Origin: Geodermatophilus poikilotrophus
GTDB lineage: Bacteria > Actinomycetota > Actinomycetes > Mycobacteriales > Geodermatophilaceae
Reading direction: 5' to 3'
DNA length: 64,000 nucleotides
Assembly: GCF_900111455.1 (NCBI RefSeq)
Contig: NZ_FOIE01000001.1
Coordinates: forward strand, 508,376 to 572,375
Below the pieces are notes generated by a model. It was given only the letters and a program-made list of their open reading frames with translations. It was not told the origin of the DNA and made no database searches. Shown here piece by piece: positions 1-64,000 of this stretch. The stretch's first letter is position 1. Each line of letters opens with the position of its first letter. A program made the translations under genes and the position numbers.

Positions 1-577
1 CCGGCCGCGGGACCCAGGCCGGGTGCACCGACCGGAGGAACCGCTCCGGGTCCTCGTACGCCGGCTCCGGGACCGGTGCGGAGCCGCCCCAGGTCAGCGG
101 GTGCGTGCGCGCCACCGCGTCGAGGGTCGACACCGGCAGCCGGCGACGGTCGTGCAGGCACAGGCTGTAGTAGGGCAGGGAGGCGTAGCAGCGGTTGGCG
201 ACGGCCTCGAAACGGCTCCACTCCCGCCCGTCGTCGCGGGCCAGCCAGGTCGGCTCGGCGGCGAGCCGCCAGCGGGGCGCCACGGCGTGCAGGGCCCGGA
301 GGTCCCGGTCGTAGGCGTGCAGGGTGCGGTGCCCACCCTGCCACCAGGTCTCCGCGGCGGTGAACGCCGCCAGCCGGCCCACGTCCGAGCCGAGCTCCTG
401 GGCGAGCAGCGTCCGGACCCGCTCGCCGGCGACGACGAGCACCGGCTCCCCGCGGGACAACCCCTCCACCGCGAACGGGACCACCCGGTCGAGGAGCTCC
501 TGATCGGTGCCGAACGCGAAGGCCTCGTGGGCGAGGCCCGTGCCGTCCCAGTCGCCGGTCGGGCGGACCGCGCTCAC
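1..577 (-). CDS. MEDS-domain signalling protein (RsbA-like), 3' end outside window
   Basis: Only the first 192 codons are inside the window. The frame opens at GTG 577 and runs off the left edge. The visible part resembles a MEDS (DcmR-like sensory) domain: near the N-terminus are FGTDQELLDRVVPF and a short hydrophobic strand, PVLVVAGERV. In actinobacteria such proteins often continue into a GHKL-type kinase domain and regulate stress sigma factors (RsbA-like), but that part is not visible here. Its GTG start overlaps the TGA of the upstream gene by 4 bp, so the two are probably translationally coupled. Both carry MEDS modules, which suggests one signalling pathway. Confidence 0.75.
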   Translation of the reverse strand, partial: MSAVRPTGDWDGTGLAHEAFAFGTDQELLDRVVPFAVEGLSRGEPVLVVAGERVRTLLAQELGSDVGRLAAFTAAETWWQGGHRTLHAYDRDLRALHAVAPRWRLAAEPTWLARDDGREWSRFEAVANRCYASLPYYSLCLHDRRRLPVSTLDAVARTHPLTWGGSAPVPEPAYEDPERFLRSVHPAWVPRP

Positions 578-1419
578 GCCGGCACCGTGTCCGCACCGCT
601 GAGGCCGAACAGTGCCAGACAGCGGGCGGCCACCCGCGGGACCCGCACCAGCCGCAGCTGCACCCCCGAGCCGCGCAGCACGTCGGTGGCCCGGGCCAGG
701 GCGCGGGCGCCGGCGACGTCCAGGAACCGGAGGTCCGAGAGGTCGAGCACGACCTCCCCGGGGGTGCCGCCGGCGACGTCGACGAGTGCGCGGAACAGGC
801 CGTCGGCCTGGGTCACGTCGACCTCGCCGTGCAGCGACGGCGACGGGCTCCGCCCGGACAGGTGGGCGAGGGGCTCCTGCTCGCCGGCATGCTGATCGGG
901 GTGCAGCAGGGCGACCGGGCCGAGGACCTCCGCCCCCAGCGCCGAGTCGTAGAGGCACAGCGCGGTCATCGCGACGGTGCCCATCATCGCGTCGGCCAGC
1001 TGCTCGTAGACGTGCAGCTGCCGCCGCGCCCCGGCCCCGGGGCGGGCCAGCGGGGTGACGTCGGCGGCGACCCTGAGGCCGGCGCGGCCGCGCTCCCGGG
1101 CCTCCGCGACCAGGCTCCGGTACGCCGCCACCTGCTCGGTCGGGAGGAGCGCCCCGCCGGCCGCGTACACCCCGGCGGTGCTCTGCACCCGCAGCTGCCC
1201 GCTGGCGAGCAGCTCGTCCCGTCCCGGCAGCGGCGCCAGGATCCGCAGCAGCTCCGGTCGCGACGACCCGATGAGCAGCAGCTGCTCGCCGCGCCGTCGC
1301 CCCTCGTCGAGGAAGGGCAGGACGGCGGCCGAGAACTCGGCCGCGTCGGCGAACGTCCAGCAGACGTGGTCGCCGGGTCCCAGCCCCGTGGGCGCCTCCA
1401 GCTTCCGCAGAGCCGTCAC
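574..1419 (-). CDS. MEDS-STAS signalling protein
   Basis: This 281-residue protein has two recognisable parts. The N-terminal half (GDHVCWTFADAAEF, then LLLIGSSRPELL) is a MEDS sensory domain. The last 90 or so residues form a STAS, anti-sigma-antagonist-like domain (GEVDVTQADGLFRAL, VVLDLSDLRFLDVAGARAL). STAS domains of this kind bind anti-sigma kinases in partner-switching cascades. The serine or threonine usually phosphorylated, just before the helix after DLSDL, is replaced here by DVAG, so phospho-switching may be lost. I chose GTG 1419 (VTALRKLEAP) because the conserved domain begins right after it; the frame stays open upstream but the added sequence looks non-coding. It overlaps the next MEDS gene by 4 bp. 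Confidence 0.8.
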   Translation of the reverse strand: MTALRKLEAPTGLGPGDHVCWTFADAAEFSAAVLPFLDEGRRRGEQLLLIGSSRPELLRILAPLPGRDELLASGQLRVQSTAGVYAAGGALLPTEQVAAYRSLVAEARERGRAGLRVAADVTPLARPGAGARRQLHVYEQLADAMMGTVAMTALCLYDSALGAEVLGPVALLHPDQHAGEQEPLAHLSGRSPSPSLHGEVDVTQADGLFRALVDVAGGTPGEVVLDLSDLRFLDVAGARALARATDVLRGSGVQLRLVRVPRVAARCLALFGLSGADTVPA

Positions 1420-1553
1420 CCCGGGGACGCTACCGCCGCGCCCGGGCGAGGGCGTCCGCGGGCCACCGGGCACCGGGACCAGCGGTCGGCCGATCGCCTG
1501 CCGCCCCACCCTGCGGCACGCGGCCCCGTGGTCGACGGTCGGCACCCGGCGGG

Positions 1554-1964
1554 TCAGGAAGCGAGGGGCTGGACGTCCCGGGTGCAGAACATGCAGACCG
1601 AGGCGTCGACCGGGATGAAGCTCTTGCAGTGGTCGCACTCCCTGCTGCCCTGGGCACCGGCCGTCTCCCGCCCGGTCGCTCGGCGGATCGCCTGCACGAG
1701 GAACATGATCGTCAGCGCCAGGAGCAGGAAGGAGACCAGCGCGGTGAGGAACGAGCCGTAGCGGATCTCCCCGCCGTTCACCGTCAGCACCAGGGCGTCG
1801 AAGTTGGGTGCCCCAAAGATCGCCGCGACCAGCGGCAGGATGACGTCGCCGACCAGCGACTCGACCACCGTCGCGAAGGCGGCACCGATCGCCAGGCCCA
1901 CGGCCAGGTCCACGAGGCTGCCCGAGAAGGCGAAGTTGCGGAAGTTGGTGAGCAGCGTGCGCAC
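1554..1964 (-). CDS. mscL: Large-conductance mechanosensitive channel with C-terminal zinc ribbon
   Basis: MscL forms a homopentameric inner-membrane pore that opens under tension to release solutes in hypo-osmotic shock. The 136 residues show the signature N-terminus (LLTNFRNFAFSGSLVDLAVG), TM1 with its Gly/Ala-rich constriction (VGLAIGAAFATVV) and TM2 (YGSFLTALVSFLLLALTIMF). The C-terminus is an added zinc-ribbon-like tail with two CxxC pairs (CDHC and CMFC), seen in some actinobacterial MscL proteins and absent from E. coli MscL. The GTG start at 1964 follows GGAGGACCC, a good ribosome binding site. The gene is divergent from phaC. Confidence 0.93.
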   Translation of the reverse strand: MRTLLTNFRNFAFSGSLVDLAVGLAIGAAFATVVESLVGDVILPLVAAIFGAPNFDALVLTVNGGEIRYGSFLTALVSFLLLALTIMFLVQAIRRATGRETAGAQGSRECDHCKSFIPVDASVCMFCTRDVQPLAS

Positions 1965-2119
1965 GGGTCCTCCAGCCAGGCCGACGGCCGCAGCCTAGGA
2001 CCCGCGGACCGGAGCCGCAGGTCCGGCACCGGTCGGGCGCACCGTGGTGCGGGCGGCCGTCGCGGGGAACGGCCGCGGAGGTACCCGGCTCCCGGGGTGG
2101 AGCGCTACGGTCGTCGGCG

Positions 2120-2135
2120 TGTGACCCGGCTCACA
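2120..2135 (+). promoter_or_regulatory. Crp/Fnr-type dyad upstream of phaC
   Basis: The 16-mer TGTGA-CCCGGC-TCACA is a perfect match to the Crp consensus TGTGA-N6-TCACA. It ends 11 bp before the phaC GTG and sits just downstream of a possible -10 (TACGGT, 2106-2111). If that -10 is right, the site lies over the transcript start and a bound Crp/GlxR-like protein would repress. Confidence 0.5.
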
Positions 2136-2146
2136 ACGGAGGCACC

Positions 2147-3889
2147 GTGACGACGACCCAGCCCCGCCCGCGCACATCCGGCCGGCCCCGCCCGGCAGCC
2201 GAGGACCGGCCGGCGCCGGAGGACCCCGGTACGCCGGCTCCCGTGGAGGGCGGCGAGCCCGTCGGGCTCCCCTCCCCGCGGGGCATGGCCCGGGGGCTGG
2301 TCGCGACGTTCACCCAGCCCCGGCCGATGGCCCGGGAGGCCGTCCGGCTCGGGCGGGACGCCGCGCGCATCCTCCGGGGGACCGACGACATCGCGCCCTC
2401 CCCCAAGGACAAGCGGTTCGCCGACCCGGCCTGGACGCTGCACCCGGGCTACCGCCGGCTGGCCCAGTCCTACGTCACGGCAACGGCGTCCCTGGACCGC
2501 CTGGTGGAGGACTTCCAGGCCAGCGGCGCCGACTGGCGCGAGGTCGAGCAGGTGCGCTTCGTCCTCAACGCGCTCACCAGCGCGATGGCGCCCACGAACA
2601 CCCTGCTCGGCAACCCGGCCGCGCTCAAGCGGGCCTTCGACACCGCGGGGACCAGCGTCGCCCGCGGGATGCGGAACGCGCTCCACGACCTGGTGCGCAA
2701 CGGCGGGCTGCCCCGCCAGGTGGACCGCAGCGCCTTCACCGTGGGCGAGGACCTCGGCATCACCCCGGGGGCCGTCGTCCACCGGGACGAGGTCGTCGAG
2801 GTCATCCAGTACACGCCCACGACGCCGCGGGTCCGGCAACGGCCCCTGGTGATCGTGCCGCCACCCATCGGGCGCTTCTACTTCCTCGACCTGCGACCGG
2901 GCCGGAGCCTCGTCGAGTACGCGGTCAGCCGGGGCCTGCAGGTCTTCATGATCAGCTGGCGCAACCCGACGAAGGAACAGTCCGAGTGGGGCCTGGACGA
3001 GTACGCGCAGGGCGTCGTCACCGCCGTCGACGTCGCCCGCGAGGTCACCGGCTCCCCCGACGTGACCACCCTGGGCCTGTGCGCCGGCGGCCAGATCATG
3101 ACGACGGCGCTGAACCACCTCGCGGCGACCGGCGACGACCGGGTGCACGCCGCGGGCTACGCGGTGACCCTGCTCGACTTCTCCAGCAAGGCCCCGCTCG
3201 GCGCCTTCTCCGGGCCGCGGATGCTGGAGGTCGCGAGGCGCAACTCCCGTCGGCGGGGCGTCATCAGCGCCCGGCAGATGGGATCGATGTTCACCTGGAT
3301 GCGGCCGGACGACCTGATCTTCAACTACCTGGTGCAGCAGTGGCTGATGGGCGAGGACCCGCCCGCCTTCGACGTGCTCGCCTGGAACGCGGACGGGACG
3401 AACCTGCCCGCTCGGCTGCACGAGCAGTTCCTCGACGTCTTCGGGAACAACGCCCTGGTCAAGCCGGGAGCGCTGCGGGTGCTGGGAACGCCGCTCCACC
3501 TGAGCCGGATCACCCTGCCCACGTTCGTCACCGGTGCGCTCACCGACCACATCACCCCGTGGTACGGCTGCTACCGGACCACCCAGCTGCTGTCGGGGCC
3601 GAGCACCTTCGTGCTCAGCTCCAGCGGCCACATCCAGAGCCTGGTCAACCCCCCGGGCAACCCCAGGGCGAAGTACTGGACCGGCGGGGAGCCCGGTCCG
3701 GACCCGCACGCCTGGCGCGCGGCGGCCGAGGAGCACACCGGCAGCTGGTGGGAGCCGTGGTCGGAGTGGGCGATCGAGCGCTCCGGCGACGAGGTGCCCG
3801 CGCCGGAGACGCCGGGCAGCGCGCAGCACCCGGTGCTGGAGCCGGCCCCCGGCTCCTACGTCCGGGACCGCGTCCCCGCCCGGGCCTAG
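2147..3889 (+). CDS. phaC: Polyhydroxyalkanoate synthase (first copy)
   Basis: PhaC polymerises (R)-3-hydroxyacyl-CoA into intracellular PHA granules. The 580-residue protein has the modified lipase box GLCAGG with nucleophile Cys312, Asp467 in ALTDHITPW and His495 in SSGHIQSLVNPPGNP, which form the catalytic triad. Length and motifs fit class I. The first 45 residues are a proline-rich, low-complexity tail. GTG 2147 is preceded by GGAGG. A paralogue lies at 55234-56928; the enzyme could take substrate from the reductase/carboxylase/KAS operon at 7-16 kb. The stop codon is TAG and lies inside a 22-bp tandem duplication. Confidence 0.93.
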   Translation: MTTTQPRPRTSGRPRPAAEDRPAPEDPGTPAPVEGGEPVGLPSPRGMARGLVATFTQPRPMAREAVRLGRDAARILRGTDDIAPSPKDKRFADPAWTLHPGYRRLAQSYVTATASLDRLVEDFQASGADWREVEQVRFVLNALTSAMAPTNTLLGNPAALKRAFDTAGTSVARGMRNALHDLVRNGGLPRQVDRSAFTVGEDLGITPGAVVHRDEVVEVIQYTPTTPRVRQRPLVIVPPPIGRFYFLDLRPGRSLVEYAVSRGLQVFMISWRNPTKEQSEWGLDEYAQGVVTAVDVAREVTGSPDVTTLGLCAGGQIMTTALNHLAATGDDRVHAAGYAVTLLDFSSKAPLGAFSGPRMLEVARRNSRRRGVISARQMGSMFTWMRPDDLIFNYLVQQWLMGEDPPAFDVLAWNADGTNLPARLHEQFLDVFGNNALVKPGALRVLGTPLHLSRITLPTFVTGALTDHITPWYGCYRTTQLLSGPSTFVLSSSGHIQSLVNPPGNPRAKYWTGGEPGPDPHAWRAAAEEHTGSWWEPWSEWAIERSGDEVPAPETPGSAQHPVLEPAPGSYVRDRVPARA

Positions 3890-3927
3890 GTCGTCCCCCG
3901 CCCGGGCCTAGGTCGTCCCCCGCCCGG
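3878..3927 (+). repeat. 22-bp tandem duplication containing the phaC stop codon
   Basis: The unit starting GCCCGGGCCTAG occurs at 3878-3899 and 3900-3921, with six more bases of a third copy. Each full copy carries a TAG; because 22 is not a multiple of three the second TAG is in another frame. It is one of four cases here where a stop codon lies inside a short tandem repeat. Confidence 0.9.
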
Positions 3928-4026
3928 CGGCGCACGCCGAACGCCTCCGGACGAGGGTTCCCGGGACCTCACCGGAGTGCTCCGGGGCTGCCCGTCGGCG
4001 CCTCCTGGTGGCCCGGCGTCCGGTGG

Positions 4027-4053
4027 TGTCGAGACGGCCTCGTCGGCTCCGTC
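4027..4053 (+). promoter_or_regulatory. Candidate ECF42-type autoregulatory promoter
   Basis: TGTCGA at 4027-4032 is followed after 17 bp by CGTC at 4050-4053. The ECF42 group recognises a TGTCGA -35 element with a short CG-rich -10. The site is about 50 bp upstream of the DGPF gene and its cognate-looking sigma gene, consistent with autoregulation. Confidence 0.6.
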
Positions 4054-4100
4054 CCTGGTGTGAGGCGGCCGAGACGGGCCGCACGGACGAGGGAGATCCC

Positions 4101-4508
4101 ATGGCCAGGTACCTGCTGCTCAAGCACTACCGGGGCGCACCGGCAGCGGTGAACGACGTGCCGATGGACCGGTGGACGCCCGAGGAGATCGACGCCCACA
4201 TGACGTTCATGCAGGAGTTCGCGGCGCGGCTCGCGGAGTCCGGTGAGTTCGTCGACGGGCAGGCGCTGGCGCCCGAGGGTGCGTGGGTCCGGTACGACGG
4301 CGAGGGTCGGCCGCCGGTCACCGACGGCCCGTTCCCGGAGACCAAGGACCTGATCGCCGGCTGGTACGTCATCGACGTCGACTCCTGGGACCGCGCCGTC
4401 GAGCTGGCCGGGGAGCTGTCGGCCGCACCCGGAGCCGGGGGGAAGCCGATCCACGAGTGGCTGGAGCTGCGGCCCTTCCTCGGCCTCCCGCCCACCGTCA
4501 CCGAGTGA
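4101..4508 (+). CDS. DGPF/YCII-domain protein paired with ECF42 sigma factor
   Basis: The 135-residue protein has a single YCII fold and contains the motif DGPFPETKDLIAGWYVIDVDSWDRAVE that names the DGPF family. These proteins are encoded next to ECF42 sigma factors; their biochemical role is not settled. ATG 4101 was chosen because homology starts there (MARYLLLKHY); the open frame upstream looks non-coding. The stop overlaps the in-frame GTG of the sigma gene, so the two are likely co-translated. An ECF42-like promoter lies just upstream. Confidence 0.85.
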   Translation: MARYLLLKHYRGAPAAVNDVPMDRWTPEEIDAHMTFMQEFAARLAESGEFVDGQALAPEGAWVRYDGEGRPPVTDGPFPETKDLIAGWYVIDVDSWDRAVELAGELSAAPGAGGKPIHEWLELRPFLGLPPTVTE

Positions 4509-5692
4509 GCAGACCGCGGAACCCGGGCACCGGGATGGACGAGTCGGGGCTGCGGGAGCTGATCCCCGAGGTGATCGGCGTCCTCGTCCGGCGCGGGGCG
4601 GACTTCGCATCGGCCGAGGACGCCGTCCAGGAGGCGCTGGTCACGGCTCTGCGGACGTGGCCGGCGGACCCGCCGCGGGACGCCAAGGGCTGGCTGGTCA
4701 CGGTGTCCTGGCGCAAGCACCTGGACCTGCTCCGCTCGGAGCACGCCCGGCACGGCCGCGAGGTCGCCCAGGTCCTGGAGGAGCCACAGGGCCCCGTCCC
4801 CGCGGTCGACGACACCCTGCAGCTGTACTTCCTGTGCGCCCACCCCTCGTTGACGCCCGGTTCGGCCGTGGCGCTCACCCTGCGCGCCGTCGGCGGGCTC
4901 ACCACCCGGCAGATCGCCGAGGCCTACCTCGTGCCGGAGTCGACGATGGCCCAGCGGATCAGCCGGGCCAAGCGGCGCATCGCGGAGGTGTCGCTGGACC
5001 AGCCGGGCGATCTGCCGACGGTGCTCCGGGTGCTCTACCTGATCTACAACGAGGGGCACTCCGGCGAGCTCGACCTCGCCACCGAGGCGATCCGGGTGAC
5101 CCGGCAGCTGGCGGCGGCGGCCGACCACCCGGAGGTCGACGGCCTGCTCGCGCTGGTGCTGCTGCACCACGCCCGCCGCGCCGCGCGCACCGACTCCGCC
5201 GGCCGGCTGGTCCCGCTCGCGGAGCAGGACCGGTCCCGCTGGGACACCGCGCTGATCGCCGAAGGCGTCGAGGTGCTGCAGGCCGCACTCGCCCGGGACC
5301 GGCTCGGTGAGTACCAGGCCCAGGCGGCGATCGCCGCCCTGCACGCCGACGCGCAGCGGTTCGAGGAGACGGACTGGGTGCAGATCGTGGCGTGGTACGA
5401 CGAGCTGGTGGCCCTCACCGGCTCCGTCGTGGCCCGGCTCAACCGCGCCGTGGCGATCGGGGAGGCGGACGGTGCGCCGGCGGGACTCGCCGCCCTGACC
5501 GAGGTCGACCCGAGCCTGCCCCGCCACACCGCGGCCTCGGCGCACCTGCACGAGAAGGCCGGACAGCTCGCGGAGGCGGCGGATCTCTACGCCGCGGCGG
5601 CGCGGGCCGCGTCGAACCTGGCCGAGCGCGACCACCTCACCCGGCGGGCCGCACGACTGAGGCAGGGGGGAGCCGTCGACGGACCGGCCTGA
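4505..5692 (+). CDS. RNA polymerase ECF sigma factor, ECF42 group
   Basis: The N-terminal third has sigma region 2 (DFASAEDAVQEALVTALRTWP) and region 4 (AVGGLTTRQIAEAYLVPESTMAQRISRAKRRI). A long C-terminal extension of about 200 residues follows (VLRVLYLIYNEGHSG through DLYAAAARAASNLAERDHL), typical of ECF42 proteins with a TPR-like extension and no separate anti-sigma factor. Two starts are possible: GTG 4505, overlapping the DGPF stop by 4 bp, and ATG 4535. Neither has a clear ribosome binding site; I prefer 4505 because coupled GTGA overlaps are common in this window. The likely target is its own operon. Confidence 0.85.
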   Translation: MSRPRNPGTGMDESGLRELIPEVIGVLVRRGADFASAEDAVQEALVTALRTWPADPPRDAKGWLVTVSWRKHLDLLRSEHARHGREVAQVLEEPQGPVPAVDDTLQLYFLCAHPSLTPGSAVALTLRAVGGLTTRQIAEAYLVPESTMAQRISRAKRRIAEVSLDQPGDLPTVLRVLYLIYNEGHSGELDLATEAIRVTRQLAAAADHPEVDGLLALVLLHHARRAARTDSAGRLVPLAEQDRSRWDTALIAEGVEVLQAALARDRLGEYQAQAAIAALHADAQRFEETDWVQIVAWYDELVALTGSVVARLNRAVAIGEADGAPAGLAALTEVDPSLPRHTAASAHLHEKAGQLAEAADLYAAAARAASNLAERDHLTRRAARLRQGGAVDGPA

Positions 5693-5700
5693 CCGGACAC

Positions 5701-6765
5701 CTAGGGATCCGCCAGCCACGACAGCAGGCGGCCCCGCGACCAGCAGCGGCCGACGGGCTCGGCGTGCAGAGCCGACCGGTCGAACACCGCCAGGCCGATG
5801 GTGCTGTGGCCGGAGGCGCGGCGATCACCGAGCGTCGGGATCGCCGGCGCGACCCCGACCCCCTCCACCGACACCCAGGCCACCGCCCGGCCGGCCGCCG
5901 CCTCGTCGAGGCGGTGCAGGAAGCGCAGCCGGTCCGCGAGCGGGAGCCGGGACAGCGCCCACGCCGTGGTGACGACGGGCAGGGCGTCCGCGGGCACCCG
6001 CGCGACGGCGTCGGGCAGGACGTCGACGGCGTTGCCTCGCAGCAGCAGCGGAGGGGCCGTCGCCGCCACCGCCACCGCCGCGTCGAGCCTCGCCACCTGC
6101 TCCGGTCGGCCCGGCCACACGCAGGCGCGCAACCACCGGGCGTCATCGGCGTCGGTCAGGTCGACCGGGTCGGGGCCGACGCCGACCCGGGCGACGACCT
6201 CGGGCACCGCCCGCGCCGGGACGGGTCGGCCGCCCACGATCGAGGACGACAGCCGCACGAGAGAGGACGGGTCGCCCAGCGATCGTCCGTCGCTGTAGGT
6301 GATGCCGACGCGGTCGACGTGGAGGTCGAGCCCGGCCGAACCGCCCACGTCGACCAGCCCGACCGCATCCGCGCCCACCCGGCGCGCCACCTCGGCGACG
6401 GCCGGGTACAGCACGGCGCAACGTCCGGTCTCGAGGATCTGCGGCGGCCGGCGCACGGCGATGGCCACGACCGCGTCGGTCATCCGCAGCAGCGCGTCGA
6501 TCGCCGCGCCGGCGGCGGCGTCGCCGTCCGCAGCGGCACAGGCCGCGGCGAGCGCCGGGGCGCGTCCGGCCAGGGCGAGGTCGTGCAGCGCGGCGAGGAC
6601 CACCGTCGGATGCCGCTTGCGCGCCGGCGCCGCCCGGATGGCGCGCAGCGCCTCGTCGGACTCGCTCAGCGCGACGGCGACGCGCTCGTACAGCGGCGAG
6701 GTCCCGGCGGCGTCGACCTCGCCGAAGCGTCGGTACACCTCGGCGAGCGTGCGAGCCTCACCCAC
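5701..6765 (-). CDS. DUF2332 family protein
   Basis: The 354 residues match the DUF2332 family, soluble proteins of unknown biochemical function common in actinobacteria. Visible landmarks are an alpha-helical N-terminal half, then VGLVDVGGSAGLDLHVDRVG, which looks like a Rossmann-type GxGG loop, and a later ALPVVTTAWALSRLPLADRLRF. The glycine-rich loop suggests a methyltransferase-like fold, but this is inference. GTG 6765 is preceded by GGAGG at about 10 nt. The gene is last in the operon that begins with the PhaB-like reductase, 60 bp after the hydrolase. It ends in TAG. Confidence 0.75.
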   Translation of the reverse strand: MGEARTLAEVYRRFGEVDAAGTSPLYERVAVALSESDEALRAIRAAPARKRHPTVVLAALHDLALAGRAPALAAACAAADGDAAAGAAIDALLRMTDAVVAIAVRRPPQILETGRCAVLYPAVAEVARRVGADAVGLVDVGGSAGLDLHVDRVGITYSDGRSLGDPSSLVRLSSSIVGGRPVPARAVPEVVARVGVGPDPVDLTDADDARWLRACVWPGRPEQVARLDAAVAVAATAPPLLLRGNAVDVLPDAVARVPADALPVVTTAWALSRLPLADRLRFLHRLDEAAAGRAVAWVSVEGVGVAPAIPTLGDRRASGHSTIGLAVFDRSALHAEPVGRCWSRGRLLSWLADP

Positions 6766-6825
6766 GGGGACGGCGCCTCCTCGGCACGGGGTTCCCGACG
6801 ATGCCGGCCACGAGGCGACAGGGCA

Positions 6826-7698
6826 CTAGGGACGGCCCGCCTCCCGGGCGACGAGCGCCCGCAGCTCCTCGACCATCACCTCCGGGTACTGCAGCGGCAC
6901 GAAGTGGGTGCCGGCGAGCGTGCGCAGCCGGGCGTCCGGCACCGTTCCTGCCGCCGTCCGGACATCGGCCAGGTCGACGAGCGTGTCGTACCGGCCGGCC
7001 ACGAAGGCGACCGGGCAGCGCACCGGCGCGACGTCCAGCGGCGCGTGCTCCGCGACGGCCAGAGCCAGGTGCCGGTACCAGCGCCAGTCGTGGCGGGAGA
7101 ACTCGTGCAGCACCGCGTACAGCGCGGCCGGGTGGGCGGCCTCCCGCGCCGGGCCGCGGACCCCCTCGGCCGTCAGCAGCTCGTGCAGCGGCGGCAGGCT
7201 GGCCACGAGGACCGGCAGCAGCGGGCCGAACACCGGCAGCAGCCGGCTGCTCAGCCGCCCCGCAGGAGTCCGGAGCCGCCGCGGCACGCCGAAGGGGGCG
7301 AACATCGCGGAGAAGCTCCCACCGGGGACGCCGGCGACGGCGAGCAGCGACCGGACGCGGGAGGACTGCTCGAGCGCGAGCTCGAAGGCCACGTTGACTC
7401 CCAGCGACCAGCCGATGACCGTCGCCGACGGCATGTCGTAGGCGTCGAGGACCGCGCGGGCGTCGTCCGCGTGGTCCTCGACGCGCACCCGGCTCCGGTC
7501 GGCCGGCCGCTCGGAGCCGGCCAGCCCGCGGTGGGCCCAGGAGACCACCCGGAACCCGCTGTCCCGGCCGGTGATGAGCGGCCAGGCCGCGGTCGGCGCC
7601 CCGAGCCCGTTGCAGAGCAGCACCGGGACGCCGTCCCCGTCGTTGCTCCAGGCGCGCAGCCGCGTCCCGTCCGCGCCGCGGACCGTGCGAGTGCTCAG
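6826..7698 (-). CDS. Alpha/beta hydrolase with probable CTG start
   Basis: The fold is shown by LLCNGLGAPTAAWPLI (oxyanion loop), VSWAHRGLAGS, nucleophile elbow GWSLGV, GRYDTLVDLADV (acid) and GTHFVPLQYPE (histidine). It is probably a hydrolase or thioesterase of unknown substrate. The first ATG/GTG in frame (GTG 7623) would cut off the first beta strand. In-frame CTG at 7698-7696 adds 25 residues (STRTVRGADGTRLRAW) that complete the fold, follows GGGAGG by exactly 7 nt, and overlaps the upstream TGA by 4 bp. I therefore place the start at CTG 7698. The gene ends in TAG. Confidence 0.75.
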   Translation of the reverse strand: MSTRTVRGADGTRLRAWSNDGDGVPVLLCNGLGAPTAAWPLITGRDSGFRVVSWAHRGLAGSERPADRSRVRVEDHADDARAVLDAYDMPSATVIGWSLGVNVAFELALEQSSRVRSLLAVAGVPGGSFSAMFAPFGVPRRLRTPAGRLSSRLLPVFGPLLPVLVASLPPLHELLTAEGVRGPAREAAHPAALYAVLHEFSRHDWRWYRHLALAVAEHAPLDVAPVRCPVAFVAGRYDTLVDLADVRTAAGTVPDARLRTLAGTHFVPLQYPEVMVEELRALVAREAGRP

Positions 7699-9659
7699 GT
7701 AAAGGCCTCCCGCATCCCCTCCGAGGCCGACTCGGACGGCGCCTCGTCGGCCGGCGCCGGAGCGGGCATCTCGCCGTGCTCCTGCGGCTGCGACGTCGTC
7801 TGGACGGCGACCACCGCCGGGTCGACCCGCATCACCGCGTACCCCGCCACGGCGCCCGCGCCGAACCCGGGCGCGAAGACCCGCACCGGCTCGGTGATCA
7901 CCCCGTCGCGCACCGCGTCGTGGATGGCCAGCGGGATGCTGGCCGACGAGGTGTTCCCGACCTGTTCGATGTTGAAGTACAGCTGGTCGGCGGTCAGCCC
8001 GGCCCGCTCGGCCAACCCGATCACCATCGTCTTGTTCGCCTGGTGCGGCACGATCAGGTCGATGGCGTCCATCAGCGACCCGTCCCGGCCCTCGGGTGCC
8101 GGCAGCTTGCCCAGCTCGTCGATCATCTGCGAGAGGTACCGGCCGGCCAGCGCCTTCACCTGCGGGCCGAACACGGTGATGTTGTTGTCGAACTCGGGGT
8201 TCGGCCAGAGGATCGAGTTGACCTCGCTGGCCGGGCCGCTGGCGTAGGTCTTCATGTAGTCGATGTCGCCGTCGGTGCCCTCGGGCGCCGGGCCCACCAC
8301 CAGCGCGGCCGCCCCGTCACCGAAGATCATCCGCGACGTGCGGACGTTGCCGATCTTGTCGGAGAACTTCTCGACGCAGACGACGAGGACCGGCCGCTCG
8401 ACCTCCTGCAGCATCCGGACGGCGTCGGCGACGCCGTAGGGCATGCCGGCGCAGGCGGCGATGATGTCGTAGGCCGCGTACACCTGGTGCATCCCGAGCT
8501 GCCCGCACAGGTAGGTGGCCAGCGACGGGATCAGCCGGGAGCTGGTGCAGGTGCAGACCAGGACGCCGCCGATCTCCTCCGGCTGCCGCCCCGCCTTGTC
8601 CAGCGCCGCCTCGGCGGCCTGCAGGGCCAGCTCCTCCAGCGGCAGCGAGCTGTACTCGCGCTGCTCGATGCCGGTCTTGGAGGAGATCTCGTCGGCGCTC
8701 ATCGGCGACCAGTTGTAGGCGGTGTTGCGGATCAGGTCGTCGTTGCTGCAGACCTGGTCGCCGTGCACCGCGGCCAGCGCCTCGATCCGGGGCTGCACCG
8801 AGAACCGCTGCCGCACGTCGAGCTCGGGGTAGGGCCGCACCGGCGGCCGGGACTCCCGGGGCCCGGCGACGTGCCGGGGCGGGGTGCCGGCGCGCAGCCG
8901 GCGCAGGAAGGCGCGCACCTCCTTGTCCCGCGGGTGGAAGGCGACGACCCAGTCGTCGTCCCGGAGCTGGTCGACCGAGGCCAGCTCCACCTGCGACCGC
9001 TCCCACGGGTACTGGTTGTGCAGCACCATCGCCCAGCGGTGCAGGGCCTCGAGCTCGGGGATGTCCTCGGAGACGTCGAGGATGTCGGTGTAGTCGTAGA
9101 CCGGGTAGTCCGGGTCGTAGTGCGGGAGCCGGAAGGTGAGGTTGCCCGGCTGCTCGAGGAACTCCGCGACCGTGGGCTTGACCGCCGGCAGCGTGGACGC
9201 GTGGTGCCGGCGGTTGGCGAAGACGTCGAACAGGATGTCGAAGATGCGGTCCTCGCAGCCCTCGTTCCACTTCGACGGCAGCTGCGGATAGGCCTCCTGG
9301 ACCCCGGTGACCTTGGCCTCGCCCTCCTCCCAGGGCTCCAGGACGGGCAGGAAGACGTCGGACCGGGTCCGCGGGAGGTCGGCCCAGCGGGTCGGCCGCT
9401 TGTCGTACATGGTGATCGAGAAGCGGTTGGCCCAGAACAGGTTCAGGGCGAGGTCCCGCATCAGGTCGTACCGGGTGCCGTAGGCGCCGGTGCGGACCCT
9501 CTCCAGGATCTCGGTGCCGCTCGGGGCCTTGGTCTCGAAGTCCCGGCGGATGACGCTGTCGAGCTGTTCGAGCGTCTCCATGGTGGAGAAGTCCAGCTCG
9601 GGCATGATGTTCGACGGGAACACCATGCGGCCGTGCCGGTTCAGGACGAACGCGTTCAC
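7695..9659 (-). CDS. Beta-ketoacyl synthase III-like enzyme with extra N-terminal domain
   Basis: The C-terminal 370 residues are a complete KAS III/thiolase fold with catalytic Cys403 (AACAGM), His539 (VPHQANK) and Asn569 (QVGNTSSASIP). KAS III enzymes condense an acyl-CoA with malonyl-ACP or malonyl-CoA. The first 285 or so residues (VNAFVLNRHGRMVFPSN and onward) match nothing I recognise; they are acidic and Trp/Tyr-rich. The last 40 residues are a Pro/Glu-rich tail. GTG 9659 starts right where coding character begins, 23 bp after the carboxylase stop. Position between a carboxylase and a reductase suggests it makes 3-ketoacyl-CoA from malonyl-CoA, like NphT7; this is inference. Confidence 0.85.
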   Translation of the reverse strand: MNAFVLNRHGRMVFPSNIMPELDFSTMETLEQLDSVIRRDFETKAPSGTEILERVRTGAYGTRYDLMRDLALNLFWANRFSITMYDKRPTRWADLPRTRSDVFLPVLEPWEEGEAKVTGVQEAYPQLPSKWNEGCEDRIFDILFDVFANRRHHASTLPAVKPTVAEFLEQPGNLTFRLPHYDPDYPVYDYTDILDVSEDIPELEALHRWAMVLHNQYPWERSQVELASVDQLRDDDWVVAFHPRDKEVRAFLRRLRAGTPPRHVAGPRESRPPVRPYPELDVRQRFSVQPRIEALAAVHGDQVCSNDDLIRNTAYNWSPMSADEISSKTGIEQREYSSLPLEELALQAAEAALDKAGRQPEEIGGVLVCTCTSSRLIPSLATYLCGQLGMHQVYAAYDIIAACAGMPYGVADAVRMLQEVERPVLVVCVEKFSDKIGNVRTSRMIFGDGAAALVVGPAPEGTDGDIDYMKTYASGPASEVNSILWPNPEFDNNITVFGPQVKALAGRYLSQMIDELGKLPAPEGRDGSLMDAIDLIVPHQANKTMVIGLAERAGLTADQLYFNIEQVGNTSSASIPLAIHDAVRDGVITEPVRVFAPGFGAGAVAGYAVMRVDPAVVAVQTTSQPQEHGEMPAPAPADEAPSESASEGMREAFT

Positions 9660-9682
9660 GAGAGTCCTCTCTGTCGGACGGT

Positions 9683-15211
<5,529 letters not shown>

Positions 15212-15258
15212 CCGAGCACCTCTTCCTGTCAGCGGACCTGCGGACGGTTTCCGAGGGA

Positions 15259-16074
15259 CTACATGTCCAGGCCGCCGTTGACGCCCCAGACCTGCCCGGT
15301 GATGTAGCCGGACGCGTCCGCGGCGAGGAAGTGCACGACGCGGGCGACCTCCTCGGGCTCGCCCAGCCGGCCGAGCGGGATCTTGCCCTTGAGGTTGTCG
15401 AGCACCTTGTCCGGCACGCTGTCCAGCATGTCGGTAGCGGTGTAGCCCGGGGTCACGGCGTTGACGGTGATGCCCAGCCCGTCGGTCTTGCCGGAGCGCT
15501 GCACCTGCATCGCGGCCTCGCGGGCTAGCGTCTTGGTCAGGCCCAGCAGCCCGGCCTTGGCCGAGGCGTAGTTCGACTGGCCGATGCCGCCCATCTCCCC
15601 GATCACCGAGGAGATCATCACGATCCGCCCGCTGCCCCGCTCGAGCATGTGCTTGAGCGCGGCCTGGGAGAGGTAGAAGGCGCCCGACAGGTTGACGTCG
15701 ATGACCCGGCGCCAGTCGTCGTCGGTCATCTTGAGCACGGTCCGGTCGACGGTGATGCCCGCGTTGTTGACCAGGATGTCGAGCCGGCCGTGCTTCTCGA
15801 TGACCTCGGCGATGGTCCGCCGGCAGTCGTCGGCGTTGCTGATGTCGCCCTTGTGCACCGAGAAGCCCTGGTCGGGGAAGTCGTCGCAGAACTGCTTGCG
15901 GAAGCGCTCGGCGGCCTCGTCGTTGCCGCTGTAGCCGGCGGCGACGTCGGCGCCCTGGGCGGCCATGCTGCGGGAGATGGCCGCGCCGATCCCCCGGGTG
16001 CCGCCGGTCACGAAGGCGACGCGCCCGGAGAGCTTGTCGCCGGTCCTGCTGGTCCGTTCCTGGGTCGCTGTCAC
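15259..16074 (-). CDS. PhaB/FabG-like 3-oxoacyl-CoA (ACP) reductase
   Basis: A 271-residue short-chain dehydrogenase with NADP-binding TGGTRGIG, the NNAG motif, catalytic Ser in MISSVIG and YxxxK in YASAK. The pattern VTGGTRGIG...GYSGNDE resembles acetoacetyl-CoA reductases (PhaB), which make (R)-3-hydroxybutyryl-CoA for PHA, more than housekeeping FabG, though the two cannot be separated by motif alone. GTG 16074 follows AGGAGG. It is the first gene of the operon reductase, carboxylase, KAS III, hydrolase, DUF2332. The stop is TAG, with no SECIS-like hairpin I can see after it. Confidence 0.88.
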   Translation of the reverse strand: MTATQERTSRTGDKLSGRVAFVTGGTRGIGAAISRSMAAQGADVAAGYSGNDEAAERFRKQFCDDFPDQGFSVHKGDISNADDCRRTIAEVIEKHGRLDILVNNAGITVDRTVLKMTDDDWRRVIDVNLSGAFYLSQAALKHMLERGSGRIVMISSVIGEMGGIGQSNYASAKAGLLGLTKTLAREAAMQVQRSGKTDGLGITVNAVTPGYTATDMLDSVPDKVLDNLKGKIPLGRLGEPEEVARVVHFLAADASGYITGQVWGVNGGLDM

Positions 16075-16408
16075 CGGCTCCTCCTGAGGACTCGCGTGCA
16101 CGCGTCTCGTACCTGGACCGGAGCCGGGTCCGTGCGCCAGACCGCGTCTCCGATTTCGAGTACCGGCAGCATGGTGCCGACGGGACGGCACGGCAAGACA
16201 GGGAACGACTCCGTCCGCCGACGCCCTGCACGTCGGGCCGGTGGCGGCCCGGCCCGGCCCGCGACCGCCCGGCCGGCGGTCGCGACACCTGTGGGCGTGT
16301 CCGGTACGCCCTGTCGCCGACTCGCCGTCGGACCGGCCTCCGGGTCGTGGGTCGACGGCGGGGCCGGGAGAGTGACCCGCGCTCCCGCCCCCCACGGACA
16401 GGAACGCC
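16075..16408. other. Divergent intergenic region
   Basis: These 334 bp separate the reductase operon (minus) from the secreted protein gene (plus) and must hold both promoters. I see several short GC palindromes but no clear -10/-35 pair or operator I can name. Confidence 0.5.
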
Positions 16409-16957
16409 ATGAGGACACCGACCCGCCGCACCGTGACCACCGCCGCCGCAGGGCTGACCGGCCTGTGCGCCGCGGTCCTGGTGCCGACGGTCGCCGCCCC
16501 GCAGGCCGCCGCCCACCCGGGTCCGGAACCGCACGAGTCGGTCGAGACGGCGTGGCTGACCGCGTACAGCCTGGAGGACAACTCGCCCGCCGGGACCCGT
16601 GCCACCTCCTCCGGTCGCAAGGCCGGCGGCACGGGCACCTACGACGACCCGATCACGCTCGCGGTGGGCTACGAGGGCGGCGACGAGTTCTCCGTCGGGA
16701 CCGTCTTCTACGTCCCGCTGGTCCGCGCGTACTTCGTGGTGGAGGACCGCTGCGGCGCCTGCTCGGACCCCACGAGCACGGCGGACTACACCATCGACCT
16801 GTGGGTCGGCAGCGATCCGGACTCGTCCTGCATGTACGAGATCACCGGGACGCACACCGTCGTCCGGGACGCCGGTCCGGGCTGGGCGGTCGTGCCGCGG
16901 TGGGACGAGCTCGGCGCGGACTGCTGGCTGTACGGCGAGACCCCCAGGCCGGCCTGA
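16409..16957 (+). CDS. Secreted protein, probable double-psi beta-barrel domain
   Basis: The 182-residue product begins with a classic Sec signal peptide: Arg-rich start, hydrophobic stretch LTGLCAAVLVPTVAA, likely cleavage after QAAA. The mature part (WLTAYSLEDNSPAGTRAT, then FYVPLVRAYFVVEDRCGACSD) resembles RlpA/3D-type double-psi beta-barrels, which act on or bind cell wall, but the match is by pattern only. Four cysteines (CGAC, SSC, DC) could form disulphides outside the cell. The start ATG 16409 follows AGGAACGCC. It is convergent with the selenoprotein operon. Confidence 0.6.
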   Translation: MRTPTRRTVTTAAAGLTGLCAAVLVPTVAAPQAAAHPGPEPHESVETAWLTAYSLEDNSPAGTRATSSGRKAGGTGTYDDPITLAVGYEGGDEFSVGTVFYVPLVRAYFVVEDRCGACSDPTSTADYTIDLWVGSDPDSSCMYEITGTHTVVRDAGPGWAVVPRWDELGADCWLYGETPRPA

Positions 16958-16963
16958 CCGGAC

Positions 16964-17001
16964 CGCGGCGACCGCACCGCCCGGTCGGCGCGGTCGCCGC
17001 G
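16964..17001. terminator. Hairpin between convergent genes
   Basis: A 12-bp perfect stem (16964-16975 with 16990-17001) with a 14-nt loop lies between the secreted protein gene and the 3' end of the selenoprotein operon. It has no T-tract, as is usual in high-GC actinobacteria, and could end both transcripts. Confidence 0.55.
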
Positions 17002-17054
17002 CACCGTCGGCCGACCGGTCCGGCGGCGCGGCACCCGGCCCGGCTCGGGGAGGG

Positions 17055-17582
17055 TCAGCCCGACGCGGGACCCGAGGTCACGGCGGCCACCACCGCCGGG
17101 TAGACCTCCTCGGCGACCGCGCGCAGCTCGGCGTCCGTGCGGTCCTGCACCGGGTGGGGCACCAGCACGCAGGGCACCGGGAAGCCCAGCGCCACACCCT
17201 GCAGCCGCGCGGCGTCGGCGAAGGCCTCGCTGGCGAGGAAGACCCCCACCACACCCCGGCGCTCCAGGTCGGCGATGTCGTGCACACTGCACGACGTGCA
17301 CGAGCCCTAGTCGGCCAGTGCCTCGACCACCACCTCGCAGTGCTCGGTGATCTCCTGGCGCAGGTCCACCGGGGCGACGCGGGCGAACGTGGGTTTGCGG
17401 TACCGGCGCACCGTGGCGCCGTGCTCGCCGAGCAGCTCCGCGAGACGATCAAGGACCACGTCGCCGCGGGCCTTGCTGATGTCGAGCAGACCCACGGTCC
17501 GGCCGTGCAGCGAGGCCGGGCGCGGCAGCAGCGCCCGCTCCGGCGGTCGGCGCTCGCCGGTGGGATCGAGGACCGTCCTCAT
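17055..17582 (-). CDS. UGSC-family selenoprotein with in-frame TAG as selenocysteine
   Basis: The frame runs from ATG 17582 for 91 codons, meets TAG (17309-17307), then continues in the same frame for 83 codons to TGA at 17055. Around the TAG the protein reads ALAD-[TAG]-GSCTSCSVHD, the diagnostic motif of the UGSC (seleno)protein family, with TAG at the Sec/Cys position (residue 92). A bacterial-SECIS-like hairpin starts 11 nt after the TAG. Both halves keep coding character: KARGDVVLDRLAELLGEHGA before, GVVGVFLASEAFADAARLQG after. The family is redox-related by its CxxC and U/C residues, but its reaction is unknown to me. The start overlaps the upstream TGA (ATGA). The alternative is a nonsense pseudogene; the hairpin and exact codon position argue against it. 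Confidence 0.85.
17277..17295 (-). promoter_or_regulatory. Bacterial SECIS hairpin for UAG recoding
   Basis: In the mRNA, GUCGUGC and GCACGAC pair perfectly (7 bp) around the loop AGUGU, beginning 11 nt after the UAG. In E. coli fdhF the SelB-binding mini-hairpin also starts 11 nt after its UGA and needs G and U in the apical loop; both are present here. The bulged U of the E. coli element is not evident. Confidence 0.8.
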
Positions 17583-19072
17583 GTCCGTACCTCCCGCGTC
17601 ACCGGAGTGCTGCCCGTCTCGCCGCCGACCCAGCCGCCGACGACCGCACTGAACAACCCGGCGTCCCCGCCGGCGTGGGCCACCAGCAGGCCGCCGGGCC
17701 GGAACTTCGGCACCTCGTCGGCGGCGACCCCGGGCGGCAGGCCCTCGGCCATCCCGCCGGCCCCGCGCACCAGCTCACCGGCCGGGAGCCTCAGCAGCCC
17801 GTCCAGCTCGGCCAGCAGGCGGGGGCGGTCCCAGCCGGCCTCGCGAAGGACCCGGCCGTGCTCCGGCGAGACGACGAGCATCGCGTCGAAGGCCATCGGC
17901 AGCTTGGGGTGGGCGTTGACGCGCAGGCAGGCCGCGAACGACCGGGCCAGCGACTCGGGGTCCCGGCTGAGCTGGTCGACCACCGGCTGCACACCCGACC
18001 CCGCGAAGACGGTCACCGCGTTCCCGGGCACCCCGCGGTCGGCGGCCAGCGGGGCGAAGGGGCTGCCCTGCTCGCGCTCGGCGAAGCAGGAGCCGGTCTT
18101 GCCCGGGTTGCCCAGGGTCGCCCGGTCCACCTCACCCGGGCGTCCGCCCCCGACGTTGCGCACCACCAGCTGCAGCGCCCGGCCGATCGTGGCGTTCGCA
18201 CGGTTGCCCTGGCCGAGGGCGTTGACCCCGCTGTTCATCCCGATCCGGTCGGCGACCGGCCCGTTGACGACCACGACCGGACCGGCGAAGTGGGTCGTGG
18301 CCAGCACGCCGTGCAGGGCGAACTCATCCGCGCACGCCGCCTCCAGCGCCGCCAGGACGACCGGCAGGTACTCGGGCAGGCAGCCGGCCAGCACCGCGTT
18401 GACGGCGACCTTCTCGACGGTGCAGGGCACGAGGTCCGGCGGGACGACGGCGACCACCTCACCGGGGTCGCGGGTCGTGCCGCGCAGCATCCGGAGCACC
18501 CGCTCGGGGGTGGGCGGGACGACGGGGAGCCCGTCGGTCCAGCCACGGTCGAACAGCGCCTCGTGCTCGTCCTCGAGGTCGGCGAGCTCGATCCGGCGGC
18601 TGGCCAGCCCGCTGCCGCCGTACCGCGCCTCCAGCGCGTCGATCCGAGCCGGGTCGACCGACAGCGACCCACACCCCGGCCGGTGCTCCGGCAGACCCTC
18701 CCCCAGCCCGGGGACGCCGGTCAGCGCCTCCCACTGCTCGCGACTCCAGCCGACCGTCCGCGCGGTCTCCACCCCGTCCTCGACCCGCAGCAGGGTCGGC
18801 ACCGTCTCCACGTCCAGTCGGTAGGACAGCTCCAGGGCGGTGTCGTCGTGGTCGAACCAGGTCGGGTCGTCCTGGCACCACACCGCGGCACCGAGGCCGC
18901 GCAGCACCGGCTCGACGAGCACGCAGGTCGGGCACTCGCGCTTGACCACGGCGACCAACCCGTCCGGCAGCTGCCCGGTGCCGACCGAGGCCGGCTGCCC
19001 GGGCGCCGGTGTGCCCGCGACGGGCGCGGCGCGCAGAGGGGGTTCCGGGGCGTGCCGCGGCACCGCGCTCAC
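17579..19072 (-). CDS. Thioredoxin-like two-domain protein, selenoprotein operon partner
   Basis: This 497-residue protein begins with a thioredoxin-like domain (residues 25-130): [19 protein letters not shown] holds an active-site-like CPTC and [13 protein letters not shown] is the cis-proline strand. The rest (from [19 protein letters not shown] to the end) is a large domain I do not recognise, with [22 protein letters not shown] and [12 protein letters not shown] as its most ordered parts. It could shuttle electrons to or from the UGSC selenoprotein. GTG 19072 overlaps the stop of a small upstream ORF by 4 bp, and its own TGA overlaps the selenoprotein ATG, so all are coupled. Confidence 0.8.
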
Positions 19073-19221
19073 GGGCCGGTCCCGGGCGGCGGGGGGTCGT
19101 CCTGTCCCGCGTCGTCGGCCAGCTCCCGCGGGATGCCCTCGGACGGAGCCCGGTGCCGCTCCGGGTCCAGGTCCTCCGCCAGCCGCCGCTCCACCTCGGG
19201 TGTCCCGTCCGGATCGGTCAC
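19069..19221 (-). CDS. Small acidic protein, selenoprotein operon leader
   Basis: A 50-residue ORF ([18 protein letters not shown] and so on) starts at GTG 19221 and ends in a GTGA overlap with the thioredoxin-like gene. It is very rich in Asp, Glu and Pro. I do not recognise a family. The coupling favours a real gene, but the ribosome binding site is poor and the frame is also open further upstream. Confidence 0.4.
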
Positions 19222-19632
19222 ACGGTGCGGTGTTCCCCACACCGGGGCCGCGGAACCCCGGCGGCGGCGCGGCGGACGACGTCCACGGGGACCCCGCGCA
19301 GCCGACGCCCCTGCGGACCGGCCACCACGACCCGCCCCTGGTACGGGTGCCGGTCGCCGGCGGTGGTGGTGTCCGCCGGACACCTCGGCGGGCGCGGACC
19401 GGGCCACCGGCCGGACCTCGTCCGGGACGGGGTCCGCCCGGTCGCGGTGGCGCGTCCCCGGGGTGGCGGGCGGTCGCGTACCGTGGTGTCCGGTCGCTGT
19501 TGTGCCTCTGCTTCGTTCCCGAACGTCCGCAGTCGTCTCTGCCTGACGTTCCTCTCGGTCCTGCCGGTCGGTGCGGCGACCCGGGAGCGGCGACCGTCCG
19601 TCCTGACGCGACAGCACGGAAGAGGGAACGAC
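19222..19632. other. Divergent intergenic region with cspA leader
   Basis: These 411 bp separate the selenoprotein operon from cspA. The right part is probably the long 5' leader usual for cold-shock genes. A minus-strand ORF ending at 19218 also overlaps the 50-residue ORF by 4 bp, but most of it looks non-coding. I see no firm operator. Confidence 0.4.
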
Positions 19633-19836
19633 ATGACCCAGGGCACTGTGAAGTGGTTCAACGCCGAGAAGGGCTTCGGCTTCATCGAGCAGGACGGCGG
19701 CGGCCCCGACGTCTTCTGCCACTTTTCGGCGATCAGCGGGAGCGGCTACCGGTCGCTGGACGAGGCGCAGCGCGTCGAGTTCGACGTCACCCAGGGCCAG
19801 AAGGGCCCGCAGGCGGAGAACGTCCGCGCGATCTGA
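19633..19836 (+). CDS. cspA: Cold-shock protein
   Basis: The 67-residue product is a complete CSD/OB-fold RNA chaperone with RNP1 (KGFGFIEQD) and RNP2-like (DVFCHFSAI) motifs after the usual [12 protein letters not shown] start. It binds single-stranded RNA and helps translation in the cold or in general growth. ATG 19633 follows GAGGGAACG. A strong hairpin terminator begins 18 bp after the stop, so it is monocistronic. Confidence 0.95.
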
Positions 19837-19853
19837 GCGACGCCGGCAACGGC

Positions 19854-19891
19854 ACCGGACCCCCACGGCTCTCCTGCCGTGGGGGTCCGGT
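19854..19891 (+). terminator. Terminator after cspA
   Basis: A perfect 15-bp stem (19854-19868 with 19877-19891) and 8-nt loop CTCTCCTG follow cspA closely. The T-tract is weak, but the stem is the strongest hairpin in the region. Confidence 0.8.
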
Positions 19892-19974
19892 CGTTCCCGG
19901 GGCCCGTGCTGCACCCGGGGCACCGCGGCCGGGCCGGTACGGTCTGCGGACCACCCGTCCCCGCGGAGGCGCTC

Positions 19975-21033
19975 GTGCCCGACCAGCCCGCCGACCCCGC
20001 GACCTGGTCGCTGCGGGCGATCGAGGCCGGGTACCGCGCCAAGGTCCGGCTGGACCGGGCGCTCTCCGCCCGCGCCCGTCGCCGTGGCTGGACGACCGCT
20101 GCCCTCGGCTACCCCGGGTACGCCGCGCAGGGCCGGGCGCGGGTGCGGGGACGGCTGCTGCTGGCTCCCGCGGGCACCGATCCGAACGCCCGCCTCGACG
20201 TCCCCGGCTGGCGCCGGCTGCTGACCCTCGAGCAGCCGCGGGGCGAGATCGACGTCACCCTGGGCGGAGCGCGGGTCCGCGCGCGTGCCGACGACGCGGG
20301 CCTGATCGACCTCACGGTGCCCGCCGAGCTGCCCCCTGGTCCGGCCGCGGCCCTGCTGCACCCGGAGGGCCGCCCGCCGGTGCCGGCACCGCTGCACGTC
20401 GCCTCCCCCGACGCGCGCCGCGGCGTCGTCTGCGACATCGACGACACGGTGTGGATCACCGGGATCCGGCACCCCCTGCGCGCCGCGTGGCGCACCTTCG
20501 CGGGCAACGGCTCCACCCGCCGCCCGGTGGCCGGCATGGCGGCGTTGCTGGTCCGGCTCGTCGAGGGCACCCCCCACGCACCGGTCGTATACGTGAGCAA
20601 CGGGCCGTGGAACCTGGCCGGGCCGATCACCGCCTTCCTCGAGCGGCACCGCTTCCCCGCCGGTGCCCTGCTGCTCACCGACTGGGGGATCAGCCCGCGC
20701 GCGTGGTTCCGCAGCGGCCGGGCGCACAAGCGGGCGTCCCTGGAGCGGCTGACCGCCGACCTGCCCGGCGTGCGGTGGGTCCTGGTCGGGGACGACGGCG
20801 AGCACGACCCCGAGATCTACCGCGACTTCGCCCGCGCGCACCCGGACCGGGTCGCGGCGATCGCGCTGCGCACCGTCGCCCCGATCGGCACGGAGCCGCC
20901 GGCGACCGAGGAACGGGTCGGCCCCGTCCTCGTCGTCCGTGCCGGCGACGGCCGGGCGCTCGCCGACCTGCTCGACCGCGCCGGCCTGCTCGCCGCCCGG
21001 TCGGCCCCCCTCGGCAGCGCAGCCGGCGGCTGA
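19975..21033 (+). CDS. App1/DUF2183-family phosphatase
   Basis: The 352-residue protein has the HAD-like motif CDIDDTVWITG (DxDxT nucleophile) and VYVSNGPWNL, then LVGDDGEHDPEIY with the acidic motif, matching the App1 (DUF2183) phosphatidate-phosphatase-like family. In yeast App1 hydrolyses phosphatidate; the bacterial substrate is not established. GTG 19975 follows GCGGAGGCGC. It is convergent with the epimerase gene, whose end is only 16 bp away. Confidence 0.82.
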   Translation: MPDQPADPATWSLRAIEAGYRAKVRLDRALSARARRRGWTTAALGYPGYAAQGRARVRGRLLLAPAGTDPNARLDVPGWRRLLTLEQPRGEIDVTLGGARVRARADDAGLIDLTVPAELPPGPAAALLHPEGRPPVPAPLHVASPDARRGVVCDIDDTVWITGIRHPLRAAWRTFAGNGSTRRPVAGMAALLVRLVEGTPHAPVVYVSNGPWNLAGPITAFLERHRFPAGALLLTDWGISPRAWFRSGRAHKRASLERLTADLPGVRWVLVGDDGEHDPEIYRDFARAHPDRVAAIALRTVAPIGTEPPATEERVGPVLVVRAGDGRALADLLDRAGLLAARSAPLGSAAGG

Positions 21034-21049
21034 GGGGTCCAGGGGGCCC

Positions 21050-22090
21050 TCACCCGCCGGGCGGCGGGACCAGGGGCGCGGGGACCCGTCGCCGGGCGGG
21101 GCGGCGTCCGGCTGCCGCGGCCGACAGCGCGGCCAGCGTGCGGCGCACGCCCTCCTCGTACGGGGTCGCGGGGAGCCCGAAGGCCCGGGCCGCCCGGCTG
21201 CCGTCCACCTCGAAGGGCTGCTCGAACTGGTAGACCAGCTCGGCTCCCTCCCGGGCCAGCGGCACCAGCCGGCCGAGCACCCGCACCTGTGCGGCGCTGT
21301 ACCGGAGCAGCAGGAGCCGCGTCCCGGCCTGCCGGCAGGCCTCCGCGGCGAGGGCCCGGCCACTGGTCGGTGGGGGGTGCGGCACGTGCCAGACCGCCGC
21401 GTCCGACGTGTCCCGCACGCCGAGGACGGCGACCGTCCGGGCGAAGTCGTCGACGAAGGTCGGGGTCAGCGGCTGGTCCGGATCACCGAGCCAGTGCACC
21501 GGCCGGCCCCGGCGCGCGGCGCCGAACACGTTGCCGGCGATCACCGAGCGCACGCCGGGGCCGTACAGCTCCCCGGCGCGGGCGATGCTGACGCGCAGCC
21601 CTCCGTCGGCGGCAGCGTGCAGCAGCCGCTCGGCGAGCCAGGCGCGGAGGACGCCCCTGGCGCTGACCGGCCGCCAGGGGGTGTCCTCGGTCATGGCCCT
21701 GTCGACCCGGCCGTACATCCAGGTGTCGTCGGCGTAGACCAGCCGGGCGCCGACCGCCCGGGCGGCGTGCACGAGGGCGTCGGTCACCACGGGGAACTGC
21801 TCGGTCCACCGGCTGAACTCCGGCATGACGCAGTGGTGGACGGCGACGGCCCCGCGGCAGACGGCGGCCAGCGCGGCGCCGTCCCGGGCGTCGGCCGCCA
21901 CGGCCTCGGCACCCGGGGTGCCGACGTCCCGGCCGTCCCGGGTCACGGCACGCACCCTGACGCCGGCCGCGTGCAGGTGGCCGACGACGAGCCGGCCGAC
22001 CGCGCCCCCGGCCCCCACCACCACGTGGAGGTCGGACGGGCCGTCCGCCGGCGGCGCGGGGCGGAGGTCGGTCTCGCGGACGTCGGTCAC
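21050..22090 (-). CDS. NAD-dependent epimerase/dehydratase-like protein
   Basis: An extended SDR of 346 residues with a Rossmann motif (VVVGAGGAVGRLVVGHL) near the N-terminus. The canonical YxxxK is not obvious; the nearest is YADDTWMYGR, so it may bind nucleotide without epimerase activity or be an atypical reductase. GTG 22090 follows CGGAGG. It is 12 bp behind the P450 gene in the same operon, so it may modify the same small molecule. Confidence 0.75.
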   Translation of the reverse strand: MTDVRETDLRPAPPADGPSDLHVVVGAGGAVGRLVVGHLHAAGVRVRAVTRDGRDVGTPGAEAVAADARDGAALAAVCRGAVAVHHCVMPEFSRWTEQFPVVTDALVHAARAVGARLVYADDTWMYGRVDRAMTEDTPWRPVSARGVLRAWLAERLLHAAADGGLRVSIARAGELYGPGVRSVIAGNVFGAARRGRPVHWLGDPDQPLTPTFVDDFARTVAVLGVRDTSDAAVWHVPHPPPTSGRALAAEACRQAGTRLLLLRYSAAQVRVLGRLVPLAREGAELVYQFEQPFEVDGSRAARAFGLPATPYEEGVRRTLAALSAAAAGRRPARRRVPAPLVPPPGG

Positions 22091-22102
22091 GGAACCTCCG
22101 GG

Positions 22103-23290
22103 TCAGGCGGGGCGGACGGCGAGCGGCAGCCGGGAGACGGCGACCATCGTCCACGGGTTGCGGTGCTCGACCGGTTCGTCGGCGGCGAGCTCGATGTCCC
22201 GGTAGCGCTCCAGCAGCAGCCGCAGCGCGACCCGGGCCTCCAGCCGGGCCAGCGGCGCGCCGAGGCAGAAGTGCACGCCGTGCCCGAAGGTCAGGTGCGG
22301 GTTGGGCCGGCGGTGCAGCTGGAAGCGCTGCGGCTCGGCGAACACCCGCGCGTCGCGGTTGGCGGCGGCCAGCCAGGGCACCACCACCTGCCCGGCCGGG
22401 ATCTGCACGCCGCCGACCTCGGCGTCGGCCGTGGTGATCCGGGCCAGCCGCGGGAACGGCGTCCGCATCCGCAGCACCTCCTCGATCGCCGCGGGGAGCA
22501 GGTCCGGATCGGCCCGGACCTCGGCCGCGGCGTCCGGGGCGTCGGAGAAGGCGACGATGCTGTTGCCCAGCGTCGCGGTCGTGGTGACGTGCCCGGCGAC
22601 CAGCAGCAGCCCGACGAAGCCGACGATCTCCTCGTACGCCAGCCGCCGGCCGTCCACCTCGGCCTGGATGAGCCGGCTGGTCAGGTCGTCGCCCGGGTGC
22701 GTCCGCCGGGACCTGATGTGCTCCAGGAAGTAGGAGTTCATCTCCCGGACGGTCGGCGCCACGGCGCTCACCGCCTGCTCGCCGGCCTCCACCAGCCCCT
22801 GGTCGGGGTCGATCTCCTGGCCGAGCAGCACGTCGGCCCACCGGCGGAACAGCCCCCGGTCGGACGTCGGGACCCCCAGCAGGTCGGCGATGACGATCAC
22901 CGGCAGCGGGTAGGCCAGCGCGTCGACCAGGTCGAACCGCTCCCCGGCCCGGTCCAGCAGCTCGGTGGTCAGCCCGGCGATCCGCGGCTCGAGGCCGGCC
23001 ACGACCCGCGGGGTGAACGCCTGGTTGACCAGGGACCGCAGCACCCGGTGGCGCGGCGGGTCCATCCGGACGAGGTTGCCGCGCTGGAACAGCGCGAGGT
23101 CGTCCTGCGCGGGTTGCAGCGCCGTGAGGTCGGAGGAGAAGACGACCGGGTCGGACAGCACGATGCCGGCCTCCGGGTGGCCCAGCACCTGCCAGCACTG
23201 CTGCCGGTCGTCGAAGTGGACCTGCCCGTGTTCCCGGCCGGCCTCCAGCCACGCGAGGAAGTCATCGAACGTCGGTCGGGTGGTCGTCAT
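22103..23290 (-). CDS. Cytochrome P450
   Basis: A 395-residue class I bacterial P450. It has the I-helix region LLLVAGHVTTTAT (the usual AGxxTT), the K-helix ExxR in EEVLRMR and the haem-binding loop FGHGVHFCLGAPLAR with the ligand Cys. It needs a ferredoxin and reductase, none of which is next to it. The first 29 bp overlap the membrane-protein gene in another frame, so the two are cotranscribed. Substrate unknown. Confidence 0.92.
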   Translation of the reverse strand: MTTTRPTFDDFLAWLEAGREHGQVHFDDRQQCWQVLGHPEAGIVLSDPVVFSSDLTALQPAQDDLALFQRGNLVRMDPPRHRVLRSLVNQAFTPRVVAGLEPRIAGLTTELLDRAGERFDLVDALAYPLPVIVIADLLGVPTSDRGLFRRWADVLLGQEIDPDQGLVEAGEQAVSAVAPTVREMNSYFLEHIRSRRTHPGDDLTSRLIQAEVDGRRLAYEEIVGFVGLLLVAGHVTTTATLGNSIVAFSDAPDAAAEVRADPDLLPAAIEEVLRMRTPFPRLARITTADAEVGGVQIPAGQVVVPWLAAANRDARVFAEPQRFQLHRRPNPHLTFGHGVHFCLGAPLARLEARVALRLLLERYRDIELAADEPVEHRNPWTMVAVSRLPLAVRPA

Positions 23291-23810
23291 GCGGGCTCGC
23301 TCCCCTCGGACTGGGTGGCCGCGTCCCCGGTCCGGGGAGGAACGCGGCGCGGGACCGGCCGGTGCGCCCGGCCGTACCGGGTGCGGGACGGCCGCCGGGC
23401 TCGGCCGGCAACCGGAACGCCATCGCGGTCAGCAGCACCGCGGCGACCGACACCAGGGTCAGGGTCACCGTCTGCAGGACCTCGTCGCTGGTGGTGTGGA
23501 GCAGGTGCAGGGTCCGCTGGTGGTACAGCTGGTGGGGCAGGTAGGCCACGACCGCGGCGAGGCCCGTCGCCCGGGCGAGCCAGACCCCGCCGGTCAGCAG
23601 CGCGACGAGGGCCACGACGCCGATGGCCAGGTTGCCCTGCCCGACGTCCCGGAGCAGGTGCTCGTTGTAGGGACCGTCGACGCTCACCCAGTGCCGGCCC
23701 AGACCCGGGAAGTCCTCGTAGAACGACGCCGGGGCGAGTGCCTGCCAGCCGCCGACGCCCAGGCCGAAGACCGCGAACCAGCCCAGCAGGCCGGTGACGG
23801 CTCGTCGCAC
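23262..23810 (-). CDS. Small integral membrane protein
   Basis: The 182 residues contain about four hydrophobic helices (LLGWFAVFGLGVGGW, LAIGVVALVALLTGGVWL, ATGLAAVVAYLPHQLYH, VTLTLVSVAAVLLTAMAF) and a charged, Pro-rich tail. YHQRTLHLLHTTSDE lies between helices. I know of no function. GTG 23810 follows GGAGGCTCCC. It overlaps the P450 by 29 bp and heads the P450-epimerase operon. Confidence 0.7.
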   Translation of the reverse strand: MRRAVTGLLGWFAVFGLGVGGWQALAPASFYEDFPGLGRHWVSVDGPYNEHLLRDVGQGNLAIGVVALVALLTGGVWLARATGLAAVVAYLPHQLYHQRTLHLLHTTSDEVLQTVTLTLVSVAAVLLTAMAFRLPAEPGGRPAPGTAGRTGRSRAAFLPGPGTRPPSPRGASPHDDHPTDVR

Positions 23811-23873
23811 GGGAGCCTCCCTCCCGGGGACCCCGACCGGCGGCGACCGCCGCTCCGCTGGGGCGGCTCGCCG

Positions 23874-24359
23874 TCACCGGGCCCCCGAGGGCGATGGTCC
23901 TGCCGCCGCCGGGTGCTCACAAGGGACGACCGGCACTGGTGCCCCGGTGGGGGCGACGGCGTGCCGCCCGACCGGGGGCGCCGCCCCGCCGCCACGGGGG
24001 ACGGAGACCACGGGGACGCACCTGCTGCGGCCGGCGGCCAGGGCCGGCTGGGAGCGGCGCTCGAGCACGTCGGTCGGCACCCGGACGCCGGCGACCGTGA
24101 CCGCCTCCGGGACCGGGTGCGTCCCCAGGGCGGCCAGCGCCTCCGGACCGACGCGCTTCTCCTCCACCGTGAACTGCACCGACAGCTCCGCGGTCGGCCG
24201 CCCCCCGGTGACCTTGTAGCCCAGGCCGACCGAGGCGACGTTCGGGTCGTCCAGGTGGTGCTGCCCCTCGGTGCGGAGGAACCGACGCAGGCCGGTGAGC
24301 AGCTGCCGGTAGGAGACGTCGCCCCACCGATCCGCCGGAGCGGGCGCCTGCGGGTCCAT
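23874..24359 (-). CDS. Protease-like N-terminal domain protein, possibly truncated
   Basis: The first 100 residues (VSYRQLLTGLRRFLRTEGQ, VGLGYKVTGGRPTAELSVQFTV, VPTDVLERR) resemble the N-terminal segment found before trypsin-like domains in some actinobacterial secreted proteins. No protease catalytic motifs follow; the last 50 residues are low complexity. It is either a stand-alone domain or a remnant. ATG 24359 is 6 nt after GGGAGG. No signal peptide is seen. Confidence 0.5.
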   Translation of the reverse strand: MDPQAPAPADRWGDVSYRQLLTGLRRFLRTEGQHHLDDPNVASVGLGYKVTGGRPTAELSVQFTVEEKRVGPEALAALGTHPVPEAVTVAGVRVPTDVLERRSQPALAAGRSRCVPVVSVPRGGGAAPPVGRHAVAPTGAPVPVVPCEHPAAAGPSPSGAR

Positions 24360-24440
24360 CCCTGACCTCCCGGGTGGGTGTGTCCGGTGCACCGGACGGA
24401 GGCGGGCCGCCGCCGGTCTGATACACGGCCGGCGGGGTCC

Positions 24441-25175
24441 TCAGGAGGCCACCCGCCGTCCCTCGTCCAGGTGGGCGACCAGCCGGGTGAGCCGGTCGGT
24501 CGGGTCCAGCCCGAGCTGGTCGCGCACCCTCGACCGGAACTGCCGGTAGGAACGGACGGCGGCGGCCACGTCGCCCTCGGCGAGGTGGATCCGCACCAGG
24601 ACCCGGTACGCGCTCTCGCGCAGCGGCTCCGCCCGGACGGCGAGGGAGGCCGCCTCCACCGCGTCGCCGGGGCGCCCGGCGTGGGCCAGCCGCGCGGCGA
24701 GGGTCTCCAGCCCGTACAGCCGCAGCTGCCGCAGCCGCTCCCGCTCGACGAGGACCCACTCGTCGCCCCAGCCGGGCAGCAGGTCGCCGTGGAGCTCGGG
24801 AGGCGGGAGGCGCAGGTCCTCGACGCGGGAGCGCGGGTCCCGGACCCGGGCCGCCCAGGCGCACAGCTCCCGGACGTCGACGTGCACACCCGGGGCCACG
24901 GTGAGCGCGCCGCCGGAGGTGTCCAGCAGCCCCGGTGCCAGCCGGTGCAGCCGCCACAGCGCCGACCGCAGGCTCGCGTGCGCCTGCTCCTCGGGGACCC
25001 CGCCCCACAGCTGGCCGGCGACCGCCGACCGGGCCGGCCGGCCCGAGAGGCAGACGTACGCCACCAGGCGCTGCACGCTGCGGGGGACGTCGTCCCGCCG
25101 GGCCGGGGCCCCGGCGGTGCCGAGGGTGCAGCCGCCCAGCAGGCCCACCCTCAGCGTCGTCGCCGGCACGTCCAC
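24441..25175 (-). CDS. SARP-type (BTAD) transcriptional regulator
   Basis: The 244-residue protein has an OmpR-like winged helix (LLGGCTLGTAG...VPRSVQRLVAYVCLSGRPARSAVAGQLWGG, residues 8-95) and a BTAD domain (residues 100-240, ending YRQFRSRVRDQLGLDPTDRLTRLVAHL). SARPs bind heptamer repeats at 11-bp period and recruit RNA polymerase. Four such heptamers lie in the gap to the divergent DyP operon. I chose GTG 25175, which follows GGAG; GTG 25199 is an alternative. Confidence 0.85.
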   Translation of the reverse strand: MDVPATTLRVGLLGGCTLGTAGAPARRDDVPRSVQRLVAYVCLSGRPARSAVAGQLWGGVPEEQAHASLRSALWRLHRLAPGLLDTSGGALTVAPGVHVDVRELCAWAARVRDPRSRVEDLRLPPPELHGDLLPGWGDEWVLVERERLRQLRLYGLETLAARLAHAGRPGDAVEAASLAVRAEPLRESAYRVLVRIHLAEGDVAAAVRSYRQFRSRVRDQLGLDPTDRLTRLVAHLDEGRRVAS

Positions 25176-25242
25176 GGTGTCCGCTCCCCGTTGCTCCACG
25201 ACCGGCAGAGTCGGGCGCGGCCGGCCCTGATACACCCCGGAC

Positions 25243-25282
25243 CGGTGACCCGCCGGTGACACGCTGGTGACGGCGCGGTGAC
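25243..25282 (+). promoter_or_regulatory. SARP-like operator: four heptamers at 11-bp period
   Basis: CGGTGAC, CGGTGAC, TGGTGAC and CGGTGAC start at 25243, 25254, 25265 and 25276, each separated by 4 bp. This is the heptamer-plus-4 spacing of SARP boxes. A possible -10 (CATCGT, 25293-25298) is about 10 bp after the last one, close to the usual 8 bp. The SARP gene is on one side and the DyP operon on the other. Confidence 0.7.
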
Positions 25283-25346
25283 GCCCCCGCCGCATCGTCG
25301 CGGACCCGGGCGGCTGCCGCCGTCCCGCGACACGAGGAGGTCGACC

Positions 25347-25820
25347 ATGACCGGCGTGACCACGGACACCACCGGCGGGACCGCGACACGGACGACGGTG
25401 CAGAGCCCGCTGACGCTCGTCATGCCGGTCCGGCCCGAGGCGCGCGCCGCGCTGCGGGCGGAGGTCGAGCAGCTGCAGGCCCTGCCCCGCGACCAGAACC
25501 CGGTCACCACCGCGCTCGACGCGATCGGCACGGTGCACTTCGCCCGGTTCGTCTTCCTCGACGACGACGAGCGGCTGGCCGTGATCACCACGTACGACGG
25601 GGACTTCGAGCGCTACATCATGGACTTCGTCGACCACATCGGGCCGGTGTTCGACCTGCTGCTGCGGCACATGGCCGACCCGCCGCCGCTGCCGGTCCAG
25701 CAGCACCCCGAGGAGTTCCTGGCCTACGTGCGCCGGCACGACCTGGGGTGCGTCGGCCCCTTCTACAGCGCCTACCCCACCCGGCCGGTGATCGACATCC
25801 GCGCCGACGACGCGGGCTGA
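25347..25820 (+). CDS. Conserved partner protein of DyP peroxidase
   Basis: The 157-residue protein has GTVHFARFVFLDDDERLAVITTYDG, a compact ferredoxin-like pattern, followed by ERYIMDFVDHIGPVFDLLL. It has no signal peptide. I recognise no named family, but the 23-bp gap to the peroxidase gene makes a joint role likely, for instance as a cofactor or substrate helper. ATG 25347 follows GAGGAGG. Confidence 0.7.
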   Translation: MTGVTTDTTGGTATRTTVQSPLTLVMPVRPEARAALRAEVEQLQALPRDQNPVTTALDAIGTVHFARFVFLDDDERLAVITTYDGDFERYIMDFVDHIGPVFDLLLRHMADPPPLPVQQHPEEFLAYVRRHDLGCVGPFYSAYPTRPVIDIRADDAG

Positions 25821-25843
25821 GCGCGGCGGGACGGGGGGCTCCG

Positions 25844-27160
25844 GTGGTGCTCGACCTCTCCGACGTCCAGGGTCTGGTCGTCCGCGGCTACACGATGCCC
25901 GCGGCGCGGCACCTGCTGCTGCGCGTGGACTCCGCACCGGCAGCCCGCGCGCTGCTCGGCTCGCTCGTCGACGGCACCCCGGGCCGGCCGCAGGTCACGA
26001 CGGCGACCCCGTGGACCGAGAAGCCGGAGTCCTGCCTCAACGTGGGGATCACCGCGGCCGGGCTGCAGGCGCTCGAGGTCCCGCCGGCCGGCTTCCCCGC
26101 CGAGTTCACCGCGGGCGCCGTCGCGCGGGCCGCGCTCGTCGGGGACACCGGGCCCAGCGACCCGGCGCACTGGCGCCTGGCGTTCACCGACCCGGGCTTC
26201 CACCTGCTGCTGTCGCTGGCGGCCGTCTCCCCGGCGGCGCGGGACCGGGCCACCGAGGCCGTCCTGGCCGGCACCGCTCCGGGGCTGACCGAGCTCGACC
26301 GCCTGGACGGCGACCTGCTGCCCGGCCGGGTCGACCACTTCGGCTACGTGGACGGGATCTCCCAGCCGACCGTCGCCCCCGCCCCGCCACCCGGCCCGCC
26401 CGACCGGCTGCCCGTCCAGCCGACCGGCGCCTTCCTGCTCGGCCACCCCAGCCAGTTCACCGGCCACAGCTACCCCGTGCCCGACCCGCCCGCCCTCGGC
26501 CGCAACGGCAGCTTCGCGGCGTTCCGGGTGCTGGCCCAGGACGTCGCCGCCTTCTGCGCCCTGCTGGCCGAGCAGGCGGAGCGCACCGGCACGTCCGAGG
26601 AGCTGGTCGCCGCCCGGCTGTGCGGTCGGTGGCGCAGCGGGACGCCGCTGGTCCTCTCCCCCGACAGCGATGCCCGGCTGCCACCGGAGGCCCTCAACGA
26701 CTTCGACTACGCCGGTGACGAGCGGGGCGAGCGCTGCCCGATCGGCGCGCACGTCCGGCGCATGCACCCCCGCGACTCCCCCGTCGCCGGAGGCGGGGGC
26801 GCCAAGCACCGCGTCGTGCGGCGCGGGCTGACCTACGGCCCGCCGTACGACCCGGCCCGGCCCGACGACGGGCAGGAGCGCGGGGTCGTCGCCCTGTTCA
26901 TCGGCGCCAGCCTCCGGGACCAGTTCGAGTTCCTCATGGCCGAGTGGGCGCTCGACGGGCTCTTCGCACCGGGGCTGGGCCGCACCCAGGACCCCTTCCT
27001 CGGCACCGGGGACGGCACCGGCGCCGCCCGCGCCTTCCGCTTCCGGACGGCCACCGGCCGGTCCGAGCTGACCGGCCTGCCCCGCCTGGTCACCACCCGG
27101 GGCGGCGCGTACGTCTTCCTCCCGAGCGTGACCGGGATCCGCCACCTCGCCGGGAGCTGA
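25844..27160 (+). CDS. DyP-type haem peroxidase
   Basis: A 438-residue dye-decolourising peroxidase. The GxxDG motif (FGYVDGISQP) holds the distal Asp and GAHVRRMHPRD the proximal His region. Such enzymes oxidise dyes, phenolics or porphyrins with peroxide. There is no signal peptide or Tat motif, so it is cytoplasmic or packed in an encapsulin not present here. GTG 25844 or the next codon starts the frame; the upstream frame overlaps the partner gene and looks non-coding. The SARP array upstream probably controls the pair. Confidence 0.92.
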   Translation: MVLDLSDVQGLVVRGYTMPAARHLLLRVDSAPAARALLGSLVDGTPGRPQVTTATPWTEKPESCLNVGITAAGLQALEVPPAGFPAEFTAGAVARAALVGDTGPSDPAHWRLAFTDPGFHLLLSLAAVSPAARDRATEAVLAGTAPGLTELDRLDGDLLPGRVDHFGYVDGISQPTVAPAPPPGPPDRLPVQPTGAFLLGHPSQFTGHSYPVPDPPALGRNGSFAAFRVLAQDVAAFCALLAEQAERTGTSEELVAARLCGRWRSGTPLVLSPDSDARLPPEALNDFDYAGDERGERCPIGAHVRRMHPRDSPVAGGGGAKHRVVRRGLTYGPPYDPARPDDGQERGVVALFIGASLRDQFEFLMAEWALDGLFAPGLGRTQDPFLGTGDGTGAARAFRFRTATGRSELTGLPRLVTTRGGAYVFLPSVTGIRHLAGS

Positions 27161-27180
27161 GCGCGCTGCTCCCGGGCCCC

Positions 27181-27224
27181 GCCGAGGTGGCGCCGAGCAC
27201 CCGCTCGCCCGGCGCCACCTCGGC
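27181..27224. terminator. Bidirectional terminator hairpin
   Basis: A perfect 14-bp stem (27181-27194 with 27211-27224) and 16-nt loop lie 20 bp after the DyP stop and 8 bp before the end of the convergent sigma gene. Confidence 0.75.
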
Positions 27225-27232
27225 AGGGGACC

Positions 27233-27817
27233 TCAGGCCGGCACCGCGTCGTACACCCCGGCCGTCTCCAGCGTCGTCCGCAGCCGGGCCAGGATCCGTG
27301 CCCGCGTCGGGCCGATGCTGCCCACGGGCATCCCGAGCCGGGCGCTGATCTGCGCGTAGCTCGGTGCCGGCGAGGCGACGAGCAGGCCGAGCAGCGCCCG
27401 CTGCTGCGCCGGCAGTGCGGCCACCGCACGGCGGACCAGCACCTGCTGCTCGTGCCGCACGGCGCTCGTCTCCGGCCCGGCGTCGTCGGCCGGGCCGTCC
27501 CACAAGACGGCGGCGGCCTGCTCGAGGTCGTCGGTCACCTGCTCGCGGCAGTGGTCGCGGGCCACGGCCAGGCAGGCCCGCCGGGTCGTCGTCCGGAGCC
27601 AGCCGGGCAGCCGCTCCGGGTCGCGGATGTCGGCCAGGTGCTCCACCAGCCGCAGCCAGGTCGTCTGGACGGCGTCGGCGGTCTGCGCCTCGCTGAGCCG
27701 GAAGCCCCGCGCCACCGACCACACCAGGCGGCCGTACTCGTCGACGATCCCCCGCCACGCCCGCTCGTCCCCCTGCGCGGCGCGGCGCACCAGGTCGGTC
27801 ACTGCTGCGGCGTCCAT
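27233..27817 (-). CDS. ECF-type sigma factor
   Basis: A 194-residue sigma-70 family protein with region 2 (WRGIVDEYGRLVWSVARGFRLSEAQTADAVQTTWLRL) and region 4 (SYAQISARLGMPVGSIGPTRARILARLR). No anti-sigma gene follows. A close relative sits at 61957-62619. ATG 27817 is preceded by GGGAGTC. Upstream is a hairpin leader and then an 11-bp heptamer array that reaches the stop codon of the large BTAD regulator, which suggests that the regulator controls this gene. Confidence 0.88.
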   Translation of the reverse strand: MDAAAVTDLVRRAAQGDERAWRGIVDEYGRLVWSVARGFRLSEAQTADAVQTTWLRLVEHLADIRDPERLPGWLRTTTRRACLAVARDHCREQVTDDLEQAAAVLWDGPADDAGPETSAVRHEQQVLVRRAVAALPAQQRALLGLLVASPAPSYAQISARLGMPVGSIGPTRARILARLRTTLETAGVYDAVPA

Positions 27818-27830
27818 GGCGACTCCCTGG

Positions 27831-27861
27831 TCCGGGACGGCGGCACCGCCGTCGTCCCGGA
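27831..27861 (-). promoter_or_regulatory. Hairpin in the sigma gene leader
   Basis: An approximately 13-bp stem with a 3-nt bulge lies 14-44 nt upstream of the sigma ATG. It may end transcription from the regulator gene or limit translation of the sigma factor; the sequence alone does not say which. Confidence 0.45.
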
Positions 27862-27876
27862 GCGTGGGCGGGCCCT

Positions 27877-27950
27877 GTCAGCCGGGCGTCAGCCGGAACA
27901 GCAGGCCGCGTCAGCCGGACGTCAGCCGGGCGTCAGCCGGACGTCAGCCG
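27877..27950 (-). repeat. Heptamer array at 11-bp period upstream of the sigma gene
   Basis: On the plus strand GTCAGCC starts at 27877, 27888, 27910, 27921, 27932 and 27943; the missing copy at 27899 is degenerate. Read on the minus strand the heptamer is GGCTGAC, close to the CGGTGAC of the other array. Spacing fits a SARP operator. The outermost copy contains the stop codon of the BTAD regulator gene. Confidence 0.8.
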
Positions 27951-30900
27951 CGAGGCTGCGGCCGGTCCGGCCGCGCGGGGGCGTGCACCTCGAGACGCCG
28001 GGCCAGGGCCAGGGTGCGCGGCTGCGGCGGGACGCCGAGGTCGTCGAGCGCCTGCAGGCAGCGCCGCAGCGCCCGACGGGCGTCGGCTGCGTCCCCGGCC
28101 TCCAGCAGGGCGGAGACCAGCAGCTGGTGGGCCTCCTCGCACCAGGCGTCGACCCGGATCGCCCGCTCGCCGAGCGTCCGGGCGGCGCCGGCGTCCCCCC
28201 GGGCCAGCAGGAGCTCCCCGGCCCGGACGGCGGCCGCCACGAACCGCCCCCGCATCCGGTCGCGCTCCCACTCCAGCCAGTCCCCGCCGCCGACGTCGGG
28301 CAGGTAGTCGGTGTCCCAGAGCCGCAGCGCCTGCTCGTAGGCGGCCAGGGCGGCCGACGGCGCACCCTGGCGCTCGAGCCGCGCCGCCTCGTCGAGGTGG
28401 CGCTCGAAGTCCACGGCGTCGACCTGCAGCGCCTCACCGACGAGGAGGTGCAGGACCGGCCCCCCGCTGCGGACGAAGTACGGCGCGTCGGACTCGCCGC
28501 GGTCGGGTTCGAGCAGGTCCTGCAGGTAGGCGAGGGTGACCCGCAGGTTGCGGGCCGCGGCCACCTCGTCGAGGTCGGGCCACAGGTCGGCCGTGACCGC
28601 CGCCCGGGTGGGCCCGTCGTGGGCCAGCAGGTACCCGAGCAGTTGGCGCACCCGCTCGCGGCGCAGCTCGCGGGCGACCACGACGGCTCCGTTCCGGCGC
28701 AGCTGCATCGGCCCCAGCACCCGCAGCTCCAGCCGGGCGGGCGGCGCGGCCGGCAGCTCGCGCAGCAGCCGGCGCGCGGTGGCGGCGACCGGCGCGCGGC
28801 CTCCGCTGCTGAGCGCCCGCAGGGTGGGCCGGGCGCGCGGCCCGAGCTCCTCGACCAGCGCGTGCCCCTCCTGGAGGCCCGAGGCGACCATGCCGAGGGC
28901 GAGCTCCGCCGTCCACGGCACCGGCAGGACGGCCCGCATGACCGCGCGGGCCTCGGCCGGCAGCCCGGCCACCTGCTCCAGCGACCCCTCCTCCCGGATC
29001 GCGACCAGCGCCCGGGCCAGCTGCAGCGCCGGCCGGAAGCACCCCGGCGGGGCCGCGGCGTCCCACCGCGGACGCACCTCGGGGAGCAGGACGTACTGCA
29101 GCGGCAGCGCCGCCGCGGACACCTGGCGGACCGCCCGGCTGCGGGCCACGTCCAGCCGCAGCACCGCGCGCAGGGCCTCGGCGGCCGCGGCCTCCTGACC
29201 GAGCGACACCCGGTGGGCCGCCTCCGCCACCGCCCCGGCGACCGGCGCCCAGCCGACCGACGAGTCGGCGATGGCCTGCCGGTGCGCCGCCAGCAGTTCC
29301 CCGGCCTGGTCGTCCCGGCCGAGCAGACCGAGCAGGACGACGGCGCAGGTGACGATCTCCGGCGAGGTGAGGACCTTGGCGGGGTGGATCCCGGCGAGCA
29401 GGTCGGGCAGCAGCGCCTCGGCCTCCTCGAGCCGGCCGCGCATCCGCAGCGACTCGACCAGCTGGCTCCGGAACAGCACCGCCATGTTGGGGCCGGCCGA
29501 GGCGAGAGCCCGGTGGACGACGCGCTCGGCGCCCTCGGCGTCGCCCAGCTTGAGCAGCATCAGGTGGGCGCGCAGCCACTGCTGCACCGGGCTGAGCGCG
29601 GTCCCCGCCACCAGCGCCGGCGTCGTCAGCTGGGCGCGCACCTCCGCGGGCGTGCGTGCCAGCAGACCCCGGAACAGCGCGAGCCACCCGGCGGCGCGCT
29701 CGTGGCCGCGGGCCGCCAGCTCGGTCAGCCGCTCGATGTGCAGCTCCATCTCCCGGCGGTCGGACCGGCGCAGCCCCACCTCGACCAGGGCGTTGAGGCA
29801 GGCGAAGCGCACCGGCGCGACGTCGGGCGCCAGCGCGAAGGCGCGCTCCAGCAGCGCCTCGGCGCCGGCCAGGCTGGTCGGCTCGGCGACGTTCGCGGCC
29901 AGCAGCAGCCCCTCGGGGCCCTCCTGCACCTCCGGGGGCAGCCGCTGCAGCCACACCTCGAGGACGTCCGGCGGGACCAGCGGCGTGCCGACCTCGCACA
30001 CCTCGACGACGAGCCGGCGGACGTCGTCCCACGCCCCGGCGTCGACCAGCAGCTCCATGGCGTCGTGGTAGCGGCGGCGACGGGCCAGGACCAGGCCGGC
30101 GGTGCGACGGGCCTGCGCCAGCTGCTCGGGGTCCAGGCGATGCGCCAGGATCGCCGACCACAGCCCGTGCAGCGACCACCAGCCCGAGGGACCGCGGACC
30201 ACCAGCGGCAGGCCCTCCAGCAGCTCCTCCAGGCGCACGTCCGGCCCGAGCAGCGCCGCCGCCAGCTCGTCGTCGGCGCCACCGACGGCGACCAGCACGC
30301 TGAGCGCCTGCCGGCGCTCCGGCGACAGCCGGCTGAGCAGCTCCTCCCACACGTAGCCGCTGACGGCGTCCGGGCCGGCGGTGGCGGTCAGCTCGGCCAG
30401 TGCCGGCCAGCCGCCCACGTCCCGCAGCAGGTCCGGTGGCACGTGCCGGGACGCCGCGAACGCCGCCATCTCCTCCCGCGCGAAGTGGAGCTCGGTCTCG
30501 CCGACGACGACCGCCTCGCCGCTGGCGAGCAGCCGCGAGGCGCGCAGCGGCAGCGGCGGGCGGGACGCCAGGACGACGTGGCCGTTGCGCGGCAGCTCCT
30601 CGACCAGCTCGGCCACGAAGTGGCCGCCGGGCGAGCCCGGCCGCACCAGGTGGACGTCGTCGAGGATCAGCGCGAGCTGCTGCGGCGCGGCGCTCCAGAT
30701 GGCCTCGGCGACGGTGACCGCGGCCTCCCGCGGGTCCTCCGGTACCGGCGCGGTGAGGCCCACGGCGGCGAACGCGCCCCCGGCCAGGAACGACAGCGAC
30801 GTGTCGTCCCGCTGGCAGGTCAGCCAGCGGTCCTCACCCAGCGGGGACAGCGTGTTCTCCTGGACCGCCTGGGCCAGCAGCGTCGTCTTGCCGAACCCCG

Positions 30901-31021
30901 CCGGCGCCACGACGGCGGTCAGCCGCCGCTCGAACCGGGAGTGCAGCCGGTGCAGCAGCCGGGGCCGGACGATGAGCCCGCGGTCGGCGAGCGGTGGTGC
31001 GTACCGGAGCGCCCGGCTCAT
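27944..31021 (-). CDS. Large NTPase-TPR-BTAD transcriptional regulator
   Basis: The 1025-residue protein starts with an NTPase module with Walker A (APAGFGKTTLL) and Walker B (LALILDDVHLV), followed by about 500 residues of helical TPR-like repeats as in MalT/LuxR-LAL proteins. It ends with a winged helix (LRVLGPMQLRRNG...ELRRERVRQLLGYLL) and a BTAD domain (ALQVDAVDFERHLDEA...RALRRCLQALDDLGVPP). The C-terminal DNA-binding end is thus SARP-like, not LuxR. It probably responds to a ligand with nucleotide-driven assembly. ATG 31021 begins at the conserved N-terminus. Its last codons run into the heptamer array. Confidence 0.88.
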   Translation of the reverse strand: MSRALRYAPPLADRGLIVRPRLLHRLHSRFERRLTAVVAPAGFGKTTLLAQAVQENTLSPLGEDRWLTCQRDDTSLSFLAGGAFAAVGLTAPVPEDPREAAVTVAEAIWSAAPQQLALILDDVHLVRPGSPGGHFVAELVEELPRNGHVVLASRPPLPLRASRLLASGEAVVVGETELHFAREEMAAFAASRHVPPDLLRDVGGWPALAELTATAGPDAVSGYVWEELLSRLSPERRQALSVLVAVGGADDELAAALLGPDVRLEELLEGLPLVVRGPSGWWSLHGLWSAILAHRLDPEQLAQARRTAGLVLARRRRYHDAMELLVDAGAWDDVRRLVVEVCEVGTPLVPPDVLEVWLQRLPPEVQEGPEGLLLAANVAEPTSLAGAEALLERAFALAPDVAPVRFACLNALVEVGLRRSDRREMELHIERLTELAARGHERAAGWLALFRGLLARTPAEVRAQLTTPALVAGTALSPVQQWLRAHLMLLKLGDAEGAERVVHRALASAGPNMAVLFRSQLVESLRMRGRLEEAEALLPDLLAGIHPAKVLTSPEIVTCAVVLLGLLGRDDQAGELLAAHRQAIADSSVGWAPVAGAVAEAAHRVSLGQEAAAAEALRAVLRLDVARSRAVRQVSAAALPLQYVLLPEVRPRWDAAAPPGCFRPALQLARALVAIREEGSLEQVAGLPAEARAVMRAVLPVPWTAELALGMVASGLQEGHALVEELGPRARPTLRALSSGGRAPVAATARRLLRELPAAPPARLELRVLGPMQLRRNGAVVVARELRRERVRQLLGYLLAHDGPTRAAVTADLWPDLDEVAAARNLRVTLAYLQDLLEPDRGESDAPYFVRSGGPVLHLLVGEALQVDAVDFERHLDEAARLERQGAPSAALAAYEQALRLWDTDYLPDVGGGDWLEWERDRMRGRFVAAAVRAGELLLARGDAGAARTLGERAIRVDAWCEEAHQLLVSALLEAGDAADARRALRRCLQALDDLGVPPQPRTLALARRLEVHAPARPDRPQPRG

Positions 31022-31507
31022 GCGCGACCCGTCCGGACGCCGAGCCGGTGCACCGCGACCCGGACGCCGTCGGGCGACGTGGTCCGGACATCCGGCGCGA
31101 CGGCCACGGGAGCACTCCCTCGGGCACCTGACGGGTGTGGTGCGCGAGAGGGAGGTGCCTCGGGACCGGAATGCTGTGAGGTCCCCCCGGTCGATGTCAA
31201 TCCACCGGGGTCCGGCGGCCGCGAACGGGCGAGCCGGTCACGCACCGCACCGGCGACCTCACGCCCGGCCCCCTCGGGCGCCCGTGGGCGACGGCGCTCC
31301 CGGTGCCGACCGACGGGGCCCGGCCGCGGTGACCGCGACGCGCCGGACGGCGGGGGAACCACAGATCGCGCCAGAACCCGGCGCCGCTTTCGTCCACGTT
31401 CTGCTAGTGCCAGCCGGGCCGGCCGTTCCGTAACGTCACATACAGCAACGAGGCCGTACCGGTCCGTCACCCACCCGCCCGACTCCGCCTTCCCCGAGGA
31501 GCCCCCC
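31022..31507. other. Divergent region between regulator and whiB
   Basis: These 486 bp hold the promoters of the large regulator (minus) and whiB (plus). TAACGT at 31431-31436 is a reasonable -10 for whiB. I see no heptamer array or convincing ORF. Confidence 0.4.
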
Positions 31508-31840
31508 GTGACCGCGTTCTCCCGCCCGCACCTGACCCTGCTCACCGACGACGCCCCCGCGCCGGCCCGCGAGGCGTCGCCGTGGACCGACCCGGCCCCC
31601 GTCGGGGACGCGTCGTGGCGGCTCGAGGCGCTGTGCGCGGAGACCGACCCCGAGGCGTTCTTCCCGGAGAAGGGCGGCTCGACCCGCGACGCCAAGCGGG
31701 TGTGCGGCGGGTGCACCGTGCGGGCCGAGTGCCTGGAGTTCGCGCTGGCCAACGACGAGCGCTTCGGCATCTGGGGTGGCCTCTCCGAGCGCGAGCGTCG
31801 CCGGATCCGGCTGCGCCAGCGCACCGACCTCAGCGCCTGA
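31508..31840 (+). CDS. WhiB-family iron-sulphur regulator
   Basis: A 110-residue Wbl protein. Four cysteines that bind a [4Fe-4S] cluster lie in LCAETDPEAFFPEKGG and VCGGCTVRAECLEF, followed by the GIWGG turn (GIWGGLSERERRR) and a basic C-terminal end. It interacts with the primary sigma factor and controls redox or developmental genes. GTG 31508 gives an N-terminal tail of about 40 residues longer than the shortest WhiB; a later start cannot be excluded. Confidence 0.9.
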   Translation: MTAFSRPHLTLLTDDAPAPAREASPWTDPAPVGDASWRLEALCAETDPEAFFPEKGGSTRDAKRVCGGCTVRAECLEFALANDERFGIWGGLSERERRRIRLRQRTDLSA

Positions 31841-32192
31841 CCCGCTCGCTCGTCTCGACCCGGGTGGACCCCGCCGGGCGTGAGCCGGTGCGGTCCGGGA
31901 CCTGACCCCGGGCCGCCGGGTGAACGTCGAGGACCTCGCCGGGGTCCGCCGGGAGGCGGTCGTCGCCCCCGCGCCCCGGCTCCCCGTCGAGGGCGCCCGC
32001 ACGGTCGGCGACCGTGCCGCCCGCAGCGGTGGCCCCGTGGGCGCGTAGCGTGGTGATCGCGAGCCCGCTCGGCGCTCGCACCGTCGACCACTGCCCGGTG
32101 GCAGCGCCATCCGCGCCCGGGCTCGCGGCGCCGACCGGCGCCCACCACCGCGGAGCGACCCCGGTCCCCGCCCGTTCCCGTCTGGACCCTGC
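31841..32192. other. Intergenic region
   Basis: 352 bp after whiB with no ORF of coding character on either strand and no clear terminator; it should contain the promoter of the next small gene. Confidence 0.4.
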
Positions 32193-32531
32193 ATGAGCGC
32201 ACCCGCTCTGACCTTCCTCGCTCCCCCGTCCACGGGGTACGACCCCGACGACAGCACCACGGACGTCCGCTCCCCCACCGCCCCGGACCGCCCGGCCGGA
32301 CCCCCGCCGCGGGACCGTCGGGCCCCGGTCCTGCGGATGACCCGCGGAGCGCGCGAGGCCGCGACCGGCATGGGGATCGCCGACGCCGACGTCCAGCGCT
32401 GCCTCGACGCCCCCGACGACGTCTCGCCGCACCCCGACAGCCCGTCGCGGACCCGCTTCCGGCGGGGCTCGCTGGTCGTCCTCGCGGGCGCCGACGGGAT
32501 GGTCCTGCGGGTCGGCCGCGGCAACCGCTGA
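32193..32531 (+). CDS. Small DUF4258-like protein
   Basis: The 112-residue product has a Pro-rich N-terminal half and a compact C-terminal part (LRMTRGAREAATGMGIADADVQRCLDAP, then RFRRGSLVVLAGADGMVLRVGRG). The pattern of a helix with 'I.DADVQ.CL..P' followed by two strands resembles DUF4258-like domains linked to toxin folds, but the match is weak. Start ATG 32193. No neighbouring antitoxin is seen. Confidence 0.5.
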   Translation: MSAPALTFLAPPSTGYDPDDSTTDVRSPTAPDRPAGPPPRDRRAPVLRMTRGAREAATGMGIADADVQRCLDAPDDVSPHPDSPSRTRFRRGSLVVLAGADGMVLRVGRGNR

Positions 32532-32604
32532 CCCGCGCCGGGCGCGGCGCCGGCCGAGGCGCGGGACGCCGGCGGTAGCGTCGGCCCGGAGACGAGGAGG
32601 CCCC

Positions 32605-32841
32605 ATCGCCACCCACCGTGGACGCTGCGCCGAAGCCCACCTCGGATGCCCCTGCCGGGGCGACGAGACGATCCACGAACAACGGTCCCGCGAGATCAGC
32701 GAGGCCCGCGACCGGTCGGGCGAGCCCGTCGACTGCCCGGAGTGCGGAGCGCCGACGACGCCGCTGGCCATCGTCTCGTGGGGCAACTGCCGGGCCTGCC
32801 GCACGGCGCAGTCCCGGGTCGTCGACCCCCTCCGCTGGTGA
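32605..32841 (+). CDS. Small zinc-ribbon-like protein with possible ATC start
   Basis: An open frame of 78 residues reads ATHRGRCAEAHLGCPCRGDE and ends ACRTAQSRVVDPLRW. Cysteines are paired: C..CPC near the start and CPEC ... CRAC near the end, a zinc-ribbon pattern. Codon third positions are strongly G/C, as in real genes here. There is no ATG, GTG or TTG in the frame near the beginning; ATC at 32605 is 4 nt after GAGGAGG and would give the natural N-terminus MATHRGRC. Either ATC is used as a start, or the codon is a mutation or base error for ATG. Confidence 0.6.
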   Translation: MATHRGRCAEAHLGCPCRGDETIHEQRSREISEARDRSGEPVDCPECGAPTTPLAIVSWGNCRACRTAQSRVVDPLRW

Positions 32842-32862
32842 CCGGCCGGCGCCGCCGGCCGG
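32842..32862 (+). terminator. Terminator after the zinc-ribbon gene
   Basis: A 9-bp GC-only stem with a 3-nt loop begins at the base after the TGA and precedes the convergent oxidase gene. Confidence 0.55.
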
Positions 32863-32889
32863 CACGGCAGCGCCGCCGGTGCTGCCCGC

Positions 32890-34296
32890 TCAGCCGGGCA
32901 GCACCTTGCCGGGGTTCATCAGCCCGGCCGGGTCCAGCAGCTGCTTGACCCCGCGCATCAGCTCCAGCTCCAGCGGGCTCTTGTAGTCGGCGATCACGTC
33001 GCGCTTCGACTGCCCCAGCCCGTGCTCGGCGCTGATGCTGCCGTCGAGGGCGGCCGCCGAGTCGTGCACGATCCGGTTCAGCTCGCCGGCCCGCGCGCGG
33101 AAGGCCCCGTCGTCCCTCGGCTCCGGCCCGCTCAGGTTGTAGTGCAGGTTGCCGTCGCCGACGTGGCCGTAGGCCACGACCCGGACGCCGGGCAGCGCCT
33201 CGGCCAGCGCCCGGTCGGTGGCGGCCACGAACGCCGGGATCGAGCTGATCGGCACGCTGACGTCGTGCTTGAGGCTCGGGCCCTCGGAGTCCTGCGCCTC
33301 CGAGATCCCCTCGCGCAGCGCCCACAGGGTGGCGACCTGCGCCGAGCCGGCGGCGACCACGGCATCGGTGACCACGCCCCGCTCGACCGCCTCCCCCAGC
33401 GCCGCCTCGACCACCGCGTCCAGGCCGGCGTCGGGCAGCGTGTCGCTCAGCTCGACCAGCGCGTACCAGGGGTGGACGTCGGCGATCGGGTCGCGCACCC
33501 CCGTTCCGTGGCGGAGCACGAACTCCACGCTTTGCCGGGACATGAGCTCGACGGCGGTCAGCCGGTCACCGGCCGACTCGCGCACGACGCCGACGAGGTC
33601 CACCGCCGCCTGCGGGTCCGGCAGCGCCACCCACGCCGTCGCCGTGCTGCGGACGGCCGGGAACAGCTCCAGCACGGCGGCGGTGATCACGCCGAGCGTC
33701 CCCTCGGCGCCGACGAACAGCTGCTTGAGGTCGTAGCCGGTGTTGTCCTTGCGCAGCCCCCGCAGCCCGTGCCACACCCGCCCGTCGGGCAGCACGACCT
33801 CCAGGCCGAGGGTGAGGTCGCGCATCGTGCCGTAGCGCAGCACGCCGGTGCCGCCGGCGTTGGTCGCCAGGTTGCCGCCGATCGTGCAGCTGCCCTCGGC
33901 GCCCAGGGACAGCGGGAACAGCCGGCCCGCGGCCGCGGCGGCCTCCTGCACCGTCTGCAGCACCACGCCGGCCTCCACGGTGATCGTCGAGTTCGCCGCG
34001 TCGAGGTCGCGGATCCGCCGCATGCGCGTCAGCGAGAGCACCACCTGCCGCCCGGAGGCGTCGGGCACCGCGCCGCCGCACAGCCCGGTGTTGCCGCCCT
34101 GCGGGACGACCGCGACGCCGAGGTCCCGGCACAGCGCGACGACGGCCGCGACCTCCTCGGTGCTGCCGGGGCGGACGACGGCCGCCGCCGTCCCGGAGTA
34201 CGCGCCCCGCCAGTCGGTGAGGAACCCGGCCGGGTCGTCGACCAGCCCGGCGGGGCCGACCACGTCGCGCAGCCGGGCGGCCAGGTCGGCGGTCAC
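32890..34296 (-). CDS. FAD-linked oxidase, GlcD/D-2-hydroxyacid dehydrogenase-like
   Basis: A 468-residue enzyme with a PCMH-type FAD domain (VVPQGGNTGLCGGAVPD, LGAEGSCTIGGNLATNAGG, GLRKDNTGYDLKQLF) and the C-terminal oxidase domain (YGHVGDGNLHYN, SISAEHGLGQSKRD). It resembles glycolate oxidase GlcD or D-lactate/D-2-hydroxyglutarate dehydrogenase; the exact substrate is unclear. GTG 34296 overlaps the Mqo stop by 4 bp. Co-transcription with Mqo from a promoter that carries the sugar-acid dyad places it in that regulon. Confidence 0.88.
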   Translation of the reverse strand: MTADLAARLRDVVGPAGLVDDPAGFLTDWRGAYSGTAAAVVRPGSTEEVAAVVALCRDLGVAVVPQGGNTGLCGGAVPDASGRQVVLSLTRMRRIRDLDAANSTITVEAGVVLQTVQEAAAAAGRLFPLSLGAEGSCTIGGNLATNAGGTGVLRYGTMRDLTLGLEVVLPDGRVWHGLRGLRKDNTGYDLKQLFVGAEGTLGVITAAVLELFPAVRSTATAWVALPDPQAAVDLVGVVRESAGDRLTAVELMSRQSVEFVLRHGTGVRDPIADVHPWYALVELSDTLPDAGLDAVVEAALGEAVERGVVTDAVVAAGSAQVATLWALREGISEAQDSEGPSLKHDVSVPISSIPAFVAATDRALAEALPGVRVVAYGHVGDGNLHYNLSGPEPRDDGAFRARAGELNRIVHDSAAALDGSISAEHGLGQSKRDVIADYKSPLELELMRGVKQLLDPAGLMNPGKVLPG

Positions 34297-35753
34297 GGGG
34301 CGACCTCGGGCCGGACGGCGCGCACCGGGGGGAGCCCCAGCACCCTGCGGGCCCGGGCCAGTTCCTCCGCCGTCGGCCGGGGTGCGAGCGCCTCGAGCCG
34401 CGGGACCTCCGTGGGGAAGCAGGCCGCGAGCACGTCGCGCGCCGTCGCCACGGCGGTCGAGGCCCCGGGTGAGGCGCCGAGCAGGGCGGCCAGCGACCCG
34501 TCCGCCGAGGTGACGACCTCCGTGCCGAAGCCGACCAGCGTCCCGCGCCCGTCGGTCTCCTTGAGCACCTGGACCCGCTGACCGGCGGCCACCAGGGTCC
34601 AGTCCTCCGCCCGCGCCGTCGGGACGAACCGGCGCAGCGCTGCCATCCGGGACGCCGGCGACGCGGTGACCTGCCGGACCAGGTACGCGATCAGCGTCCG
34701 GTTGTCGCGCGCAGAGGCGAGCAGCACGGGCAGGTTCCCCGGCCGGACCGAGCGGAGCAGGTCGCCGAGCCGGCCGCGGGTGAGGAACCGCGGCGAGAAC
34801 GCGGCGAACGGGCCGAACAGGAGCGACTCGCGCCCGTCGACGACCCGCAGGTCCAGGTGCGGGACGGAGATCGCCGGGGCCCCGGGCTCGGCGTGGCCGT
34901 AGACCTTGCCGCGGTGCGCGGCCACCAGCTCGGGACGGTCGGTGCGCAGGAACCGGCCGCTGATGGGGAAGGCGCCGTAGCGCCGGACCTCCGGCACCCG
35001 CGCCGACTGCAGCAGCGGCAGCGTCCCGCCACCGGCGCCGACGAAGACCCACGGCGCCCGCAGCTGCCGGCGCTCCCCCGTCGCCCGGTCCCGCACCGCC
35101 AGCTCCCAGCCCCCGTCCCGCCGCCGCAGGGACGTGACCTCGGTGCGCAGCCGCACCTGCCCGCCCTGCTCGCGCAGGACCGCGAGCAGTTGCCGGGTGA
35201 GGACGCCGAAGTCGACGTCGGTGCCCTGCGCCGCCCGGGTGGCCGCGATCGGCTCGTCGGCCGTGCGTCCGTCGAGGACGAGCGGCAGCCAGGAGGCGAG
35301 GACGTCGGGGTCGTCGCTGAACTCCAGGTCGGCGAAGAGCGGGGAGCCGCGCAGCGCCTGGTACCGGGCCCGCAGGTACGCCACGCCGTCCGCGCCGCGG
35401 CCGAGGCCCAGGTGCGGCACCGACCGGACGAACGCCTCCGGCGGGCCCAGCACGCCCCGCTCGACCAGCCGTGCCCACAGGACCAGCGAGGCGGCGAACT
35501 GCTCGCCGATGCGCACCGCGCCGGCCGGGTCGACCGTGCCGTCCGGCCGCCGCGGGGTGTAGTTGAACTCGCACAGCCCGGCGTGCCCGGTCCCGGCGTT
35601 GTTCCAGGCGCTGGAGCTCTCCAGCCCGGCCTCGTCGAGCCGTTCGACGACGGCGATCCGCCGGTCCGGCTGCAGCTCGGCCAGCAGCACGCCCAGCGTC
35701 GCGCTCATCACCCCGCCACCGACGAGGACGGCGTCCCACTGCTCGACCGGCAC
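34293..35753 (-). CDS. mqo: Malate:quinone oxidoreductase
   Basis: This 486-residue flavoprotein oxidises malate to oxaloacetate at the membrane and passes electrons to quinone. Family signs are the FAD loop (AVLVGGGVMSATLGVLLAEL), SSSAWNNAGTGHAGLCEFNYTP, and FVGAGGGTLPLLQ. Length is typical. I chose GTG 35753 because the likely -10 (TAGCGT) lies 7 bp before it, which would make the mRNA leaderless; the in-frame GTG 35762 overlaps that -10 and cannot be transcribed from it. Confidence 0.92.
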   Translation of the reverse strand: MPVEQWDAVLVGGGVMSATLGVLLAELQPDRRIAVVERLDEAGLESSSAWNNAGTGHAGLCEFNYTPRRPDGTVDPAGAVRIGEQFAASLVLWARLVERGVLGPPEAFVRSVPHLGLGRGADGVAYLRARYQALRGSPLFADLEFSDDPDVLASWLPLVLDGRTADEPIAATRAAQGTDVDFGVLTRQLLAVLREQGGQVRLRTEVTSLRRRDGGWELAVRDRATGERRQLRAPWVFVGAGGGTLPLLQSARVPEVRRYGAFPISGRFLRTDRPELVAAHRGKVYGHAEPGAPAISVPHLDLRVVDGRESLLFGPFAAFSPRFLTRGRLGDLLRSVRPGNLPVLLASARDNRTLIAYLVRQVTASPASRMAALRRFVPTARAEDWTLVAAGQRVQVLKETDGRGTLVGFGTEVVTSADGSLAALLGASPGASTAVATARDVLAACFPTEVPRLEALAPRPTAEELARARRVLGLPPVRAVRPEVAP

Positions 35754-35760
35754 GGCGCCC

Positions 35761-35790
35761 ACGCTAGGAACAGCGCCGATGCGTGTCCAA
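35761..35790 (-). promoter_or_regulatory. Promoter of mqo, leaderless
   Basis: TTGGAC (35790-35785), 18-bp spacer, TAGCGT (35766-35761), then 7 bp to GTG 35753. Transcription would begin at or next to the start codon. Confidence 0.6.
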
Positions 35791-35804
35791 GACCGCTGCG
35801 GCAT
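35778..35804. promoter_or_regulatory. Sugar-acid regulon dyad at mqo
   Basis: GATGC-N17-GGCAT overlapping the -35 of mqo. The same arrangement, with 17-bp spacing and the same offset of TTGGAC, occurs at 43555-43581 and 44514-44540. Confidence 0.7.
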
Positions 35805-35915
35805 GACGCGATGCCCCGACGGCATGGGCGCGCCGACGTGTCCGCCGGGTGCCGGGCGTCCCTGCTCCCGACGGCGGGATCCGGCGTCCGCAGGCAGCGG
35901 ACCGGCGAGAGGAGC

Positions 35916-36466
35916 ATGCGGGTAACGGGGACCAGGGACGACGTGGACGTGCGGGTCGGCCGGGAGCGGGCGCGGCTGCTCGCCGGCTGGAGGGGCTGGA
36001 CGACACGGGGTGGTGGACGCCGAGCCTGCGCGCGGGCTGGTCGGTACGGGACCTCGTCGTCCACCTGCTCATGCCTACGAGCTGTCGATGCCCCGGTTCC
36101 TGGCCCTGATGGCGCGCTCCCGGTTCTCCTCCGACCGGACCGCGGACCGCTGGGCCCGGGCCGGTCGTCGCTCACCGGCGGAGGTCGTCGCGGCCCTGCG
36201 CGACACCGCGCACCGCACCTCCCAGGCCGGGCCCGGTGCGCCGCCGGAGGCTCCGCTGAGCCACCTCGTGATCCACGCCGAGGACGTCCACCGGCCGCTC
36301 GGCGTGCCCTCGCCGACCGACCCGGACGACGCCCGGGTCCTACTGGACCAGCTGACCGGCCGCCGGTCGCTCGCCCCCGGCCTCCTCGACGGGCCGGCCT
36401 TCGCCGCCGCCGACACCACCTGGCGGTACGGGACCGGTCCCCCGGTCTCCGGTCCGGCCACCGCCA
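35916..36466 (+). pseudogene. Maleylpyruvate isomerase-like (TIGR03083) pseudogene
   Basis: Coding character continues through three frames. It begins at ATG 35916 after AGAGGAGC (GRERARLLA), shifts near 35985 to a frame with LEGLDDTGWWTPSLRAGWSVRDLVVHLLM, and shifts again near 36075 to YELSMPRFLALMARSRFSSDRTADRW and HLVIHAEDVHRPLGVPSPTDPDDARVLLDQL. Put together these match the DinB/MDMPI-type TIGR03083 family. The similarity fades near 36466 and there is no stop in the last frame before unrelated sequence. Two frameshifts plus a lost end make this a pseudogene. Confidence 0.8.
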
Positions 36467-36525
36467 TGCGTCCTGCAGGCTCCCGCCGCCGGCCCCGTCC
36501 GGGGCACCGCCCCGAGCCCCGACGG

Positions 36526-36576
36526 CCCCCTTGCAGGGTCCCGCCGCGAGCCTGCGAGCGGCGGGGGGCAAGGGGG
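36526..36576. repeat. REP-like imperfect palindrome
   Basis: Outer arms CCCCCTTGC (36526-36534) and GCAAGGGGG (36568-36576) and inner arms CCCGCCGC (36540-36547) and GCGGCGGG (36558-36565) enclose a 10-nt loop. A direct repeat GGGGTCCTCC follows at 36573 and 36594. It lies between the pseudogene and the AEC transporter end, and looks like a dispersed palindromic element; whether it recurs in the genome cannot be seen here. Confidence 0.6.
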
Positions 36577-36604
36577 TCCTCCAAGGGGAGGACGGGGTCC
36601 TCCC

Positions 36605-37531
36605 TCAGCCGAGCAGCAGGGCGATGCCGACGAGCACCGGGACCGACAGGACGGTGCTCAGCAGGACGACGTCCCGCACGAGCAGGGTGCCGCGGTCGTA
36701 GGTGGCGGCGTACACGAAGACGTTCTGCGCCGTGGGCAGCGCGGAGGTCACCGTGACCGCCAGCAGCGCCACCTCGTCGAGGCCGGCGACCCAGCGGCCG
36801 AGGGCGTAGGCCAGCGCGGGCTGCCCGAGCGTCTTGAGCGCCACCCCCAGCCACACCTGACCGGCTCCCTCGCCCGACGCCGGCCGCGGCGCGCCGTGCA
36901 GGCTCATCCCGTAGGCCAGCAGCGCGGCGGGCACCGCCAGCCCGGCGGTGAGCTCCACCGGCGCCAGGACCAGCGACGGCAGCTGCACACCGGTCGCCGC
37001 CACCAGCACGCCGAGGCCGCAGCCGACGACCACCGGCGTCGCCAGCGGCTGCAGCACCACCTGCCAGCGCGGCCGGGCCCCGGCCGGGGTGCGCGAGCCG
37101 GCCAGCACCGCCAGGCCCACCGGCGCCATCACCAGCACCTGGAACAGCAGCACGGGCGCGACGAAGGAGGCGTCGTCCAGCACGTAGACCGAGATCGGGA
37201 CGCCGAGGTTGCCGGCGTTGACGTAGGAGGAGGCCAGCCCGCCAGCGGTCAGCTCGGCCGGTCGCAGCCGCCAGCGCCACCGCGCCAGCCCGGCGAAGAG
37301 CAGCGCGGCCAGCACCGCGCTGCCCGCGGTGGCGACCAGGGCGGGTGAGAGCAGCACCCCGGGGTCGGCGTCGGCGAGGGTGAGCAGCAGCAGCGCCGGC
37401 GTCGCCACGACGTAGGACAGCCGGGACAGCACGGCCGCGGCGTCCTGCCCGACGGCGCCGGTGCGGGCGACCAGCCAGCCGACGGCGATGACCGCGGTGA
37501 GGGCGGCGAAGCCCCCCACCACCCCGTTCAC
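36605..37531 (-). CDS. AEC-family transporter
   Basis: A 308-residue protein with about ten TM helices in two inverted halves ([50 protein letters not shown]), as in the auxin-efflux-carrier/malate-permease family. It probably moves organic acids across the membrane. GTG 37531 overlaps the ATP-grasp stop by 4 bp; it is last in the sugar-acid operon, which suggests export or uptake of an intermediate such as a dicarboxylate. Confidence 0.87.
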
Positions 37532-38394
37532 GCGGCGATCGCGTCCCCGACCGCGCGGACCAGCCGGGGCAGCGCCTCCGCCGGTGCGTGCGGGAGGAAC
37601 AGGTTCGGCTCGGTGAGCTCGACCTCGAGCACCACCGGCCGGCCGGCGGCGTCGGCGACCAGGTCGATCCGCGCGTAGAGCAGCGGCGCCGCGCCGGGGA
37701 CCAGCACGGCTGCGGCGTCGACGACCGCCTGCGCGAGGTCCCGCTGCTCCGGCGTCGCGGGAGCCGGCCGCACGCCCCGGCGACCGCTGCGGTCCTGGCG
37801 CACGCCCTCCCCGCGGCCGAGCATCGGCGGCTTGCGCGCGGCGTGCGAGAACCGGCCGCCGAGGAACAGCAGCGCCGTCTCCCCCGCGTCGTCCACGCTG
37901 GCCTGGTACGGCTGCACCATCGCCGTCCGGCCGGCCGCGGTCAGCTGCGCGACGTGCGCCAGGACGTCGCCGGTGTCGGTCCAGCGCGCGGTGTCCCGGG
38001 CGCCCGCGGACACCGACGGCTTGACCACCCACTCCTCCGCGTCCGGCAGGTCGGCGGTGCCCGCCGGGTCCCAGACGGTGGGCACGACGGGCAACCCGGC
38101 GGCCGCGACGTCGCGCAAGTGGGTCTTGTCGGTGTTCCAGCGCAGCACGGCGGCGTCGTTGCGCAGCCGGGGTACGGCGTCGGCCCAGGCCAGGAACTCG
38201 GCCCGCCGCCAGGCGTAGTCCCAGCAGGACCGGACGACGGCCAGGTCGCAGCCGGACCAGTCCACCGCGGGGTCGTCCCAGCGGACGCAGTCCACGGCGA
38301 ACCCGGCCTCCCGCAGCGCCGGGGCGGCGAGCGGGAGGTCCGGGTCGACGCGCAGGCCGCGCTCGGAGCTGACGAGGGCGACCCGCGAACTCAC
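37528..38394 (-). CDS. ATP-grasp domain protein
   Basis: The 288 residues fit an ATP-grasp fold: [22 protein letters not shown] (lid helix), [19 protein letters not shown] (Lys and glycine loop), and [30 protein letters not shown] (metal-binding Asp/Glu/Asn). Such enzymes join a carboxylate to an amine or thiol with ATP. The substrate is unknown and its place in the sugar-acid operon, coupled on both sides by GTGA overlaps, is unusual. It might make an amide from a pathway acid, which is inference. Confidence 0.8.
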
Positions 38395-39920
38395 CGGGGC
38401 AGCTCCAGCACGCCGTCGATCCGCCGCGGGATGCCCCGGAAGCCGTCGGTGAGCTCGGCCGGGAGCACCTCCTGCGGCGCGCCCTGCCAGGTCACCGGGC
38501 GCAGGAACCGCCGGATCGCCGTCGTGCCCACCGAGGTGTGCTGGGAGTTGGTCGACGGCCACGGGCCGCCGTGGTGCTGGGCCCAGGAGACGGCCACGCC
38601 GGTCGGGTAGGCGTCGTAGACCAGCCGGCCGGCACGGGTGCGCAGCTCCTGCGAGACCGCCAGCGGCAGCTCGGTCTCCCCGGCGCCGCGCAGCACGGTG
38701 GCGGTCAGCGACGACGGCATCTGGCCCAGCGCCGCGAACAGCTCGGCCTCGCCGTCGTAGCGGGCGACCACCGAGACCGGCCCGAAGCACTCCTCGGTCA
38801 CCTGCTCCGGCAGCCCGGCGGCCGTCGTCTGCAGCAGCCGGGGCACGGCCTCGAACCCGCGACCGGACGGGTCCCCGCCGCGGGCGATCTCCTCGACGCC
38901 CGGCGCCCCGGCCAGGGCGTCGGAGATGCGGCCGTAGGAGGCGGCGATGCCCTCGTTGAGCAGCACCGGGGCGGCCGCACCGCGCACCGCCTCGGCCATC
39001 GCGTCGACGACGGCGTCGCCCTCGGGCCCCGCCGGTACGAACGCCAGGCCGGGCTTGGTGCAGAACTGACCGCCCCCGAGCGTGAACGAGCCGACCAGCT
39101 CGGTGCCGATCGTCGTCCCGCGCTCGGCGGCGGCCTGCGGCGTGACGACCACCGGGTTGAGGCTGGACAGCTCGCCGAAGAAGGGCACCGGGTCGGAGCG
39201 CCGCTCGATAATCTCCAGCAGGGCGCGGCCGCCGTTCACCGAGCCGGTGAAGCCGACGGCGCGGATCGCCGGGTGGGCGACCAGGTCGGCCCCGCCCTGC
39301 AGGCCGTGCACGATGCCCAGCGTGCCGTCGGGCGCGCCGGCCTTGCGCGCCGCGGCGTCCAGGACGTCGAAGACCAGCTGCGAGGTCGCCGGGTGCGAGC
39401 CGTGCGCCTTGACGACGACGGGGCAGCCGGCGGCCAGCGCCGAGGCGGTGTCGCCGCCGGGCACCGAGAACGCCAGCGGGAAGTTGCTGGCCCCGAACAC
39501 CGCGACCGGGCCGATCGGCACCAGCATCCGGCGCAGGTCGGGGCGCGGGCCCATCGGGGTGTCGCCGGCGGGGTCGATCGCCGCCTCGAGGTAGCTGCCC
39601 TCGTCGAGCACCTCGGCGAACAGCCGCAACTGGTAGCAGGTGCGGGTGAGCTCGCCGTTCAGCCGCGTGGGGCCGAGCGCGGTCTCCCGGTCGGCGACGG
39701 CGACCACGTCGTCCCGCCGGGCCTCCAGCGCGTCGGCGAGCGCGCGCAGCAGCGCCGCCCGCCCGGCACGGCCGAGGGCGTCCAGGCCGGGGGCCGCGGC
39801 GAGCGCGGCCGTGCAGAGCCGGTCCACCTCCTCGCGGGGGGTCTCCTGGGCGACGACCTCGACGGTCTCGCCGGTGCGCGGGTCGGTGCTGACGACCCCG
39901 CGGTCGGGGGGTGCGGACAC
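38391..39920 (-). CDS. 2,5-dioxovalerate (alpha-ketoglutarate semialdehyde) dehydrogenase
   Basis: A 509-residue aldehyde dehydrogenase of the KGSADH type. It has catalytic Glu in [10 protein letters not shown], Cys in [10 protein letters not shown], and the cofactor loop [17 protein letters not shown]. The enzyme oxidises alpha-ketoglutarate semialdehyde to 2-oxoglutarate, the last step of glucarate/galactarate breakdown, just where it should be in this operon. GTG 39920 follows GGAGGCAACC. The stop overlaps the ATP-grasp start. Confidence 0.9.
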
Positions 39921-39949
39921 GGTTGCCTCCTGTGCTGTCGTGCGGGTGG

Positions 39950-41122
39950 TCAGCGGATGGCCCCGACGGTGACGCGGTCGACCGTCCAGGCGCGGGTCTG
40001 CTCGCTGAGCGTGATGCCCAGGCCCGGCCGGTCGGAGATGTACATGCGCCCGTCGCGGGTCTCCAGCCGCTCGTTGAACAGCGGGTGCAGCCAGTCGAAG
40101 TGCTCCACCCACGGCTCGCGAGGGTAGGCCGCGGCCAGGTGGGCGTGGATCTCCATCGCGAAGTGCGGGGCCAGCTGCAGGTCGGCGACGTCGGCGAGGG
40201 TGGCCAGCTTGAGGAACTGGGTGATGCCGCCGATGCGCGGGGCGTCGGGCTGGAGGACGTCGACCGCGCCGTGCCGGATCAGCTCGGCGTGCTCGGCGAC
40301 GCTGGTGAGCATCTCCCCGGTGGCGACCGCGGTGTCCAGCGAACGGGCGAGCTGGGCGTGGCCCTCGGCGTCGTAGGCGTCCAGCGGCTCCTCGATCCAC
40401 ACGAGGTCGAACTCCTCCAGCCGGCGGCTGACCCGCATGGCCGTCGGCCGGTCCCACTGCTGGTTGGCGTCGACCATCAGCGGGACGCCGTCGCCGAGGT
40501 GCTCGCGGACGGCGCGGACGCGGCGCAGGTCCTCGGCCGAGTCGGGCAGCCCGACCTTGATCTTGATGCCGCCGATGCCCTGCTCGAGGGTGCGGGTGGC
40601 GTTGTCCTTGACCTGCTCGACCGACTCGTGGAGGAAGCCGCCGGAGGTGTTGTAGCAGCGCACCGAGTCGCGGTGCGCGCCCAGCAGCTTGGCCAGCGGC
40701 AGGCCGGCCCGCTTGGCCTTGAGGTCCCACAGCGCGACGTCGATCGCCGCGATGGCCTGGGTCGACGCGCCGCTGCGGCCCACCGAGGCGCCGGCCCAGA
40801 CCAGCTTGGTCCACAGCCGGCCGACGTCGCTGGGGTCCTCGCCGATCAGGTCGGGGGCGACCTCGCTCGCGTGCGCGAACTGGGCCAGGCCGCCGGCCCG
40901 CTTGGAGTAGCTGAACCCGACGCCCTCGTGGCCGTCCTCGGTGGTGATCTCGGCGAAGAGGAACGCGACCTCGGTCATCGGGCGCTGCCGGCCGGTGAAG
41001 ACCTTGGCGTCGCTGATCGGGCTCGGCAGCGGCAGGGTGACCGAGGACAGGGTCACCGACTCGATCCGGTCGAGCACCGCGGGGGCGGTGGACCGCGGCG
41101 GGGCGGGCACGGTCGTCGTCAT
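39950..41122 (-). CDS. Enolase-superfamily sugar-acid dehydratase, galactarate/talarate type
   Basis: The 390 residues belong to the mandelate-racemase subgroup. The KxK motif (GIKIKVG), metal ligands in [13 protein letters not shown] and TGEML, and the catalytic His in APHFAMEIH are present. The pattern matches L-talarate/galactarate dehydratases, which give 5-keto-4-deoxyglucarate. Substrate is inferred from family and position. ATG 41122 follows GAGACCCGAG. Tandem 14-bp repeats separate it from gudD. Confidence 0.85.
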
Positions 41123-41146
41123 CTCGGGTCTCCAGACGTGGGTCGG

Positions 41147-41199
41147 CGGACGAGGCTCAACGGACGAGGCTCAACGGACGAGGCTCAACGGACGAGGCA
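41147..41199 (-). repeat. 14-bp tandem repeat containing the gudD stop codon
   Basis: CGGACGAGGCTCAA occurs three times in full (41147, 41161, 41175) and once more for 11 bp. On the minus strand each copy carries TGA; the 41185-41187 one is the gudD stop. As 14 is not divisible by three, copies put TGA in all frames. Confidence 0.95.
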
Positions 41200-42519
41200 C
41201 GGGCGCTTGGGGTCGAACGCCCAGCCGGGGACGAGGTACTGCATCGCCACGGCGTCGTCCCGCGCGCCGAGACCGTGCTCGAGGTACAGCTCGTGCGCGG
41301 CGGCGAGGGCGTCGCGGTCGAGCTCGACACCGAGCCCGGGTGCGGTGGGCACGGCGATCGCACCGTCGCGGATCTGCAGGGGCTCGCGGGTCAGCGCCTG
41401 CCCGTCCTGCCAGATCCAGTGCGTGTCCAGGGCGGTGATCTGCCCCGGGGCGGCGGCGCCGACGTGGGTGAACATCGCCAGCGACACGTCGAAGTGGTTG
41501 TTGGAGTGCGAGCCCCAGGTCAGCCCGAAGTCGGAGCACAGCTGCGCGACGCGGACCGAGCCGCGCATGGTCCAGAAGTGCGGGTCGGCCAGCGGGATGT
41601 CGACCGCCCCTGCGCGGACGGCGTGCGCCATCTGCCGCCAGTCGGTGGCGACCATGTTGGTCGCGGTGGGCAGGCCGGTCGCCCGGCGGAACTCGGCCAT
41701 GGTCTCGCGGCCGGAGTAGCCGCCCTCGGCGCCCACCGGGTCCTCCGCGTAGGCCAGCACGCCGTGCAGGTCACGGCAGAGCTCGACGGCCTCGGCCAGC
41801 AGCCAGCCGCCGTTCGGGTCCAGGGTGATCCGGGCGTCGGGGAACCGCTGCGCCAGCGCCCGGACCGCGGCGACCTCCTGCTCACCCGCCAGCACGCCGC
41901 CCTTGAGCTTGAAGTCGGAGAACCCGTAGCGGGTCTGCGCCGCCTCGGCGAGCGCGACGACGGCCTCCGGGGTCAGCGCCGGCTCGCGGCGCAGCCGCTC
42001 CCAGTCGTCGGCCGGGTCGGGCTCGGCCAGGTAGGGCAGGTCGGTGGCCGACCGGTCGCCGACGTAGAACAGGTAGCCCAGCATCGGCACGCTGTCGCGC
42101 TGCTGGCCCTCGCCGAGCAGCTCGGCCACCGGCACCTCCAGGTGCTGCCCGAGCAGGTCGAGCAGGGCGGACTCCAGCGCGGTGACCGCGTGGATCGTCG
42201 TCCGCAGGTCGAAGGTCTGCAGGCCGCGGCCACCGGCGTCCCGGTCGGCGAAGGTGGCCGCCACCTGCCGCAGCAGCCGCCCGTACTGCGCGACCGGCTG
42301 CCCGGCGAGCAGCGCACCGGCGTCCTCGACGGTGCGGCGGATCGCCTCGCCACCGGGGACCTCCCCGACGCCGGTCCGGCCCTCGCTGTCGGTGACGATC
42401 GCGATGTTGCGGGTGAAGAAGGGGCCGTGCGCGCCGCTGAGGTTGAGCAGCATGCTGTCGTGCCCGGCGACGGGCACCACCTCGACGCGGGCGACGGTGG
42501 GCGTGCGGCCGGTCGGCAT
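41185..42519 (-). CDS. gudD: Glucarate dehydratase
   Basis: The 444-residue enzyme dehydrates D-glucarate to 5-keto-4-deoxyglucarate. Family signature residues are KLKGG (catalytic Lys), [15 protein letters not shown] and the [12 protein letters not shown] loop with the catalytic His. Length equals that of the characterised enzymes. ATG 42519 is the start, 31 bp after kdgD. Part of the operon kdgD-gudD-dehydratase-KGSADH-ATP-grasp-AEC. Confidence 0.94.
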
Positions 42520-42550
42520 CGGAGTCCTCGCCGTCCTCTCGGTGGTGGGT

Positions 42551-43465
42551 TCAGGAGACCTTGTCGACCAGGGCGGTGAGCTCGGCGAGCTCGGCCTCGG
42601 TGAGATCGGCCAGCGGCGGGCGGACCCGGCCGCCGTCGCGGCCGACCGCGGTGAGGCCGGCCTTGACGATGGAGACCGCGTAGCCCCTGGCCCGGTCCCG
42701 GATGTCCAGGTACGGGATCACGAAGTCGTTGAGCATCTGGTAGACGGCGGTGCGGTCCTGGGCGCGCACCGCGGCGTAGAAGCGCAGCGCGAACTCGGGC
42801 AGGAAGTTGTAGAGCGCCGAGGAGTAGGTGGTGACCCCCAGCTGCAGCAGCGGCAGCGCGAAGGTCTCCGCCGTGGGCAGCCCGCCGATGTAGATCAGCC
42901 GGTCGCCGACGCGGGCGTACGTGCGGGTCATCTGCTCGATGTCGCCCACGCCGTCCTTGAGGCCGATGAGGTTGGGGTTGCGCTCGGCGACCTCGGCCAC
43001 GGTGGCGTCGGTCAGCACGGCGTTCGCGCGGCTGTAGACGATGACGCCCAGGTCGGTGGCGCGGCACACGGCGCTGATGTGCTCGACGAGCCCCCGCTGG
43101 CTGGCCTCGGTGAGGTAGGGCGGGAAGAGCAGCAGCCCGGAGGCGCCGGCGGCCTCGGCCGCCTGGGCCTGGGCGACGGAGACGGCGGTCCCGCCTGTGG
43201 CCGGCGCGATGACCGGCACGCGGTCGGCCACCTCCTCGACGGCGACGCGGACGACGCGGTCGATCTCCTCCGGGGTCAGCGAGAAGCCCTCGCCGGTCCC
43301 GCCCGCGGCGAACAGGCCGGCGACGTCGAAGCCCGCCTGCCAGGCCAGGTGCTCGCGGTACCGGGCCTCGTCGAACTGCAGGTCGGCGTCGAAGTGGGTC
43401 ACCGGGAAGGAGAGCAGGCCGGACTTGAGCCGGTCAGCGAGGGCATCCGGGGGCAGCAGCGTCAC
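42551..43465 (-). CDS. kdgD: 5-dehydro-4-deoxyglucarate dehydratase (DapA family)
   Basis: A 304-residue TIM-barrel enzyme with Schiff-base Lys in [11 protein letters not shown] and the DapA-like [13 protein letters not shown] and VIVYSRAN. It decarboxylates and dehydrates 5-keto-4-deoxyglucarate to alpha-ketoglutarate semialdehyde. It is the first gene of the six-gene operon. GTG 43465 has no good upstream alternative. A TTGGAC-N19-TACGGT promoter with the regulon dyad lies about 75-115 bp upstream. Confidence 0.92.
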
Positions 43466-43536
43466 GGGGATCGTGTCCTTGGGTCCGACGGGTCCGCACC
43501 GGGGGTCCTCCGGCGGCACGGGCTGTGGTCGCGGCC

Positions 43537-43581
43537 ACCGTAGGAAGGTCAGACGATGCACGTCCAAGTGCACTTTGGCAT
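43537..43581 (-). promoter_or_regulatory. Promoter and dyad operator of the kdgD operon
   Basis: GATGC (43555-43559), 17 bp, GGCAT (43577-43581), overlapping a minus-strand -35 TTGGAC (43567-43562); the -10 candidate TACGGT is at 43542-43537. A second palindrome, GCATC-ACTC-GATGC, overlaps on the right (43578-43591). It is probably bound by the adjacent LysR regulator. Confidence 0.65.
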
Positions 43582-43601
43582 CACTCGATGCTGGAGGGGT
43601 A

Positions 43602-44495
43602 TCAGAGTCGTCCGGCCCGGCGCTCCAGCACGGCGAGCGTCCGCCACAGCGCGGGGTTCTTCGAGTCCTTGGCCCAGAGCAGGTGCAGCTCGACCGGCTC
43701 GGGCACCGACGTCTCCAGCCGGACGAAGGCCACACCCTCGATCGGCAGGCGGGCCGCGGACGCCGGGACGAACGCCACCCCGCGACCGGCCGCCACCAGC
43801 CACAGCATGGTGAGCACCTGGCTCACCGTGTGCACGGTGTTCTCGGCGGCGACGGGCGCGACGCGGGCGACCAGGTCGTAGAAGTACTTCGCCTGGGTCG
43901 GCGAGTGCATGACCACCGGCGTCGAGGCCAGGTCCGCGGCCGTCACGGGCCGGCCCAGCTCCAGCAGCCGGTGGCCCACCGGGACGGCCACGAGCAGCGC
44001 CTCGCGGTGCAGCAGCCGGTGGCCGAACGCCTCCTCGTCGAAGGGCGGACGCCCGAGGCCCAGGTCGACCTCCTCGTTGAGCAGCCCGGCGACCTGCTCG
44101 CGGGTGACCATCTCGGTGAGGTCGACGTCGACGTCGGGCAGCTCGGCCGCCAGGTCGTTGAGCAGCCGGCCGAGGACGCCGTAGGTCGAGGCGGCGGTGA
44201 AGCCGATGCGCACCACACCGCTGGCCCCGGAGGAGACCCGGCGGGCGAGCTCGGGCGCGGAGTCGGCCAGGCCGAGCAGCCGCCGGGCCTCGACGAGGAA
44301 GACCTGACCCGCGGCGGTCAGCGTCACCCTGCGGTTGTCCCGCTCGAGCAGCTGGGCGCCGACGACCCGCTCGAGCTTTTGGATCTGCCGGCTCAGCGGG
44401 GGTTGGGTCATCTTCAGCCGCGCCGCGGCCCGGCCGAAGTGCAGCTCGTCGGCGACGGCCACGAAGCCGCGGAGTTGCTCGAGCGTGAACGCCAT
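43602..44495 (-). CDS. LysR-family regulator of sugar-acid genes
   Basis: The 297-residue protein has a standard LysR N-terminal winged helix ([38 protein letters not shown]) and an effector-binding domain ([16 protein letters not shown]). It lies between the catabolic operon and the divergent tct operon, with dyads at both, and 19 bp from its own start. This supports control of both and of itself, with a sugar acid as effector by inference. ATG 44495. Confidence 0.92.
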
Positions 44496-44513
44496 GCTGG
44501 CAAGGTATCAATC

Positions 44514-44559
44514 GATGCCTCAATGGATTTGGACAGGCATGAGCGACGCTTCCTAGGCT
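44514..44559 (+). promoter_or_regulatory. Dyad operator and promoter of the tct operon
   Basis: GATGC (44514-44518), 17 bp, GGCAT (44536-44540), over TTGGAC (44529-44534), 19 bp, TAGGCT (44554-44559). The dyad also sits 19 bp from the lysR start and may autoregulate it. Confidence 0.7.
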
Positions 44560-44636
44560 CGCCGACGACCAGGCGTCCGTGACGCCACTCACACGGCCCG
44601 CGGCCCGGCCACGGCTGCTCTCCGAGGAGAACTCTC

Positions 44637-45650
44637 ATGACGACGAACAACCGCGCACGCCGCTGGGCGACGGCCAGCACCGGCTTCGCCCTGGCCCTCT
44701 CGCTGGCCGCCTGCGGCGGCAACGTCGGCGGTGGCGGGTCCGCCGAGGGCGAGGAGTTCCCGGGCGGCGACCCGATCACCGTGCTCGTCGGCCAGGACCC
44801 GGGCGGCAGCACCGACCTGATCGCCCGTGCGCTGGCCGACGAGGTCTCCGACGACCTCGGCGTCCCGGTCACCGTGGAGAACCGGCCCGGTGCCAACGGC
44901 GCGCTCGCCGCCCAGGAGCTGGCCGGCGCGGAGCCCGACGGGCACACCCTGATGGTCTACAACGGCAGCCTGGCCTACATCACGCCGCTGGCCGTCGCCG
45001 AGGGCGAGGCGCCCGACATCGCGGACTACGAGATCGTCACCGGCCTCAGCCAGGACGACTACGTGCTGGTGACCGCGCCGTCCTCCGGCTTCAGGACGGT
45101 CGAGGACCTGGCCAACGCCGGGCGTCCGATCACCTTCGGGACGACGGGCGTCGGCACCGGCAGCCAGCTCTCCCAGGAGCTGCTCTTCAACCAGGCCGGC
45201 ATCGAGGCGACCGCCGTCCCCTTCGACGGCGGCTCCCCGACCCTCACCGCCGTGCTGGGCGGTCAGGTCGACGTCGGCTCCATCCAGCTGGGCGAGGCCA
45301 TCGAGCAGATCGAGGCCGGCGAGCTGACCCCGATCGTGACCTTCGCCGAGGAGCGGGTCAGCTACCTGCCCGACACCCCGACCGCCGTCGAGGCGGGCTA
45401 CGACGCGCCGGTCCAGCAGTCCCGCGCGGTCTTCGCCCCGAAGGGCACCCCGGAGGACGTCCTCGAGACCCTGCAGGCGTCGTTCCAGACTGCGTTCGGC
45501 TCCGAGGCCTACCAGCAGTTCAACGAGGACAACCAGCTGACGCCGAACGAGGTCGACGGCGAGGAGGTCCGCGAGACGTGGACGTCGAACCTGGAGCGGT
45601 ACCGCGGCGTCGTCGAGCAGTACTCGATCGACCTCGGCGGGGACTCGTGA
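44637..45650 (+). CDS. tctC: Tripartite tricarboxylate transporter substrate-binding lipoprotein
   Basis: A 337-residue TctC/BugD protein. It has a lipoprotein signal (FALALSLAACGG, lipobox LAAC) so it is tethered outside the membrane. Conserved parts are ITVLVGQDPGGSTDLIARAL and TVENRPGANGALAAQELAGAEPDGHTL. Such proteins bind carboxylic acids for TctAB; here the neighbourhood points to glucarate or galactarate. ATG 44637 follows GAGGAGAACT. Confidence 0.93.
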   Translation: MTTNNRARRWATASTGFALALSLAACGGNVGGGGSAEGEEFPGGDPITVLVGQDPGGSTDLIARALADEVSDDLGVPVTVENRPGANGALAAQELAGAEPDGHTLMVYNGSLAYITPLAVAEGEAPDIADYEIVTGLSQDDYVLVTAPSSGFRTVEDLANAGRPITFGTTGVGTGSQLSQELLFNQAGIEATAVPFDGGSPTLTAVLGGQVDVGSIQLGEAIEQIEAGELTPIVTFAEERVSYLPDTPTAVEAGYDAPVQQSRAVFAPKGTPEDVLETLQASFQTAFGSEAYQQFNEDNQLTPNEVDGEEVRETWTSNLERYRGVVEQYSIDLGGDS

Positions 45651-46261
45651 CCTCTCCCGCAGGCGGGACGCACGTCCCGGGACGCCCCGGCGGCCACCCG
45701 GCCGCCGGGGCCACCCCCCAGGCCGGCCCGGGGACGCCGCCGGAGGTGAGCACCCCCGAGGAGTTCGACCTCGAGGAGGCCATCCACCAGGTCGAGGCCG
45801 AGGAGCACGAGGGCCGCCCGCCGGCCGCCGGGCTGCTGGGCAACCTGGTCGTCGCCGCCGCCGTCGTCGTCCTCGGGGTGGCCGCGGTCGTCGGCTCGCT
45901 GGCCTTCGACGCCGGCAGCGCCCGCAGCCCGGAGGCGGGCACCTGGCCGCTCATGGTCAGCGTCGTGATCGTCGTCCTCGGGCTGGGCCTCGTGGTCACG
46001 GCCCGACGCACGACGGACGCCGAGCGCTTCGGCCGGACCAGCTGGCTGGTGCTCGTGGGCCTGGCGACCATGGTCGTCTTCGTCGCGGTCATCCCGGTCA
46101 TCGGCTTCGAGATCCCCGCGGCCCTGCTCGCCTTCGTCTGGCTCCGCTTCCTCGGTTCCGAGGGCTGGCGGACGTCGATCGTCACGAGCGTGGCCCTGGT
46201 GGTCGCCTTCTACCTCATCTTCGTGGGCGCCCTCTCGGTGCCCATCCCGCACCTGTTCTAG
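45647..46261 (+). CDS. tctB: Tripartite transporter small membrane subunit
   Basis: A 204-residue TctB with a long, Pro-rich cytoplasmic tail of about 60 residues, then four TM helices (LVVAAAVVVLGVAAVVGSLAF, PLMVSVVIVVLGLGLVV, WLVLVGLATMVVFVAVIPVIGF, IVTSVALVVAFYLIFVGAL). GTG 45647 overlaps the tctC stop by 4 bp. The stop is TAG. Confidence 0.88.
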   Translation: MTSPAGGTHVPGRPGGHPAAGATPQAGPGTPPEVSTPEEFDLEEAIHQVEAEEHEGRPPAAGLLGNLVVAAAVVVLGVAAVVGSLAFDAGSARSPEAGTWPLMVSVVIVVLGLGLVVTARRTTDAERFGRTSWLVLVGLATMVVFVAVIPVIGFEIPAALLAFVWLRFLGSEGWRTSIVTSVALVVAFYLIFVGALSVPIPHLF

Positions 46262-46269
46262 GAGACGCC

Positions 46270-47784
46270 GTGGACCTCGCCCCGGTGCTCGACGGCTTCG
46301 GCGTCGTGCTGCAGCCCACCAACCTGCTCTACTGCCTGATCGGCGTCGTCGTCGGCATGCTCGTCGGCGTGCTGCCCGGCCTCGGCCCGGCGGCGACCAT
46401 CGCCATCCTGCTGCCGATCACCATCGGCATCGAGCCGGTGACCGCGGTCATCATGCTCGCCGGCATCTTCTACGGCGCCCAGTACGGCGGCACGATCACC
46501 TCGGTGCTGCTGCGGCTGCCCGGCGAGGCGTCCTCGGTCGTCACCGTGTTCGACGGCTTCGCGCTGGCCCGGCAGGGCCGCGCCGGGACCGCGCTGGGCA
46601 TCGCCGCGGTCGGCTCGTTCCTGGGCGGCACCGTCTCGATCGTCGCGCTCTCCTTCGTCGCCCCGCTGGTGGCCGGCTTCGCCCTGGACTTCGGCCCGCC
46701 GGAGTACACGGCCCTGGCCCTGCTCGGCATCCTGCTGGTCGCCACGGTCAGCAGCGGGGACCGGCTCAAGGCCGTGATCGCCGCCTGCCTCGGCCTGCTG
46801 CTGGCCACGGTCGGCCGCGACGGCTTCACCGGCGCCGAGCGGTTCACCTTCGACAACCTCTCCCTCGCCGACGGCCTGGACTTCGTGCCGATCGCGATGG
46901 GCCTCTTCGGCCTCGGCGAGATCCTCTACAACCTCGAGGAACGCCACCGGGCCGTGCACGCGCCGGCGACGGTGGCCAACGTCTGGCCCTCCCGCAAGGA
47001 CCTGCGCCAGTCCTCGGGAGCCATCGGCCGCGGCTCGGTCCTCGGCTTCTTCCTCGGCATCCTGCCCGGCGGCGGCGCCACGCTGGCCTCGCTGGCCGCC
47101 TACGCCATGGAGAAGCGCCGGTCCAAGACGCCGGAGCGCTTCGGCCGGGGTGCCGTCGAGGGCGTCGCCGCGCCGGAGTCGGCCAACAACGCGGCCGCGA
47201 CCTCGTCGTTCATCCCGCTGCTCACCCTGGGCATCCCCGCCAACGCCACGATGGCGGTCATCTACGGCGCGCTGCTCATCCAGGGCGTGAGCCCCGGCCC
47301 GCAGCTGGTCGACCAGGAGCCCGAGCTGTTCTGGGGCGTGGTCAACTCCATGTACATCGGCAACATCCTGTTGCTGATCATGAGCATCCCGCTGGTCGGG
47401 CTGTTCGTGAAGATCCTGCGGGTGCGGGCCACGATCCTCGCGCCGATCACCGTGCTCATCACGCTGATCGGGGTGTACACGGTCAACTACGACGTCTTCG
47501 ACATCGGGCTGGTCGTCGCCTTCGGGGCGCTGGGCTACCTGATGAAGAAGCTGGGCTTCGACCCCGGCCCGCTGGTGCTCGCCTTCGTCCTCGGCTCGCT
47601 GCTCGAGGACTCGCTGCGCCGCTCGCTGCTGCTGTTCGACGGCGACCCGACCGGCTTCCTCACCCGTCCCATCTCCGGGACGCTGCTCGTCCTGTTCCTC
47701 GTCGTGGTGCTGCTCCCGCTGATCCGGGCCGCCCTCCCCCGCCGACGGGCCGACGCCCGTCGCGACACCAAGGAGCTCGTGTGA
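46270..47784 (+). CDS. tctA: Tripartite transporter large membrane subunit
   Basis: The 504-residue TctA permease has about 12 TM helices. The family's signature is [18 protein letters not shown] near the N-terminus, repeated as [18 protein letters not shown] in the second half. It is the channel part of the transporter and works with TctB and TctC. GTG 46270 follows GGAGACGCC. Confidence 0.94.
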
Positions 47785-48170
47785 CCGTCCTCGTCGCCTA
47801 CGTCCCCACCCCCGAGGGGGACGCCGCCTTCACCGCGGCCGTCGAGGAGGCCGGCCGGCGCAACGCCCGGCTGGTCCTCCTGAACACCCCGCGCGAGGGG
47901 GCCCCGGTCAGCGCGGCGCTCGCGGACGAGGACGGCGTCCGCGACCTCGCCGCCCGGGCCCGGGCCGCCGGGGTGGACCTCGAGGTGCGCCAGGACGCGC
48001 ACACCGGCGATCTCGCCGACGAGGTGGTGCGCGTCGCCGACGCGGTCGACGCCTCGGTGATCGTGATCGGCCTGCGCCGGCGCTCGCCGGTCGGCAAGCT
48101 GATCATGGGCAGCACGGCGCAGCGGATCCTGCTCGACGCCGACCGCCCCGTGCTCGCCGTCAAGCCCTGA
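47781..48170 (+). CDS. Universal stress protein
   Basis: A single UspA domain of 129 residues with the ATP-binding motif GLRRRSPVGKLIMGSTAQRILLDADRPVLAVKP (GxxxxG-GS). Usp genes at the end of transporter operons may sense energy state and regulate transport. GTG 47781 overlaps the tctA stop by 4 bp. It has no signal peptide. Confidence 0.9.
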   Translation: MTVLVAYVPTPEGDAAFTAAVEEAGRRNARLVLLNTPREGAPVSAALADEDGVRDLAARARAAGVDLEVRQDAHTGDLADEVVRVADAVDASVIVIGLRRRSPVGKLIMGSTAQRILLDADRPVLAVKP

Positions 48171-48188
48171 CGGTCGCGCCCGCGCCTC

Positions 48189-48210
48189 CCGCCGCCTGGT
48201 CCGGCGGCGG
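48189..48210 (+). terminator. Hairpin after uspA
   Basis: CCGCCGCC pairs with GGCGGCGG around a 6-nt loop, 18 bp after the stop, and could end the tct operon transcript. Confidence 0.45.
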
Positions 48211-48457
48211 CCCCGCCGCTCCCGGAGGTCCCGCACCCGGGCGGACCGCCGCCCGCCAAAACCGCGCGCTCCGTCGCCGTCGGCCCGGCACGGGTCTGCT
48301 CCCCGGTGCGGCGGACGACCGCGGGTGCTGACCGACGCGCCGGCGGCTGGGCGACGCGGCGCGCACCGGACCGTGGTGCGGGGCACCGTGGGCGCGGGAG
48401 GATCGGCGGTGCCGGACCGCACCCGTGCGGCACCGGACACCCCGAGGGAGGCCGGCG

Positions 48458-49696
48458 ATGGGTGAGCGCACGACGTGCCTGGTGGTCGGGGGCGGCCCGG
48501 CCGGGATGGTCCTGGGCCTGCTGCTGGCCCGCGCGGGTGTCGAGGTGACGGTGCTGGAGAAGCACGCGGACTTCCTCCGCGACTTCCGCGGCGACACCGT
48601 GCACCCCTCGACCCTGCAGCTGCTCGACGAGCTCGGCCTCGCCGACGACTTCGCCCGGCTGCCGCACACGAAGCTCGAAGAGGTCGTCATCCCCATGGCC
48701 GACGGGAACACCGTGACCCTCGGGGACTTCCGCCGGCTGCACGTCCGCTACCCCTACATCGCGATGACGCCGCAGTGGGACCTGCTGGACCTGCTGGCCG
48801 ACGCCGGACGCCGGGAACCGACCTTCACGCTGCGGATGCAGACGGAGATGACCGACCTGATCCGCGAGGACGACCGGGTCTCCGGCGTGCGATACCGCAC
48901 CGCGGACGGCACCACCGGCGAGATCCGGGCCGACCTCACCGTCGCCTGCGACGGTCGGCACTCCCTCGCGCGGCGGCAGGCGGGGCTGCGCCCCAGGGAG
49001 TTCGCCGTCCCCATCGATGCCTGGTGGTTCCGGGTCCCCCGCAGGCCGGACGACCGCCCCTCCGCCCTGGCCCCGCACGCGGCCCCCGGCCGCTTCGCCG
49101 TGGTCATCCCGCGCGAGACGTTCCTGCAGGTCGCCTACATCGGCCGCAAGGGCACCGACGCGCAGCTGCGGGCCCGCGGCATCGAGGCGTTCCGCGCGGA
49201 CGTCGCCGAGCTCATCCCCGAGTTCCGGGACCGGGTGGACGCGCTGGCGTCGATGGACGACGTCAAGCACCTCGACGTGCGGGTCGACCGGCTCCTGCGC
49301 TGGCACGTCGACGGGCTGCTGTGCATCGGCGACGCCGCGCACGCGATGTCGCCGGTCGGCGGGGTGGGCATCAACCTCGCCGTCCAGGACGCCGTGGCCG
49401 CCGCGACCCTGCTGGCCGAGCCGTTGCGGAACGGCACCGTGGGCCCCTCGGACCTGGCGGCCGTGCGCGCCCGGCGGCTGCTGCCCACGGTGCTCGTGCA
49501 GACCCTCCAGCGGGCGCTGCACCGCGGCTTCGTGGGCCCGCTGGTCGAGGGACGGCGGGCCGGTCCGCCGAAGCCGGTGCTCGCGCTGGTGCACCGGTTT
49601 CCGCAGCTGTCCGTCGTCCCGGCGTACCTGATCGGGGTGGGGCTGCGCCCGGAGCACGCACCGGCCTTCGCCCGCCGCGCCCCCGCGTCCGCCTGA
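48458..49696 (+). CDS. FAD-dependent aromatic hydroxylase-like monooxygenase
   Basis: A 412-residue group A flavoprotein of the PHBH/UbiH type. The dinucleotide loop is LVVGGGPAGMVLGLLLARAG, the DG motif is VACDGRHSLARR and the GD motif is CIGDAAHAMSPVGGVGINLAVQDAVAA. It probably hydroxylates an aromatic or quinone-like substrate. ATG 48458 follows GAGGGAGG; an ATG further upstream lacks a good site. It is 55 bp ahead of a P450 and may share its pathway. Confidence 0.85.
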   Translation: MGERTTCLVVGGGPAGMVLGLLLARAGVEVTVLEKHADFLRDFRGDTVHPSTLQLLDELGLADDFARLPHTKLEEVVIPMADGNTVTLGDFRRLHVRYPYIAMTPQWDLLDLLADAGRREPTFTLRMQTEMTDLIREDDRVSGVRYRTADGTTGEIRADLTVACDGRHSLARRQAGLRPREFAVPIDAWWFRVPRRPDDRPSALAPHAAPGRFAVVIPRETFLQVAYIGRKGTDAQLRARGIEAFRADVAELIPEFRDRVDALASMDDVKHLDVRVDRLLRWHVDGLLCIGDAAHAMSPVGGVGINLAVQDAVAAATLLAEPLRNGTVGPSDLAAVRARRLLPTVLVQTLQRALHRGFVGPLVEGRRAGPPKPVLALVHRFPQLSVVPAYLIGVGLRPEHAPAFARRAPASA

Positions 49697-49751
49697 GCAC
49701 CCGGGACCTCCGCACCTGGTGCCCGCCGCGCACGCCCGGCAGCCTCGGGCG

Positions 49752-50990
49752 ATGGACGACGGGCGCACCGACGGGACCCTGACCGCCGACCGGGTGGTGC
49801 CGCTCGACGCGGCCTTCTTCGCCGATCCGCACGCCCTCTACGCACGGCTGCGCGTCGAGGAGCCGGTCGCGCGGGCGGTGACCCCGGTCGGCCTCCCGGT
49901 GTGGCTGGTCACCCGCTACGACGACGTCCGGCACGCCCTCACCGACCCGCGGCTGTCCAAGGACTCCGACGGGTTCGCCCGCGCGCTGGAACGTCAGCCG
50001 GTGCCCCCGGAGGGCCGGGCGGTGTTCGCCCAGGAGCTCAACCGGCACATGCTCAGCACCGACCCGCCCGACCACACCCGGCTGCGCAAGCTGGTCAGCC
50101 GGGCGTTCACGGTGCGGGCGATCACCGCCATGCGCCCGCAGGTGGAGGCGATCGCCGGCCGGCTGGCCGACCGGATGGCCGCCGGGCCGGCGGAGGTCGA
50201 CCTGCTCGACACCTTCGCCTTCCCCCTGCCCATGGGGGTGATCTGCGAGCTGCTCGGCGTGCCCGAGGGCGAGCGGACGTCGTTCCGCCGCTGGTCCAAC
50301 ACGCTGCTGGCCTCCGACGGTGCGGTCGACGCGCGCACCGCCGCCGGCATGGCCATGGCGGAGTACCTGACCGCCCTGGTGGCGGAGAAGCGGGCGCGAC
50401 CGGCGGACGACATGCTGTCGGCGATCGTGGCAGCCGCCGAGGACGCCGACCGGCTCTCGTTCGAGGAGACCGTGTCGATGGCCTTCCTGCTGCTGGTCGC
50501 CGGGCACGAGACGACGGTCAACCTCATCGGCAACGGCGTCCTGGCGCTGCTGCGCCGTCCCGACCGGCTCGCGGAGCTGCGCGCCGACCCCGCCCTGGTC
50601 CCCGGCGCGGTGGAGGAGTTCCTGCGCCTGGACGGGCCGGTCAACCTGGCCACGTTCCGGCACACCACCGAGCCGGTCGAGGTGGGCGGGACGACCATCC
50701 CGGCCGGCGAGGTCGTGCTGGTGTCCCTGGCGTCGGCCAACCGCGACCCGGACCACTACACCGCGCCCGACGAGCTGGACCTGCACCGCGAGGCCTCCCA
50801 CCTGGCCTTCGGGCACGGCATCCACCACTGCCTCGGTGCCCCGCTGGCCCGCCTCGAGGGCGAAGTTGCGTTCCGGACGCTGCTCGCCCGGTTCCCCGAC
50901 CTGACCCTCGCCGTCGACCCCGGCGAGCTGACCTGGCGGCAGAGCATCCTGATGCGCGGTCTGACCCGGCTGCCGGTGCGGCTGCGCTGA
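49752..50990 (+). CDS. Cytochrome P450
   Basis: A 412-residue bacterial P450 with LLVAGHETTVNL (I helix), EEFLR (ExxR in the K helix) and FGHGIHHCLGAPLAR (haem loop). It resembles CYP107-like hydroxylases of secondary metabolites. It needs a separate ferredoxin. ATG 49752 was chosen since the conserved domain starts soon after. It shares only general similarity with the P450 at 22-23 kb. Confidence 0.92.
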   Translation: MDDGRTDGTLTADRVVPLDAAFFADPHALYARLRVEEPVARAVTPVGLPVWLVTRYDDVRHALTDPRLSKDSDGFARALERQPVPPEGRAVFAQELNRHMLSTDPPDHTRLRKLVSRAFTVRAITAMRPQVEAIAGRLADRMAAGPAEVDLLDTFAFPLPMGVICELLGVPEGERTSFRRWSNTLLASDGAVDARTAAGMAMAEYLTALVAEKRARPADDMLSAIVAAAEDADRLSFEETVSMAFLLLVAGHETTVNLIGNGVLALLRRPDRLAELRADPALVPGAVEEFLRLDGPVNLATFRHTTEPVEVGGTTIPAGEVVLVSLASANRDPDHYTAPDELDLHREASHLAFGHGIHHCLGAPLARLEGEVAFRTLLARFPDLTLAVDPGELTWRQSILMRGLTRLPVRLR

Positions 50991-51300
50991 GCTGCGACCG
51001 CTGCCACCCGACGGCCACAGAGGAGCGCGCTGGTCCCGTGCGGGCTCCCCTGGAGCCACCGAGGGACGACCTCGCCCAGCCGTCACGGCGTGGGCACCCC
51101 TGCCCCGGGGAACGGAGGCACTCGTGGTGCGCGTGCCGGCACCACTCGAGGTGGTTCGACCGATGTCGGTGCATGGCCCACCGGTGACGCATCGGTGACG
51201 TCAGACGAGCATCTTGGACCCCTCAGTCCCGTGGAGTCAGGCCTGCGCGAGTCCACGTCTGCGGATTGCCTCTGCTACCGATGTCTCCGACTGGAGCGGC
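50991..51300. other. Intergenic region before an accessory gene
   Basis: 310 bp with lower GC than its surroundings. No ORF with coding character is seen. It marks the edge of a segment (51-53 kb) whose composition differs from its neighbours. Confidence 0.4.
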
Positions 51301-52536
51301 ATGACTCCTCACTCTGGTGGACCCGCGGGTCCAGGGTCGCGGGTCGCACCCGAGACCGGACCGCAGACCGCGCGTGTGGGCGGCGAGCACCTGACGTCCG
51401 ACAGTCGCCTGCGCGCAGTCAACCGACCCTGGCGTGAGGGTGTGGTGACCCGGGCGAAGGAACTCGAAGGGTTGAACCGGTGGATGGCACGGCATCCACG
51501 TCGAGCCGACTCGGAGGGTCTGTCGGAAGCCGTCCGTTCCCATGTAGAGATCGCCATCGACCGCGCCAATGACAGGAATCCCTGGCGAGCGATCACGGGG
51601 AGCAGTCTGCAGGGCGCCGCCACGAACCTGGACGCGGCTGAGGCGTGCCTCCTGCGTTTCGCACCCGATTCCTACCTGCGCGGTCAGATGTCGAGCTTCC
51701 TCGCTCACGTGCGTCGCCACCTGGCTCCTCATGACCCGCGCCGGTTGCAGTTGGAGGAGCTGTCAGCCGCTCGAGGTCATCGGCGGCACCTCAACGGAAA
51801 CGCTCCTGCCGAGCCACGTCAGTTCTCCGAGGAGGAGCGGGGGGTCATCGTCAGCGCGGTGCGGGCTGCGAGTTCTGCAGGTGCTCGCGAGTTGATGCTG
51901 GCCAAGAGCTTCCTCAACACGCTCATCCTCACATCGGCCATCCTGATCCTGCTGGCGGCATTGACGGCCGTGTTCGGCTTCGTGAGCCCCGACACCATCT
52001 CCCTGTGCTTCGCGCCCGAGACCGCCGAGGGGCTCATGGTGGTGTGCCCGACGGGACAGGAGATGGTCACGCCGCCGGACACCATAGACGAGGTCATGGA
52101 CCGGACGGCTGGGCGTTGGGACCTGTTCACAGTCGAGGCACTCGGCCTCACGGCGGCCGCCATCTCGGCGGCCGTGGCGCTGCGGAACATCCACGGGACC
52201 CACACCCCCATCGGGATCCCCATCTCGCTCGCGATCCTCAAGCTGCCACTCGGAGCGCTCACGGCTGTCCTGGGTCTCCTGCTGATGCGGGGAGGGTTCG
52301 TCCCCGGTCTCAGCGCTCTGGACTCGCCTCCGCAGATCCTCGCCTGGGCCGTGCTGTTCGGTTACGCCCAGCAGATCTTCACCAGGTTCGTGGATCAGCA
52401 GGCCAATGTCGTGCTGGACCGGGTTGCGGTGAACGTGCCCGAGGACACCGCTCCGGACCGAGCGGCTCCGGTGCGGGAACGACTCGGCGGAGCCGCGCCC
52501 GAGTCGCGCACCTCCACGGCCGGCTCGCCGGACTGA
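51301..52536 (+). CDS. Membrane protein of unknown function
   Basis: The 411-residue product has a hydrophilic N-terminal half (NLDAAEACLLRFAPDSYLRG) and a C-terminal membrane half with about four helices, the first at residues 204-228. I know no family. Codon third positions are less G/C-biased than in neighbours, which suggests acquisition. ATG 51301 is the first good start; the frame is also open upstream and there are later Met codons, so the N-terminus is uncertain. Confidence 0.65.
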   Translation: MTPHSGGPAGPGSRVAPETGPQTARVGGEHLTSDSRLRAVNRPWREGVVTRAKELEGLNRWMARHPRRADSEGLSEAVRSHVEIAIDRANDRNPWRAITGSSLQGAATNLDAAEACLLRFAPDSYLRGQMSSFLAHVRRHLAPHDPRRLQLEELSAARGHRRHLNGNAPAEPRQFSEEERGVIVSAVRAASSAGARELMLAKSFLNTLILTSAILILLAALTAVFGFVSPDTISLCFAPETAEGLMVVCPTGQEMVTPPDTIDEVMDRTAGRWDLFTVEALGLTAAAISAAVALRNIHGTHTPIGIPISLAILKLPLGALTAVLGLLLMRGGFVPGLSALDSPPQILAWAVLFGYAQQIFTRFVDQQANVVLDRVAVNVPEDTAPDRAAPVRERLGGAAPESRTSTAGSPD

Positions 52537-53126
52537 CGCAACGTGCTCACCGGGATCCTGGCGTCCCGGCGGCCGCGGCTGTCGGCCTCGAAGTCCTGTC
52601 GCCCGCTCGGCAACTCCGCCGCGATCGCCGCCGGTCCGCACGAGCGCACCGGGGCCGCACCGCTCGGTGCAACGGCCATCGTCCCGAGCACCGACCACGA
52701 CGGCGGGGATCCGGAGCTGCGGATCTCGAAGCGGCGAGCTGGCTCCTCGCCCTCGCTGCCCTCACCTCGACGCGGCGGGGCCCCTGCGGAGCGGTCGCTC
52801 GAGGACGTGCGTCCGCGTCGTGACCACGCCGGGCCAACGCCAGGGTGTCGGGTCCCCCGCCCTCGCACGTCGCCGCGGGAGCGTTGGTCGACGTCACGAC
52901 GCGTCGAGCAGGGACGTGCTGGTCGAGGCGGAGCACCGGGACGCCGCACGGGTCCGTGAGGACGCGGCCGCGCCCGCGGTCCGGGGTCGCACGGTGCCCA
53001 CCGGCGCCGCCCTGCGCGACGGCCGGCTGGTCGCCTGCACCGCGCTGCACGTGCCACTCACGCAGCCCGAGCGCGCGCAGCGGGGCGCCATGCTGGGTCC
53101 TGCGGTGGCGGTCAACGAGGCGGCGG
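52537..53126. other. Gene-poor stretch with a GNAT remnant
   Basis: About 590 bp between the membrane protein and the hydrolase. The first 375 bp show no coding character; the rest holds the remnant described next and a 15-bp duplication. Confidence 0.5.
52913..53095 (+). pseudogene. Probable GNAT acetyltransferase fragment
   Basis: The frame reads ARVREDAAAPAVRGRTVP and ALRDGRLVACTALHVPLTQPERA. The block 'G.LVA.T.L.VP...PE.A' is typical of the middle of actinobacterial GNAT enzymes. There is no start, acetyl-CoA loop or C-terminus. I call it a decayed fragment with modest confidence. Confidence 0.35.
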
Positions 53127-53136
53127 TCAACGAGGC
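53107..53136 (-). repeat. 15-bp tandem duplication at the phaZ stop codon
   Basis: GGCGGTCAACGAGGC occurs at 53107-53121 and 53122-53136. On the minus strand each copy holds TGA in the same frame, so the gene has a second in-frame stop 15 nt after the first. Confidence 0.9.
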
Positions 53137-54017
53137 GCTGGGTTCCCACCGAGCGGGTGGTCCGTCCACGTGGTCGCGCCGGCTCCGACCGTGACCGGAG
53201 CAGGCTCCCCGTCGAGGAACGAGGTCACCAGCTCGGCCATGTCGGCCGGGCGTTCCAGGATGAACAGGTGTCCTCCGCCTTGGACGACGTGCAGCGACGC
53301 GTTCGGGATGCGCCAGGCGAGGATCCGCCCGTTGATGAGCGGGATGATCGGGTCGTCGTCCCCGGCGATGACCAGCGTGGGCTGCCGCAGGGTGTGCAGC
53401 CAGGGCAGGCTCGTCCACCCGGTGATCGCGTAGAGCTGGCCGGCGTACCCGGCCAGCGACGGGGGCCGCACCCGGCCGATGACCGTGTGCAGCAGCCGGT
53501 GCGGGTCGGTGCGGGCCATGCCGCCGTAGATGCGCCCGGCGACCTGCAGGTAGTGCTCGGGGTCGCGGTAGCGGCGCGGTGTGGTGAGCGCCAGCAGGGC
53601 CGACGGCGCCCCCGGCATGCCGCCCAGTCCGGGAGCGGTGGCCGCGAGCACCAGGCCGCGCACCCGGTGCTGGGCCTGGCGGGCCAGCTGCTGGGCCACC
53701 ACACCGCCGAGGGAGACGCCGAAGACGTCGACCTCGTCGTACCCGAGCGCGTCCAGCATCCCGGTGACCGTGCGCACCAGGCCCGGCATCCGCCGCGGAC
53801 TCCGGTAGGGCGTCGAGCCGCCGATGCCCGGCGCGTCGAAGCTGATCACCTGCCGGCCGCGGGCGGCCAGCTCGCGCTCGAACGGCTCGGCCAGCTCCAG
53901 GCTGGCGCCCAGGCCGGTGACCAGCAGCAGCGGTCGGCCCGAACCGCGGACCGACGTCCGCAGCCGGACCTCCCCCACCTCGACGGTCCGCACCTCGGCC
54001 CGCGGCACCCCCCTCAC
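53127..54017 (-). CDS. phaZ: PHA depolymerase-like alpha/beta hydrolase
   Basis: The 296-residue protein matches intracellular poly(3-hydroxyalkanoate) depolymerases: FDAPGIGGSTPYRSPRRMPGL, nucleophile elbow FGVSLGGVVAQQLA, LYAITGWTSLPWLH, IAGDDDPIIPLINGRIL (Asp) and VVQGGGHLFILE (His). It would release hydroxyacids from PHA granules. GTG 54017 overlaps the dehydrogenase stop by 4 bp. It is third in the operon phaC, acyl-CoA dehydrogenase, phaZ. Confidence 0.85.
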   Translation of the reverse strand: MRGVPRAEVRTVEVGEVRLRTSVRGSGRPLLLVTGLGASLELAEPFERELAARGRQVISFDAPGIGGSTPYRSPRRMPGLVRTVTGMLDALGYDEVDVFGVSLGGVVAQQLARQAQHRVRGLVLAATAPGLGGMPGAPSALLALTTPRRYRDPEHYLQVAGRIYGGMARTDPHRLLHTVIGRVRPPSLAGYAGQLYAITGWTSLPWLHTLRQPTLVIAGDDDPIIPLINGRILAWRIPNASLHVVQGGGHLFILERPADMAELVTSFLDGEPAPVTVGAGATTWTDHPLGGNPAPR

Positions 54018-55204
54018 GCGAACGCCGAGGCGCCGGTGATGTCCCGGCCGACGATGAGGGTCTGGATGGTCTCGGTGCCCTCGAAGGTGTGGATCGACTC
54101 GATGTCGGCCATGTGCCGGATGACGTGGAAGTCCAGCAGGATCCCGTTGCCGCCGAGCAGGTCGCGCGCCTCGGCCAGCACCGCGCGGGCAGTGCTGGTG
54201 TTGTGCGCCTTGGCCAGGCCGGCCAGCGTCGGCTCGACCCGTCCCGCCAGTGCCAGGTCGGCCAGCCGCCGGCAGTACAGCTGCATCGAGGTGACCTTGG
54301 CCAGCATCCCGACCAGCCGCTCCTGGATCAGCTGGAACTCCACCAGCGGCTTGCCGAACTGCTTGCGTCGCCCGGCGTAGGTCAGCGCCGCCTCGTACCC
54401 GGCGACGGCGTGGCCCAGCGCCATCCAGGCGCAGGAGCCGCGGGTGGTGGCCAGCACCGCGCCGGTGTCCTTGAACGACCGGCCCCCGGGGAGCACGTTC
54501 TCCGCCGGGACCCGCACGTCCTCCAGCTCGATCTCGGCCTGCCACACCGCGCGCAGCGAGCCCTTGCCCTCGATCCGGCGTGCCCGGTAGCCCTGTGCCC
54601 CCTTCTCCACGAGGAAGCCCTTGACCTGCCCGTCGTCGGTGTCGCGGGCCCAGACCACGACGACGTCGGCGATGGTGCCGTTGCCGATCCACTTCTTGGA
54701 CCCGTTGAGCACGTAGGACTCGCCGTCCCGGCGGGCCGAGGTCTCCAGGGCGATGGAGTCCGAGCCGTGGTCGGGCTCGGTGAGCGCGAAGGCCCCGAGC
54801 GCCTCGCAGCGGGCCATCGGCGGCAGCCAGCGCTGCTTCTGCTCCTCCGAGCCGAGCATGGCGATCGACTTCATCGCCAGGCCGGCCTGGACGCCGAGGA
54901 AGGTGCCCAGGCTGCCGTCCCCGCGGTTGAGCTCCATGTGCACCAGGCCGGCGGACAGCGCGTCCATCGGCGGGCAGCCGTAGCCCTCGATGCCGTCGCC
55001 GACCAGGCCCGCCGCGCCCAGCTTCTCGGCCAGCTCCCGGGGGAACTCCGCGCGCTCCCAGTAGCCGTTGATCACCGGCAGCACCTCGTCCTCGACGAAG
55101 GCGCGGGTGCGCAGCAGGTGGTCCATCTGCTCGGGCGAGAACTCCTCGCGCAGCTGGAAGTAGTCGGTGGACAGCGCCTTGCCGATGTCCTCTGCGAGCG
55201 TCAC
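54014..55204 (-). CDS. Acyl-CoA dehydrogenase
   Basis: A 396-residue flavoprotein with ALTEPDHGSDSIALET, KKWIGNGTIADVVVVWAR and the catalytic Glu in HTFEGTETIQTLIVGRDITG. The overall pattern is of glutaryl-CoA-dehydrogenase-like enzymes, though the substrate is uncertain; in this operon it may link PHA monomers to fatty acid oxidation. GTG 55204 follows GAGAGGACC. It is 29 bp after phaC. Confidence 0.9.
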   Translation of the reverse strand: MTLAEDIGKALSTDYFQLREEFSPEQMDHLLRTRAFVEDEVLPVINGYWERAEFPRELAEKLGAAGLVGDGIEGYGCPPMDALSAGLVHMELNRGDGSLGTFLGVQAGLAMKSIAMLGSEEQKQRWLPPMARCEALGAFALTEPDHGSDSIALETSARRDGESYVLNGSKKWIGNGTIADVVVVWARDTDDGQVKGFLVEKGAQGYRARRIEGKGSLRAVWQAEIELEDVRVPAENVLPGGRSFKDTGAVLATTRGSCAWMALGHAVAGYEAALTYAGRRKQFGKPLVEFQLIQERLVGMLAKVTSMQLYCRRLADLALAGRVEPTLAGLAKAHNTSTARAVLAEARDLLGGNGILLDFHVIRHMADIESIHTFEGTETIQTLIVGRDITGASAFA

Positions 55205-55233
55205 GTCGGTCCTCTCCGGTCGGGTGCCGGCGG

Positions 55234-56928
55234 TCACTTGTCCCGCACGTAGCTGCCGGGGGCGTCCTCGCGGACGCGGAACCGGGCGCTGCCGAGCTCG
55301 TCGGGCGTGGGCTTGTCCGGCCCGGAGCGCTCCCCCAGCCAGGCGCTGTAGTCCGGCCACCAGGAGCCCTTCTCGGTGCGGGCGGTGTCGGTCCACTCCT
55401 CGACCGGGGCGGAGTTGTCGTCGGTGACCCGGTAGCTGGACTTGGGGTTGCCCGGCGGGTTGACCAGCGCCGCGATGTGCCCGTTGGTGGAGAGCACGAA
55501 GCGCATCTTGCCGCCGAGCAGCTGGCTGCTGCGGTAGCACGACTGCCACGGGCAGATGTGGTCGGCGGACCCGGCCAGCACGTAGGAGTCGACGGTGACC
55601 TGGCTGAGGTCCACCTCGGTGCCGAGCAGGGTCACGCTGCCGGGCCGGGTCAGCTTGTTGCCCAGGGCCATGTCGACGAAGTCGGCGTGCAGCTGGGCGG
55701 TCATCCGGGTGGTGTCGGAGTTCCAGGACAGGATGTCGAACTTCGGCGGCCGCTTGCCCTGCAGGTAGTTGTTGACCCAGTAGTTCCAGATCAGGTCGTT
55801 GGGCCGCAGCCAGGCGAACACCTCGGCGAGCCTGCGGCCGTCGAGGTAGCCGGCGCGCCGGGAGGCCGCGACGGACTGCGCGGCGGTGTCCGGGTCCATC
55901 GTCGCGCCGAGCAGGCCGGCGCGCGTCTGGTCCAGCACGGTGACCAGCAGGCTCAGGCTGGCCAGCCGGTCCTGCCGCCCCTTCGCGGCCAGGACGGCGG
56001 CGGTCATGCTGGCCAGGATGCCGCCCGAGCAGGTGCCCATCAGGTGGGTGGCGTCCTCGCCGCTGATCTCCTCGACCGCGTCGAGCGCGTCGAGGATGGC
56101 CGTGGCGTACGTGTCGAAGCCCCATTCGCGGTGCCGGGCGTCGGGGTTGCGCCAGGACACCATGAAGACCTGCTGGCCCTGGCCGACGAGGTGCTCGACC
56201 AGGCTGCGCCCGGGCGCGAGGTCGAGCACGTAGAACTTGTTGATCGTCGGCGGCACGACGAGCACCGGCACCGTGCGGACGGTCTCCGTCGTCGGCCGGT
56301 ACTGGATCAGCTCGAAGACCGGCGTGCGCAGCACCACCGAGCCCGGGGTGACCGCGAGGTCCCGGCCCACCTCGTAGGCGTCCGGGTCGACCATCGTCGG
56401 CACCCGGGGCGGGCTGGCCAGGTCGCGCACCAGGTTCCGCGGCCCCCGCACGAGGTTGGCCCCCGCGGTGTCGATGAGGGCCTTCCACGCCACCGGGCTG
56501 ATCAGCGGGTTGTTGCTCGGCGCGAGCGCGTCGACCAGGTTGGTGCCGGCGAAGCGCACCCGCTCGGCGTCCTTCCACTCCAGCGGCACGTCGTGCAGCA
56601 GGCCCAGCGCGGTCTCCCCCGTGGCGAGGTATGCCTGGACCAGCCGCCGCAGCAGCGGGTTCTCCGTCCACGCCGGGTCGGCGAAGCGCCGGTCCCGCTT
56701 GGAGGGCGCCACGTCGCTGGTGCCCACGGCGATCTGCGCCAGCTGGCCGGCCAGCGACCGGGCCCGCGCGGCCACCCGGTCTGGGCGGCGGGCCAGCCCG
56801 CCCAGGAACTTGAGCCCCGGCTTACCCGGGGACAGCCGGCGGACCGTCCCCTGGGCCGCCTGGGTGAGCAGCAGGTCGAGAGGCCCGGCCGCACCGGCCA
56901 CCTCGCGCGAGTCGTCGACCGATGCCAT
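55234..56928 (-). CDS. phaC: Polyhydroxyalkanoate synthase (second copy)
   Basis: A 564-residue paralogue of the first synthase with the same layout. The lipase-like box is GTCSGG (Cys300), followed by AGSADHICPW (Asp) and STNGHIAALVNPPGNP (His). It differs in the N-terminal 80 residues. ATG 56928 follows GGAGGAGACG; the longer upstream frame is not coding. It heads the operon with acyl-CoA dehydrogenase and PhaZ, so synthesis and breakdown of PHA share a promoter. Confidence 0.93.
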   Translation of the reverse strand: MASVDDSREVAGAAGPLDLLLTQAAQGTVRRLSPGKPGLKFLGGLARRPDRVAARARSLAGQLAQIAVGTSDVAPSKRDRRFADPAWTENPLLRRLVQAYLATGETALGLLHDVPLEWKDAERVRFAGTNLVDALAPSNNPLISPVAWKALIDTAGANLVRGPRNLVRDLASPPRVPTMVDPDAYEVGRDLAVTPGSVVLRTPVFELIQYRPTTETVRTVPVLVVPPTINKFYVLDLAPGRSLVEHLVGQGQQVFMVSWRNPDARHREWGFDTYATAILDALDAVEEISGEDATHLMGTCSGGILASMTAAVLAAKGRQDRLASLSLLVTVLDQTRAGLLGATMDPDTAAQSVAASRRAGYLDGRRLAEVFAWLRPNDLIWNYWVNNYLQGKRPPKFDILSWNSDTTRMTAQLHADFVDMALGNKLTRPGSVTLLGTEVDLSQVTVDSYVLAGSADHICPWQSCYRSSQLLGGKMRFVLSTNGHIAALVNPPGNPKSSYRVTDDNSAPVEEWTDTARTEKGSWWPDYSAWLGERSGPDKPTPDELGSARFRVREDAPGSYVRDK

Positions 56929-57112
56929 GTCGTCTCCTCCGAGACGGCGATCCCCTCCTGGGGACCTCCGACCCTGGTGCGTTGGGTCACGGAACGCTTC
57001 CCGAGCATCATGCCCGGAGACGCCGACACTGCACATCCGGGGGCGGGTCCCATGACCCGAGGGGGGTGCCCGGCGACCGGTGTCACCCCGGCGGTGCAGC
57101 CGCGCCCCGCTC

Positions 57113-58517
57113 TCAGGGGTGGTGGGTGAGGACCACGGCGCGCGCGTGCAGGGCGACGGCGTCGCGGCAGGCACGGACCGTGAGCGGGTCGAGGGCAGAG
57201 AGCGTCTCGTCGAGCAGGACGACGTCGGGGTCTTGCAGGAGGGCGCGAGCGGCGTAGACGCGGGCCAGTTCACCGTCGGAGAGCTGCCTGCCGGTCCCCC
57301 CCACCAGCTGGTTGAGCCTGCCCGGCATGCGGTCCAGCACGGGTCCCAGAAGCAGCACGCGGCAGAGTCGCTCGGCCTCGTCGAGGTCCCCCTGCGTCGG
57401 CGGCCACGCGCGGCCAGGTGGCGGGTCGAACGCGAGGGTGCCGGCGAACAGGTGGTTGAGGTGGTTCTGGGGGACGGCCACGACGCGGCCGGCCCGGGAC
57501 AGGTGGCCGACGTAGACGGGGAGGTGGCCGGCGAGCACGGCGACGGCGGTGCTCTTGCCGAGTCCGGACGGACCGGTCAGCAGGATCCGGTCGCCGCAGC
57601 GGACGGTTATGTCGAAGCCGTCCAGGCCGGGACGGTCCCACCCAGGACAGCAGACCCTCCGGCCCCGCGCCTCGACGACCGGCGGGGTGGACGGCCCGGC
57701 CGGCGTCCCGGCGAGGAGGGCGCCGCTGCCGTCGCCGGGGACCTCGGGTACGCGGGGCCCGGTGGACGCCGGCAGCGCCGGCCCGGCGCGCCAGGTGGGG
57801 ACGGCGCTCAGCAGCTCGGCGGACCTGCGTCATGGCCAGACCGCCGTCGGAGAGGTCGACGACGGCCACGGCGAGCGACTCCATGCCGGCGGCGAGCAGG
57901 ACGGCGCCGAGGACGGCCGCGGCCGCGCCGGGGGCGGGGATCGAGCCGGCCCCGCTGAGCGCGAGCAGCAGGAGCGCGAAGAGCAGCCAAGCCGGGGCGA
58001 TGGCGCCCACCAGCCAGCCGGCGATCCGGTCGCAGCGACGCCCGGCCCGTTCGACCTCCTCCAGTGCGCGTCGCATGCACTCGACGTCCCCTGCAGGCCG
58101 GCCCTGGACGAGCCTGGAGGGGTGCGCCAGCAGCTCCTCCGTCATCAGGGTGCTGATGGCCCCGCGCGCCTCCTCCCAGCTCCGCCTGCGCCTCACCGAC
58201 GCGCACCCCGCCGCGCCCGCGACAGCGAGGTGGCCGAGCAGACCGGCGAGGACGACCGTCCCCTCGGGGACGGCCAGGCACAGCGCCGCCACGACCAGTA
58301 CCTCGGCGGCCCCGGTCAGGGCGACCGCACCACCGCCGCTGAGGTCGGGGGCGGCGGCGTCGACGTCGAAGGTCCGGCCGAGGACCCACCCGGGCCCGGC
58401 CCGGAAGACGGTGTCCGGGTCCAGCTGCGCCGCCCGCGCCACGACGCGGCGCTTGCCCCACGCGCTGGCCCGGGCCGCCGCGATCCCGAGCGCCTGGGCG
58501 AACGAGATGGGGGACAC
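57113..58517 (-). pseudogene. ABC exporter (membrane plus ATPase), frameshifted
   Basis: The N-terminal part (58517 to about 57830) encodes membrane helices (VLVVAALCLAVPEGTVVLAGLLGHLAVA, PAWLLFALLLLALSG). It then runs into noise, while a second frame takes over: AELLSAVPTWRAG, Walker A GPSGLGKST, Q-loop VAVPQ, signature LSDGELARVYAARALL, Walker B VVLLDETLSALDP and a final AVVLTHHP. The two parts are offset by one nucleotide near 57830, and the second has no start of its own. It is a broken gene, a programmed shift or a base error. The family is an ABC exporter with fused permease and ATPase. Confidence 0.75.
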
Positions 58518-59052
58518 GGCTAGCGCGTACCGGCGGCGGCGTCAACGCGATCGGGGCCGCTGCACCCACCGGCTCGCCGTGGCGTCACGCGACCGGTCGT
58601 CCGCTCGAGCGGCGTACACGTGCCGGTCACACACCGAGGACCATCCGCCCGCTCGGGTCGGATGGCCCTCGACCGGGATCGACACCCGGTTGAGGCTCGA
58701 TGCGTGGCGGGTCAGGGCGACCTGTAGCCGCCGGCCGTCACGTCGATCTGCGTGGGCATCTCGTCACCGCCTCCCGGCACTGCTCCGCGAGTGGGGAGGA
58801 GTGGTCTGAGCTCCCGCCCCCGGTCGCCTGCTGTGAGAGAAGGCATTCCGAGCGCCGGGCCGGCCCACCATCGAGGTGACCCCCGTCTTCACCGTGGCCG
58901 TTCTCCCGGATCAGGAGTAGGGGCCACCCCGCGTGCCGGCGCCGGCCGCGTCCCACGGCCGGGCCTCACGCCGCTGTCGGGACCGCTCCCAGGGTCGGGC
59001 GGGGCCCCGCTGCCGGGGGCAGCGGGTCGAAGAGGTGGGAGCGGCGGGCGGG
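58518..59052. other. Intergenic region
   Basis: 535 bp with no frame showing coding character. It separates the ABC pseudogene from sodC; both are on the minus strand, so the left part would carry the ABC promoter. Confidence 0.45.
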
Positions 59053-59691
59053 TCAGCCCTCGACCGGCCCGCAGGCGATCCGCCCTCCGGCATCGCCGGT
59101 GTTGCGCGTCATCTGGTCCGGCCCACCGGGTGCGTAGCGCTCCGGGACGTTCGCGTAGTTGTCCCGGTCGGCGTGCACCATGACCGCGCTGCCGTCCTCG
59201 TCGGTCACCTGGTCGAGGGTCAGCGTGTCGGTGACGACCGTGAGCGCCCCGGTGCCGGCTTCGGTCACGAACAGCAGCGGCAGGTCGCCGGCGTGCTCCC
59301 CGTGGTCGGCCTCCCCGGCGCCGAGGTGCCCGCCGGCGGACAGGAAGTCCCCCGTCATGGCGGGATCGGTGGGGCTGGGGCTGTCCGGTTCGCAGCGGCC
59401 GACGGCGTGCACGTGGAACCCGTGGAAGCCCGGGGACAGCCCCGTGACCCGCACCTCGACCTGCGTGCCCCCCTCGACCTCGGTGAGGGTCGCGACGCCC
59501 ACCTCGCCGCCCTCGGGGTCGACCAGCCGCGCCGTGAGCTCCCCCGCCCCGGACTCCGGGGCCGAGGCGTCCGCGGCCGTGGTGCCCCCGGCGGTGGACG
59601 CGGACGACGCCTCGTCGGTGCCCGCACAGCCCCCCACGACGACGGTGAGGGCGCAGGCGGACAGGAGCGAGGGGACGACCGTTCGGCACAT
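59053..59691 (-). CDS. sodC: Cu,Zn superoxide dismutase, lipoprotein
   Basis: A 212-residue SodC. It has a lipoprotein signal (LTVVVGGCAG), a low-complexity linker and the dismutase domain with HGFHVHAVGRCE (copper His and disulphide Cys), GGHLGAGEADHGEHAGDLP and VMVHADRDN, ending in IACGPVEG. It removes superoxide outside the membrane. ATG 59691 is 15 bp after the SnoaL-like gene, so it is cotranscribed. Confidence 0.93.
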   Translation of the reverse strand: MCRTVVPSLLSACALTVVVGGCAGTDEASSASTAGGTTAADASAPESGAGELTARLVDPEGGEVGVATLTEVEGGTQVEVRVTGLSPGFHGFHVHAVGRCEPDSPSPTDPAMTGDFLSAGGHLGAGEADHGEHAGDLPLLFVTEAGTGALTVVTDTLTLDQVTDEDGSAVMVHADRDNYANVPERYAPGGPDQMTRNTGDAGGRIACGPVEG

Positions 59692-59706
59692 CGGGTCCTC
59701 CTGGTG

Positions 59707-60315
59707 TCAACCGGGCGGTCGAGGCGCGTCAGCCTCCCCCAGCGCGGAGCCCCCGGACCAGGCCCTCCCTGCTCGGCCGCGGCGCCGGGCCCGGCGTGTC
59801 GCGAGGACGCGCCGGGGGGAGCGCAGCAGGACGGCGACCCGCAGGCCGGCGCGTCCCCAGCGGGTCTCGGCGAGGTCGAGCGGCGGGAACAGCCCCAGCT
59901 GCCCGAGGACCCCGGCGAGGTCGACGTAGAAGGTGTCCTCGGCGAGCCGGCCGTCCCGCATCCGGACGAAGCTGACCGCCCGGATCCGCAGCGTCCGGCC
60001 CGTCGGTGGGATGCCGAACAGCGACCCGAGGTGGGTGCCGGTGATCGTGTACTCCTCGGCGACGTCGTCCCCGTGCGGGAGCCGCGTGGTGAGGTCCAGC
60101 CGCAGGTCCGGGAGGGCGGCGAACAGGCCCCTGAGGTAGTCGCCCACCTGCTGTTTACCCCGCAGGGTGCGCCCACGGGCCACGTCGTGCCAGGTGATCC
60201 GGTCGTCGTAGTGCGCCAGGATCCCGGCCACGTCGTGGCGGTTCCACTGCGGCACGACCGCCGCCATGGTGTCGAGGTTGCGCCGCTCGGTCGGGGTGAG
60301 CGTCAGTGCGTCCAT
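59707..60315 (-). CDS. SnoaL-like (NTF2-fold) protein
   Basis: The first 140 of 202 residues form a SnoaL/ester-cyclase-like domain (WNRHDVAGILAHYDDRITWHDVARG, VGDYLRGLFAALPDLRLDL, EYTITGTHLGSLFGIPPTGRTLRIRAVSFVRMRDGRLAEDTFYVD). The remainder is an Arg-rich tail. It could be an isomerase, cyclase or binding protein; no substrate can be read from sequence. ATG 60315 overlaps the upstream oxidoreductase gene by 13 bp. Confidence 0.8.
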   Translation of the reverse strand: MDALTLTPTERRNLDTMAAVVPQWNRHDVAGILAHYDDRITWHDVARGRTLRGKQQVGDYLRGLFAALPDLRLDLTTRLPHGDDVAEEYTITGTHLGSLFGIPPTGRTLRIRAVSFVRMRDGRLAEDTFYVDLAGVLGQLGLFPPLDLAETRWGRAGLRVAVLLRSPRRVLATRRARRRGRAGRAWSGGSALGEADAPRPPG

Positions 60316-61925
60316 CGCGGGTGCCCTCCGGCGTCGGCGAGCACCATGCCCGCGGTGTTGTACCCGGACAGGACCACCCAGGGCAGGCCCGCGCTGGGCG
60401 TCGTCCAGTGCCCCGCCAGGTAGAGCCCCGGCAGTGGGGAGCGCTGCTGCGGCCGGGCACGGGTGAGCGTCTCGGGGACGAACGCCCACCCGGCGAAGGC
60501 GCCGTCGGCGTTGCGGGTACGGCGGACCATGTCCTGCGGCGTGTACACGCGCCGCACGACGACGTGCTCGCGCAGGCCAGGGATCAGCTCCTCGGCGCGC
60601 CGCACGAAGACGTCGGCGACCGCCTCCTTGTCGCGGTCCCAGTCGATGCCGGCGCTGTCGAGCCGGGTCGGGCACTCCAGCTTGACCGAGTGCATGCCGT
60701 GCGGGGCGAGCTCCGGCTGGTGGAACGTTGCGACGTAGAGGTAGTAGGCCGCCTCCTCGACGTTGCCCAGTGGGAAGTTCGCCATCGACTTGTCGACGTC
60801 GCGGGACGGGTAGACGAAGTTCAGCCGCTTGAGGTCCAGCTCCGGCGCGGACAGGTCGAGGTCGACCCCCAGCTGGACCTGGAAGAACGCCGGTGTGGTG
60901 GGCATGGTCTCCACACGGGTGCGCAGCCCGCGCGGGACCACGTGGGCCGGCAGCTGCTCGGTGTAGAGCCGACGGGCGTCGGAGGCGCAGACCACGGCGT
61001 CCGCGGTGTACCCCCGGCCGTCGCCGGTCAGCACGCCCCGCGCCCGGCCGCGCGACACGAGCACCTGCTGGACCTCGGCGCCGGTCACGACCGTCCCGCC
61101 GGCGTCCAGGAACATCTCCCGGAGGACCTCGGCCAACTGGCCGAAGCCGCCGGCCGGCATCCACATCGGGCGCAGTGCGTGCACCAGGAACACCGCCGCG
61201 ATGACCGCGGACAGCTCCGAGGGTGCGGTGCCGATCCCCACGCACAGCATGGACAGGGTCGCCTTGAGGTCCGGGTCGCGCAGGTGCTCGTCGAGCATCT
61301 GCTGCAGCGTCCGGTTCTGGTATCTCAGCAGGGTGTGCCCGGGCAGGTGCAGCCGGCCCGCCAGCGGCGCGACGGCGTCGCCGAGCCACGGCCGCTGGAA
61401 CTGCTCGAGCACCCGGTCGAGCGGCCGGCGCTGCCCCGGGGTGTCGGCGATCCGGAAGGAGGGGACCACGGTCGCCAGGTCGGTGACCATCCGCTCCATG
61501 TCCAGCAGCAGACGAGCGATCCCGGCCCGCTCGGCCGGGTGCCGGCGGGACAGGCCCTCGGCGGCCATGGTGAGGTCGGCGGGGATCTCGGTCCGCCCGT
61601 CGGGGAAGACGCACTGGAAGGTCTGCCGGTCGGGGACCATCTCGACCCGCTGGTCGATCCCGAGCCGCTCGAACACCTGCCGCGCCGGCGACCCCAGCCG
61701 GTAGGCGAGCAGGATGTGGCCGCCGTGGTCCCAGGAGAAGCCCTGCTCCCCGTCGCCGTGGGCGTATCCGCCCACGACCGGGTTCTTCTCCAGCAGCAGC
61801 GTCCGCGCGCCCTGCTGGGCGAGCGTGAGCGTCGCGGTGAGCCCACCGGCGCCGCCGCCGATGACGACGACGTCGTGGTGCCTCCCCGGTGCCGGCCGGT
61901 GGTGGGCGGGCGGTCGTCCTGGCAC
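60303..61925 (-). CDS. Phytoene desaturase-like FAD oxidoreductase
   Basis: A 540-residue CrtI/CrtN-like flavoprotein. The N-terminal FAD loop is VVVIGGGAGGLTATLTLAQQG, then LLLEKNPVVGGYAHGDG; near the C-terminus GLYLAGHWTTPSAGLPWVVLSGYNTAGMVLAD is the FAD ribityl-binding part. It may desaturate or isomerise a carotenoid or related polyene. GTG 61925 follows GAGGAGGAGCCC. It lies behind the sigma factor gene, which may control the operon. Confidence 0.87.
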   Translation of the reverse strand: MPGRPPAHHRPAPGRHHDVVVIGGGAGGLTATLTLAQQGARTLLLEKNPVVGGYAHGDGEQGFSWDHGGHILLAYRLGSPARQVFERLGIDQRVEMVPDRQTFQCVFPDGRTEIPADLTMAAEGLSRRHPAERAGIARLLLDMERMVTDLATVVPSFRIADTPGQRRPLDRVLEQFQRPWLGDAVAPLAGRLHLPGHTLLRYQNRTLQQMLDEHLRDPDLKATLSMLCVGIGTAPSELSAVIAAVFLVHALRPMWMPAGGFGQLAEVLREMFLDAGGTVVTGAEVQQVLVSRGRARGVLTGDGRGYTADAVVCASDARRLYTEQLPAHVVPRGLRTRVETMPTTPAFFQVQLGVDLDLSAPELDLKRLNFVYPSRDVDKSMANFPLGNVEEAAYYLYVATFHQPELAPHGMHSVKLECPTRLDSAGIDWDRDKEAVADVFVRRAEELIPGLREHVVVRRVYTPQDMVRRTRNADGAFAGWAFVPETLTRARPQQRSPLPGLYLAGHWTTPSAGLPWVVLSGYNTAGMVLADAGGHPRWTH

Positions 61926-61956
61926 GGGCTCCTCCTCGGGGTCGGGGTGGTGCGGG

Positions 61957-62619
61957 TCAGGCGGCGTCGCGGAGGCCGGCGTCCGCGAGGCTGGCGCGCA
62001 GCCGAGCGAGCACCCGGGCGCGGGTGGGGCCGATGCTGCCGACCGGCATGCCCAGCCGGGCACCGATCTCCTCGTAGCTCAGCGACGGGGAGGCGACGAG
62101 CAGGCCGAGCAGCCGCTGGGAGTGCTCGGGCAGGTCCCGGACGGCGGCGCGGACCAGGTCGGTCCGCTCCTGGCGGAGCAGGGCCGCCTCGGGGTCGGCG
62201 TCGTCCCGGTCCGAGACCGGCTCGGCGCCGACCTGCGGGGCGTGCAGGTCCGAGGCTCGCTCGCGGCCGCTGCGTCGGATCGTCTCCAGGCACTCGCGGC
62301 GGACGGTGGTCTGCAGCCAGCCTGCCAGCCGCTCGGGGTCCCGGATGGTGTCGACGTTCTCCAGGAGCCGCAGCCAGGTGGCCTGCACGGCGTCGGCGGC
62401 CTGGGCGTGCGGCAGCCGGAACCGGCGGACGACCGACCACAGCAGGGCGCTGTACCGCTCGACCACGTCGTGCCACGCGGCCTGGTCCCCGCCGGCGGCC
62501 CGCCGGAGCAGGTCCGCGACGTCCCGGTCGCCGGGCTGGGCGGGACGCAGGGCGGTGACCGTCGCCTCGGAGGAGGCGGCCGGACGCCGGCGGGTGGTCG
62601 CGCGCGGGCTGGTGGCCAT
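61957..62619 (-). CDS. ECF-type sigma factor (paralogue)
   Basis: A 220-residue sigma factor with region 2 (WHDVVERYSALLWSVVRRFRLPHAQAADAVQATWLRLL) and region 4 (SYEEIGARLGMPVGSIGPTRARVLARLR), very similar to the one at 27233-27817. ATG 62619 follows GGGAGACGAGG. It is first in the operon with the desaturase-like enzyme, SnoaL-like protein and SodC, which suggests control of an oxidative or light stress response. Confidence 0.88.
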   Translation of the reverse strand: MATSPRATTRRRPAASSEATVTALRPAQPGDRDVADLLRRAAGGDQAAWHDVVERYSALLWSVVRRFRLPHAQAADAVQATWLRLLENVDTIRDPERLAGWLQTTVRRECLETIRRSGRERASDLHAPQVGAEPVSDRDDADPEAALLRQERTDLVRAAVRDLPEHSQRLLGLLVASPSLSYEEIGARLGMPVGSIGPTRARVLARLRASLADAGLRDAA

Positions 62620-62771
62620 CTCGTACCTCGTCTCCCGGGGCGCCGGTGGTCCGGCGCTGCCGTTTCGGTGCTGACGAGCCTGCTGGCAACGCGGTCCGGG
62701 GACGATGGAGCAGGCCCCCCCTTCCCGAGGTGCAGCCCCCGCTCCCTGGGGTGGGGAAGACCCGTGGGGTC

Positions 62772-64000
62772 TCAGGGAGCCGGCACCCCCGCGGCCACGG
62801 AGTGCGCCAGGCCGGTCGGGTGGGCCGGCCGGGGCCGGCCCCGCCCCGCGGCCCGCCGGGCCGGCGCACGCCGGCCCGGCATCCACCAGTTCCAGTCCCC
62901 CATCAGCCGCATCGAGGCCGGGACGACGACCAGCCGGATGATGGTGGCGTCCAGCGCGATCGCGACCGCCATGCCCAGGCCGAGCTGCTTCATCGGCAGG
63001 ATGCCGGCGAAGGAGAAGGCACCGAAGACCACGACCATGAGCAGCGCCGCGCCCGAGATCAGCGGGGCCGTGTGGGCGAGTCCCCGGGCGACGCTGCCGA
63101 CGCCGTCGCCGGTCCGCCGGTGGTCCTCGCGGACGCGGCTGAGCAGGAAGACCTCGTAGTCGGTGCTCAGGCTGAACAGCAGGGTCAGCAGCAGCACCGG
63201 GACGAAGTTCTGCACGTTCCCGGTGCGCTCGAAGCCCAGCAGGTCGGCGCCGATGCCGTGCTGGAAGACCAGGACCAGGACGCCGTAGGTGGCGGCCACC
63301 GACAGCAGGTTGATCAGGATCGCCTTCAGCGGGAGGAACACCGACCGGAAGGTCAGCAGCAGGAACAGGTAGATGATCCCCAGCATCGCCGCCACGACCG
63401 CGGGCATCGTCCGGGTGATGGCGTCGTTGCTGTCCACGCCCTGCGCCGTCTCGCCGCCGACGTCGACGGTCAGCCCGGCGCCGCCGGTGCGGGCCGCCTC
63501 GGCGCGGACGTCGTCCAGCAGCTGCTGGGTGCCCCCGGCCGCGGCCGGCCCGTCCGGGATCACGCTGAGCAGCAGCCGGCGTCCGTCCTCGGAGACGGAG
63601 TGGTCGACGGTCTGCCGCACGTCCGGGGGCAGCGCCTCCCGGGTCGGCCCGGCTAGAGCGCCCAGCGGGTCGTGGGAGGCCACGCGGGCCAAGGGCTCGA
63701 TCGCCGAGTCGACGCGGACCACGCCCGGCAGCTCCTGCAGCCGCTCCTGCAGGTCCGTGACGGCGGGACCGTCGTCGGACCCGAGCGGCTCCGGCGAGCT
63801 GACGAGGACCTGCAGCGGCGCGGTGGAGCCGACGCCGAACTGCTCCTCCATCAGCGTGTACCCGGCCCGCACGGGCTCGTCCGCGGGGATGATCCGGGCG
63901 TCGGGGGTGAAGGTGCGCAGGCCCAGTGACGGTGCGGCGAGGAGCAGCAGTCCGGCGACGCTGACGGCGAGGAAGAGCACCGGCCGGCGCATCACCCGCC
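62772..64000 (-). CDS. MMPL-family transporter, 5' end outside window
   Basis: The visible 409 codons are the C-terminal part of an RND/MMPL exporter. A large extracytoplasmic loop (LRTFTPDARIIPADEPVRAGY through VDVGGETAQGVDSND) is followed by five helices with LLLTLLFSLSTDYEVFLLSRVRE (the conserved S-DYE motif) and a charged tail. The gene begins right of the window. Such proteins export lipids or drugs with proton motive force. Confidence 0.88.
   Translation of the reverse strand, partial: RVMRRPVLFLAVSVAGLLLLAAPSLGLRTFTPDARIIPADEPVRAGYTLMEEQFGVGSTAPLQVLVSSPEPLGSDDGPAVTDLQERLQELPGVVRVDSAIEPLARVASHDPLGALAGPTREALPPDVRQTVDHSVSEDGRRLLLSVIPDGPAAAGGTQQLLDDVRAEAARTGGAGLTVDVGGETAQGVDSNDAITRTMPAVVAAMLGIIYLFLLLTFRSVFLPLKAILINLLSVAATYGVLVLVFQHGIGADLLGFERTGNVQNFVPVLLLTLLFSLSTDYEVFLLSRVREDHRRTGDGVGSVARGLAHTAPLISGAALLMVVVFGAFSFAGILPMKQLGLGMAVAIALDATIIRLVVVPASMRLMGDWNWWMPGRRAPARRAAGRGRPRPAHPTGLAHSVAAGVPAP

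Follow-up and report, generated by a model that had tools for sequence, protein, structure and literature searches.

What does an in-frame TAG mean when it falls on the very codon that gives a protein family its name? In the window, a stretch of 64,000 nucleotides from Geodermatophilus poikilotrophus, a predicted UGSC-family selenoprotein gene (17055..17582, minus strand) is interrupted by such a codon. The frame, read from 17582 to 17055, consists of an ATG-initiated segment of 91 residues in all, the TAG, a further 83 residues and a terminal TGA (17057-17055, minus strand). The TAG (17307..17309, minus strand) lies in the motif ALAD-[TAG]-GSCTSCSVHD and is the sole interruption of the frame; when it is read through, it becomes residue 92 of a 175-residue product and, judging from the codons of orthologues and homologues, a predicted selenocysteine codon. 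The read-through product matches the Pfam UGSC family (PF24696) over residues 3-169 with 146 bits (cut-off 25) and NCBIfam NF041046 with 142.6 bits (cut-off 125), and these scores, together with its [U/C]GSC motif, place it in the UGSC family. Since both profiles match across the TAG, the sequence has coding character on both sides of it. The first-pass annotation had described a frame broken only by TAG at the U of the motif, with this length and with intact coding character on either side, and had given no strand; each of these observations is confirmed, on the minus strand.

We examined which codon occupies this position in related genes, using 112 genomes of the same bacterial family, 54 of which have a UGSC relative (E up to 0.001). 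All of the 36 closest orthologues found in this set (71-99% identity) have TAG at the Sec codon; therefore, its presence there is not due to chance. A sense codon other than one for Cys in close relatives was to count against the first-pass proposal, and these relatives have TAG instead. The same motif carries TAG in 24 more distant UGSC copies, which were fetched because a TAG was listed for them, and Cys occupies the site in nine fetched UGSC loci for which no stop was listed. A scan of named genomes (genome_contigs) confirmed at least 577 UGSC relatives; among the best 80, which were kept, the Sec codon is TAG in 15 and TGA in 65. Each of the 15 TAG records bears the name Geodermatophilus or Blastococcus in its title. 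Most of the TGA group consists of MAGs with the title Acidimicrobiia or Actinomycetota, joined by some Chloroflexi, a Frankiaceae MAG, Pseudonocardia, Halopseudomonas and others. The suggested alignment of homologues with Sec or Cys thus holds for the TGA loci (65 of the best 80) and the nine Cys loci and fails for a few database sequences: among 22 near-full-length homologues aligned, of 120 listed, three have another residue at the site (Arg in P0003, Trp in P0004 and Ser in P0022, all from source contigs of about 1 kb), and P0042 reads out of frame there. The Trp may be a TGA read under another code. At the other end of the gene, the terminal stop is also TAG in six of 30 orthologues (L019, L021, L024, L027, L029 and L033; in three of the 30, the gene runs on past the sequence that was read), so that a single gene would use UAG in two senses.

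A codon of this kind calls for a matching tRNA, and the first-pass annotation asked for selC with a CUA anticodon along with selA, selB and selD. All four are present in the source genome (G000; 4.83 Mb in 18 contigs). The Rfam tRNA-Sec model gave eight matches there, two of them above the cut-off of 47 bits: a single tRNA-Sec gene, which scores 65.1 bits and has a CUA anticodon, and a second match (48.2 bits) that ARAGORN identifies as tRNA-Ser with anticodon TGA. According to ARAGORN, matches 3 and 4 are tRNA-Ser and tRNA-Tyr, and matches 5-8 score 32-35 bits. No UCA tRNA-Sec is found among the matches above the cut-off; the genome's tRNA-Sec has CUA, whereas a tRNA-Sec with UCA alone was what the annotation took as evidence against itself. 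The selC(CUA) gene belongs to a single cluster, in which it separates selD from selA and selB, and SelA (412 bits), SelD (382 bits) and SelB (271 bits) all score above their NCBIfam cut-offs. The genome also has prfA, encoding RF1 (473 bits); hence, termination would compete at UAG, and the yield may be low. Because the TAG stands where relatives outside the family have UGA, and because the tRNA-Sec fits UAG, translation of this codon as selenocysteine is very likely. By analogy with the known bacterial pathway, SelA would convert seryl-tRNA-Sec(CUA) using selenophosphate from SelD, and SelB would carry the charged tRNA to the ribosome and bind a hairpin in the message. Only a UAG followed by such a hairpin would be recoded, and RF1 would end other genes at UAG.

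A candidate for this hairpin lies just downstream of the codon. The predicted bacterial SECIS element (17277..17295, minus strand) has a 7-bp stem (GUCGUGC/GCACGAC) and the loop AGUGU (17288-17284); its stem begins at the 12th nucleotide after TAG, with a codon-to-loop distance of 18 nt. Its silent positions appear frozen. Namely, codons +4, +6, +7, +8 and +10 are each represented by one single codon in 78 loci (63 TGA and 15 TAG loci from the best 80 of at least 577, a pattern that left out L264 and L270), compared with none of 43 codons of like amino-acid conservation outside the hairpin. The loop Ser is AGT in all 36 TAG genes and all 63 TGA genes; at other positions, the TAG genes have 147 Ser codons, of which 2 are AGT. 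One TGA locus from Halopseudomonas (L264) lacks the AGU loop because Cys-Met replaces Ser-Val at this point. The stem was compared across 14 UAG elements of our own choosing from UGSC subfamilies and FdhA. In this set, 90.8% of cells pair, each of the seven pairs varies on both sides, and covariation scores 0.857 versus 0.279 in shuffled and at most 0.206 in slid partners. Two of five covariation measures are not clearly above the shuffles for these 14 elements; pairs changed on both sides number 7 versus 5.7 in shuffles (100 of 500 shuffles reach 7), and further pair types number 10 versus 9.3 (244 of 500 reach 10). The folding energy of the UGSC hairpin is unremarkable (z of -0.49 to -1.52), and that of the FdhA hairpin has a z of +0.77. 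The FdhA elements share the 18-nt lead of UGSC and have the loop GGUCU. Overall, we predict a SECIS-like hairpin whose silent sites are frozen in both the TAG and the TGA sets and whose stem covaries between UAG genes.

Given these results, we consider that the TAG of the UGSC gene is read as selenocysteine through the genome's CUA tRNA-Sec under the direction of the downstream hairpin, a prediction from DNA to which we assign a probability of about 0.95. The proposal of a natural UAG selenoprotein is therefore very probably right, supported as it is by selC(CUA) with its sel genes and by the TGA and Cys homologues. The TAG could instead be a nonsense mutation or a sequencing error, leaving a pseudogene or two short proteins. 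Mechanical ORF calls do split the gene into ORFs of 91 and 76 aa, and many homologues in the database comprise just the N-terminal half, at about 96-106 aa; yet a lesion or an error would hardly recur in 36 of 36 close orthologues, coincide with a codon that is TGA in 65 of the best 80 loci (of at least 577) or be followed by codons whose silent positions are held, and we regard this explanation as extremely improbable.

If the codon is translated, the amino acid might be another one. ARAGORN labels the CUA tRNA as tRNA-Pyl, which would make the residue pyrrolysine, but we take that label to follow from the anticodon, given that the Rfam tRNA-Sec model assigns the same gene 65.1 bits and that it lies between selD and selA-selB. 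In addition, PylS has just two matches in the source genome, of 25.5 and 23 bits against a cut-off of 178.15, and the site holds TGA or Cys in homologues, which leaves pyrrolysine a negligible chance. A further possibility is that the tRNA is an ordinary suppressor working through EF-Tu, so that UAG is read through as Ser or another standard residue; serine allo-tRNAs with a tRNA-Sec-like shape do exist, according to the relevant part of PMC7609411. General suppression would, however, damage the six of 30 orthologues that keep TAG as their terminal stop, and it fits poorly with the linkage of selA, selB and selD to the tRNA gene, with the conserved SECIS-like hairpin right after the codon, and with Cys in the nine fetched homologue loci without a stop. 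We judge it very unlikely and retain selenocysteine as the predicted reading of this codon.

A hairpin model, built with the window's UGSC hairpin among its 14 sequences, was used to search the source genome. Among 30 matches, three stand out, with 52.5 bits for the UGSC hairpin and 51.3 and 47.6 bits for the others; the next match has 24.4 bits. These three elements belong to the window's UGSC gene, to FdhA and to a thioredoxin-reductase-UGSC fusion gene. The UGSC and fusion genes helped to build the model; thus, their high scores are no independent proof. The FdhA gene (contig 10) carries TAG where FdhA is known to have Sec, in NQARI-[TAG]-HS (L352:1496). In the fusion gene (L069:5705-7117, plus strand, contig 9), a thioredoxin-reductase-like flavoprotein domain (Pyr_redox_2, 71.6 bits) is joined to a UGSC domain that has its own TAG (6863) and hairpin; two partner-like ORFs follow, 40% and 38% identical to the gene that precedes UGSC in the window. 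The first 12 of the 27 weaker matches were taken as noise. Eight of these 12 start with TAG, and two of the eight, L302 and L307, are flanked on each side by more than 70 open codons and have no recognised motif. This model would miss any UAG selenoprotein whose element is of another kind, AhpC being an example.

How widely is the CUA anticodon shared? We found tRNA-Sec (E up to 1e-9) in 108 of the 112 family genomes, with 110 genes in total, 102 CUA and 8 UCA. By genome, 100 have CUA only, seven have UCA only, one has both and four yielded none. The seven genomes with UCA alone account for every member of genera g5, g6 and g7 (nine genomes in the set) in which tRNA-Sec was found. In a midpoint-rooted tree of 27 SelA sequences, built with no outgroup, the five sequences from UCA genomes, which come from three genomes, are separated from the 22 of the CUA genomes, the pattern to be expected of one inherited change. 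FdhA is matched in at least 100 of the 112 genomes, and its Sec site is TAG in all 15 cases read (13 loci, L189-L201, plus the source genome and genome G058). None of the nine genomes of g5-g7 has FdhA among the matches listed at E up to 1e-50. A hairpin model, R2, applied to G058 and the seven UCA genomes listed no UGA element among its matches, which were the two UAG genes of G058 and three of 24-26 bits that start with TGG and were taken as noise. Two individual genomes deserve mention here. In G079 (L202), the FdhA match contains TGA, the Sec region is absent from the locus, and a second piece lies on another contig; this is probably a broken or misassembled copy. The draft genome G037 has two tRNA-Sec genes, both CUA, on contigs 25 and 168. 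Taken together, we infer that the family's tRNA-Sec anticodon would have gone from UCA to CUA following the split from the three divergent genera, and that the few selenoprotein genes would have changed from TGA to TAG with their hairpins kept.

The single genome with both anticodons is G058, which by match is Geodermatophilus sp. LHW52908. It has a CUA tRNA-Sec (L158) and TAG in both UGSC and FdhA. On contig 17, which is not the contig of the CUA gene, a second tRNA-Sec with anticodon UCA scores 81.8 bits (L070:1173-1263, minus strand), and about 300 nt from it lies an AhpD-like gene (L070:1579-2157, plus strand) with one in-frame TGA at CFY-[TGA]-MESH. This TGA is followed by the hairpin ACGCAG-AGUUU-CUGCGU, which is not unusually stable (z +0.22) and has a 16-nt lead compared with 18 nt; R2 did not list it. 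The AhpD-like protein matches the peroxidase-related family TIGR01926 with 112.5 bits (cut-off 81.8) and matches NF041238, an AhpD-related (seleno)protein family, below its cut-off. Ten homologues read at the TGA position have Cys in five cases and Trp in five; here, too, Trp may perhaps represent a TGA that gene callers read under another code. The first 12 kb of contig 17 has a G+C content of 62-72%, versus 78-79% at two compared G058 loci, and contains ORFs that by eye resemble transposases. Further along, about 3 kb shares 85% identity with a second genome of this genus; thus, the contig is probably not contamination. Among AhpD-like matches in 68 of the 112 family genomes, no other has a stop inside, and a plasmid search with the protein gave 333 records, all below 60% identity. 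The UCA tRNA-Sec and the UGA AhpD-like gene may form a mobile cassette for UGA-coded selenocysteine within a host that uses UAG. Combining both parts, a single anticodon change may have moved the family from UGA to UAG, and a mobile UCA cassette may later have entered one member or more, so that two stop codons would mean selenocysteine in one cell with two tRNAs and one SelA/SelB; we put forward this combined history tentatively, at slightly under even odds.

What the UGSC protein does can be approached through its neighbor. The partner gene directly upstream (17579..19240, minus strand) encodes a thioredoxin-like N-terminal domain (CPTC) and a conserved "GLPVVPPT" domain. Its stop overlaps the UGSC start (ATGA, 17582-17579); therefore, the two genes are probably translated together. 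The ORF as listed has 553 aa; because most listed orthologues have 463-472 aa, its true start is probably near 18976. The best matches of this protein are 97% identical, followed by 91-92% in named Geodermatophilus, which agrees with the earlier impression that the window is Geodermatophilus-like. No Pfam or NCBIfam family scores above its cut-off for the window's copy; the thioredoxin-like character of the N-terminal part is indicated by weak Pfam matches and by Foldseek matches to thioredoxins over that domain only (best E 0.0013). An upstream partner is present in 75 of the best 80 loci (of at least 577), ending at most 400 nt from the Sec codon in 74 and at 431 in one; of the five loci where none was found, three are near a contig edge, and the other two are L251 and L282. 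In L240, L272 and L274, the CxxC and GLPVVPPT parts are separate ORFs. The predicted UGSC structure (mean pLDDT 92.2) has an alpha/beta fold of five strands in which residue 92 immediately precedes a helix, so the selenol would sit at the start of that helix. Searches with this model in Foldseek and VIA-align gave no specific fold relative; the best 50 matches of each are mostly flavodoxin-, CheY- or Rossmann-like, and thioredoxin is not among them. A thioredoxin fold was thought likely for UGSC in the pertinent section of PMC2398784. The partner and the flavoprotein domain of the fusion gene suggest that electrons might flow from the thioredoxin-like module to the UGSC selenol. We would guess, from partner and motif, at a redox selenoenzyme working with the upstream thioredoxin-like protein.

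This system is a natural change of the recoded codon with little else altered, in that only codon and anticodon differ, and a single family holds genera on either side of the change. According to the corresponding part of PMC7609411, the anticodon arm is bound by none of the pathway enzymes; this accounts for the feasibility of such a swap. In practice, standard annotation or UGA-only tools would cut these genes of the family in two. The two-tRNA genome, if real, would offer a direct test of whether one SelB can serve two codons at once.

Several known systems resemble this one to different degrees. PrdB and GrdB (PF07355) are alike in their order of strand, U-x-x-C and helix, with profiles in register at the Sec column; hhalign gives a probability of only 16.5% (E 0.0015, 59 columns), a PF07355 match is listed for none of 33 UGSC members, and a distant tie is at most suggested by the profile comparison. 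Six PrdB-like PF07355 genes (L356-L361) have an in-frame TGA before PxC, preceded by VPV, APV, TPV or VPS, in genomes that also have a TGA-interrupted UGSC. The AhpC of Blastococcus saxobsidens DD2, a UAG-Sec protein added by PMC5330540 in its account of these bacteria, shares the codon swap and the family and differs in its selenoprotein family. UGA-coded UGSC selenoproteins, as covered in PMC2398784, have a homologous protein, the same neighbor gene and the same hairpin, and differ in the codon, TGA (65 of the best 80 loci, of at least 577) versus TAG here. The closest system is the UAG-Sec of Geodermatophilaceae: the relevant passage of PMC5330540 describes three genomes of the family with a CUA tRNA-Sec and cites Mukai et al. 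2016 for this tRNA and for UAG in FDHs and UGSC-motif selenoproteins, and UAG-Sec bacteria are mentioned, with the family not named there, in passages of PMC10778597 and PMC8124441. The first-pass statement that CUA tRNA-Sec and UAG use had been reported was thus right in substance, and UAG-Sec in UGSC proteins of Geodermatophilaceae is already in print. Compared with the system of Mukai et al. 2016, which has the same family, the CUA tRNA-Sec and UAG in UGSC and FdhA, the difference is this gene in this genome; worked out here, with no claim as to their absence from print, are the anticodon count, the UCA genera, the covarying hairpins, the thioredoxin-like partner and the two-tRNA genome.
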